From: a virus | Direction: 5' to 3' (one strand) | IMG/VR virus record: IMGVR_UViG_3300025704_000788 | Coordinates: 1-36,974 of that record | DNA: 36,974 nt | Shown: one piece after another, positions 1 through 36,974 of the stretch | Layout: each line of letters starts with the position of its first letter | Position numbering within the stretch: position 1 is the stretch's first letter | Notes under the pieces: model-generated | Database searches by the model: none | What the model saw: only the letters and a program-made list of their open reading frames with translations | What the model was told of the DNA's origin: nothing | Program-made: the position numbers and the translations under genes

Positions 1-827
1 TAGCTATCGATATGGAGGAGAGCGGAGAACACTATAAGAAGGATAGACAGATACTTATCGCTTCTCTTCAGTCTACAGGATTCGACGCTGCTCGTCGCTG
101 GGGCTGCGACTTTCTCTGGAGCGTCGAAGCGGATGTCCTCGTTCCTCATAACGCTCTATCTGTCTCTCTAGATATGCTACGCTTCGATAGAGGCTACTAC
201 GATGTCGCTTTCGTTACTTACCCTTCGCAGGGAGGAGGAAGCTTCCTAGGCGGCTACGGAAGCTATCGTCATCCGATCGCGGAGGACTATCTACCAGAGG
301 AGAGGACCCTTCCTAGTAAGCTAAAGCTACTACTAGATCGATGCGAGGAGAGGTTAAACGATAAGGATATCGAGCGAGAGTCTATCGAGAAGGAGCAGAA
401 GAGGATGGGAAGGATCCTCGAGTTAATTAAGAAGTGTCCTCCTAGCGGAAACGTCTTCGAGCTTAACGCGAAGAAGTGGCGCCGTAGAGGCTGGCTCGAT
501 AACAGTCATGTCGGAACAGGTCGAGGAGCAGTCATCGAGACGGACTGGACTGGTCTCGGCTGCACTCTAATGAGCAAGACAGCAGCGAATCTAGCGCACT
601 TCGACGGATACGACGGAGGAGGAACGCAAGATCTATATCTTAACTGGCACAAGTGGCATCCAGAAGGACTCCGCTTCTGTTGTATTACGCACACAGTCTG
701 CGATCACGTCGTTAGAGACGACAAGGCAGAAGGAGGACTTACTACTCTAAAGAGCTATCACGAACCAGAGGGAGAGACTAAAGGACATCTCCGCTATAGG
801 AGAGTTCCGTTCCATAAATTTATATGA
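1..827 (+). CDS. Glycosyltransferase-like protein, C-terminal part (continues from 36648 across the ends)
   Basis: The frame is open from base 1 (first full codon at 3). The ATG at 12 is internal: the same sequence at 36849 lies in frame inside a gene starting at 36648. Joined across the ends, the protein is about 338 residues (67 plus 271). Its beginning (MKIATVIVATKSY) looks like the first beta strand of a GT-A fold, and SVEADV (EAD at joined residues 106-108) sits where GT-A enzymes have their DxD metal and nucleotide-sugar motif. I therefore infer a family 2-like glycosyltransferase, without being able to name donor or acceptor. The stop overlaps the next start (ATGA), coupling it to a sugar-nucleotide dehydratase, which fits a role in glycosylating a virion protein or a surface glycan. 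The class is moderately supported; specificity is unknown. Confidence 0.6.
   Translation, partial: AIDMEESGEHYKKDRQILIASLQSTGFDAARRWGCDFLWSVEADVLVPHNALSVSLDMLRFDRGYYDVAFVTYPSQGGGSFLGGYGSYRHPIAEDYLPEERTLPSKLKLLLDRCEERLNDKDIERESIEKEQKRMGRILELIKKCPPSGNVFELNAKKWRRRGWLDNSHVGTGRGAVIETDWTGLGCTLMSKTAANLAHFDGYDGGGTQDLYLNWHKWHPEGLRFCCITHTVCDHVVRDDKAEGGLTTLKSYHEPEGETKGHLRYRRVPFHKFI
12..137. repeat. Terminal direct repeat, left copy (126 bp)
   Basis: Bases 12-137 are identical to 36849-36974. The 11 bases just upstream differ from the corresponding right-end bases at three positions, all third codon positions. Simplest reading: overlapping ends of a circular or circularly permuted genome, with population variants at the left edge. 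Confidence 0.95.
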
Positions 828-1807
828 AGAGACTACTAATAACAGGCAGCGCAGGATTCGTCGGATCTCATACGGCTAAATGGATCCTGGAGAATACAGA
901 ATGGGAAGTCGTCGGACTCGACTCCTTTAGACACATGGGAGACGCAGAGCGGATCTCTGCGGATCCTCGATACTCGATGATCTGTCACGATCTAAACGCT
1001 CCTATCTCGAAGCGAACTGCGGCTCGTATCGGAGATATCGACTACATTATTAACTGCGCGTCGATCTCTCACGTAGACACATCGATCGAGGATCCGATCT
1101 ACGTCTGGGAGTCGAACACTCGACTAATAGGAAACATCCTACAGTATGCTCGAGAGCTTCCTAGTCTAGAGAAGTTTATCCACTGCTCTACGGACGAAGT
1201 CTTCGGATCCGCTTACGGAGATCACTGCCATCACGAGTGGGACGTTATCGCTCCGTCTAATCCTTACGCTGCTTCTAAAGCAGCTCAGGACGCTCTCTGC
1301 TTCGCTTACTGGCGGACATACGGAACTCCGATCGCGATAACGCACTGTATGAATATGATCGGAACGATGCAAGACGCAGAGAAGTATCTTCCTAAGATCG
1401 TCTCTAGAGTTCATAAGGGAGAGATCGTTACGGTCCACGGACAGCCAGATAAAGTAGGATCGAGGATGTATATCGACTGTAGGAATCTAGCGGACGCTTG
1501 GCTCTTTATGCTAGAGGACATCGACTTCGCTTCCTACGGAGAGGATACTCGCATGACTAAGTTTAATATCGCAGGACTCGAGGAGATTACGAATCTAGAA
1601 CTAGCGCAGAAGATCGCGGATCGAATGGGGGAGGAGCTTAGATACGAGTTCGTAGACTTCCACAAGACGAGAGCAGGACACGATCTACGCTATGCTCTAG
1701 ATAGTAGCGAGATATACGCAGCAGGATGGGAGCCTCCTATCGATCTCGATCAGACTTTCGACGATGTTATCGAACACGTCCGAAAGCATGAAGAATGGCA
1801 GGAGTAA
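824..1807 (+). CDS. NAD-dependent sugar-nucleotide 4,6-dehydratase (RmlB-like, extended SDR)
   Basis: An extended short-chain dehydrogenase of 327 residues. The N-terminal Rossmann motif is TGSAGFVGSH (G8, G11, G14). The catalytic Tyr and Lys are in NPYAASK (Y148, K152). The STDEVFG motif (T123, D124, E125) is the Thr-Asp-Glu set typical of dTDP-glucose 4,6-dehydratase; GDP-mannose dehydratases usually have Thr-Ser-Glu. The enzyme would convert a nucleotide-glucose to its 4-keto-6-deoxy form, a precursor of deoxy- and amino-sugars. Its start overlaps the upstream glycosyltransferase stop by 4 nt, so the two are probably translated together to make and transfer an unusual sugar. No rmlA, rmlC or rmlD partner is present, so other steps would depend on the host. 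Family certain, exact substrate inferred. Confidence 0.85.
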   Translation: MKRLLITGSAGFVGSHTAKWILENTEWEVVGLDSFRHMGDAERISADPRYSMICHDLNAPISKRTAARIGDIDYIINCASISHVDTSIEDPIYVWESNTRLIGNILQYARELPSLEKFIHCSTDEVFGSAYGDHCHHEWDVIAPSNPYAASKAAQDALCFAYWRTYGTPIAITHCMNMIGTMQDAEKYLPKIVSRVHKGEIVTVHGQPDKVGSRMYIDCRNLADAWLFMLEDIDFASYGEDTRMTKFNIAGLEEITNLELAQKIADRMGEELRYEFVDFHKTRAGHDLRYALDSSEIYAAGWEPPIDLDQTFDDVIEHVRKHEEWQE

Positions 1808-1828
1808 TTGACAGTAGAGTTATTTTAA

Positions 1829-3670
1829 ATGGGACAAAATCTATTCATAAACTTTGACTCTGAAACGCTGACTAATTCGCGATGCAGAGCAGCTGACGAC
1901 TTACGCAGTAAGAAGTTCTCTCCGTTCGTCGCTGGAGATAGTCTAGTCTTCGACCTGTTTCTAACAGGCACAGAAGGGCTACTTAACATCCAAGACTACC
2001 CAGTAGTCCGAATGGGAGTAGGGAACTTAAACGCTCGTCCAGAATCTGGGACATACGAAGTCGGAGGTTTTTCTTTAGATTATAACCATAGCGCAGCAGA
2101 GCTAGAAGCGACTATCGAATCCGCGACTGGCAATGGTTGCACAGTCGTAGAGCTTGCTCCGTTTGTTTTCAAAGTATCATTCGACGCAGTAGGAGCGCAG
2201 GCAATCCCAGCGATCGACTCGTCCGATCTTACTCCTCGTAGCACAGTAGATAGACAGACTCTACAATTAGGAGACGCTACGACTAATGAGATATGGCTAT
2301 GGCGTCTATACGCTAATCCTGTCGCGTTTACAGATGCATTCACAAACATCGCGGGCGACGGAGTTCGAGGAACTATTCCTCTATCGACAGCAGGAATCTA
2401 TGATCTACTCGGAGACGCTACATCTGTTAAGACATTCTTCGAGATCGAGCTTACGGATTCTGTCGGAGATATTATCACAGTCCTACAGACTCGAATCGAT
2501 TTGACTGGTGAAGTTATCGGCGAAGGATTCGCAGGATATATCCCTAGTTCTACTCCTCTATCTGTCAAAGCCTCTGAATTTCTACAATCGTTTAGTAATA
2601 CTGATGCACTCTCTGATTCTTTACCCACAACCGATGGTCGTTTAACGATCGCTAATAGCAATAGCGTAATAGGTTACGCTCTAACTCTACCAGATAGATC
2701 GTCGGACGGATATATCCTACGTTCGGACATAGGAGGAAATGCAACATGGTCGAAGCCAGCTCCGTCTTTCCCATATACGACATCGATAGAAAATGGAGTC
2801 GCAATAACTGCGGACTTATCTTCTACGACTGGAGCTAGTGGATTTAGCGGAGATCTGCTACTTACTAGCATATATGCAGGATCTAACTTAACGGATTTAG
2901 GAGCGAATACTTTTAGCGGTTCGACAAACTTAACGCAGGCTATTATCACAGCTCCGCAGAATCTATCTGATAACTTGTTTTTAAATTGCAGCTCACTAGC
3001 TAAATTAGAAATACCTTACGGAGTGGAATTTACGGGCAACTCTACTTTTAAGAACTGCACTAGTCTAGCTAGCTTCGACTTCCCAGACAGTATGTATCTA
3101 ACAGGAACTGACTCTTTTAGAGGATGCACTTCTTTAGTTAATATCGGAGCGACGTTCCCATCCCTTATGAATACTATCGGCACATATTCCTTTGCTGAAT
3201 GCACAAGCTTAGAGACTGCCCTGTTCGATGTCGCCGACTTCTATCAAATTAATACTGGAGCGTTCCGAGGATGCACCAGCCTACAGAGATTTAGATCTAA
3301 TGCTATCTACGGGATCGGAGGTTTCGCTTTCGAGGGATGCGCTAGCCTTACTCTTCTAGAGTTCGGAGACTACGACGATGGTCTGGAGGAACTCGGAGAG
3401 TCCTGCTTTAGAAACTGCACATCACTTACGATAATAGATATCCCATCTAGTCCGATCGGAGTTACTCAAACTTTCCAAGCAGCAGTATTTAGAGACTGCA
3501 CAAGTCTAGCGACAATCAATTTATATAATCTAACACCTCCGACTCTAGTCGGATCTAATCACTTCTTAAACGTAGCGGCGACAGAGATCCACGTTCGAGC
3601 TGGAGCTACTGGTTACGGAACGACGTTCGGTGGATTAACTGTAGTCTACGATTTACCAGAGCCCACTTAA
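1829..3670 (+). CDS. Tail fibre / receptor-binding protein with BspA-type leucine-rich repeats
   Basis: The protein has 613 residues. The first 300 or so show no motif I can name and probably attach to the tail. From about residue 340 to 600 there are nine repeats ending in variants of F-x-x-C-T-S-L (FLNCSSL, FKNCTSL, FRGCTSL, FAECTSL, FEGCASL, FRNCTSL, FRDCTSL and so on), the signature of the BspA/Treponema-type LRR_5 family. The C-terminal end with a short beta segment is also typical of that family. Such repeats bind surface proteins or glycans, so a host-recognition role is likely. The gene follows a sugar-modification pair and precedes a sulfotransferase-like gene. TTGACA lies 15 bases before the ATG and there is no Shine-Dalgarno sequence. 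Repeat family clear; adsorption role inferred from context. Confidence 0.75.
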   Translation: MGQNLFINFDSETLTNSRCRAADDLRSKKFSPFVAGDSLVFDLFLTGTEGLLNIQDYPVVRMGVGNLNARPESGTYEVGGFSLDYNHSAAELEATIESATGNGCTVVELAPFVFKVSFDAVGAQAIPAIDSSDLTPRSTVDRQTLQLGDATTNEIWLWRLYANPVAFTDAFTNIAGDGVRGTIPLSTAGIYDLLGDATSVKTFFEIELTDSVGDIITVLQTRIDLTGEVIGEGFAGYIPSSTPLSVKASEFLQSFSNTDALSDSLPTTDGRLTIANSNSVIGYALTLPDRSSDGYILRSDIGGNATWSKPAPSFPYTTSIENGVAITADLSSTTGASGFSGDLLLTSIYAGSNLTDLGANTFSGSTNLTQAIITAPQNLSDNLFLNCSSLAKLEIPYGVEFTGNSTFKNCTSLASFDFPDSMYLTGTDSFRGCTSLVNIGATFPSLMNTIGTYSFAECTSLETALFDVADFYQINTGAFRGCTSLQRFRSNAIYGIGGFAFEGCASLTLLEFGDYDDGLEELGESCFRNCTSLTIIDIPSSPIGVTQTFQAAVFRDCTSLATINLYNLTPPTLVGSNHFLNVAATEIHVRAGATGYGTTFGGLTVVYDLPEPT

Positions 3671-3672
3671 TC

Positions 3673-4212
3673 GTGAAGCGCGGGAATAACTACATCATCT
3701 TCGGAGACAAGCAGATCGCGATGATCGGTAAAAGCGGATCGTCCGCTATCGCTAAAGCTATCTATATTAATGGGAGAGACGATGTCTCGGAGGTAATGCT
3801 TCTCTCTAATGCTCCAGGCTTCCAGCATCGAGTTCCGCAGACGCAGGAAGCTAACTGTCCGATCATACCCGTAAGAGATCCAGTCGAGCGATTTAGATCT
3901 GCCTGCGCACAGGAGGATAGAACAGCAGCGCAGGAGATCAGTAGGATAGAGAGGAATCGTTATAGCTTTCATACTAAACCTACGAGCGCATACCTAGTCG
4001 AAGGAGCTACTCTATATAAGTTCCCAGAGCATATTAAAGAGATAGCGAGAGATCTAGGTCTCGATGAGATCGCTAGAGTAAACGACTCTAATAGTAACAA
4101 CAGCCCGAAGCCTATCTTAACAGACGATGAGATAAAGAGAGTCGAGGAACTTTACGCAGACGATATAAGTCTATATAACTCTATAGAAAACGCAGGACAA
4201 ATTTACTGCTAG
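3673..4212 (+). CDS. Sulfotransferase-like protein
   Basis: The start is GTG, two bases after the fibre stop, giving 179 residues. MIGKSGSSAIAKA (residues 17-29) resembles the 5'-phosphosulfate loop of PAPS-dependent sulfotransferases, and IPVRDPVERFRSA (65-77) matches the 3'-phosphate-binding RDPxxRxxS motif. The C-terminal LTDDEIKRVEELYADDISLY (150-169) resembles the end of sulfotransferase family 2 proteins, where an acidic Tyr-rich helix follows a Leu-Ser/Thr turn. The protein is shorter than typical family members, so it may be minimal or partly degraded. It would transfer sulfate from PAPS to a glycan hydroxyl or a tyrosine. Its place directly after a fibre gene and near sugar genes suggests modification of the virion or host surface. 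Family assignment by motifs only. Confidence 0.6.
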   Translation: MKRGNNYIIFGDKQIAMIGKSGSSAIAKAIYINGRDDVSEVMLLSNAPGFQHRVPQTQEANCPIIPVRDPVERFRSACAQEDRTAAQEISRIERNRYSFHTKPTSAYLVEGATLYKFPEHIKEIARDLGLDEIARVNDSNSNNSPKPILTDDEIKRVEELYADDISLYNSIENAGQIYC

Positions 4213-4220
4213 AACTTACC

Positions 4221-4385
4221 ATGAACGAGCAACTTATCGAACACTTTAAAATCTGGGGGACTCTAGGAGTCGCGCAGATGACAGCCTCTATCTCGAGCGC
4301 GAACGATCTCGCTAGCATCTTCGCTCTTATCTGCGGAGGTCTCGCATCGCTTGCAATCGCTTGGTGGCACATCTTTAAAAAGTAA
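4221..4385 (+). CDS. Small membrane protein, holin candidate
   Basis: A 54-residue ORF (MNEQLIEHFKIWGTLGVAQM...), below the usual length cut-off but tightly packed between its neighbours, 8 bases after the previous stop and 7 bases before the next ATG. It has one hydrophobic segment (about residues 31-51, FALICGGLASLAIAWW) and ends in a short basic tail (FKK). Size, single transmembrane helix and pairing with another small membrane protein match a holin or antiholin pair. No specific family is recognised. Confidence 0.6.
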   Translation: MNEQLIEHFKIWGTLGVAQMTASISSANDLASIFALICGGLASLAIAWWHIFKK

Positions 4386-4392
4386 AAACATT

Positions 4393-4788
4393 ATGACTCC
4401 AGAACTACTAGCAATGCTCGGAGGCGGCGTAAGCGGCTTCGTAATGAAGATGATAGCAGCGCAGGCAGATAGCCAAGCGCGACTCTTCGAACGCATGATC
4501 GCCAGACAGACTGTAGCAGATGATTCTGCAGACAAAGCAGCAGCTCGAGGCGGGATTTATATGCGTCGATTTATTACTGCTGCAGTTATATTCGCTATCG
4601 TCCTCGCTCCGTTCGTGTTCGCTTTTACGGATATCGGAGTAAGCGTTCAGCGCGAGACGTCTGGCATCTTCGGATTCTTTAAAGCAGTAAAATGGGACAC
4701 CATCCAAGGGTTCGTCATCTTGCCAGAGATCCGTCAGACGGCTCTAGCGATCGTCGGCTTTTACTTCGGATCCTCGCAGGTCAAATAG
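4393..4788 (+). CDS. Membrane protein, probable holin
   Basis: I choose the ATG at 4393 rather than an in-frame ATG at 4351, because 4393 follows an A-rich leader (GTAAAAACATT) and does not overlap the previous gene. The product has 131 residues. Hydrophobic stretches are at about 5-22, 59-78 (RRFITAAVIFAIVLAPFVF) and 104-126 (IQGFVILPEIRQTALAIVGF), separated by an amphipathic polar region, so two or three membrane spans are likely. Together with the preceding 54-residue protein it resembles a holin module. The lytic transglycosylase candidate is 4 kb away at 8717, so the lysis genes are not clustered. A membrane location is well supported; the holin function is inference. Confidence 0.55.
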   Translation: MTPELLAMLGGGVSGFVMKMIAAQADSQARLFERMIARQTVADDSADKAAARGGIYMRRFITAAVIFAIVLAPFVFAFTDIGVSVQRETSGIFGFFKAVKWDTIQGFVILPEIRQTALAIVGFYFGSSQVK

Positions 4789-4846
4789 GAGGAGAGAGAG
4801 CTAAAGATCGGCTGCTCTAAACGTCGATCGAAACAGTAAAAAATAT

Positions 4847-5971
4847 ATGACTCCTTCTCAACAGCTCGCCGTAGACGTATATCTAGAAGCAGGATCTTAT
4901 CGCAAGGCTGCTAAAATCTTAGGAAAGAACGAATCGACGATCCGAAATAAGATAAAGCGACTAGAGAAACTAGGGAAGGTTCCTTGGGGATCTCCCGCTC
5001 CTAGCCCGAATCATATAGCAGTTAAGAGTTCGACTGTTCAGTATAACTCGAAAGGAGAAGTCATACAGGAATGGCGTCGTCAGTTTCCTACGATCGAGCT
5101 AATGGAGGACGTAGTAAACGGACTCTGCGAGCAGGCTAAAGGAAGAGCTAAAGTCTCGAAGTCTAAACCGAATAAGAAGACTAGAGACGATATCCTCTTC
5201 GAGATCGATCTCTTCGACGCTCACGTCGGGATGTATGCGGACGAGACGGAGACGCTCGATAGCAATTATAACTGCGATATAGCGGCCGAGAGAATGGTCG
5301 AAGCTACGGAAGCTCTAGCTAGTCGAGCGAATAATCCTAGTAAGTGTGTCCTAGTCTTCGGAGGCGATATGCTCCACGTAGATAATCGGAGCAATCAGAC
5401 TCCTGCGAGCGGACACTCTCTCGACGCGGACGGACGATATCACAGGATAGTTAATTATATTATAGCAGCCTGCACTAGATGCGTCGATATCGCTGCGAGG
5501 ATAGCACCAGAAGTCGAGATAGTCGTCCTAGAGGGTAACCACTCCGCGCACTCCGAGCTATGGCTAGGACACGTCCTTAAAGCTTACTATTCTAACTGCG
5601 ATAACGTAGAGATAAAAACTACTCCTAATCCTCGTAAGCATTTAATCTGGGGCGACAATTTGTTATTATGGGCTCACGGCGACAAGATAGCTGCTCCTAA
5701 ATGGTCTATGATAATCGCAGCGGAGTTCGCTCGAGAGTGGGGCGTTACGAAGTATCGACATCTAAAGTGCGGACACGTTCACCACAAGAAGACGATCGCT
5801 CCCGTCATCGTAGACGAGCAGAGCGGACTAGTCGTCGAATACTTAGAAGCTCTCTGCGCTACGGACGCTTGGCACGCTGGAGCAGGATTCGTAGGATCTC
5901 AAAAAGGCGCGAGCGCATTCGAGTATAGTAAGACGGAAGGACTCCTAACTCGTCACTTTAAAACTGTATGA
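4847..5971 (+). CDS. HTH plus calcineurin-like metallophosphoesterase
   Basis: A 374-residue protein with two parts. Residues 5-45 form a helix-turn-helix (SYRKAAKILGKNESTIRNKI). Residues 115-320 hold the metallophosphoesterase metal motifs in order: D124-A-H126, G173-D174, G230-N231-H232, H277-G-D and G309-H310-x-H312. This arrangement is the Mre11/SbcD-like fold that hydrolyses phosphodiester or phosphomonoester bonds with two metal ions. Linkage to a DNA-binding N-terminus suggests a nucleic-acid substrate, for example nuclease processing during replication or host DNA breakdown. The stop overlaps the dNMP kinase start by 4 nt, supporting a nucleotide-recycling or DNA-metabolism operon. 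Enzyme class is strong; substrate is inferred. Confidence 0.85.
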   Translation: MTPSQQLAVDVYLEAGSYRKAAKILGKNESTIRNKIKRLEKLGKVPWGSPAPSPNHIAVKSSTVQYNSKGEVIQEWRRQFPTIELMEDVVNGLCEQAKGRAKVSKSKPNKKTRDDILFEIDLFDAHVGMYADETETLDSNYNCDIAAERMVEATEALASRANNPSKCVLVFGGDMLHVDNRSNQTPASGHSLDADGRYHRIVNYIIAACTRCVDIAARIAPEVEIVVLEGNHSAHSELWLGHVLKAYYSNCDNVEIKTTPNPRKHLIWGDNLLLWAHGDKIAAPKWSMIIAAEFAREWGVTKYRHLKCGHVHHKKTIAPVIVDEQSGLVVEYLEALCATDAWHAGAGFVGSQKGASAFEYSKTEGLLTRHFKTV

Positions 5972-6501
5972 AGCTAATCGCATTAACGGGTCCGAAACAA
6001 GTCGGGAAGTCTACAGTAGCTAGAGCTATACAGGACTCTCCAGGCCTAGACATTCAGATTCTATCCTTCGCGGATCCGATGCGAGCAATGCTAAAGGCTA
6101 TAGGAGTAGATAACTCGAGCTTAGTAGATCAGACAAAGAAGGAGTCGCCTATCGAAGGCATAGGAAAGAGCGCGAGATATCTGATGCAGACTCTCGGAAC
6201 GGAATGGGGTCGAGACATGATCGACAAAAACATCTGGCTCTGGGCAATGAAAAGACGGATCGAAGTCGCAGAGGAACAGGGAGCAGAGGTCGTAGTAATT
6301 GACGACTGCAGATTCGACAATGAGGCAGACTGGATAATAAACGAAGGAGGAATCGTCGTGCTACTTTCAAGGGATGGCTTTAAATATGGCAGCGACAATC
6401 ACGCGAGCGAACAGGCTATCGACTTTCTGAAAATAACTATCTGCTGCGATGCAGAAGACGAGAACTCAGCCGCATCTAGGATCTTAAATTATGGATCATG
6501 A
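5968..6501 (+). CDS. Deoxynucleoside monophosphate kinase
   Basis: A 177-residue P-loop kinase. The Walker A motif is GPKQVGKST (residues 8-16). The LMQTLGTEWGRDMI segment and VVIDDCRFDNEAD are characteristic of the phage dNMP kinase family (T4 gene 1-like), which phosphorylates dNMPs, including modified ones, to dNDPs before incorporation. Length is slightly below the T4 enzyme but normal for smaller phages. The ATG overlaps the stop of the metallophosphoesterase gene (ATGA), and the next small gene begins 11 bases before this one ends, so the three are one operon. It would feed the replication genes further downstream. Confidence 0.85.
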   Translation: MKLIALTGPKQVGKSTVARAIQDSPGLDIQILSFADPMRAMLKAIGVDNSSLVDQTKKESPIEGIGKSARYLMQTLGTEWGRDMIDKNIWLWAMKRRIEVAEEQGAEVVVIDDCRFDNEADWIINEGGIVVLLSRDGFKYGSDNHASEQAIDFLKITICCDAEDENSAASRILNYGS

Positions 6502-6778
6502 TTTCGAGCATGATCTAAATATATCGAGAGCAACGGAGGAAGCTCTCGAGCAGGCTAAAGCTACACTCGGAGAGTTCTTTACTCACTTCGCTATAGTCGT
6601 TCAATACGACGACGGCTCTGTCTTACATGACTCAGATAACATGCTAGTAGAGAAAGCTCTCTATCTAGAAGCACTCGATATGATTAAAGAGGAGAAGCGA
6701 TCCGAGTCTGTAGACTACGAGCTAGAGTGGGACGACGAAGATGACGACGAGAATTACTTAGTAGAAGACGAAGACTAG
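6491..6778 (+). CDS. Acidic hypothetical protein
   Basis: A 95-residue protein that starts within the end of the dNMP kinase gene (11-base overlap), so it is probably translationally coupled. It is very acidic: the last 20 or so residues are almost all Asp and Glu (WDDEDDDENYLVEDED). The middle (FFTHFAIVVQYDDGSVLH) looks like a small alpha-beta fold. Strongly acidic small phage proteins are sometimes DNA mimics that block DNA-binding host enzymes, but no family is recognised and that function is not shown here. Confidence 0.7.
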   Translation: MDHDFEHDLNISRATEEALEQAKATLGEFFTHFAIVVQYDDGSVLHDSDNMLVEKALYLEALDMIKEEKRSESVDYELEWDDEDDDENYLVEDED

Positions 6779-6845
6779 TAGAGCGTAACAGCTCTCGAAG
6801 CAGGATAGATACTAAGCTAGGACGTATGCCCTAAAAAAAATAACC

Positions 6846-6904
6846 TTGCCTATATGTGAGCGTCATGGTATGCTGTAATTGAAAGTCGAGGAATCTCTTC
6901 GACT
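6846..6904 (+). promoter_or_regulatory. Sigma70-like promoter followed by a small hairpin
   Basis: TTGCCT (6846-6851), a 17-base spacer and TATGCT (6869-6874) form a reasonable vegetative promoter in the non-coding gap 6779-6924. Just downstream, AGTCGA (6884-6889) can pair with TCGACT (6899-6904), and the leader then runs through an A-rich stretch to the ATG at 6925. It would drive the block of small genes starting at 6925. By-eye assignment. Confidence 0.45.
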
Positions 6905-6924
6905 CAAACACGAAAAACACGACC

Positions 6925-7164
6925 ATGATAACGAACAGGAAAGCGATAAAGAAACTAGCGATCGAGATCGCTAACGAATATGATCTAGGCGAAGAGAAGA
7001 CTAGAGTCAGCAAGGACTTCTTAGAGCAAGTAGAGAAGATCACCTATATAGTTACGCGGCAACTCGTCCGAGGTAACAGCGGAAAAGCGATGACGCTTAC
7101 TTCTACTAACTGGGGGGACAAGATAATAGAGAACGCGAAGCGAGTCTCCGACTCGGAAGCATAG
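6925..7164 (+). CDS. Small basic protein, possible histone-fold DNA-binding protein
   Basis: A 79-residue protein. Its pattern, helix (residues 3-18, NRKAIKKLAIEIANEY), loop with R27-V28-S29, long helix (30-50), loop with GKAMTLT (53-59) and a last helix (61-73), resembles a single histone fold. Archaeal histones also carry RVS at the start of the long helix and an RKT/KT-x-x motif in the second loop. The long helix here seems shorter than in archaeal histones. If correct it would bind or compact phage DNA, or act as a transcription factor. It lies first after a probable promoter. The resemblance is by eye; other small HTH folds are possible. Confidence 0.55.
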   Translation: MITNRKAIKKLAIEIANEYDLGEEKTRVSKDFLEQVEKITYIVTRQLVRGNSGKAMTLTSTNWGDKIIENAKRVSDSEA

Positions 7165-7177
7165 ACAATACGACACT

Positions 7178-7603
7178 ATGAATATCTCTGATAATAAAAA
7201 TGACAGGAACTGTTGCGCGGTCCACGCGCTAGAACACGCGGGCGGCTTTAACTTCGATGAAGCACAAGCGATCTTCGCCGCTCTCGGACGTAAGCTTAAT
7301 AGGGGTACACCTATTCCGATAATAGAGAGAGCGTTAAAGCTAACTCTATCGACGAAGAGGACTAACGAGTTCCTCGGACGAACAGTAAGAAGCGTCATCG
7401 CCGATCTTCCGACGAGCGGAATATTTATACTACACGTTCGAGGACACATCTTTACTTATAAGGACGGAGTCGTCGAAGACTGGGTAGAGAGCGATAGTCG
7501 TCGGAGGATAGTAGACGCTTGGTATATCTCCGCGAAGAAGAATAACGCGAAGATAGGAAAGACGATAGCTCGAGGACGGAAGATCCTCTCCTCCTCTAGC
7601 TAG
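7178..7603 (+). CDS. Papain-like cysteine-protease-fold phage protein (uncharacterised)
   Basis: A 141-residue protein. The N-terminus NDRNCCAVHALEHAGGFNFD has a Cys at the start of a helix (C12 or C13), followed after 75 or so residues by HVRGHIFTYKDGVVEDW with H90 and D101. Cys-His-Asp in this order and spacing matches the minimal papain or C39-like fold. Small phage proteins of the form NC...AL...GR...GH...dGvv.D...RRrv..aW recur in many phage genomes as hypotheticals, as I recall. The target is unknown: it could be a protease, an amidase or an inactive fold. The leader AATACGACACT before the ATG has the recurrent box of the accessory genes. Fold moderately supported, role unknown. Confidence 0.6.
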   Translation: MNISDNKNDRNCCAVHALEHAGGFNFDEAQAIFAALGRKLNRGTPIPIIERALKLTLSTKRTNEFLGRTVRSVIADLPTSGIFILHVRGHIFTYKDGVVEDWVESDSRRRIVDAWYISAKKNNAKIGKTIARGRKILSSSS

Positions 7604-7634
7604 GACTAGCTATTAGAAGAAAATGAGAAGAATA

Positions 7635-7690
7635 TGAGAAAGGCCTTGACGAGGGTTGGATCGATCTCCTCAGTCCTCAACATCGAAGCG
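7635..7690 (+). promoter_or_regulatory. Repeated promoter-like element, copy A
   Basis: TGAGAAAGGCCTTGACGAGG (7635-7654) recurs with small changes at 16455 and 22132. TTGAC begins at 7646. ATCGAAGCG begins 36 bases later at 7682 and also recurs. The ATG of the next gene is 79 bases after TTGAC. No good -10 hexamer is seen. Likely promoter of the 7725 gene. See copies B and C. Confidence 0.65.
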
Positions 7691-7724
7691 ATCCTCGCGA
7701 CGATGCTAAACCTAAATAATACGA

Positions 7725-8060
7725 ATGAAATATATAAACTACACTACTTATACCGACACGGATCCTTACGAAGTCCTAGAGATATCGAAGAGCGGCAAGA
7801 CTGCTAAAGTCCGCGCTCTCGATTCTACTCGGATTAACCAAGACGAAGATCACTTCTCTCCAGGAGGATTCTGCGGACATACGAGTCACGGACTTAACGG
7901 ACAGCAGTGGAGCTTCTTATCTTGCGAAGAGTATTCTATCCAAAAGATGTCTCTCCGTAAGGACGGCTACTGGAGATTCGTTGGAACTAAAGCAACTACT
8001 AGAGGGTGCGTCGGAACTCTCTCCGACGAGCCGTATAAATACTACGACTATAACTTCTAA
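7725..8060 (+). CDS. Conserved-type hypothetical protein ending FYDYNF-like (YYDYNF)
   Basis: A 111-residue protein. It begins TTYTDTDPYEVLEISKSGKTAKVR, has SPGGFCGHTSHGLNGQQWSF in the middle and ends LRKDGYWRFVG...KYYDYNF. I recall this overall pattern (DPYEV start, GGF.GH...N...QKW centre, RKDG.W and YDYNF end) from small hypothetical proteins on plasmids and phages; no function is known to me. It is the only gene in a cassette bounded by promoter-like element A and the strong terminator at 8068, so it is probably transcribed on its own. The leader is AACCTAAATAATACGA directly before the ATG. Confidence 0.75.
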   Translation: MKYINYTTYTDTDPYEVLEISKSGKTAKVRALDSTRINQDEDHFSPGGFCGHTSHGLNGQQWSFLSCEEYSIQKMSLRKDGYWRFVGTKATTRGCVGTLSDEPYKYYDYNF

Positions 8061-8067
8061 TCCTCTC

Positions 8068-8107
8068 GAGTCTCTCGCTCTTCGGAGCGAGAGACTCTCC
8101 TTTTTTT
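8068..8107 (+). terminator. Strong rho-independent terminator
   Basis: A perfect 13-bp stem, GAGTCTCTCGCTC (8068-8080) with GAGCGAGAGACTC (8085-8097), closed by a TTCG tetraloop and followed by TCC and seven T (8101-8107). It ends the 7725 transcription unit. Confidence 0.95.
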
Positions 8108-8125
8108 ATCTTAAATACTACACTT

Positions 8126-8347
8126 ATGAAGAACTTAATTAACTCGAAGATCTCGGATCTCGGACTCGAGATAGCGGGAGGAAGAGGCGACGGATGTTTC
8201 TACTTCGTAGACTTAAAAACTGACTCCTCTCTAAACGCTCCGTCCGTTATGGTAAGCGCGATGGAGCATCTAACTCTAAATCAGTGGAGAGCGGAAGCTC
8301 TTTACGCTCTCGAGGAGCATCTAGAATCTCTAACCTATAACCACTAA
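8126..8347 (+). CDS. Hypothetical protein
   Basis: A 73-residue protein (MKNLINSKISDLGLEIAGGR...) with a mixed alpha-beta pattern: a beta-rich GDGCFYFVDLK segment followed by a helix around NQWRAEALYALEEHLESL. It begins 18 bases after the terminator, with leader AAATACTACACTT. The next gene starts 4 bases after its stop. No family recognised. The codon pattern (GGA, CTA/CTC, TCG/TCT) is typical of the window, which supports it being a real gene. Confidence 0.7.
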   Translation: MKNLINSKISDLGLEIAGGRGDGCFYFVDLKTDSSLNAPSVMVSAMEHLTLNQWRAEALYALEEHLESLTYNH

Positions 8348-8351
8348 TAAT

Positions 8352-8660
8352 ATGTCGAACTATAAAATAACACGAACACGATACGGCAGCGGTTGGCTCG
8401 AGGAGTTTAACGCAGCTCTAGCTATCCTCGATATCTCCGAGGATATTAAGGAGAAGATAGTATCCGAAGCTAACATCTCTCGGAATCGAAGCGGAGGAGT
8501 CGCGTCTTATTATTACTATAAGATCGCGGATCGAACTCTCGAAGCTATTAACGAAGGACGGACTCCTCCTTTTCCTCTAGTAGAGTGGAACGAGGAGCAG
8601 AAGATAATTCACGCAGCTAAGTTAAAGCGCGGACTTCCAGAGTCGGCCTTTAACGTCTAA
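8352..8660 (+). CDS. Hypothetical protein
   Basis: A 102-residue protein of predicted helical character: FNAALAILDISEDIKEKIVSEANISRNRSGG, then SYYYYKIADRTLEAINEGRTP and a C-terminal WNEEQKIIHAAKLKRGLP. It follows the 73-residue gene after 4 bases and probably shares its mRNA. The 8661-8716 gap after it holds only a weak inverted repeat (CGAAG...CTTCG) and an A-rich leader. Function unknown. Confidence 0.7.
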   Translation: MSNYKITRTRYGSGWLEEFNAALAILDISEDIKEKIVSEANISRNRSGGVASYYYYKIADRTLEAINEGRTPPFPLVEWNEEQKIIHAAKLKRGLPESAFNV

Positions 8661-8716
8661 CTCTCTTACGGGGCGAAGCATCCTACACTTCGACTAACTT
8701 AAACTATAAAAACACT

Positions 8717-9091
8717 ATGAATATTATAACACTTATCCTCGCGATTATCGCAGTAGAATCTAGCGGCAACGATCTAGCGGTCGGAGATAACGGAGACGCT
8801 TACGGATGTCTCCAGATCCACGCTTGCTACGTTCAAGACGCTTCGGAATATGCTAAGGAGGAATGGAATCATTTAGACGCTTTCGATCGCGATACTAGTA
8901 TCGAGATCTTTATCGCTTATATGTCTCGCTACGCTACGGAGGATCGACTCGGTCGTCCTGTAACTATCGAGGATATAGCTCGCATCCACAACGGCGGTCC
9001 TAATGGATATAAGAAGGACGCTACGATCAAATACTGGAAGAAGGTCGAGGCAGAATTAATCTCTCGCGGAGCTATCGCTTCGTATAACTAA
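8717..9091 (+). CDS. Lytic transglycosylase / lysozyme-like muramidase
   Basis: A 124-residue single-domain protein with SLT/goose-lysozyme-like motifs: ILAIIAVESSGND with the likely catalytic Glu at E14, GDAYGCLQIH (about 27-36), and the late motif ARIHNGGPNGYK. These match the phage form of the family (VESGGN, GAYQI, iWNGGp.G). It cleaves the glycan strand of peptidoglycan, either for host lysis or during DNA entry. There is no separate signal peptide: the hydrophobic N-terminus leads straight into the active-site helix, so it would need a holin for export. It is 4 kb from the holin candidates. Leader ATAAAAACACT without Shine-Dalgarno site. Confidence 0.8.
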   Translation: MNIITLILAIIAVESSGNDLAVGDNGDAYGCLQIHACYVQDASEYAKEEWNHLDAFDRDTSIEIFIAYMSRYATEDRLGRPVTIEDIARIHNGGPNGYKKDATIKYWKKVEAELISRGAIASYN

Positions 9092-9117
9092 GAACAAAAA
9101 AACATCAGTAAAATAAT

Positions 9118-9756
9118 ATGGCTATATTAACAGCAAAATCAGAATCCTCTAACGGATTTCCAATCGAAGAACTAGCTCCTGCTGGCGACTACGTCGTCAC
9201 CTGTCTAGACTTCGCGGACGAGTTCAACGTATCTCGAAAGAAGTATCAGAGCGAAGAATATGAGGAGACAGACGTAACTAGAATCCTCTTCGGCTTTAAG
9301 GGTCAGGACGGACGCTTATATAAGGTCCAGACCTTCGAGATGAAGATTAGCGGATCTCCGAAGTCTACGCTCTTTAAGTTCCTCTCCGCTTGGCTAGGAA
9401 AGGCCCCCGACTACGGATGGGATTACTGCTCGATGAAAGGACAGGGAGCTGTTGTTTCTATCGAACATGTCGTCTCTCAAATGGGAACGACATATCCGAA
9501 GATTACGCGGATCTCTCCAGCTAAGTCTGGTCTCGCGGATTACTCCGCTCAGATCGTTCCGATCTCGGAGTTCGGATTAGCTTCTGTAGCTCCTTCCGCT
9601 CCTGTAGCGTCGGCAGCTCCTTCCGCTCCTTCCGCTCCCGTTGTTCCTCCTGTAGTAGCTTCCGCAGTCGCTTCTCTACCTTCCGCAGCTCCAGTCGCTT
9701 CTGCTCCTCCAGTCTGGGATCCGAATGCGGGAGACGACGCTAACTGCCCATTCTAA
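9118..9756 (+). CDS. Single-stranded DNA-binding protein-like
   Basis: A 212-residue protein with three parts. Residues 1-135 resemble the OB-fold domain of phage replication-associated ssDNA-binding proteins (AGDYVVTCLDF, strand-rich, with a KSTLFKFLSAWLG helix). Residues 150-195 form a low-complexity Ala/Pro/Ser/Val linker. The last residues, GDDANCPF, form an acidic tail ending in Pro-Phe, as in bacterial SSB, where the tail recruits replication and repair enzymes. This architecture supports an SSB role, although the OB-fold part is not an obvious SSB sequence. It immediately precedes the nuclease and replication block and is separated from it by a hairpin at 9771. Confidence 0.65.
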   Translation: MAILTAKSESSNGFPIEELAPAGDYVVTCLDFADEFNVSRKKYQSEEYEETDVTRILFGFKGQDGRLYKVQTFEMKISGSPKSTLFKFLSAWLGKAPDYGWDYCSMKGQGAVVSIEHVVSQMGTTYPKITRISPAKSGLADYSAQIVPISEFGLASVAPSAPVASAAPSAPSAPVVPPVVASAVASLPSAAPVASAPPVWDPNAGDDANCPF

Positions 9757-9770
9757 ACTACTAACACACG

Positions 9771-9801
9771 AGGATGACGTCGTCCGATCCGACGTCATCC
9801 T
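9771..9801 (+). terminator. Intergenic hairpin, possible weak terminator
   Basis: A perfect 12-bp stem, AGGATGACGTCG (9771-9782) with CGACGTCATCCT (9790-9801), and a 7-base loop. Only a broken T-run follows (TAACTCTTAT), so it may attenuate transcription or protect mRNA ends rather than stop transcription fully. Confidence 0.7.
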
Positions 9802-9816
9802 TAACTCTTATAAAAC

Positions 9817-10608
9817 ATGGCAACACTAGAAAGAAAAATAGACCTCGACGGATCTCATTGGTATACGAAGGACGGAGTCCCAGCTTATACGATGAAGAAG
9901 TCGAAAGGAGACGGAGAGCGGAATACGACTCTCCGAGACGCGAGGAAGTATAATCTACTACCCTCTGTTACTACCCTCTTCGGAATCCTCGCTAAACCTG
10001 GACTCGATAGATGGAAGATAGGAAAGGCTATAGAAGCGACTCTAGTAACTCCTAGAGACGCGGACGAACCCGACGAGCGTTACTATAGTAGAATCAGATC
10101 GCGTAGCTACGAGGAGACTAGCGCAGCGGCTACTCTAGGAACGAGGATTCACGACGCGATAGACGCAGCCTTCGACGGAGTCGAACCCGACGAAGACTTA
10201 AAGCAATACGTCGAGCCTACTATGGACTACTTAGCGACTCTAAATCTAGTAGATATAAGTCGCGAGGGTGTCGTCGTTAATACGGCCGAAGGATACGCAG
10301 GACGAGTAGATCTATTAGCTAAATTCGGTAACTCGAATATCATTATAGACTTCAAGACTAAGAAGACGAAGGAGGGCGTAAAGGTTACTCCGTTCGACTT
10401 CCAAGCTACGCAGATCGCGGCCTACGCTATGGCAGCATTCGGAACTCTAGATAACTGCTTCGGAGCGAACGTCTATATCTCTACTACAGAGCCTGGACGT
10501 ATCGAGACATCCGTCTATGACGAAGAGAAGCTCCGTAGCGAATACGGACTCTTAAAGAATATATGCGGCATCTGGAGACACTTAAAAAATTACGATCCGA
10601 GAGGATAA
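9817..10608 (+). CDS. PD-(D/E)XK exonuclease, RecB/Cas4-like
   Basis: A 263-residue nuclease. H112 lies in GTRIHDAID, the first acidic residue D165 in GYAGRVDLLA, the core D178-x-K180 in IIIDFKTKK, and the QxxxY motif in Q199-IAAY203. This is the order of the RecB-type PD-(D/E)XK nucleases (Cas4 and Exo VIII-like). Phage versions resect double-stranded ends for single-strand annealing recombination or concatemer processing. It sits beside an SSB-like protein and upstream of a RuvC-like resolvase, consistent with a recombination and replication operon. No Bet or Erf annealing protein was recognised nearby, unless one of the small genes fills that role. Confidence 0.8.
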   Translation: MATLERKIDLDGSHWYTKDGVPAYTMKKSKGDGERNTTLRDARKYNLLPSVTTLFGILAKPGLDRWKIGKAIEATLVTPRDADEPDERYYSRIRSRSYEETSAAATLGTRIHDAIDAAFDGVEPDEDLKQYVEPTMDYLATLNLVDISREGVVVNTAEGYAGRVDLLAKFGNSNIIIDFKTKKTKEGVKVTPFDFQATQIAAYAMAAFGTLDNCFGANVYISTTEPGRIETSVYDEEKLRSEYGLLKNICGIWRHLKNYDPRG

Positions 10609-10613
10609 TCACT

Positions 10614-10913
10614 ATGGAAACTAAACTAATAAAAACGAGCACAATTATTCGAGCAGCGACAATCGTAACAGGAAAGCCATCTAAAATAATTAGAGGTCCA
10701 TCTAGAGTCGCCTCCGTCGTAGCGGTAAGGAATCTCTGCTATAAAATCGCTAAGGATTATCTATTCCTAGCGGATAGAGATATCGCATCGTCATTTAATA
10801 GAGATCGGAGCGCGATAACTTACTCTCTAAAGCGAGTAGAGCAAGACTTAGAGCAGCAGGCTAACTATCGAGCAATGCTTCGCATGATAAAGGAGGAGCT
10901 AGGACTATGCTAG
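10614..10913 (+). CDS. Stand-alone DnaA domain IV-like DNA-binding protein
   Basis: A 99-residue protein with the ATG at 10614; an in-frame start at 10563 would overlap the nuclease gene. The core, RVASVVAVRNLCYKIAKDYLFLADRDIASSFNRDRSAITYSLKRVEQDL, matches the C-terminal domain of DnaA: a first helix with AR..A, then an IG..F.RDHSTV-like signature, here IASSFNRDRSAITYS. That domain reads DnaA boxes at replication origins. Here it lacks the AAA+ ATPase, so it may mark the phage origin, compete with host DnaA or act as a regulator. It overlaps the next gene by 7 bases. Good by-eye match. Confidence 0.7.
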   Translation: METKLIKTSTIIRAATIVTGKPSKIIRGPSRVASVVAVRNLCYKIAKDYLFLADRDIASSFNRDRSAITYSLKRVEQDLEQQANYRAMLRMIKEELGLC

Positions 10914-11215
10914 ATCTAGAGCCTAATACTCGAGCGTCCTCTATCTCTAGCTTTATGAGATGGATAAGCGATAGACTCGACGAGGAGATCGAAGCTATAG
11001 AAAGATCGGAGGAGGAGTTCGGAGTAGAGAAAATATACACGGAGGAACTAGAGAAGAAGCCGAACAACCTTACTGATGATCAGAAGATTAAATTAGTTAA
11101 GGACGTAAATAATCTCTATAACTCGTATCCGAATATGGCTCGGAAGGAAGCGTGTCGAGAGATAGGAATACACTACACTACTTACTATAAATGGAGGAGA
11201 CTATTAACAAAATGA
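10907..11215 (+). CDS. HTH protein with acidic N-terminal helix
   Basis: A 102-residue protein. The N-terminal half is a charged helix (RWISDRLDEEIEAIERSEEEFG). The C-terminal half, NNLYNSYPNMARKEACREIGIHYTTYYKWRRLLTK, looks like a transposase-type or small-terminase-type helix-turn-helix in which IGIHYTTYYKW is the recognition helix. Start overlaps the DnaA-like gene by 7 bases and its stop overlaps the next ATG (ATGA), so it is within a compact operon. It may regulate the operon or assist replication initiation. No specific family is recognised. Confidence 0.7.
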   Translation: MLDLEPNTRASSISSFMRWISDRLDEEIEAIERSEEEFGVEKIYTEELEKKPNNLTDDQKIKLVKDVNNLYNSYPNMARKEACREIGIHYTTYYKWRRLLTK

Positions 11216-11370
11216 ACAACTACAAAGAAGAAGAGGAAGAGGAAGAGGATCCTACGGAGATAGACTGCGAAGTCTGCGGAGGTTACGGAGAGTTCGCTAA
11301 CGAGAGCTATTCGACTATATGGATATCATGCACAGCGTGTAACGGAACAGGAGTAAAATTAAATGACTAA
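11212..11370 (+). CDS. Small DnaJ-type zinc-finger protein
   Basis: A 52-residue ORF that overlaps both neighbours by 4 and 8 bases. After an acidic start (EEEEEEED-like run, residues 6-13) it has CEVCGGYGE (C19, C22) and CTACNGTG (C40, C43). Two CxxCxGxG units make one four-Cys zinc-binding module as in the DnaJ central domain. Small phage proteins of this kind may bind nucleic acid or unfolded protein. Packing in the operon and conserved motif support a real gene despite its size. Confidence 0.75.
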   Translation: MNNYKEEEEEEEDPTEIDCEVCGGYGEFANESYSTIWISCTACNGTGVKLND

Positions 11371-11548
11371 AAGGCTATTTACACAAGACGAGCGGAGCGT
11401 CCTCGAGCGAGGACTAGAATCTATGACTAAAGCCTTAGAGTCCTTAACTAGAGAGAGAGAGATTCTAATCGAGAGAGTAGAAGATCTAGAAGCGGAAGCT
11501 TCTCATCTCCGAGATCGACTTATAATCGATAGAGAGGAGCGAGAGTAA
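11363..11548 (+). CDS. Small coiled-coil protein
   Basis: A 61-residue protein with heptad-like Leu and Ile spacing along most of its length (LERGLESMTKALESLTRERE, then ILIERVEDLEAEASHLRDRL). It is predicted to be a single long coiled coil. It overlaps the zinc-finger gene by 8 bases and the resolvase start by one base (TAATG), so it is part of the replication operon. Function unknown; it could be an assembly partner of a neighbour. Confidence 0.7.
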   Translation: MTKRLFTQDERSVLERGLESMTKALESLTREREILIERVEDLEAEASHLRDRLIIDREERE

Positions 11549-12051
11549 TGAGCCTAGTAATAGGAATAGACTGCGGACTAGACGGAGGACTAGTAACTCT
11601 AGACTCCTCTGGAGATATAACGGATCAGCGCGTTATGCCTACTGTTAAGTTAGGAAAAGGACGGAAGATAAACTTACACGAGCTATGCGGATACATCCTA
11701 TCCTTTGTCGGAGTAAAGCCTATAGTCTGCGTCGAGAATCCTGGAGCACACGCTCCGAGCGCATCCGGCCTCCGCTCTATGACTTATTCGTTCGCAGTCG
11801 TCGAAGCTTTCTGCGTCGCTCATAATCTTCGCTATAACGAAGTCGCCGCGAAGACATGGCAGAAGGAGTTCTGGACGCGTCCTAAAATGCCGAAGGGTCA
11901 GAAGTTCAACACTAAAGCGGCTGCTCTCTCGGAGTGTCGGAAGCTATGGCCGACGAACGACTGGACCGCTACGGAGAGATCTACGAAAGCTCACGACGGA
12001 TTAACGGACGCGGCTCTGATCGCGGAATACTGTAGGAGGAATAGACTATGA
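11548..12051 (+). CDS. RuvC-like Holliday-junction resolvase
   Basis: A 167-residue RNase H-fold nuclease. The acidic residues are D8 in GIDCGLDGG, E63 in VCVENP, and D150 and D154 in AHDGLTDAALIAEY, in the order of RuvC family resolvases. VAAKTWQKEFW resembles the segment seen in phage and poxvirus RuvC-type enzymes. It cuts four-way junctions and branched replication intermediates before packaging. The start overlaps the previous stop (TAATG) and its stop overlaps the next ATG (ATGA). Confidence 0.85.
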   Translation: MSLVIGIDCGLDGGLVTLDSSGDITDQRVMPTVKLGKGRKINLHELCGYILSFVGVKPIVCVENPGAHAPSASGLRSMTYSFAVVEAFCVAHNLRYNEVAAKTWQKEFWTRPKMPKGQKFNTKAAALSECRKLWPTNDWTATERSTKAHDGLTDAALIAEYCRRNRL

Positions 12052-12290
12052 GGAACCTAACTACTTTCCTCTATGCGGATCTACAGGTGACGCTTATCTG
12101 TCTTAATACTTGGCAGATCGCTAATAGTAAACTACTAGGCTCGATCATAGTCGGATTCCTTATCTCTTTAGTCTGGTGTTTCAATACGCAGAGAGTCGCC
12201 TTCTCTAATCTATTCGATAAGCTAGTCTACGCATCTGGCGCCTGCTTAGGAACAGCGAGCGGAATCTATCTATCGAGCGTCTTATATTAA
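12048..12290 (+). CDS. Small membrane protein
   Basis: An 80-residue protein with two clear hydrophobic segments (about 32-46, GSIIVGFLISLVWCF, and 60-79, LVYASGACLGTASGIYLSSV) and perhaps a weaker one near the N-terminus. NTQRVAFSNLFDKLVYASGACLG in the loop and second helix looks like a small membrane protein type common in phage early regions, as I recall. It overlaps the resolvase stop by 4 bases. A role in membrane anchoring or superinfection exclusion is possible but not shown. Confidence 0.7.
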   Translation: MRNLTTFLYADLQVTLICLNTWQIANSKLLGSIIVGFLISLVWCFNTQRVAFSNLFDKLVYASGACLGTASGIYLSSVLY

Positions 12291-12351
12291 CTGCAGGATC
12301 TATGGATAACGAACTTATAAACGAACTTAAAAAATTAAACGAAGAACTACT

Positions 12352-14361
12352 ATGCGAACAAGACAAAGCACGGCAAATGACACTTATCAATCTAGACTCA
12401 TCAGCATCGTTAAACAAGCGAGAGCTACCGAGACACAAGACTTTAAACTCGATAAAATTATCGAATGGATCCGAAGCGGAAGCGGACGATTCGCCGATAA
12501 CATCTTAGCTGTAAGAGAAGCGACGGAAGGAGGAGATCTAGATCGAGCGTCCGAGCTAAAGCGAAACCTACCCGCAGTAATGTTTAGCGGACAGTTCTCT
12601 CGGAGATCTAGTAAGAATATAACGAGCCACTCGGGCATGATCTGCATGGATGTCGATAAGATCGACGCTCCTGCTAAAAAGGTCGATGAAATGCGATTCG
12701 ATCCTCATATCGTCGCAGCCTTCGTCTCTCCTTCTGGCAACGGACTAAAAGCGATATTCGCTATTCCGAGTGACGTAGATCGACACAAGGAGTCCTTCGA
12801 ATCCGCGAAGAGATACTTAGCGACTTACGGACTCGAAGCGGACGAGAGCGGCAAGGATGTCTCTAGACTTTGCTTCCTTAGCCACGATCCAGAGATTCAT
12901 TACGCTCCAGACGCGGTAGAGCTTCCTGTCTATATCGAAGAACAGAAGATAGCCGAGAAGTCGACATCCTCTAAGGCTCCTACAGGAGATCGAATCGGAG
13001 ATCGCTACTCGTCGTCTCCTAACATTCGCGAGCGATCCGTAGCTATACTACAGCGTCTAGGATGGAAGATTCAGAGAGGAGACGGAGAGCGGACTTACTG
13101 CACTCGACCTGGAAAGGATCGAGGAATCTCTGGAGAGCTTCGGAGCGACGGATCCTTTTTCTGTTATACGGACGGAGCGTCTCCGCTAGAGCCGATAACG
13201 AATTACTCGTCCTTCGCGCTCTATACGGCTGCAGAGCATCGAGGAGACTTTAAAGCGGCAGCTCTAGCTCTAGCAGAGGAGTTCGGCGATAACGAGCCTC
13301 CAGTAGACGGACGCGACTTCTATAGCAAAGGAGAAGCGATAGAGACGCAGGAGAGAGTCGTAGACGAGAGGAGACGGGAAGTAATAGGAACGCTGCCTCC
13401 ATGGACAGGAGGAGACGAATATCCGAAGGATCTAAAGAAGCTCCTACTAAGACGATATCCTGTCCTTATCGATGGTCTACTACATAGAGGAACTAAGATG
13501 GTTCTAGGAGGAGGATCGAAGTCCTATAAGACGTGGACGCTCCTAAACTTAGCGGCGTGCATAGCGAGCGGTCGTCCTTGGTTCGGCAAGGAGACTATCG
13601 ATACAGGACTCGACGTTATCTTCCTTAACTTCGAAGTCCCTCATGAGTTCTTCCTAGATCGAGCGGAGAGCGTCTGCCGAGCCATGGGACTCGACTCCGT
13701 TCCTAGCAATCTAAAAGTCTGGTCTCTCCGAGGAATAACGAACGACCTGAGTGTCGTCCTCGAAGCTATGATCGAGCGCATGACTAACGGACTCGCTCTA
13801 TTAGTTATCGATCCGATCTATAAAGCTCTCGGAGATCGAGACGAGAATAGCGCAGGAGATATCGGACTACTTATGAACGAAGTCGAGAAGATCGTAGAAC
13901 AGACAGGAGCGGCCGTAGCATTCGGAGCGCACTACTCGAAGGGTAACCAAGCGGAGAAGGATCCTCTCGATCGTATTAGCGGCTCTGGCGTCTTCGCTCG
14001 AGATCCAGATACGATTATGGGACTAACAGCGCACGAGGAAGAGAACTGCTACACGGTCCACTCCGCTCTACGGAACTTCCCAAGCGTCGAGCCGTTCGTA
14101 GTAGAATGGGACTTTCCTCTCTTCTCCTCTCGCGACGATCTAGACGCTGGTAAGTTAAAAAGACCTGGGCAGAAGACTAGCGCAGGAAAGATCCTCTCCG
14201 AGATAACTATCGAAGGAGTAGATCCGAAGGAGTTCGTCCCAGCTATGGCTTCTAAGTTCGACGTAAGCGATCGGACTGTCTATCGACTACTAAAGACTCT
14301 AAGCGACTCGAAGAGGATCCATAAGACTGCGGGTCACTACTTCTTAACTAACCCCAACTAA
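12352..14361 (+). CDS. Primase-helicase: BT4734/VirE_N-like primase plus RepA-like RecA-fold ATPase
   Basis: A 669-residue fusion. Residues 60-200 resemble the BT4734-like (VirE N-terminal) domain: GMICMDVDKID with D100 and D102, FVSPSGNGLKAIF, and YGLEADESGKDVSRLCFLSHDPE. In replication proteins this domain is considered primase-like. Residues 365-590 form a RepA/AAA_25-type ATPase with Walker A GGGSKSYKT (about 386-394), a FLNFEVP segment and Walker B LALLVIDPIY (about 481-490), followed by GAHYSKG and SGSGVFARDPDTIM. The C-terminal 60 residues look like a winged helix (MASKFDVSDRTVYRLLKTL). It would unwind the replication fork and prime synthesis. No phage DNA polymerase is present, so host polymerase is probably used. 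The start at 12352 follows a short overlapping reading frame (12302) of doubtful status. Confidence 0.85.
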   Translation: MRTRQSTANDTYQSRLISIVKQARATETQDFKLDKIIEWIRSGSGRFADNILAVREATEGGDLDRASELKRNLPAVMFSGQFSRRSSKNITSHSGMICMDVDKIDAPAKKVDEMRFDPHIVAAFVSPSGNGLKAIFAIPSDVDRHKESFESAKRYLATYGLEADESGKDVSRLCFLSHDPEIHYAPDAVELPVYIEEQKIAEKSTSSKAPTGDRIGDRYSSSPNIRERSVAILQRLGWKIQRGDGERTYCTRPGKDRGISGELRSDGSFFCYTDGASPLEPITNYSSFALYTAAEHRGDFKAAALALAEEFGDNEPPVDGRDFYSKGEAIETQERVVDERRREVIGTLPPWTGGDEYPKDLKKLLLRRYPVLIDGLLHRGTKMVLGGGSKSYKTWTLLNLAACIASGRPWFGKETIDTGLDVIFLNFEVPHEFFLDRAESVCRAMGLDSVPSNLKVWSLRGITNDLSVVLEAMIERMTNGLALLVIDPIYKALGDRDENSAGDIGLLMNEVEKIVEQTGAAVAFGAHYSKGNQAEKDPLDRISGSGVFARDPDTIMGLTAHEEENCYTVHSALRNFPSVEPFVVEWDFPLFSSRDDLDAGKLKRPGQKTSAGKILSEITIEGVDPKEFVPAMASKFDVSDRTVYRLLKTLSDSKRIHKTAGHYFLTNPN

Positions 14362-14373
14362 AAGAAAACACAC

Positions 14374-15774
14374 ATGAGATACAAAATACCTACTATGCGA
14401 GATATCGCTAACATCGAGTGGAACGGCTGTAACGTCGCGTCTACTTTTTCAGGCTGCGGAGGATCCTCTACAGGATATAGAATGGCAGGATATCGAGTCC
14501 TCTACGCGAACGAGTTCGTCCCAGCTGCTCGCGAAGCATACGAAGCGAATAAAGCCGACTATACTTACGTCGATCCGAGAGATATACGAGAAGTTAAAGG
14601 ATCCGATATCCTAGATAAGATAGGACTAGGAGTAGGAGAGCTAGATCTCCTCGACGGATCTCCTCCGTGCGCGTCGTTCTCCGTCTGCGGCAATCGCGAA
14701 AAGGACTGGGGCAAGGTTAAGAAGTATAGCGACACGAAGCAGAGGACGGACGATCTATTCTTCGAGTTCGCTCGAATCCTAAAGGAGATACAGCCGAAGA
14801 CTTTCGTCGCGGAGAACGTAGCAGGACTCGCGATGGGCGCCGCTAAGGAGTTACTCGGAACTCCGCAGCTCGATATGTTTAACGAGCAAGACGATACGAT
14901 CCTCCATACGTTAATGAACTGCGGATATCGAGTCGAAGCTAAGATCCTTAACGCCGCGGATCTAGGAGTTCCGCAGTCGAGACGGCGTCTAATCTTCGTC
15001 GGAGTCCGTAACGATCTAGAGAAGTCTCCTATCTTCCCTAGTCCTCTTCCTTATAAGTTTACGATCCGAGACGCTATAGCCGACTTACAAGTCGAGGAGA
15101 GCGAGGAGCATGACGTAAAGCTTCCTCCGTCATACGCTCGAGAGTATGATAAGATAGGATATGGCGGTAACTCCGATAAGATCTTCCAGCTCTATCGCGG
15201 AGACTGGGATAAGCCAGTCGGAACGATTCACGCTAACCCTAAAGGAGCTAGTTGGTTACACCCCGACGATAAGAGACGCTTTACGATTAGAGAGCTAAAG
15301 CGTCTATCGAGCTTCCCAGAGGACTTTATAATCGAAGGAGGATACTCGAAGGAAGGAGAGCGGATAGGACGATCCGTTCCTCCGATTATGATGCGAGAGA
15401 TCTCCGAGACTATCCGTCTAGAGATCCTAGCGGATAGAGAAGCGGACATGGGTAAATACGCAGTAGGAGCGGAGTGGAATAAGCTCGAGGAAGGAGAGCA
15501 GTCGGAGAAGTATTTTAGCCTAATCCGATCCGCTTGGGACAAACCCTCGCAGACTATTACGGCAGCAGCAGGATCTACGTCCGCCGCCTCCGTCGCGCAT
15601 CCTTCCGAATGTCGGAAGTTTAACGTGCAGGAGACGAAGAGACTCTCGAGCTTTCCTTTCGACTTTATCCTTACGGGTAACTATAAGCAGATGATCGAGA
15701 GAATGGGACGCTCCGTTCCTCCTATTATGATGCGAGAGATATCCTCCGTAATTAGGAAGGAGATCTTAGCATGA
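14374..15774 (+). CDS. Cytosine-C5 DNA methyltransferase with duplicated TRD-IX-X lobe and GRS motif X
   Basis: A 466-residue enzyme. Motif I is STFSGCGGSSTGYRMAG (residues 23-39), motif IV SPPCASFS with catalytic C99, motif VI AENVAG (E147, N148, V149) and motif VIII PQSRRRLIFVG (200-210). The C-terminal lobe occurs twice. Copy 1 (about 255-352) and copy 2 (about 362-465) each have WDKPxxTI, then HPxxxRxF...E.KRLSSFP (motif IX at 301-314 and 414-427), then GRSVPPIMMREIS (motif X at 332-344 and 445-457). Normal C5 methyltransferases have one TRD, IX and X. In both copies motif X has Arg (R333, R446) where the family has Asn (GNSV). It overlaps the CmoA-like gene by 4 bases. No restriction endonuclease is beside it, so it is an orphan modifier. 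It may transfer a group other than methyl. Confidence 0.9.
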   Translation: MRYKIPTMRDIANIEWNGCNVASTFSGCGGSSTGYRMAGYRVLYANEFVPAAREAYEANKADYTYVDPRDIREVKGSDILDKIGLGVGELDLLDGSPPCASFSVCGNREKDWGKVKKYSDTKQRTDDLFFEFARILKEIQPKTFVAENVAGLAMGAAKELLGTPQLDMFNEQDDTILHTLMNCGYRVEAKILNAADLGVPQSRRRLIFVGVRNDLEKSPIFPSPLPYKFTIRDAIADLQVEESEEHDVKLPPSYAREYDKIGYGGNSDKIFQLYRGDWDKPVGTIHANPKGASWLHPDDKRRFTIRELKRLSSFPEDFIIEGGYSKEGERIGRSVPPIMMREISETIRLEILADREADMGKYAVGAEWNKLEEGEQSEKYFSLIRSAWDKPSQTITAAAGSTSAASVAHPSECRKFNVQETKRLSSFPFDFILTGNYKQMIERMGRSVPPIMMREISSVIRKEILA

Positions 15775-16415
15775 GCGACTGGACTTTCGAGACTAAGGAG
15801 ATCGCTAAAGGATTCTCTAAGCACGTGAACCAACACCTACCTTGGTATCCTCTCGCGACGAATCTTATAAAGTGTATCGTCGAGAATTACATTCCGACCA
15901 ACGGAGTCCTCCTAGATATCGGAGCGAGTCGCGGCAATATAACAAAGTCCTTAGAGGATCTTATATGGCATAGAGGAGTAGACGCTAAGTCCTTCGAGAT
16001 AAGTAAGGAGATGGTGGATCAGTTCGAAGGAGTAGGATCTATATCTACTATCGACGCAGAGAAGATCGACGATCGATTCGATGTAGCTATCTGCTACTTA
16101 ACACTTATGTTTAATAGCGTAAGTAAGAGAGAGCGGATCCTAGATCGACTACGATATCTAATAAATCGAGGAGGATGTATTATTATCGTAGAGAAGTTCG
16201 AGATCGAGGAAGGAGGATACTCTTCGACGGTCCAGCGACGGATGACGATGCGACAGAAGCTAGATCACGGAGTAAGCGCGGAGGAGATAGTAGATAAGGA
16301 GCTATCGCTATCGGGCGTCCAGCGTCCTCTAAAGATCGAGGAGATCGAGGGGTTCTCTAGTTCCGAGTTCTTCCGAGTAGGAGAGTTCCGAGGATTTATC
16401 CTCGAGAATCCGTAG
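15771..16415 (+). CDS. CmoA-like SAM-dependent enzyme (candidate carboxy-SAM synthase)
   Basis: A 214-residue class I SAM enzyme. Its N-terminus SDWTFETKEIAKGFSKHVNQHLPWYP matches CmoA (GDWTFDERVAEVF...VPGY) closely by eye. Motif I is LLDIGASRGNIT (CmoA: VYDLGCSLGAAT), later ICYLTLMFNSVSKRERIL parallels VLNFTLQFLEPSERQALL, and GGCIIIVEKF parallels GGALVLSEKF. CmoA converts SAM plus prephenate to carboxy-SAM, normally for tRNA wobble uridine modification by CmoB. No CmoB-like gene is present. E. coli Arg199, which binds the cofactor carboxylate, aligns to Glu in DKELSL, so the product needs testing; several Arg lie nearby (QRRMTMRQK). The 4-base overlap with the C5 methyltransferase suggests it supplies the donor. 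A plain methyltransferase is the alternative. Confidence 0.75.
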   Translation: MSDWTFETKEIAKGFSKHVNQHLPWYPLATNLIKCIVENYIPTNGVLLDIGASRGNITKSLEDLIWHRGVDAKSFEISKEMVDQFEGVGSISTIDAEKIDDRFDVAICYLTLMFNSVSKRERILDRLRYLINRGGCIIIVEKFEIEEGGYSSTVQRRMTMRQKLDHGVSAEEIVDKELSLSGVQRPLKIEEIEGFSSSEFFRVGEFRGFILENP

Positions 16416-16454
16416 ATAGACTCCGAGATAGCTAGTAATAAATAGAGAGAAACC

Positions 16455-16512
16455 TGAGAAAAAGGGCCTTGACTCGAGTAGTCTTGGCCCTTTGTGTTCC
16501 TCTATCGGCGCG
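16455..16512 (+). promoter_or_regulatory. Repeated promoter-like element, copy B, overlapping a hairpin
   Basis: TGAGAAA (16455), GGGCCTTGACTCGAG (16464-16478) and ATCGGCGCG (16504-16512) match copies A and C. TTGAC starts at 16469, 35 bases before the ATCG block and 81 before the ATG at 16550. AAAGGGCC (16461-16468) pairs with GGCCCTTT (16486-16493) and GACT with AGTC inside it, so the element also forms a hairpin that could terminate the methyltransferase operon. Confidence 0.65.
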
Positions 16513-16549
16513 AGTTACGCTCCGAATCTAACCCAAAAAAATACGACAT

Positions 16550-16828
16550 ATGAAAAAACTAAACTCATCACTCGATACTCTTGGCAACAGCATCATCGGA
16601 TTAAATAGAGGCAATCGCAAGATCGCTCAAGTTAGAACTAGAGCCTCCGTTGAGGAAATCGCTACAGCTTATAGCGACGGAGTCGAGCTTTCTACCGAAT
16701 GGGACTACAGCTCTCTCTTAACTCAAAAACAAGCAGTAAGATACTATAACGAATGTAAGGATAATCCATTGATCGAAGTAGAGTGGACATCAAATATCGT
16801 ATCTGACCCCTTCGACTCTTCGAGCTAA
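16550..16828 (+). CDS. Hypothetical protein
   Basis: A 92-residue protein, first gene of the cassette driven by promoter-like element B. Leader CCCAAAAAAATACGACAT precedes the ATG. The sequence has a basic N-terminal third (GLNRGNRKIAQVRTR) and a more acidic C-terminal part (ECKDNPLIEVEWTS), with EEIATAYSDG and KQAVRYYNECKDN likely helical. No family recognised. Its codon use is close to that of its neighbours. It is probably an early accessory protein. Confidence 0.7.
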   Translation: MKKLNSSLDTLGNSIIGLNRGNRKIAQVRTRASVEEIATAYSDGVELSTEWDYSSLLTQKQAVRYYNECKDNPLIEVEWTSNIVSDPFDSSS

Positions 16829-16874
16829 GAAAATCGTTCCTACAAAATAACCCTAATCCTAAAAAATACGAAAT

Positions 16875-17075
16875 ATGAAAAACGAAATTCAAATCATCCT
16901 CGACTTCGCTCGCGATACTCTCGGAGCGGATATCTACGGCACGACTATCGACTTCCAACAAGGATGCCTAGTCGAAGTATCTATCTCGAACGGATCCGTA
17001 AAATTAGACGGCGGAATCACCGGAGAAGTCGAATACTACGCGACTTCGGAAGAAGCTATCGAAGCTCTATCCTAA
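16875..17075 (+). CDS. Hypothetical acidic protein
   Basis: A 66-residue protein with leader CTAAAAAATACGAAAT before its ATG. The sequence alternates short strands (GTTIDFQQGCLVEVSI, GSVKLDGGITGEVEYYA) after one helix (IQIILDFARDTLG) and ends in a helix (SEEAIEAL), suggesting a small alpha-beta fold. Net acidic. No family recognised. Second gene of the element-B cassette. Confidence 0.7.
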   Translation: MKNEIQIILDFARDTLGADIYGTTIDFQQGCLVEVSISNGSVKLDGGITGEVEYYATSEEAIEALS

Positions 17076-17094
17076 ACTACTAACTAATACGACT

Positions 17095-17325
17095 ATGACT
17101 AAAGGACAAACAGCCGCCGCGGAATTTATCGAGAGCTTCCTAGAATCGGAGGATACTTCCTTCGACTATAATGATCTCACTAATTGCGTAGAAGAATCTA
17201 AAGCTCGCGTTAAGAACTGGATGTCGATTCGACAAGTTCTAGCCTACTTTATTAACGAGGACTATATCGCTAGAGATCGATCCGATCTAAGTATCGAACG
17301 TTTCTATAAGAAAAATAACTCCTAA
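17095..17325 (+). CDS. Hypothetical protein
   Basis: A 76-residue, mostly helical protein (AAAEFIESFLESEDTSF, then VEESKARVKNWMSIRQVLAYFINEDYIARDRSDL). The VKNWMSIRQVLAYFINEDYI part resembles a compact winged-helix-like or helical bundle, but no family is clear. The leader ACTAATACGACT directly precedes the ATG. Third gene of the element-B cassette. Confidence 0.7.
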   Translation: MTKGQTAAAEFIESFLESEDTSFDYNDLTNCVEESKARVKNWMSIRQVLAYFINEDYIARDRSDLSIERFYKKNNS

Positions 17326-17350
17326 TCCGAATCCTAACCTACTAAATATT

Positions 17351-17668
17351 ATGAACAAATCACCAGAAAAAATAGCCCATCTCGCGATCGAAATTACAGA
17401 CTATATCAGAGCTTCGCGACGAGAGAATATGCCGCTAACTAGCGAGAAAATCGGATTCTCGGACGATCTCTACGAGACTCTAGAGGTCCTTAAATTCGAG
17501 AAGGATATCGATAGTCTAGAAGACTTCGAAGCTTACTCGAACTGGGAAGTCTTCTACGATCTCTTTAAGGATGTTAACGGAGTCTCTCCTCGCTGGACTC
17601 GCTGGACCGATCACGACGCTACTCTCTGGAGAGAGAAGATAGAGCATCTATCGAGTTGTCTCGACTAA
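17351..17668 (+). CDS. Hypothetical protein
   Basis: A 105-residue protein, last of the element-B cassette and followed after 7 bases by a terminator. An amphipathic N-terminal helix (EKIAHLAIEITDYIRASRRE) is followed by acidic segments and a Trp-rich C-terminal part (SPRWTRWTDHDATLWREKIE). Small phage proteins of this kind are common in early regions. No family recognised. Leader ACCTACTAAATATT without the TACGAC box of the three preceding genes. Confidence 0.7.
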   Translation: MNKSPEKIAHLAIEITDYIRASRRENMPLTSEKIGFSDDLYETLEVLKFEKDIDSLEDFEAYSNWEVFYDLFKDVNGVSPRWTRWTDHDATLWREKIEHLSSCLD

Positions 17669-17675
17669 GCTCTCT

Positions 17676-17698
17676 AGCCCTCCTCGGAGGGCTTTTTT
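17676..17698 (+). terminator. Rho-independent terminator
   Basis: AGCCCTC (17676-17682) and GAGGGCT (17687-17693) form a 7-bp stem with a CTCG loop, followed by a T-run (17694-17698). It ends the element-B cassette. Confidence 0.9.
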
Positions 17699-18101
17699 GT
17701 GTAGTCCTACGATCCTCTCTAGAGCTTCCGTCTACTCGGAGACTCCTAGTAGACGTATCGATAGCTCGGAGTCCTTTAGAGCGTGATAGAGGACGATCTA
17801 AAGGGGGATTTGACAGCTCTGACATCCTGTCAAAAGTCCGACGGAGAGGAAACCTCTTTTGACAGCTCCTGTCAGTATATAAGACGATCTCTACGAGCGA
17901 CTTCTCTAATTATTGTCAGCACTTTTGACAGGCGATGTCATTATTGCCGTCACTTATAAGGATAACGACAATAATACGCGGAACGGATACGAGACATCGA
18001 CGCCTACAGGCGAGTCTGTCTCTCCTCGTTCTCCTATCGACGGCGACTAGAGGATTAGACGGCTAATTGACAGGAGAGGAGGAAGGAGAGATAACTATCG
18101 A
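17699..18101. other. Non-coding region between the accessory cassette and the packaging module
   Basis: About 400 bases without a convincing gene. The first 110 bases show nothing notable. From 17809 to 17975 lies a cluster of TTGACAG/CTGTCAA half-sites (separate entry). Another TTGACA is at 18067-18072, 29 bases before the ATG at 18102, beside a purine-rich stretch (AGGAGAGGAGGAAGGAGAGA). Reading frames at 17656-17862 and on the other strand are judged spurious. Confidence 0.8.
17809..17975. promoter_or_regulatory. Operator- or origin-like cluster of TGACAG/CTGTCA half-sites
   Basis: TTTGACAG at 17809-17816 faces CTGTCAAAA at 17827-17835. TTTTGACAG at 17857-17865 faces CTGTCA at 17869-17874, followed by TATATAAG. 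TTTTGACA at 17923-17930 faces TGTCA at 17936-17940. ATTATTG occurs at about 17909 and 17940, and its reverse complement CAATAAT at 17969-17975. Repeated dyads of this type are typical of regulator binding sites or origin iterons. The binding protein is unknown. Confidence 0.6.
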
Positions 18102-18371
18102 ATGAACGATAACTATGAACTACAAGCTCTCCGAGCTATCCGAGAGATTAATCTCTCTATTCGTGAACTCGAAAACCAAGCGGCAGCTACGTCTAAGCGA
18201 TACAAGCGAGGAGTAAAGCTACTACAGTCGGAGACGACGGCTATCGAAGCTTCGCTAGACGAAGGAGGATCGATCGAAGGAATGGAGCCGTGGAATATCC
18301 AAGGCGAGAAGCTTTCTCTACTTATTGCCAATCCGATCCTCGAGAATATCGAGGACGACTACTTAGTCTAA
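18102..18371 (+). CDS. Hypothetical helical protein
   Basis: An 89-residue, mainly helical protein (ELQALRAIREINLSIRELEN, then QAAATSKRYKRGVKLLQSET) that probably forms a coiled-coil hairpin, with an acidic C-terminus (ENIEDDYLV). It opens the structural block after the TTGACA-rich region and is followed 3 bases later by another small gene. No family recognised. Confidence 0.7.
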   Translation: MNDNYELQALRAIREINLSIRELENQAAATSKRYKRGVKLLQSETTAIEASLDEGGSIEGMEPWNIQGEKLSLLIANPILENIEDDYLV

Positions 18372-18374
18372 GAG

Positions 18375-18782
18375 ATGCGGACTGTAAGGATAATAGAAGG
18401 ACTAGACTACCCAGAGGAGATCCCCTGCGAGCTTCCTTATCATCATATCCTTACTTGCGAAATAGCGGCTCGTCTACAGGAACTAGACGAGCTGCTTCCA
18501 GGTAACGGGAAGTCCCAAGGAGGAATCCGACTAATGAATCGTCTATCCTCCGTCGAGCGTCGCTCGACTAGAGCTTATCGACTTATCCTAGATATGCTAA
18601 CTCAGCAGCTAAGTCTCTCTAGCTCCTTCGAGGATCTAGGAGCTAGGAAGGATCACTCTCGTCAGTCGTGGCTCCAGAACGCTCAGAGCGATATCGAGAC
18701 TATCAAATCAGTTTGGCCAGAGATAGGAGTCGTAATGGAGGAGCTAATCCGACGACGAACGACGGAGGACGCGGCTTCTTGA
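18375..18782 (+). CDS. Hypothetical protein upstream of the small terminase
   Basis: A 135-residue protein (MRTVRIIEGLDYPEEIPCELPYHHILTCE...). After a short extended N-terminus it is largely helical (CEIAARLQELDELLP, TRAYRLILDMLTQQLSL, NAQSDIETIKSVWPEIGVVMEELIRRR). Its place directly upstream of the putative packaging site and terminase suggests a packaging-related or regulatory role, but no family is recognised. It follows the 89-residue gene by 3 bases. Confidence 0.7.
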   Translation: MRTVRIIEGLDYPEEIPCELPYHHILTCEIAARLQELDELLPGNGKSQGGIRLMNRLSSVERRSTRAYRLILDMLTQQLSLSSSFEDLGARKDHSRQSWLQNAQSDIETIKSVWPEIGVVMEELIRRRTTEDAAS

Positions 18783-18955
18783 CTGCTCAAAATTGGTTAA
18801 ACTTTGGTAAAAGCGGGGGGAGCTTTAGTTACTTTGCGGCGAAAGTCTTTTGCAAGTCTCCTCCCGAGCCTGAGCGTTTTCACGAGTTTTTTGTCAAAAG
18901 CTTTTTTGAGTAAGAATAACTAATTAGCAGGATTCCTAGAATTACAAAATCTAAC
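18783..18955. other. Non-coding segment before terS, candidate cos/pac site
   Basis: A 173-base gap whose composition (T-rich, with G6 and CTCCTCCC tracts) is unlike the rest of the window. CTCAAAA (18786-18792) and TTTTGAG (18904-18910) bracket it. ACTTT-GCGGCG-AAAGT forms a small hairpin. In lambda-like phages the packaging site lies just upstream of the small-terminase gene, as here. Evidence is positional and compositional only. Confidence 0.4.
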
Positions 18956-19447
18956 ATGAAAAAAAACACGTGGAAGGAAGTCGCAGGAGAGATCGGAGTT
19001 ACTCCTCAGACTCTATCTAAATGGAGGAAGGACTCGGAGACATGTCCGAAGACGAAGGATATCGAAGCGTGGAAACTATGGTCCTTAGATCGAGCTAACT
19101 CGCAGGAAAAAGGAGGAGGGCGAATAGCTGTTGACGGAAGAGAATATACTGCTGCCGATATCGCGGATCTAAAAGCGAAGCTTATCGCTGCTCAGGAGCG
19201 ACGAGAGAATGCTATGGCGCAGATCCGAGAGCTAGAGTTACAACAGAAGAAGGATAACTTAATCCCCGAGTCTGAAGCGGCCGAGAAGTTAATAAAGCTA
19301 CTGACTCCGCTTAGGAGATTACTCGACGCTCTTCCTCGACAAGTCGCAGCGCAGGCTAATCCAGCTAATCCTAATATCGCGGAACTCGCGATACGGAACG
19401 GACTTGACGATAGGGTCTTTAGTGAGATAGCAAAGCTTTTCCTCTGA
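18956..19447 (+). CDS. Small terminase subunit-like (Nu1-like) DNA-binding protein
   Basis: A 163-residue protein. The N-terminal residues 3-22 (KNTWKEVAGEIGVTPQTLSK) form a helix-turn-helix. The middle has ADIADLKAKLIAAQERRENAMAQIRELELQQKKDNLIPESEAAEKLIK, a helical segment like the Nu1/terminase small-subunit family, where the region after the HTH binds DNA and the C-terminus binds the large subunit. The C-terminal part (LLDALPRQVAAQAN...) is also typical of Nu1-like proteins. It would recognise the packaging site. It is separated from TerL by one small gene and an unusual inverted repeat that begins at its stop codon. Confidence 0.75.
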   Translation: MKKNTWKEVAGEIGVTPQTLSKWRKDSETCPKTKDIEAWKLWSLDRANSQEKGGGRIAVDGREYTAADIADLKAKLIAAQERRENAMAQIRELELQQKKDNLIPESEAAEKLIKLLTPLRRLLDALPRQVAAQANPANPNIAELAIRNGLDDRVFSEIAKLFL

Positions 19448-19515
19448 CGAGTAGCCTCGCTATTAAGACGTGAGTCGGTTTAGTCGTGTTTACCGTTGTG
19501 ACGCTCGTCAGAGGA
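19440..19515 (+). repeat. Long-loop inverted repeat at the end of terS
   Basis: CCTCTGACGAG (19441-19451) is the exact reverse complement of CTCGTCAGAGG (19504-19514). One more A-T pair outside and a G-T pair inside extend the stem to about 13. The 52-base interior shows no further strong stem. The left arm includes the terS stop codon. No T-run follows, so it is not an ordinary terminator. Confidence 0.8.
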
Positions 19516-19534
19516 TTCATTTTATATAATATAT

Positions 19535-20299
19535 ATGCAGACTAACCTAAAGATAGACTCGACGGGATTTGATCGCATGATGCGAACTCTAACGAAAAAG
19601 ACGGGTGCTAGTTACGAGAAAGTCCTAAAGAGCATGACGGGAGAGATCCTAAATAGCGCAGCTCGTAAGACTAATAAGGCGGATAAGAAAGCGATGGATA
19701 AATCCATCCGCCGCTCGCTCGCGGCTAGATTCGTATCGTCATCTGGGGATAAGATTAGAAAAGCGATAGACGGATCTTTAATTTATCAGTCTCAATCAAT
19801 GAAGCGAGGCCACTGGATAAGGCTCCGTCGAGACTTCAAGCTAAATGCTATAAGCGATAAGAATCCGTCTGGGGCTATAATTAAGGGCAATCTAAAGACG
19901 AAGATAAATAGAGCACTAGCGGAGTATAGAAAGCGACAGACTGCTATACTAAAGTTAAAGAAGTCTAGAGTAGGGTCCTCTCAGAAGTCCTTCTTAGAGA
20001 TAATGAAGAAGCTACGGATCCCTATTAAATCTACTAGAGGATTAGGAGCGGCGATGAAGTCTAAGCTAACTCCAGGACATGGTAAGGCGTTAAGCGGGAA
20101 GATTAAGAGCGATAAGTATGCATCGACGATTACTATTAAGAGCGAATCCGAATCAGCTCTTAATACTAGAGCAAGAGGGATAAACGCTTTCGCTGGAGCC
20201 ATGAACGGGAAGGTAAAAGAATTTAATACTGCTCTAAAGAAGGATCTTAAGGGATATATAAAAGGCTTCTCCGCTCGTAATGGCTTCACTATTAAATAA
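19535..20299 (+). CDS. Putative minor structural / tail completion protein (HK97 gp10-like)
   Basis: A 254-residue, very Lys- and Arg-rich protein. The N-terminus (NLKIDSTGFDRMMRTLTKKTGASYEKVLKSMTGEILNSAARKT) resembles the beginning of head-tail joining proteins of the HK97 gp10 type. The C-terminal GINAFAGAMNGKVKEFNTALKKDLKGYIKGF is helical. The assignment is tentative; its position between TerS and TerL is unusual for such a protein. Its leader is an AT-rich ATATAATATAT sequence. The last 20 bases overlap the start of TerL in another frame. Confidence 0.5.
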   Translation: MQTNLKIDSTGFDRMMRTLTKKTGASYEKVLKSMTGEILNSAARKTNKADKKAMDKSIRRSLAARFVSSSGDKIRKAIDGSLIYQSQSMKRGHWIRLRRDFKLNAISDKNPSGAIIKGNLKTKINRALAEYRKRQTAILKLKKSRVGSSQKSFLEIMKKLRIPIKSTRGLGAAMKSKLTPGHGKALSGKIKSDKYASTITIKSESESALNTRARGINAFAGAMNGKVKEFNTALKKDLKGYIKGFSARNGFTIK

Positions 20300-22103
20300 A
20301 GAGCTGCATCGCTTATTCTCTCCGCGACTACTAAAGCCACCAGTAGATTGGGCTTTCGAGAACTGCGTCCTCCGCGATAACGTCTCCGAGCTTCCTGGAT
20401 CTTTAAAGATCTTCCCGTATGCGGAGGAGCCACTTAACGCGCTTATTAATCCTACTGTTAATAAGATAACTCTCTGCTGGGGGTCTCAATCGAGCAAGAC
20501 GACGACTATGTATGCTGGGATAGGATATCTCCTATCGGAGTTTCCGAAGGATACGCTATGGATTATGCCTAGCGCGGAAAATGCTCGGAACTTTTCGAAG
20601 GGACGATGGCTTCCTTTTATCGACGACTGCAAACCTCTAAAAGAACAGTGTCCTGTTAGCGCAGCTACTGGGAGAGTCGATAACGATAAGATTACTAATA
20701 TGCGTCAGGAGTTCTTATCTTGCACTTTAACTTTCGCTGGGGCAGGATCCGAGAATAACGTAAAGTCCGCCCCAGTCGCTTATCTGGTCCTCGACGAGAT
20801 CGACGAGATCGATCCAGAGATCCGACTAGCCGCTCTCGAGCGAATTAAAGGACGACGAGAGTATAAGATAATCCAGACTAGCACTCCGAAGGAAGAGACA
20901 GGAGGAGTCTGGGAAGAGTTCCTTTACGGAGATCAGAGACGATATTTTATGCCCTGTCCTCACTGCGACGAGTCTATCGAGTTTACATGGCGCCAGAAAG
21001 ATAAGGACGGAAATATCCGCTATTCGATATCCTTCGACGAGGAAGCGAAGCTCGAGGACGGGACCTATGACTTCGAGAGGATCTACGCGACAGCTCGATA
21101 TCAGTGTCCGTGTTGCGACGGACATATCCTAGACGCTCACAAGTCGAAGATGGTTAAGAGCGGAGTCTGGAGAGCTTCGAATCTAAACGCTCCTCCATCG
21201 CATCGGAGCTATCATTTAAACTCTATATATGCGCCCGCGATTACGTTCGCTTCTCTAATGGTTAATTGGCTACAGGTAAGCGGATCCGCGCACGGACTTC
21301 GTAAGTTCGTGCAAGGAAATCTCGCGGAGCCTTGGAAGGATGACTGGGCTAACCAAGACCAAGCTGATGCGAACGAACTCGAACTCGATTACGAGCGAGG
21401 AGATCTCCGAGGGGAGTATCGGATAATGGGAGTCGATACGCAGACGGATTCCTTCTGGTATGTCGTCCGAGGATTCGATCGAGACGGAACTAACTACTTA
21501 ATAGACTTCGGCCAAGTCGCTTCCTTCTCGGAGTTAGATTTAGCTTACGACCGACACAAGTGTCACGCGGCTATAATCGACTGCGCTGGAGATAGAACCT
21601 CCGAAGTCTACGAGGAAGTCTTTCGTCGTCGCTCTCGTTGGTTCGGATCTCGAGGATGGAAGAACTTGCAAGGCGACCAGCCGTATCGTCTCCAGATGAA
21701 GGATCCTTTTACTGGAGATACTAAAGGACGAGGCGGTAGATCGAAGATCCGCTATCTTCACGTTAATAAGAGCATATATGAGGAGGACATGGCTCGATTG
21801 AGATCTAAGCAGATCTCGGGCTTCTTTACTTTTACGGACACGCCGAAGTTATACTATGATCAGCTCTTCTCGACTTACTGGACTAAGGAGACGGATCGGA
21901 GCGGACATATCAAAGTAGTTAAGAAGCTAAAGCGTAGAAAAGGAGACCACCTCTGGGACTGCGAGATCCTAGCTCGCGCTCTCTCTAAGTTTATCGGAAT
22001 AGCTCGAATCGATAGAGATCAGATCTTATCGGAAGCGGAAGCTAAGAGGCCTAAGAAGAATCCAGCTACTAGGACTAAGAGCGCGACAGGATACTGGTCG
22101 TAG
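20280..22103 (+). CDS. Terminase large subunit (GpA family)
   Basis: A 607-residue packaging ATPase-nuclease. The Walker A region is LCWGSQSSKTTTMY (P-loop 68-75) and Walker B YLVLDEID (168-175). A zinc-ribbon-like pair (PCPHCDES and YQCPCCDGH, about 223-280) is characteristic of the phage GpA terminase family. The nuclease domain starts near RIMGVDTQTDSFWYVV (about 380) with a later acidic residue in IIDCAGD. It drives DNA into proheads with the 18956 product and cuts the concatemer. The start overlaps the preceding gene by 20 bases. Downstream the core order is interrupted by a two-gene cassette before gpW. Confidence 0.92.
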   Translation: MASLLNKELHRLFSPRLLKPPVDWAFENCVLRDNVSELPGSLKIFPYAEEPLNALINPTVNKITLCWGSQSSKTTTMYAGIGYLLSEFPKDTLWIMPSAENARNFSKGRWLPFIDDCKPLKEQCPVSAATGRVDNDKITNMRQEFLSCTLTFAGAGSENNVKSAPVAYLVLDEIDEIDPEIRLAALERIKGRREYKIIQTSTPKEETGGVWEEFLYGDQRRYFMPCPHCDESIEFTWRQKDKDGNIRYSISFDEEAKLEDGTYDFERIYATARYQCPCCDGHILDAHKSKMVKSGVWRASNLNAPPSHRSYHLNSIYAPAITFASLMVNWLQVSGSAHGLRKFVQGNLAEPWKDDWANQDQADANELELDYERGDLRGEYRIMGVDTQTDSFWYVVRGFDRDGTNYLIDFGQVASFSELDLAYDRHKCHAAIIDCAGDRTSEVYEEVFRRRSRWFGSRGWKNLQGDQPYRLQMKDPFTGDTKGRGGRSKIRYLHVNKSIYEEDMARLRSKQISGFFTFTDTPKLYYDQLFSTYWTKETDRSGHIKVVKKLKRRKGDHLWDCEILARALSKFIGIARIDRDQILSEAEAKRPKKNPATRTKSATGYWS

Positions 22104-22131
22104 CTAGAGGACTAATAAAAAGAGAAAAAAA

Positions 22132-22188
22132 TGAGAAAAGAGCCTTGACGAGGTATCTCTCCTCCTTCTCTATGTAGTCATCGAGGCG
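22132..22188 (+). promoter_or_regulatory. Repeated promoter-like element, copy C
   Basis: TGAGAAAAGAGCCTTGACGAGG starts at 22132 in the form TGAGAAAA plus GAGCCTTGACGAGG. TTGAC begins at 22145, ATCGAGGCG at 22180 (35 bases later), and the next ATG is 81 bases after TTGAC. Same layout as copies A and B. No canonical -10 is seen at 17 bases. Confidence 0.65.
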
Positions 22189-22225
22189 CTACTCGACTCG
22201 AACTATAACCTAAAAAATACGACTA

Positions 22226-22738
22226 ATGAATAACGAAACTAACGAACTCCGCTCCTCTCTCGAAACGCTACGCCCTTCTCTAGAAGAGCATTACGTCGAG
22301 TATTACACAGATCTCCTTACTCGTCTTCTAGGCGATAACGGTAGATTAGATTATCGCGACACAATGTATTACGACGCTAATCTTCTCTACTCGATGACTA
22401 AATCGGAAGACGGATCCAATTCGTTTAAAGCTCGTAGACTTATAAACGTAGAGCGTATCGAGAGCGGAGCTTCTCGTTACGCTACTAACGTAATCGAAAC
22501 CTTTATCGCTAAGATCGACTCGAAGCTAGGAGCTTTAGAAAGCTCTAAGCTTATCTCAGGTAACCGATTCTTCGAGTTCTTCGTCGAAGGAGTTAAGGAC
22601 GGAAAGAACGTAAGTATCAAACAGTCTATGAGACAGAATTGGTCAGCTAACGGAAAACCTTTCGACCAGTTCCCAGCTCTCTGCTACATCGACGGGAAGA
22701 GAATTAAAGCTTCCGAATTTAAGAAGCTCTTCGCCTAA
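22226..22738 (+). CDS. Hypothetical protein, accessory gene between TerL and gpW
   Basis: A 170-residue protein. The first half is helical and acidic (ELRSSLETLRPSLEEHYVEYYTDLLTRLLGD). The second half, ARRLINVERIESGASRYATNVIETFIAKIDSKLGAL followed by GNRFFEFFVEGVKDGKNVSIKQSMRQNWSANGKPFDQFPALCYIDGKRIKASEFKKLF, resembles uncharacterised proteins of phage and plasmid early regions, as I recall. It has its own promoter-like element and a strong terminator just after the stop, so it is an independent unit inserted in the head operon. Confidence 0.75.
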   Translation: MNNETNELRSSLETLRPSLEEHYVEYYTDLLTRLLGDNGRLDYRDTMYYDANLLYSMTKSEDGSNSFKARRLINVERIESGASRYATNVIETFIAKIDSKLGALESSKLISGNRFFEFFVEGVKDGKNVSIKQSMRQNWSANGKPFDQFPALCYIDGKRIKASEFKKLFA

Positions 22739-22747
22739 ATCCTAATC

Positions 22748-22780
22748 CTCCTCGCTCTTCGGAGCGAGGAGACTTTTTTT
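22748..22780 (+). terminator. Rho-independent terminator
   Basis: A 10-bp stem, CTCCTCGCTC (22748-22757) with GAGCGAGGAG (22762-22771), TTCG loop, then AC and seven T (22774-22780). Nearly the same design as the terminator at 8068. Confidence 0.95.
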
Positions 22781-22799
22781 AATCTCAATAATACGACAA

Positions 22800-23636
22800 A
22801 TGAAAACCTATCTCAATAATTGCGGCGAAGAAGTCGCTCCTAGTAAATCCTCCTTTTCCTTCGAGGAGACTTCGACAGGAATCGCGACGTGGAAAGAACC
22901 TCAAGACTGCGTCCGCTGCGGAGGCAGCGGAATCTGGCGAGGAGGCTTTCACACAGGGGTCTGCTTCGGTTGCGGAGGAGACGGAGTCGGAACTCCTTAC
23001 AAGATCAAAGGATACACGGAGGAAGCTTTCGCTAAATACGATAAGCGTCGTATCGCTCGAGAAAAGCGCGATCTCTTAAAAGCGGAGAGCGAGCTTTCTA
23101 AGAAGCTAGAGAAGTTCCGCGAGGAACTCGACTCGCTCGAGGATCTACGCGAGAAGCTCCGTCCTTCTCTATTGAGATCTCTCAATAAGGATCAGGGCGG
23201 CTTCCTAGCGAGCGTCGCATCCGAGCTATTATCTCGCGACTTCGACGATAACGGAGTAGTCGTCGCTAAGGATAGCTCTAGAAGCTATCTAGCTAACTCT
23301 TGGCTCGTATCCTCGGAGAAGTCGATCGAAGCTCTTAGAAGTATCTACGAGAAGAAGCTCGAGGAAGATAAGAAGAAGGAGTCCGCTCCTAGTTGGAAGG
23401 ACGGACGCTTCGAAGTCTCTGGAGTTATTAAGTCTACTAAGTGGGTAGACTCCGCTTACGGATCCTCCTTAAAGATGCTAGTCGAACTAGACGACGGACG
23501 AAGCTGCTGGGGGAGCGTTCCTTCGAAATTAGACGAAGTGGACAGAGGAGATCTAGTAAGCTTTAAAGCTACATTTAGTAAGTCGAGCGACGACGATAAA
23601 TTCGCTTTCTTTAAGAGACCTAGCGTCTCTAAGTAG
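22800..23636 (+). CDS. Zinc-finger, coiled-coil and OB-like accessory protein
   Basis: A 278-residue protein with three parts. Residues 37-63 contain CVRCGGSGIW and CFGCGGDGVG, a DnaJ-like four-Cys zinc module. Residues 75-125 are a charged coiled coil (ESELSKKLEKFREELDSLEDL). Residues 200-275, GRFEVSGVIKSTKWVDSAYGSSLKMLVELDDGRSCWGSVPSKL...GDLVSFKATF, look like a small OB-like beta barrel that recurs in phage proteins. Nucleic-acid binding is plausible. Leader CTCAATAATACGACAA precedes the ATG, and a terminator follows. It is the second gene of the cassette between TerL and gpW. Confidence 0.7.
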   Translation: MKTYLNNCGEEVAPSKSSFSFEETSTGIATWKEPQDCVRCGGSGIWRGGFHTGVCFGCGGDGVGTPYKIKGYTEEAFAKYDKRRIAREKRDLLKAESELSKKLEKFREELDSLEDLREKLRPSLLRSLNKDQGGFLASVASELLSRDFDDNGVVVAKDSSRSYLANSWLVSSEKSIEALRSIYEKKLEEDKKKESAPSWKDGRFEVSGVIKSTKWVDSAYGSSLKMLVELDDGRSCWGSVPSKLDEVDRGDLVSFKATFSKSSDDDKFAFFKRPSVSK

Positions 23637-23656
23637 GAATAGGTATAGTAAAAGTT

Positions 23657-23694
23657 AAGCTCCGCTCGTCGTCGTATTCGAGCGGAGCTTTTTT
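23657..23694 (+). terminator. Rho-independent terminator
   Basis: A 12-bp stem, AAGCTCCGCTCG (23657-23668) with CGAGCGGAGCTT (23679-23690), 10-base loop, then TTTT (23691-23694) and GTG. It closes the cassette before the head operon resumes. Confidence 0.9.
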
Positions 23695-23721
23695 GTGTAA
23701 GTTGACATTCCGTGATCTACG

Positions 23722-23964
23722 ATGGCATCTACTACTACTACAGCGCAGCTAATCGCGATCCGCGATAAACTCCTCCTAGCTATTATGAAACTAGCGGAGG
23801 ACGGAGTTACATCTTATAGTATCGGAGATCAGAGCTTCTCTTTAGCGGATGTCGGAGATCTTATATCGCAAGTAGAGAAGCTAGATAAGCTTATCGCGCT
23901 AAAGGATAGGACTCTAGGAGCTAGAGGTCAGAATAGGATTACGCTTAGAAACTTTAATGGATAA
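23722..23964 (+). CDS. Head-tail joining protein, gpW-like
   Basis: An 80-residue protein. Helix (TAQLIAIRDKLLLAIMKLAEDG), short hairpin (VTSYSIGDQSFSLADVGDLI) and helix (SQVEKLDKLIALKDRTL) match the gpW fold, in which two helices flank a beta hairpin. Position between terminase and portal is that of lambda W. gpW completes the head after packaging and forms the tail attachment site. TTGACA (23702-23707) lies 14 bases before the ATG. It overlaps the portal start by 8 bases. Confidence 0.7.
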   Translation: MASTTTTAQLIAIRDKLLLAIMKLAEDGVTSYSIGDQSFSLADVGDLISQVEKLDKLIALKDRTLGARGQNRITLRNFNG

Positions 23965-25633
23965 AAACACTAAAAAACCTAGTCGCGTATCCTTCGCGAT
24001 AAAGCAATTCGTCCGAGCCTTCCAAGGTTATGACGCAGTTCAGAATACTCGATATAGAGCTAAGAGAGGAGTTACTCCTATTCGTTCCGAGGAGGTCGAG
24101 CTTAACCAATACGATCGAGATCGACTCGTCTCTACTTGCTTAGAGTTCCGACGGAATAATCCTGTCGTATCTTCTCTATCGAGACTACGGAAGGCTGACG
24201 TAGTAGGACGAGGAATCGTTCCGCAGCCATCTACTGGAGACGGAGAGACGGACGCGAAGATCCTCGAAGCTTGGCACAAGTTCGCCGAGTCTCCAGAGTC
24301 GAGCGGAATGCTCGATATGCGAGAGCTACAACAGCAGATGATCGACGCGCTCTTATTCTACGGAGACTGCGGTCTAATCGTAGGAAAGGATCAGGTTCAG
24401 TTTATCGACGGCTCTCGAATCGGAAACCCTAACGGAGAATTTACCTCTAGCGAGGAATCGAACTATCAGAACGGAGTCGAGATCGATAATATAGGAAAGC
24501 CGACTGGATACGTCGTAGGGAATCGAGTCTCTGGGACTCTTCGAGATACTAAGCTTATCCCCGCTCGCGACTTTATTCCTTTCCTAAAGCGGATCCGTCC
24601 TAATCAGTATCGAGGAGTCCCAGAACTCGCTACTGTGGTTAATACTTTACAGGACTGCGACGAATACGATCGAGTCGAGATGATGGCCGCTAAAGTTAGC
24701 GCGTCTCTCGCGGTCGCAGTAAAGCGAGAGAACTCCTACGAGTTCGAGCTACAGAATCGACTAGATGGAAGCGAACAAGACGCCCTAGGAAACCTAGAGG
24801 AGTTCGAGCCTGGACGCTTTCACTACTTAGAGCCTGGAGAAGACATTAGCGTTATCGGAGCGAACGGAAGACCAAACGTAGACGGAATCGAATGGGTAAG
24901 CTATCTCCTACGTAAAGTCGGAAGCGCGGTCGGCATTCCGCTAGAGTTCCTCTTAATGGAGATCGGCGGCAGCTCGTTCTCCGCGTCTCAGGGCGTTGTC
25001 TTGCAATATCAGCAGACAGTCGAGAGCTATCAGTCGGATCTAATCCGAGTAATGGACCGTCTCTATCGTCGCTGGTTATCGCAGCAGATTGCTTCCGAGA
25101 AGATCGACGTATCTAATTCCGTTAATCCTTTTAAGGTTCGCTGGCAGCGTCCTGCGTTTAGATGGATCAATAAGTCGGCACAAGTAAAAGCCGATATGGA
25201 ATACTTCCGAGCCGGCGCCATGTCTCTCGACGATATCACGGCTCCGTTCGGATATACGGCGGAGGACGTTATGGTCCGAAAGGCTCAGAACATAAGCCAA
25301 GCTAAGAAGATCGCTAAGGAGTATAACCTAGGATCTTGGTATGATCTAATCAACTTCTACAATACAAGCGCGAGCGCGAACTTCTCGGACTTAACTACAG
25401 CGGAGCAGTTTAAAGCTCAGAGAGACGACGCGGAGAACGACGACGAGGATGTCGTCGAAGAGCCGCTTATTACTAAGATCGGAGTCGGAGGCGTAACAGC
25501 GATCGCGGAGCTAGTTAAGAACTTAGGAGAAGGACTTATCGGAGCGGAGCAAGTAGTAACAATATTAACCTCTGTCTTCGGACTATCGGAAGAACAGGCT
25601 AGAAAGATCGCACAAACGAATGAAGACTCTTAG
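23957..25633 (+). CDS. Portal protein (lambda family)
   Basis: A 558-residue protein. YRAKRGVTPIRSEEVELNQYDRDRLVSTCLEFRRNNPVVSSLSRLRKADVVGRGI at residues 34-93, WHKFAESPESSGMLDMRELQQQMIDALLFYGDCGLI, and VEWVSYLLRKVGSAVGIPLEFLLMEIGGSSFSAS-like text later are hallmarks of the lambda gpB portal family (here IEWVSYLLRK...). It forms the dodecameric ring through which DNA enters. It overlaps gpW at its start and the protease-scaffold gene at its end (14 bases), as in lambda-type operons. The C-terminal 60 residues (TKIGVGGVTAIAELVKNLGEG...) form an added helical domain. Confidence 0.9.
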   Translation: MDKNTKKPSRVSFAIKQFVRAFQGYDAVQNTRYRAKRGVTPIRSEEVELNQYDRDRLVSTCLEFRRNNPVVSSLSRLRKADVVGRGIVPQPSTGDGETDAKILEAWHKFAESPESSGMLDMRELQQQMIDALLFYGDCGLIVGKDQVQFIDGSRIGNPNGEFTSSEESNYQNGVEIDNIGKPTGYVVGNRVSGTLRDTKLIPARDFIPFLKRIRPNQYRGVPELATVVNTLQDCDEYDRVEMMAAKVSASLAVAVKRENSYEFELQNRLDGSEQDALGNLEEFEPGRFHYLEPGEDISVIGANGRPNVDGIEWVSYLLRKVGSAVGIPLEFLLMEIGGSSFSASQGVVLQYQQTVESYQSDLIRVMDRLYRRWLSQQIASEKIDVSNSVNPFKVRWQRPAFRWINKSAQVKADMEYFRAGAMSLDDITAPFGYTAEDVMVRKAQNISQAKKIAKEYNLGSWYDLINFYNTSASANFSDLTTAEQFKAQRDDAENDDEDVVEEPLITKIGVGGVTAIAELVKNLGEGLIGAEQVVTILTSVFGLSEEQARKIAQTNEDS

Positions 25634-27299
25634 TAATAACGAGAAGGATCCTGCTCTAGACGCTCTAAGGCGCACAGGAGGCTCTCTAGTAGATAATAGC
25701 TACGAAGTATCTAGCGACGATCTAGACACTGCTAATGCTACTCTAGAGAGCGTAGAGGAGGATCTTCTATCCGAGACTTATAACGACTACCCCGAATCCG
25801 CTACGAATAACGCGAAGCGAGCTTTAAAGTATAAGGAGGAGAATCCTGATAATAAATGCGGAACTCCTGTAGGCTGGGCTCGAGCTAATCAGTTAGCGAA
25901 GCGAGAGAAGATCAGTAGAGATACGATCGCTCGGATGTCGTCCTTTAAGAGACATCAGAAGAGTAAGGACGTTCCTTACTCGGAAGGATGCGGAGGTCTA
26001 ATGTGGGACGCTTGGGGAGGAACCTCTGGCGTAGAATGGGCCAATAGAAAGCTCGAGCAAATTGACAAGAAGAAGAAGGATAGTATGTCTAAAAAATTAT
26101 CATTCGGTGTCTCTAGTATCCTCGAGACGAAAGTAGATAAGGATATCGGATCTATGTTATCCGTATCTTTAATCTCTATAGGACTAGCAAAGGGGCACGA
26201 TCTCTACGTCGATAGTCGTTCCTTAGAAACTTTACTCGATCAGTTAGACGGGACTCGTCTTCCTGCTTACATAACTCACTCGGGTGCTATCTTCGAGGAT
26301 CGTCTTACTCGCGAGATCGGATACTTCGATAACTTTAATATCGAAGGAGATCGACTCGTCGGAGACTTTAAAGCTTTCGAATCCTTCCGAGATGACGACG
26401 CTCGAACATATAATAGACTATTCGAGATGGCTGAGAAAATGCCCGATCGATTTGGCCTCTCTATAGTATTCTCTGCGACTTCTGTATGGTCTACGGAGGA
26501 CGGAGACGTTCCATCCGAGGAAGCTCCAGATAATGCATTATTTGACTATCCATCTATCCGTGTAGAAGAAGTATCTAGCGCAGACTTTGTCGATAGTCCT
26601 GCCGCGAACGAACGCGGACTATTTTCTAAAATTGACACCAAACCCACTAACAAGATGACCAAAGCAGAACTTATCGAACTTAATAAAGAACTAGAGGAGC
26701 AGAATAAATCGCTCGCTCTAAGCGTAACAGAATCCGAAGCTCTACTAGAAGAGCTTAGACTCTCCTTAAAAGAAGATGAAGAAAAGGAAGAGGACTCTCT
26801 CGTAGAAGAAGAAGTCGTCGAAGTCGTCGAAGACTCCGAAGAGGAAGTTATCGAGGACTCTAAGGAGGAACTCGAAGAAGACTCCGAGGAAGAACTCGAG
26901 GATAAGAAAACTCTTCCAGACGCTCGTCCTATGGAGGAGCAGATCGAAGAACTCGAAAAAGACATCGCCTCTAAGCTCGAAGAGATCGAGGAATTAAAGT
27001 CGAAGCTCGAAGAGAAAGACGAAGATCTATCCGAGAAAGGCGAAGAGCTAGAAGAGAAGAGCGATAAGGAAGCAGAGATGGAATCTAAGCTATCCTCTCT
27101 CTCGTCTAAACTCCATACGCTCGAGAAGCTTATCGAAGGCTCTGATCTAATCGAGGCTCCTACAGGAGCCGAAGTCTACGAGCCCAGTAAAGCGAGTCGC
27201 GCTAAAGTTATCTCCGAGTTCGCAAAGGAAAACAATATCTCAGAGTTCGCAGCGACCCTTCGCCTCGGCAAAGATCGTCCAGAAATCTTCAAGGTCTAA
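25620..27299 (+). CDS. Head maturation protease fused to scaffold (lambda C/Nu3-like layout)
   Basis: A 559-residue, three-part protein. Residues 55-150 hold a small domain seen in phage prohead polyproteins (CGTPVGWARANQLA...ISRDTIARMSSFKRH...WDAWGGTSGVEWA). Residues 156-300 form the protease: H220 in ITHSG and S281 in FGLSIVF fit the His-Ser pair of HK97-type prohead proteases. From about 345 on it is a long, acidic coiled coil with a Glu/Asp-rich segment (about 385-440), the scaffold. In-frame ATGs at 26085 (MSKKLSFG) and 26655 (MTKAELIE), both exactly 17 bases after TTGACA, may give separate protease and scaffold products. The C-terminus (SEFAKENNISEFAATLRL) probably binds capsid. Confidence 0.8.
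   Translation: MKTLSNNEKDPALDALRRTGGSLVDNSYEVSSDDLDTANATLESVEEDLLSETYNDYPESATNNAKRALKYKEENPDNKCGTPVGWARANQLAKREKISRDTIARMSSFKRHQKSKDVPYSEGCGGLMWDAWGGTSGVEWANRKLEQIDKKKKDSMSKKLSFGVSSILETKVDKDIGSMLSVSLISIGLAKGHDLYVDSRSLETLLDQLDGTRLPAYITHSGAIFEDRLTREIGYFDNFNIEGDRLVGDFKAFESFRDDDARTYNRLFEMAEKMPDRFGLSIVFSATSVWSTEDGDVPSEEAPDNALFDYPSIRVEEVSSADFVDSPAANERGLFSKIDTKPTNKMTKAELIELNKELEEQNKSLALSVTESEALLEELRLSLKEDEEKEEDSLVEEEVVEVVEDSEEEVIEDSKEELEEDSEEELEDKKTLPDARPMEEQIEELEKDIASKLEEIEELKSKLEEKDEDLSEKGEELEEKSDKEAEMESKLSSLSSKLHTLEKLIEGSDLIEAPTGAEVYEPSKASRAKVISEFAKENNISEFAATLRLGKDRPEIFKV
26655..27299 (+). CDS. Putative scaffold protein from an internal start (nested Nu3-like)
   Basis: An in-frame ATG (MTKAELIELNKELEEQNKSL) inside the protease-scaffold gene would give a 214-residue scaffold made almost wholly of coiled coil and acidic residues. 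It is preceded by TTGACA with a 17-base gap, the same as at the internal ATG at 26085. In lambda, Nu3 is made from a nested start in C. Separate expression here is inferred, not shown; part of the evidence is that the junction (FSKIDTKPTNK) is a low-complexity linker. Confidence 0.5.
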   Translation: MTKAELIELNKELEEQNKSLALSVTESEALLEELRLSLKEDEEKEEDSLVEEEVVEVVEDSEEEVIEDSKEELEEDSEEELEDKKTLPDARPMEEQIEELEKDIASKLEEIEELKSKLEEKDEDLSEKGEELEEKSDKEAEMESKLSSLSSKLHTLEKLIEGSDLIEAPTGAEVYEPSKASRAKVISEFAKENNISEFAATLRLGKDRPEIFKV

Positions 27300-27318
27300 T
27301 CACTAAAATATAATTATC

Positions 27319-27687
27319 ATGTCAGTAACAACTGTAAAAAACAATACCCGCACTTTCGTAGCAGGCGAGGCACTCGATGCCTATCTGCTTGTCGATATTG
27401 AGTCTGACGGCTCAGTAACTAAGGCTTCGGAAACTAGCACATCCACTCAAATCGGCTACACTATCGCTCCTGTCGCTTCTGGCGAAGCAGCTACAATCTC
27501 TCTCGTCGTTGGTGGTGGCACTAGCTACGCAATCGCAGACGACGCAGTCGCTATCGGACAAGTCATTTACTCTGCGGCTGGAGGTAAAGTCTCCGCTACT
27601 GGAGTCGGTGCGCAACGAATCGGACTCGCTGTTTCTGCAGCAACTGCAGATGGCGACGTCATCGAAGTTATCGCATACCCTAACTAA
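27319..27687 (+). CDS. Capsid decoration protein 1 (DUF2190/gpD-like)
   Basis: A 122-residue, Gly/Ala/Val-rich beta protein. TFVAGEALDAYLLVDIESDGSV at the start and GQVIYSAAGGKVSATGVGAQRIGLAVSAATADGDVIEV at the end match the DUF2190-like capsid cement proteins. These bind the outside of expanded capsids as trimers and stabilise them. It lies between scaffold and major capsid, the place of lambda D. It is about 60 percent identical to the next gene by eye. Codons shift toward GGC, GCA and ATC, as in other abundant structural genes here. Leader AAATATAATTATC, no Shine-Dalgarno site. Confidence 0.75.
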   Translation: MSVTTVKNNTRTFVAGEALDAYLLVDIESDGSVTKASETSTSTQIGYTIAPVASGEAATISLVVGGGTSYAIADDAVAIGQVIYSAAGGKVSATGVGAQRIGLAVSAATADGDVIEVIAYPN

Positions 27688-27704
27688 TCTAAACTAAAAT
27701 CATT

Positions 27705-28070
27705 ATGTCAGCAACTACTGTTCAAAATAACTCCCGCACTTTCGTAGCAGGTGAAGCACTTGATGCCTATCTGCTCGTAAAAGTCGAATCTAACGGAACC
27801 GTCATAAAAGCTACTGCATCTGCAAGCGAGCCTAAGGTCGGATTTACTATCGCTCCCGCCGCTTCTGGCGAGGCAGCTACTATCTCTCTAACGCATGGCG
27901 GCGGCACAAGCTACGCAACAGCCTCAGAAGCTCTATCGATCGGCGACATCGTCTACGGCGACGCAGCAGGTAAGTTAAGCGCATCTGGCTCTAGCGGCGA
28001 CGTCATCGGCATTACTCTAACAGCAGCGACTGCGGACGGCGACGTCATCGAAGTCACACCAATCCACTAA
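27705..28070 (+). CDS. Capsid decoration protein 2, tandem paralogue
   Basis: A 121-residue protein beginning MSATTVQNNSRTFVAGEALD, nearly the same start as the preceding gene, and sharing TIAPxASGEAATISL, GGGTSYA and ATADGDVIEV. The divergence lies mainly in residues 32-46 and 88-102, which may be surface loops. The pair must have arisen by tandem duplication. Both would decorate the capsid, perhaps at different positions or as hetero-trimers. Leader CTAAAATCATT, similar to that at 29946. The codon preference is that of an abundant protein. Confidence 0.75.
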   Translation: MSATTVQNNSRTFVAGEALDAYLLVKVESNGTVIKATASASEPKVGFTIAPAASGEAATISLTHGGGTSYATASEALSIGDIVYGDAAGKLSASGSSGDVIGITLTAATADGDVIEVTPIH

Positions 28071-28090
28071 TCAATTAAATATAATATATC

Positions 28091-29011
28091 ATGAGCTTAT
28101 ATACTTCAGCTTCTTTTAACCCAGTCCTCTCAGAGGCACTTAACAAAATCGGCGAGAATCAATTCGTCGGAACTCAGATCCTTCCTGTTCGCGATGTCGC
28201 AACTAAGACAGGTCAGTATCCTGTATTCGGCGACGATCAGTTCGATCTTAACGCATCGGTAGCTCGCGCTGCTGGTTCTGCATTCGCTCGTCGCGACTTC
28301 GCTTACGGCCAGCAAGACTACTCCTGTCAGCAATACGCTCTAGAGGGTCTGCTTCCAGACGAAGATCTTACTAAAGCAAGCGACGACGGCGTATCCGATT
28401 CGGCAGCAGCTATCGCTCAGAAGCTTCAGCGCGATATCATGGTAGGCCACGAACTCCGTGTAGCTTCTGCTATCAATGGCGCAGCGTTTAACGCGACTGC
28501 TCAAACAGGCGGCGCGATGTCTGACGCAGACGCAGCTAAGCCAATCAGCTCGATCCAGAACGCAGTTGAGCGTCTCAACGGAAACGGCTTCTATGATAGT
28601 CTCGCTCTTATCATCGAGACTTCTCTCTTCAACGAGATGATTAACACTGTAGACGTTCGCGGGATCTTTAACGGAAATGGTCAATACACCAATCGCCAGG
28701 TCATCCTCGACGCTCTCGGCGTTAATCAAATCATCCTCTGCCCAACTCGCTACAACAGCGCTGCAAAGGGTAAAGCAGCAGCTCGCACTAAGATCTGGTC
28801 CGACTCGACTTACTTCGTAGGTCAAGTAGGCGGCGGCGACTTCGCTAACGGCGGCTTCGGTCGGACTCTCGCTTACTCTCCAGACGGAGGCGTATTCAGC
28901 GCAGAGACTTATCGCGACGAGCCTATTAAGAGCGATGTCCTTCGCGTCTTCAATAGCGTAGATGAGGCGATCATTAACACCAACGCCTGCGAGAAGATTA
29001 CAGCAGCTTAA
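28091..29011 (+). CDS. Major capsid protein
   Basis: A 306-residue protein. Its position after the decoration genes and before a terminator, its length and its text (FVGTQILPVRDVATKTGQYPVF near the N-terminus; LALIIETSLFNEMIN; IWSDSTYFVGQVGGGDFANGGFGRTLAYSPDGG; IKSDVLRVFNS) support an HK97-fold capsid protein of the lambda gpE-like class. Its codon choice (GGC, CGC, AAC, TTC, GTC) is clearly different from that of the replication genes (GGA, AGA, CGA, CTA), as expected for the most highly expressed gene. Leader AAATATAATATATC precedes the ATG. Confidence 0.85.
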   Translation: MSLYTSASFNPVLSEALNKIGENQFVGTQILPVRDVATKTGQYPVFGDDQFDLNASVARAAGSAFARRDFAYGQQDYSCQQYALEGLLPDEDLTKASDDGVSDSAAAIAQKLQRDIMVGHELRVASAINGAAFNATAQTGGAMSDADAAKPISSIQNAVERLNGNGFYDSLALIIETSLFNEMINTVDVRGIFNGNGQYTNRQVILDALGVNQIILCPTRYNSAAKGKAAARTKIWSDSTYFVGQVGGGDFANGGFGRTLAYSPDGGVFSAETYRDEPIKSDVLRVFNSVDEAIINTNACEKITAA

Positions 29012-29029
29012 TCGATCCTTATTACTTCT

Positions 29030-29060
29030 AGAGCCTCTCGTAAAAGCGAGAGGCTCTTTC
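29030..29060 (+). terminator. Hairpin terminator after the major capsid gene
   Basis: AGAGCCTCTCG (29030-29040) pairs perfectly with CGAGAGGCTCT (29047-29057), 6-base loop TAAAAG, then TTTCGTGTTT with only a short T-run (29057-29059). It probably reduces read-through into the tail genes. Confidence 0.85.
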
Positions 29061-29085
29061 GTGTTTACATTGCTACTATTATTAA

Positions 29086-29406
29086 ATGAGCCTTACAGAT
29101 TTGATATCGGATAATCTAAAGTTCGCGATCGCGCAGATAAACGTCTCGCTTACTTCTCTTCCTAGTAACGGAGAGACTTACTCTGCGAACAAGCAGGACT
29201 CGGAGTCGAGCTTCGAAATTTACGAGGACGGACGCGAGGAGTTAATCGATACTAAGTTCTATATAGCTCGAGCGGATTACTCTATCCTTCCGTCTAAAGG
29301 AACTATCTTAACGGACGGAACTACTAACTACAAGGTTGTAGGGGTCCACGACGACTCCGTCGGAGTTACTCGACGACTCGACTGCGCGGCTCAATATCAG
29401 AGATAA
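29086..29406 (+). CDS. Head-tail connector protein
   Basis: A 106-residue protein (MSLTDLISDNLKFAIAQINV...). After an N-terminal helix it is rich in beta strands (KFYIARADYSILPSKGTILTDGTTNYKVVGVHD), a layout like the FII-type or head-tail stopper proteins that sit between capsid and tail genes. Text such as PSKGTILTDG..YKVVGVHDDS is also like that of stopper proteins. Assignment is by position and fold pattern. It is followed after one base by the tail terminator candidate. Confidence 0.6.
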   Translation: MSLTDLISDNLKFAIAQINVSLTSLPSNGETYSANKQDSESSFEIYEDGREELIDTKFYIARADYSILPSKGTILTDGTTNYKVVGVHDDSVGVTRRLDCAAQYQR

Positions 29407-29407
29407 A

Positions 29408-29881
29408 ATGGGATTCTTAGACTTAGAGACTAACTTCGAGGACGCTGCGAAGATCTTTCTAGAAACTGCGACAGGGCTTCCTGCTTCGAGCTTCTACGCT
29501 TCGCTAGATCAATCGACATTCGTTTCTCCTCGTCTTACTATACGAGCTGAAATAGGAGGAGCTGACGATCCTCCTACAGTCGTAGCAGGAGACGTTCTAG
29601 AATATACGCAGTATAATTTGACGCTCTCGATATCGATCGTCTCAGACGCTGCGATAGACGGAACGCAGACGAATCACAGATCTTATCGAGAGTCGGTTCG
29701 CGCTGCGATGCTTTTAAACGCAGACAACTGGACGACCCTAGACGATGGAGTTCCTATCCTGCCATACTATCAAGTTAAATACATGAAGCCGTCTGGGACG
29801 GACTTCGAGGTGGACGGAGATCTGGCAGTCTCGACTCTTACTTACGAGATGAAATTTACGATCAATCCAGATCAGTTCTAA
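29408..29881 (+). CDS. Tail terminator candidate (gpU-like)
   Basis: A 157-residue alpha-beta protein. The N-terminal helix (DLETNFEDAAKIFLETATG), the strand-rich centre (SPRLTIRAEIGGA, LEYTQYNLTLSISIVSD) and the helical segment SYRESVRAAMLLNADNW are the pattern of tail terminators, which cap the tail tube and join it to the head. It is located between the connector and the tail-tube gene. No specific sequence signature was seen, so position carries most of the weight. Confidence 0.6.
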   Translation: MGFLDLETNFEDAAKIFLETATGLPASSFYASLDQSTFVSPRLTIRAEIGGADDPPTVVAGDVLEYTQYNLTLSISIVSDAAIDGTQTNHRSYRESVRAAMLLNADNWTTLDDGVPILPYYQVKYMKPSGTDFEVDGDLAVSTLTYEMKFTINPDQF

Positions 29882-29945
29882 AATTGACAGTCTCTGCTTT
29901 TTTGAACCTCAACTTTAAATTTAAACTTTAATTAACAAAATCATT

Positions 29946-30272
29946 ATGGCTATTATACAAGACGGAACCGAGCTTTTCGGTATTAACGAACCACAGTTCG
30001 ACGGCATGATCGTCGAAAGCTTCTCTTTAACAACCCCAGCAAATCGAGTCGATCTCGATAACGGAGACGGCGAGCCTCTCGGCTCGACTATCGTTCCACA
30101 GCGTGAAGAAGTCTCTCTTACTGTGCAACTAGGAGACTCAGCAGCAGCTCCCGCTCTCGGAGACGTTATCACTTACGGCTCTTACTCCGTTCGCTTAACA
30201 AGCGTAGATCTTACAGAGACACAGGCTGACTATCGTCGCTTCTCTCTTAGCGGATATATCTCTATAAATTAA
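29946..30272 (+). CDS. Major tail (tube) protein candidate
   Basis: A 108-residue, mostly beta protein (FGINEPQFDGMIVESFSLTTPANRVDLDNGDGEPLGSTIVPQREEVSLTVQLG...). It sits between the tail terminator and the chaperone/tape-measure genes, where siphoviruses encode the tube protein, and its Asp/Gly-rich beta hairpins fit that fold. It is shorter than most tail-tube proteins. The AT-rich leader (TTTAAATTTAAAC) and TTGACA at 29884 mark its own start region, and it uses codons like the capsid genes, so high expression is likely. Confidence 0.65.
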   Translation: MAIIQDGTELFGINEPQFDGMIVESFSLTTPANRVDLDNGDGEPLGSTIVPQREEVSLTVQLGDSAAAPALGDVITYGSYSVRLTSVDLTETQADYRRFSLSGYISIN

Positions 30273-30278
30273 TATAGA

Positions 30279-30890
30279 ATGCACTTAAAGGCGGTCAGTT
30301 TCGATGATGCCGCCAGAGAGCGCATCGCAGACGCCGCAGCCTTTGAAAAGAGGCTGCGGCTCGAAGCCGTTATCGGAGTCGAGCAAGACATCGGAGGATT
30401 AAAGCTAAGACAGATATCTATACGAGATATCCTTCATTTAGAGTTCTCCGAGAATCGTCTAGTATGCGAAGAGACACCAGAGTTAGACGATCTAGTCGCG
30501 CTCGTTTTTATGATATCGAAAGATCGATATTACTTTAAAACTAGATATGTTAGGAAAGTTGCTAAGTTATTAAGAGAGAACGAGGACGTAAAGTCCGAGC
30601 TTATCTGCTACTTTAGCGCGGCGTTCAACGATATGCCTGCCTTCGGATCCTCTAATAAGGCAGCTAAAGACGATTTCGATAGCTCCGTATCGACTATATC
30701 GCTCGTAGACAGCTTGGCGTATAATTACGGATGGAGTATAGAGTCTATACTAGATCTGCCGCTCGCGACTGTCCTACAGCTATTACAGAGGATAACTAGC
30801 AGGAATCTCGGAGATAAGTATTCTCTCCGTAACGGAATTACTCAACAGGCGAAAGCCGACGAACTTAAAAGACTAAAGACCGATGGCTAA
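30279..30890 (+). CDS. Tail assembly chaperone candidate
   Basis: A 203-residue, mainly helical protein encoded directly upstream of the tape measure, overlapping it by 8 bases. In siphoviruses this slot holds the tail assembly chaperone that coats the tape measure during tube polymerisation, often with a programmed frameshift. I see no clear slippery heptamer, and the protein is not split. The mid part (LRQISIRDILHLEFSENRLVCEE, VALVFMISKDRYYFK) and the C-terminal NLGDKYSLRNGITQQ carry no motif I know. Assignment by position. Confidence 0.55.
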   Translation: MHLKAVSFDDAARERIADAAAFEKRLRLEAVIGVEQDIGGLKLRQISIRDILHLEFSENRLVCEETPELDDLVALVFMISKDRYYFKTRYVRKVAKLLRENEDVKSELICYFSAAFNDMPAFGSSNKAAKDDFDSSVSTISLVDSLAYNYGWSIESILDLPLATVLQLLQRITSRNLGDKYSLRNGITQQAKADELKRLKTDG

Positions 30891-32790
30891 ATTCTCTCTT
30901 CTCGCTAAAATAGGAATCGACACGAAGGCTCTCGCCTCTGGACTTAAAACAGCCAAGGGAAGGATTAAGTCTTTCTCTAAAACCGCAGGAGCGAGCTTCC
31001 TTAGAATGGGCGCCGCTTTCGCTGGTGTCGGACTAGTAAAGAGTATAATGAGCTTAGGACTAGCTGCTGGCGAGACAGCGTCTAAGTTTAAGGCGGTATT
31101 CGGTCCAGCTACGGCGAAGATGGCCGAGGAGGTCGACAAGCTAAGAAAGACTATTCCTAGCACGAAAGCGGAGATGCAAGACGCTCTAGCTACGTTCGCA
31201 GCGATGGGAAAAGCTTTTGGCTTAAATGCTAAAGCCGCAGGGATCTTTTCCGTCGAGATGGTTAAAGTCGCTGGAGATATCGCGAGCTTCCATAATCTTC
31301 CGATCGAGGAAGCTTTCGGTAAAATTAGAGCAGCAGTCGCGGGAGAGTTCGAAGGACTAAAGCAGCTCGGTATCGTAATTAACGAGGCTCGACTAAAGCA
31401 GGAAGGACTAACTCTAGGAATCTGGGACGGAGCGGGAGCTATGAACGCTGCTCAGAAAGCTCTAGCAGTTCAGTCTATTATGATTCGCGACTTAGGCGAA
31501 GCAAACGGAGACGCAGCAGCGACTGCAAATAGCGCGGCTAATCAGGTAAAGTTTCTAAAGAAGAATTTAAAGGAGACTGGGACGGAGATAGGAACTACGA
31601 TTCTTCCAGCAGTCGCGATGCTGACTAAAGCTCTAGCTGGAATGCTCAGTGGCATAAAGAATGGGATGGATGCGATGGGAGACTTTATCGCGAGACAGAT
31701 CTACATGAGTGGATTGAGTGATGTAGAGTTTACAGCGAAGCTGCAGCTAGAATCAGAAGGTGCTTTTGAAGAAGCTGGAATCGATAACGTCGGTCTAAAT
31801 TTCGCTCTCGCTCGTAAAAAGATGATCGAGGAACGAGTAAAGATGATCGAAGAGGAGCGGAAGATAGAAGCTAAAGCGGAAGCGGAGAGAATCAAAGCAT
31901 CAGAAAATGAGATTAAAACTAGTAAGGATTTAGCTGCGACCCTAGAGGATCAGATAAAAAAGGAAACAGATCCGAAGAGAGCGAAAGCTCTACAGGAGAG
32001 ATTAGACGCTCTCCAAGCTATAATTAAGCAGTCTGGGGACTTAGAGTTAGCAGGAGGAGGAGAAGACACAAGCTCCGAGGAAAAGGCGAAGAAGGAGCTA
32101 GAAGAGCTAGAGGAAAAGATTAAAGAGATAAAGCTCGAAGCAATCAGAGCGCAGGCAAGTGGAGACAAGGAAGCACAGGAGGCTGCGGAAGTTAGAGCTA
32201 AGTGGGCAGAGAAGACTCTATCCTTAATGAAGGACCATAACTTATCACTAGAAGAAGCGGCAGCTCTAGCCAAGAAAGTAAATGAGATATCCGATCCAGA
32301 AGAAGATAAAAAGAAAAAGCTAGAGACTCTCGAGGCGAAGATTAACGAGATGAAGCTTAAAGCTATTCACGCACAAGCGAATGGGGACAAGGAAGCTCAG
32401 GCGGCGATGGAGCGTCGAGCAAAGTTCGCGCAGAAAATCTTAGATCTGATGAAGGAGTATAATATCTCTCAGGAGCAGGCTACGCTTATAGCTAATAAGA
32501 TAGCGAAACCTGGAGATCTAACAGGAGAAGAAAAGAGTTCTCTTACTGGGCACGACTTAAAGAAGGCATCCAACTTAGCTGGTAAGGGTAAAGGCGAGGA
32601 CGGAAAAGACATCCGCTTCGAGAAGTTAGGGAGCGGAGGATTCCAGCAATACATTGGCGGTAAGAAAGGTAAAATGTTTACCGAAGCTGAGATGCAAGCA
32701 GGTTTACAAAAGCAGATTGATAAAGACCCCTCCGAAGCTTTACTCGAAAAAATCAATCAAACCTTAGAGGGCAAATTTGTTTCTCAATAA
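30883..32790 (+). CDS. Tape measure protein with tandem coiled-coil repeat
   Basis: A 635-residue protein. The N-terminal half has phage tape-measure features: KIGIDTKALASGLKTAKGRIKSFSK at the start, a hydrophobic segment AGASFLRMGAAFAGVGLVKSI, and SKFKAVFGPATAKMAEEVDKLRKTIPSTKAEMQDALATFAAMGKAFG in the conserved region. Residues from about 290 on are long charged helices. Two copies of a unit of about 67 residues are recognisable (near 400-467 and 470-538), sharing AxHAQAxGDKEAQ-like and K.L.LMK.xN.S.E.A text. Tail length scales with this protein; 635 residues would predict a tail near 95 nm at about 0.15 nm per residue. Confidence 0.85.
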   Translation: MAKFSLLAKIGIDTKALASGLKTAKGRIKSFSKTAGASFLRMGAAFAGVGLVKSIMSLGLAAGETASKFKAVFGPATAKMAEEVDKLRKTIPSTKAEMQDALATFAAMGKAFGLNAKAAGIFSVEMVKVAGDIASFHNLPIEEAFGKIRAAVAGEFEGLKQLGIVINEARLKQEGLTLGIWDGAGAMNAAQKALAVQSIMIRDLGEANGDAAATANSAANQVKFLKKNLKETGTEIGTTILPAVAMLTKALAGMLSGIKNGMDAMGDFIARQIYMSGLSDVEFTAKLQLESEGAFEEAGIDNVGLNFALARKKMIEERVKMIEEERKIEAKAEAERIKASENEIKTSKDLAATLEDQIKKETDPKRAKALQERLDALQAIIKQSGDLELAGGGEDTSSEEKAKKELEELEEKIKEIKLEAIRAQASGDKEAQEAAEVRAKWAEKTLSLMKDHNLSLEEAAALAKKVNEISDPEEDKKKKLETLEAKINEMKLKAIHAQANGDKEAQAAMERRAKFAQKILDLMKEYNISQEQATLIANKIAKPGDLTGEEKSSLTGHDLKKASNLAGKGKGEDGKDIRFEKLGSGGFQQYIGGKKGKMFTEAEMQAGLQKQIDKDPSEALLEKINQTLEGKFVSQ

Positions 32791-32793
32791 GCT

Positions 32794-33513
32794 ATGCCAT
32801 TTCAACTTATAGACGATCTTCCAAGCAGCAGAGAGCAGAGAATATCATTAGATGAGAATGCTAAATTCTTTTTTAAAGATCCGAACATTCCAGAGTCATA
32901 CGTAATAGTAGAGACGTCTGCACAATCTAAAGAATCCTACGAGCCTACTAAAATAGGAGTCCCACATCCTAAGAAAAGCGACTATTTTTTGTATGAGGAA
33001 TCTACATCTGACATCGGTGGAGGACTATTTAATATCGAGTCTAAATATGCGGTCGTCCCTCCGACGTGGTATTCGTTTGAAGCGCAGAATGTTCCTTTTA
33101 CTAAGTTCGTCGGAGTAACTGTTATTGGCACTGGTATAATAGTTACTACTTCTGAGGTATTCGCATGGCTCAATCTACAAGGGATAGAAGACGTCAGGAA
33201 TTTCGACGAGAATGTATTCGCATCGACAGAGCAGAAGTCTGGATCTATAAACTGCGTAGTCAGAGTAAAGCATGAATATGCGTCTGTCCCTATTGGTGAA
33301 ATTCAAAGCGGAACGCTCGCGCCGTTTACGATTGCGACTGCAGGCTATGAGCCGAATGATCAGAACGGGACAGAGGGAAATATCGATACAGATATGACTT
33401 TCGAATTTTCTGTCGGAACTCCGAGTAAACCTATAAAATACGAGGCTGGTAAATATGCTGGAAATATTTACTATAATAAAACTTTTGAGATCGTAAGTTC
33501 GTTCATCGTATGA
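32794..33513 (+). CDS. Tail tip-associated protein
   Basis: A 239-residue, beta-rich protein directly after the tape measure (3-base gap). Text includes FFFKDPNIPESYVIVETSAQSKESYEP, WYSFEAQNVPFTKFVGVTVIGTGIIVTTSEVFAWLN and FEFSVGTPSKPIKYEAGKYAGNIYYNKTFEI. The position is that of distal tail or tail-tip genes. The ending GKYAGNIYYN resembles the ending EYPNNIYYTW of the next gene, so the two may be related or share a domain. No family recognised. Confidence 0.55.
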   Translation: MPFQLIDDLPSSREQRISLDENAKFFFKDPNIPESYVIVETSAQSKESYEPTKIGVPHPKKSDYFLYEESTSDIGGGLFNIESKYAVVPPTWYSFEAQNVPFTKFVGVTVIGTGIIVTTSEVFAWLNLQGIEDVRNFDENVFASTEQKSGSINCVVRVKHEYASVPIGEIQSGTLAPFTIATAGYEPNDQNGTEGNIDTDMTFEFSVGTPSKPIKYEAGKYAGNIYYNKTFEIVSSFIV

Positions 33514-34088
33514 TTGAGAGACTCACTAGAAACGAAGCTCCTTCTCTTCTCGATACAGATAAAGCGAATGAGATTATCGATACGATTAACGGACTCCTAA
33601 ACTCTACAGGAGCGGGAGGAATATCCGTAAAGCAAAACCAAGACGGATCGCTGCTGATTGCTCCAGGCAAGGACGGGGAGCCCTATATCAGATATCGTCC
33701 TTTCGAAGTTATCTCTGTAAGCGAATCAGCGATAGTAATTAATCCAGGTCTAGTTAATGGCTTAATCCCTTCGAATTTAGAGGTCGAAGGATCGTCGGGG
33801 ACTAACTATCTCTGCCTAGAGATAGCAGGAGACTCGGACGGCGTAACGTCCGTCAATCTAGTCCTAGAGAATAGCCCTCCAGACGGAATTGAGTTCGTAG
33901 AGAACGGAGTAAATACGACTTTTAAATATCCGATAGCGATCGTAGGAGAGACCAGTCTAATTAGTCAGCTCGTAGATCATAACTTATTCTTCGCGATCCA
34001 TGTCGCTTTCGAGCAGCCAAAGGAATCTGTAGCGATAGGAGAATATCCGAACAACATTTATTATACTTGGAAACAGACTGCAGGATAA
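33510..34088 (+). CDS. Tail protein, unknown
   Basis: A 192-residue protein overlapping the previous stop by 4 bases. N-terminal helix (TDKANEIIDTINGLLN), then Gly-rich turns (SVKQNQDGSLLIAPGKDGEPYIRYRPF) and beta segments (AIVINPGLVNGLIPSNLEVEG, YLCLEIAGDSDGVTSVNLVL). The sequence looks like a small fibre-associated or baseplate hub-extension domain. Its C-terminal NNIYYTW echoes the preceding protein. Function is inferred from place in the tail operon. Confidence 0.55.
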   Translation: MIERLTRNEAPSLLDTDKANEIIDTINGLLNSTGAGGISVKQNQDGSLLIAPGKDGEPYIRYRPFEVISVSESAIVINPGLVNGLIPSNLEVEGSSGTNYLCLEIAGDSDGVTSVNLVLENSPPDGIEFVENGVNTTFKYPIAIVGETSLISQLVDHNLFFAIHVAFEQPKESVAIGEYPNNIYYTWKQTAG

Positions 34089-34097
34089 AAAGACGCT

Positions 34098-36605
34098 ATG
34101 GCTTTTACGCACTATACTCCTACAGCGCAGAGGAACTACGGCGTCGAATATAGCTATGCTACTGGCATTCCCAATGGGACTAGTATCTACAGTCTAGATG
34201 TTTCCCAAACGAGGTCGATAGGAGCGACTCAAAGCGGAACATACGAAGATCAACAGATAAGATCCTATAATGCTAGTGGATATTTCAGCTCTCGCCTTTT
34301 GACGGGATCGACAAGTGGATCTCGTCAATCTAATGGTGACGATAATAGTTACGGAGCTGCCTATAGCTCGACTAGAAGCTCCTATGATTTTGATAACTAC
34401 TTATCCTCTTCTCGCGCAGGATCTGGAGAGAATGGTTCGACAGCTACCAATGCTGCTCAAGGCACAGGTTTAAATGCAGATTACGCAGCAGCAGGAGCTT
34501 TCGGTCGGACAGCCAGCAGCGTAAGGACCGAACTCGCACAATTTAATTCTACCTATAGAGTTTTTACGACATCTCTGAGCGCATCTAGCTCTAGCTCGCA
34601 GAGCTATACAATAAAAACGCAGGACGATGAAGGGAATACAGGAGCTGAAAATGTTAATAATAATGGCGCATATTCAAGCTACTACTATCTCGAATCTGGA
34701 AGGACTGTAACTCAATCCGAAGGCGATACACAAGTCGTCTCTACTTCTATCTCCTCTAGCTCTGGATATACTACTACAAATAATAGGGGCAACATCCCAC
34801 CTCAATCGGACGGGACCGTTACAGGCAGTTCTTCTACGCAAGCAGGACGTGGTGCTACATATCTAATCGCGACAGCTCTATCTACATATACATTTAACGC
34901 AGGATATCCTTCTACAGTTACCACATCTAAAAGCATTAGCTACTCTTCTTCTTCCTCTAATTTAATAGAGACAGAAAGCAGTTCCTACTCCGTGAAAACT
35001 ACGACGAGGGACTTCTCTAATTCTAACTATACATTCGTCCGAAGCTCTGAGCGATACACCACCGAAACCGAACTTGCTACGGAGAGGATAGGAAAAACTT
35101 ACGGACTATCTACTATACACGGAGGAGCGGCTTTTATCTCTGGAGGAGATACACTCGATAACGGAGTTATAACAGGAGCGACTTACGGATCTACTTTCTC
35201 CGCTCCTTTAGTATCGCAGCCTACTGACTTTAATACAGTATCGAGACACTACTACCAAGGAGATTCACAGACTGCAACTTTGACGACATGGAAAGCGACT
35301 TTTGAGTCAGACGATGTAGTTAATACATTAACTTCGACGACCTCAGTATTAAGTATTTTAACGACTACTTCTAGCGAATTAACGGAGACTGTAGACTTCG
35401 GTCGTCTTACAAGTTCTGCGAAAGTCTTTACCGATATAACTGCCCCTGACGTATATGTAGAGGAAGTAACCTCTCCAGGAGAGAGTTACTATTCTACGAC
35501 ATCGAGTTTCGGTAATGCTAAGTCTACAGTTTTCTCTGGATACACTACTATTACATTTAACAGATCTAGGAGCTACGCAGGGATAGATGGATTCTCTACT
35601 TTTACTTGGCTATCGAATATCTTCTCGGATACTACATACGAGACTTACTTTTATGTCGGAGATCAGAATACAGAATTTCAGTCTAGAATAACTGAGAAAG
35701 AAACAATCGGAACTTCACAAAGGAAAGCGCAGAGCGCGACAGATACAGGCTTTATTACTTCTATAAATATTTCGAATAAAATAATAACTCTCGACAAGGG
35801 TCGGCAGGGAGGAGTTCAGTATGAAAAGTCGAGCGACGTATCGGGAGCAGTTCGTAGCACTAGATCGATGACGATAGCAGACGAAGTAATTACTTCGACT
35901 ACTTATACTACTCCTGCTGCTACGATTAATATAACAGGGAACACAGCAGAGTCTAATAGCTATACTTACAGCGCAGGACTAGCTCTAGGATTAGAGCTAA
36001 AACTTAATCGATATCTAACATATTTCCCGCATGAGAGATACGGCGACATCGTAAGCTCGATCGACTCGATGCAGTATAGCTACAGCGACGAAGGAATCGG
36101 ATCGTCTATAATTCGATTCTCATCGACTGGGATATATTCGACCACCAAAACTGGGACAGCAGGATCTAGTCTAAACACTCAGTCTTTCTCCTCGGAGCTT
36201 TTCGGAATAGTTAAACCTGGATTAGGAGCAGTATATGCGGAAGGACAGAGGACAGTTCTAAAAGATTCTTTTTTCGAGGGTGTTTTTAGGCGACCTACCT
36301 ATATTTTAGGAGGTCAAAAGTTTACGGATGAAACTGGTCTTTTTGAATACGCGACAGGGGGTCCTCCTTACTCCTTTCATGCTTTCGGCTCTAGCGACTC
36401 CTCTCTTATTACGCAGGCTATCGGAGATATAGTAACAGGGACAGATACAGTAAAAACTATCTCTCTACCAGCGCAGAGCGTTATATTTAATCCTGGAAGT
36501 AGCTTCCTAATAGTATCGAGAGATGCTCAAATCTACGACAGGAATCAGATTCGAGGTGACTACTACTATTACTCGAGCAGCTATTACTACGGTCCGTATT
36601 ACTAG
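34098..36605 (+). CDS. Large Ser/Thr/Tyr-rich tail fibre protein
   Basis: An 835-residue protein with very high Ser, Thr and Tyr content along most of its length (for example SSSSSQSYTIKT, SYSSSSSNLIETESSS), the low-complexity profile of fibrous beta structures, and a C-terminal tail DYYYYSSSYYYGPYY. Repeated short strand-turn patterns suggest a trimeric beta fibre; I found no enzymatic motif. It is the last tail gene before the glycosyltransferase operon that spans the ends. Abundant Ser and Thr hydroxyls and the Tyr cluster would be natural acceptors for the encoded glycosyltransferase and sulfotransferase, but nothing proves that. Codons lean to TCT/AGC/ACT as in the rest of the late region. 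Confidence 0.7.
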   Translation: MAFTHYTPTAQRNYGVEYSYATGIPNGTSIYSLDVSQTRSIGATQSGTYEDQQIRSYNASGYFSSRLLTGSTSGSRQSNGDDNSYGAAYSSTRSSYDFDNYLSSSRAGSGENGSTATNAAQGTGLNADYAAAGAFGRTASSVRTELAQFNSTYRVFTTSLSASSSSSQSYTIKTQDDEGNTGAENVNNNGAYSSYYYLESGRTVTQSEGDTQVVSTSISSSSGYTTTNNRGNIPPQSDGTVTGSSSTQAGRGATYLIATALSTYTFNAGYPSTVTTSKSISYSSSSSNLIETESSSYSVKTTTRDFSNSNYTFVRSSERYTTETELATERIGKTYGLSTIHGGAAFISGGDTLDNGVITGATYGSTFSAPLVSQPTDFNTVSRHYYQGDSQTATLTTWKATFESDDVVNTLTSTTSVLSILTTTSSELTETVDFGRLTSSAKVFTDITAPDVYVEEVTSPGESYYSTTSSFGNAKSTVFSGYTTITFNRSRSYAGIDGFSTFTWLSNIFSDTTYETYFYVGDQNTEFQSRITEKETIGTSQRKAQSATDTGFITSINISNKIITLDKGRQGGVQYEKSSDVSGAVRSTRSMTIADEVITSTTYTTPAATINITGNTAESNSYTYSAGLALGLELKLNRYLTYFPHERYGDIVSSIDSMQYSYSDEGIGSSIIRFSSTGIYSTTKTGTAGSSLNTQSFSSELFGIVKPGLGAVYAEGQRTVLKDSFFEGVFRRPTYILGGQKFTDETGLFEYATGGPPYSFHAFGSSDSSLITQAIGDIVTGTDTVKTISLPAQSVIFNPGSSFLIVSRDAQIYDRNQIRGDYYYYSSSYYYGPYY

Positions 36606-36612
36606 CGCAGAT

Positions 36613-36641
36613 TTGACAGGAGCGAACATCCTATCTTTATA
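36613..36641 (+). promoter_or_regulatory. Possible promoter upstream of the glycosyltransferase
   Basis: TTGACA (36613-36618), 17-base spacer, TTTATA (36636-36641). Transcription would start near the ATG at 36648, giving a very short or absent leader. The -10 match is weak. Confidence 0.35.
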
Positions 36642-36647
36642 GATATA

Positions 36648-36974
36648 ATGAAGATCGCTACTGTCATAGTCGCTACAAAGTCCTATCTCGATCCGCTCGA
36701 AGTCTGTCTGCGCAGAACTAGGACGGCTATCGATAACGAGATCTCAGAGTTCGAGCATAGACTGATCGTCGTAACGGATAAGTCTAGTAAGAGTCTAGTC
36801 GATAAAATGGCTGCAGACTTCGAAGATCGCGAGATTATCGCGATCGAGATGGAGGAGAGCGGAGAACACTATAAGAAGGATAGACAGATACTTATCGCTT
36901 CTCTTCAGTCTACAGGATTCGACGCTGCTCGTCGCTGGGGCTGCGACTTTCTCTGGAGCGTCGAAGCGGATGTC
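36648..36974 (+). CDS. Glycosyltransferase-like protein, N-terminal part (continues at 1-827)
   Basis: The gene starts at ATG 36648 and runs off the window. The first residues MKIATVIVATKSYLDPLEVCLRRTRTA look like the start of a GT-A Rossmann-type half, and EFEHRLIVVTDKSSKSLVDKM follows. From 36849 the sequence is identical to 12-137 and in the same frame, so the two fragments make one gene of about 338 codons. It lies 42 bases after the large fibre gene and is the first of the sugar-modification genes. Confidence 0.65.
   Translation, partial: MKIATVIVATKSYLDPLEVCLRRTRTAIDNEISEFEHRLIVVTDKSSKSLVDKMAADFEDREIIAIEMEESGEHYKKDRQILIASLQSTGFDAARRWGCDFLWSVEADV
36849..36974. repeat. Terminal direct repeat, right copy (126 bp)
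   Basis: Identical to 12-137. The upstream bases 36838-36848 differ from 1-11 at three positions. It shows that the ends of the window overlap. Confidence 0.95.

Follow-up and report, generated by a model that had tools for sequence, protein, structure and literature searches.

What does a cluster of short inverted repeats do in the main non-coding region of a phage genome, and which protein would bind it? The window considered here, an IMG/VR record of 36,974 bp analysed over its whole length, displayed assigned genes that all point rightward: exonuclease, DnaA domain IV, helix-turn-helix (HTH), RuvC-like resolvase, primase-helicase and methyltransferases to the left of this region, and terminase (small terminase gene at 18956) and structural genes to its right. 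The original prediction saw in the cluster either the operator of a phage regulator or a repeat-bearing origin, and named as candidate binders the DnaA domain IV protein and the HTH product encoded at 10907.

The contig ends carried an exact direct repeat of 126 bp (12-137 and 36849-36974), leaving a unit of about 36,837 bp, and the contig is therefore a circular or permuted assembly. Among relatives, the contig of L002 started at the equivalent of window 18855, just before the small terminase gene, and those of L004, L005, L006, L013, L015 and L023 started within a few bases of it or with similar first letters; this shared start is probably a physical genome end. A small coiled-coil-like ORF at 11363-11548 weakly matched YabA, a protein of replication initiation control (E=0.0023, below the cut-off), and the conserved protein encoded at 4847-5971 displayed a possible N-terminal HTH (weak Pfam matches).

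The non-coding region and its repeats

Only two ORFs, of 68 aa each, entered the region, both from its left edge. Its features and those adjoining it were as follows.

17669..18101, non-coding region of 433 bp, replication genes to the left and packaging genes to the right
17656-17862, plus strand, 68-aa ORF with a TTG start
17619-17825, minus strand, 68-aa ORF reaching into the left edge of the region
17676..17693, plus strand, intrinsic terminator closing the early genes (7-bp stem with 5 G-C pairs, T-run)
17809..17834, site A, a complex site, TTTGACAG ctcTGACAtc CTGTCAAA
17860..17874, site B, palindrome TGACA-N5-TGTCA, kept in 8 of the 8 TGACA-type relatives examined
17914..17918, single half-site TGTCA, TGACA in seven relatives
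17926..17940, site C, palindrome TGACA-N5-TGTCA, 66 bp from site B
17945..17983, core with TTATAAGGATAA, an AT-rich element and candidate opening site, aligned to TTTTTGCCGNCACCTATATAGTAA in relatives
17981..18031, conserved hairpin, its outer stem separated by a 4x3 internal loop from the inner stem (GAGACA/TGTCTC), its top variable
18067..18095, plus strand, promoter-like TTGACA-17-GATAAC ahead of gene 18102, its -35 box conserved across loci
18102..18371, plus strand, conserved small gene adjoining the putative origin, with homologs in relatives
18375..18782, plus strand, second such conserved small gene, also with homologs in relatives

TTGACAG was found at 17810, 17859, 17925 and 18067 of the window, while the region displayed CTGTCA at 17827 and 17869 and TGTCA at 17828, 17870, 17914 and 17936. 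Eight of the 27 TGACA/TGTCA words of the window fell within the 161 bp of 17800-17960, an interval picked after the cluster had been seen, against 0.08 expected from their density elsewhere. A search without preselected word returned CTGTCAA/TTGACAG as the most clustered 7-mer of the 37-kb window; its score was equalled by two sequences in each set of 200 Markov controls (first-order and third-order), which corresponds to a chance of roughly 1 in 100. An unbiased word search in relatives ranked the cluster below first place in L083 and L019. The half-site cluster announced for the main non-coding region is thus real. Its dyads stood where they had been placed, over a span of about 130 bp (17810-17940) and not the 170 claimed, and TGACA-N5-TGTCA occurred exactly twice in the whole window, at 17860 and 17926. 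The ATTATTG direct repeats (17909 and 17940) and their inverted copy CAATAAT (17969) were also present; they did not constitute a conserved repeat of their own, because in TGACA-type relatives the first usually continues into the half-site (TTATTGACA) and the second reads TTTTTGCC.

The further TTGACA at 18067 had been listed together with the dyads. It is probably the -35 box of a promoter and not a part of the putative origin. Of 18 loci, 16 (three of them, L018, L024 and L039, being near-identical) had TTGACA or TTGACT about 30-40 nt ahead of the downstream gene, including loci with quite different repeats, while L029 and L043 lacked it; since the box is kept in loci with other repeats, this copy is better read as promoter than as part of the cluster. 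By eye its -10 hexamer displayed four of six matches. The box was absent from the list of a sigma-70 promoter scan, which returned one minus-strand site, not above shuffles.

Over the window, GC skew displayed no informative change marking an origin and Rfam no family at gathering score; a DNA search of the region against named phages gave no match.

Conservation of the layout and of the hairpin

Related loci were gathered by searches with the terminase (79 loci), the primase (17) and the pair of small genes downstream of the region (19 and 18), the sets overlapping. The same half-sites were found upstream of the gene-18102 homolog in eight loci (L018, L019, L020, L024, L039, L083, L084 and L087), a count that leaves out the near-identical L003 and in which L018, L024 and L039 are near-identical to one another. 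Conservation in near relatives, on which the original prediction was to stand or fall, thus extended from the half-sites to their layout: close relatives kept site A, two palindromes about 65 bp apart, the AT-rich core and the hairpin.

Site A consisted of TGACA in two or three copies, spaced by 9-10 bp, in the window, L018, L024, L039, L019, L020, L084 and L087, and was reduced to a single TGTCA in L083. The N5 palindrome of site C was kept in four of the eight loci (L083, L020, L084 and L087); its spacer was 4 bp in L018, L024 and L039, and the site was broken in L019. Spacing between B and C was 64-66 bp in the window, L083, L020, L084, L087, L091 and L095. In the latter two, both palindromes read CGACA-N5-TGTCG and lay 66 bp apart, the first base pair being changed in every arm. 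The half-site at 17914-17918 read TGACA in L018, L019, L020, L024, L039, L084 and L087. These same seven loci displayed 80-83% AT in the richest 30-mer of the core, against 67% in the window, while the richest 30-mer lay outside the core in L083, L091 and L095.

Two local peculiarities were observed in relatives. In L030, L038 and L109 the homologs of genes 18375 and 18956 lay farther apart, with about 3 kb of additional DNA separating them. In L091, 66 nt just downstream of the hairpin (6559-6624) matched tmRNA at both of its ends (Rfam RF00023, 56.2 bits, cut-off 47); the middle part was missing and ARAGORN called no gene, leaving a tRNA-like domain alone beside the putative origin.

The hairpin at 17981-18031 displayed covariation. 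Over its two stems, 97.6% of cells were paired (82.9% in shuffles), two-sided cells numbered 12 (3.9 in shuffles) and the covariation score was 0.401 (0.129 in shuffles), values reached by none of 500 shuffles, in a set of eight sequences, seven of them distinct, whose counts include shared ancestry. The number of pairs with two-sided change, four, was reached by 94 of the 500 shuffles and that of further pair types by 58; the signal was lost when partners were slid. With respect to stability, the region of the window ranked 20th of about 1,200, 19 of 1197 outside windows being equally strong, and its most stable fold covered the dyads and not 17981-18031. After correction for G+C, 33 of 38 regions held a best-1% hairpin of their locus and 16 of 38 the top hairpin, counts to which palindromic repeats and terminators contribute; the five remaining regions were those of the window, L083, L087, L088 and L139.

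The primase-helicase and its recognition helix

A better candidate binder than those named earlier, and one absent from the original prediction, is the winged helix predicted at the end of the primase-helicase, a single phage-encoded protein of 669 aa (winged helix from Pfam and predicted structure).

12352..14361, plus strand, primase-helicase, proposed initiator (Pfam BT4734-like_N and AAA_25; predicted folds)
14182..14358, plus strand, C-terminal winged helix-turn-helix, residues 611-669 (pLDDT 82-92)
14263-14295, plus strand, recognition helix VSDRTVYRLLK, residues 638-648, within the predicted winged helix

The best Pfam matches of the winged helix were under cut-offs (HVO_A0261_N, 7.8e-5; HTH_11, 1.8e-4), that of the L121 protein to HTH_11 being above. 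For the model of the middle domain, the matches listed included T4 gp41, DnaB (Z about 19) and RSF1010 RepA (Z 18.2, 229-228 residues aligned), all within a Z range of 17.9-19.2. The N-terminal model (pLDDT 76) gave no Foldseek match at E<=0.001, the top ones being RSF1010 RepB' (3h20, E=2.3e-3) and the S-2L PrimPol (6zp9, 3.2e-3), while VIA-align Z scores were 8.1 for 6zp9, 7.4 for 3h25 (RSF1010 RepB') and 7.0 for 3h20; as modelled, the primase part weakly resembles RepB'. A whole-protein model in two parts reached a pTM of 0.46, and its domain arrangement is hence not reliable. PMC5862659 lists the BT4734-like family among AEP primases and suggests origin recognition for the C-terminal winged helices of a related family.

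Differing repeat words occupied the same place in other relatives, and five repeat words paired with five classes of recognition helix.

TGACA, helix R(T/S)(V/I)YR, window group (window, VSDRTVYRLLK)
CGACA, helix RT(I/V)QR, repeats in L091 and L095 (helix of L091, VSQRTIQRTLK)
ACGACAT, same helix class (VSVRTVQRYVK), L121
GCGACA, helix RTVER, L109 and L122 (IGARTVERYTK)
TTGGAAA, helix STVYS, repeats in L105 and L111 (helix of L105, IGKSTVYSQVK)
TTTCCCG, helix KTIRN, L107 (ASEKTIRNRIS)

The repeats of L123 were TGCTCAG/ATGCTCA, its primase being recognisable in part of the N-terminal half alone (35%). CGACA-type repeats were foretold to follow the primase of L093 and L094 from its helix (RTVQR) and were then found there, which counts as one event as the two are near-identical in that stretch. 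Their terminase was 23% identical over part of its length, indicating that primase and repeats co-occur outside this phage group. As far as sequences go, recognition helix and repeats thus seem to vary jointly.

L091 tells most: its protein as a whole is nearer to the window group, but its repeat word is that of L121 and L094. Outside the winged helix its primase was 71-78% identical to the window group; its repeat-word similarity was 0.00-0.10 to that group, 0.53 to L121 and 0.41 to L094. L091, L121 and L094 shared Gln at position 644, and the helix of L091 differed from that of the window at 4 of 11 positions, that is, beyond 644 alone. Mantel tests over 13 genomes gave similar correlations for the repeat word: r was 0.75 against the helix, 0.77 against the winged helix and 0.78 against the remainder of the primase (p=0.0002 in all three). 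In partial tests of the same genomes, r was 0.24 for the helix given the rest (p=0.049) and 0.38 for the rest given the helix (p=0.004); common descent accordingly explains at least as much, specificity and descent being separated only weakly. These 13 genomes did not clearly show a closer fit of the repeat word to the helix than to the remainder of the protein, and further genome scans yielded none usable for the helix code.

Tentatively, one short helix of each primase-helicase might hold a private origin code across this wide family. Changes around residue 644 (Tyr, Gln, Glu) would alter the base or bases with which the half-site begins (TGACA, CGACA, GCGACA), the palindrome arms would be rewritten together, and related phages would not fire each other's origins in one cell. 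If true, marine, gut and streptococcal phages would together provide a natural series of specificities of an origin-binding domain.

Beyond the close relatives, a primase profile search of viral contigs, of which the best 80 of 365 relatives were kept, was complemented by one of bacterial genome contigs (8 matches, the best in Spartobacteria and Verrucomicrobiaceae assemblies). The repeat region lay directly 3' of the primase-helicase stop in L107, L109, L122, L121, L093 and L094, while in the window the first repeat was 3.4 kb from that stop. Methyltransferases and small ORFs (14374-17668) separate the two in the window; this cargo was missing in L107, L109, L121 and L122. The 350 bp after the stop constituted the top repeated-word window of the locus in 15 of 29 loci, among them 9 of the 12 named phages, a count that assumes a gap-free layout, leaves out loci with a displaced region (window group, L091, L105) and contains close kin (L093/L094, L109/L122, L143/L145, Javan phages). 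It was not the top one in the other 14, being at or near the bottom in L139 and L145. AGGGACA occurred 10 times in Javan355, 12 in Javan17 and 16 in Javan535, and a CCTATAAGG-like core recurred by eye across the regions of the wider family. Like the window, phages EFC-1, Javan355, Javan17, Javan535, BCJA1c, FP_Lugh and Aster displayed repeats, usually with a strong hairpin; these lay right after the RepA-like primase-helicase gene, used other repeat words, and came with proteins matching part of the helicase-winged helix query at 37-39% identity. In Streptococcus thermophilus phage Sfi21, the origin reportedly lies beside the primase gene.

A putative origin, its rivals and its precedents

Positions 17809-18031 are very probably the replication origin of the phage, recognised by the C-terminal winged helix of its own primase-helicase. 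This winged helix would bind the TGACA/TGTCA half-sites of site A and of palindromes B and C, and the bound proteins would form a ring helicase of RepA/DnaB type. At about 17945-17983 the ring would open the AT-rich core; the strand thereby exposed would fold into the hairpin, and the primase domain may prime on it. An origin fits because a candidate repeat binder, ring helicase, primase, AT-rich core and hairpin are all present.

Of the two functions originally offered, that of an origin is well supported and that of an operator less likely, though some autoregulation may occur. Dyads at the early/late boundary could be bound by a phage regulator or by the primase-helicase as autorepressor, and the terminator upstream, the promoter-like box downstream and the fixed 5-bp spacer of the palindromes, as for a dimer, would suit this role. 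The repeats, however, stop 127 bp ahead of the -35 box without overlapping it, the box is kept where the repeats are entirely different, and in unrelated phages such clusters come immediately after the primase gene; Pfam recognised no regulator among the ORFs of 16550-18913, where small divergent ones could be missed. An operator is therefore considered unlikely.

Binding to the putative origin is very improbable both for the DnaA domain IV protein (10563-10913) and for the HTH protein (10907-11215), although both genes belong to the replication module and most relatives with contigs spanning that stretch carry homologs. No DnaA domain IV homolog was found in L105, which keeps the cluster, or in L123 (the contigs of L082 and L107 start too late to cover it), and 17358-19743 held no DnaA box (TTATNCACA, at most one mismatch), such boxes numbering 12 window-wide against 12.2 expected. 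The helix of the HTH protein hardly differed between the window (IHYTTYYKWRR) and L091 (LHYTTYYKWRK) despite their different repeat words, and searches for a homolog found none in L094, which has a cluster, or in L123. Since an ORF of L105 (3400-3684) resembles it, the case against this protein rests on its helix and on L094. Neither binder is thus supported. A packaging recognition region for the terminase, to which the small terminase gene and the genome end suggested by the relatives' contig starts, about 0.8 kb off, might point, is scarcely credible, as in L093/L094 and in named phages, where the terminase is different or distant, clusters of this kind come after the primase gene.

The origin proposed here would work like several known systems, from which it differs in protein make-up and in distance from the gene. 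According to PMC7581432, the C-terminal domain of SaPI Rep acts on repeats just downstream of its own gene, as shown for SCCmec Cch2. Both are initiator helicases with a C-terminal domain on short repeats, as predicted here; they are DUF927 and D5-like helicases, whereas here a RepA/DnaB-type helicase is fused to an AEP-type primase, the half-sites are palindromic and the putative origin is 3.4 kb from the gene instead of directly downstream. PMC4234260 describes P4 and RSF1010 and reports a stem-loop origin for pRN1. RSF1010 oriV combines repeats and hairpin with a RepA-like helicase fold and a primase fold weakly similar to that predicted here, but relies, in that description, on three proteins (RepA, RepB' and RepC) where one of 669 aa is found here, on ssiA and ssiB where there is one hairpin, and on unrelated repeats. 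The alpha protein of phage P4 (PMC4234260) is a single primase-helicase with a winged helix on origin repeats, as predicted here, its primase being described there as of the bacterial Toprim type. In ORF904 of pRN1 (PMC4234260), primase, helicase and C-terminal winged helix also reside in one protein, and a stem-loop in downstream non-coding DNA is needed for replication; the same source gives it an SF3 helicase and a stem-loop of about 100 nt, no repeats being recognised. For phages with RepA-like primase-helicases, no paper on an origin of this kind was found in the open-access literature (PMC).

If the reading is right, an origin is located and an initiator named for an uncultured marine phage group, the primase of which finds its nearest cellular matches in Verrucomicrobiota assemblies. 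Phages with RepA-like primase-helicases would then gain an origin-finding rule, namely repeats and a hairpin beside or near the gene, and natural helix/half-site pairs would be at hand for measuring how an origin-binding domain changes its specificity. It would also suggest that the division of labour of RSF1010 between primase, helicase, repeat binder and hairpin is packed into a single phage protein.
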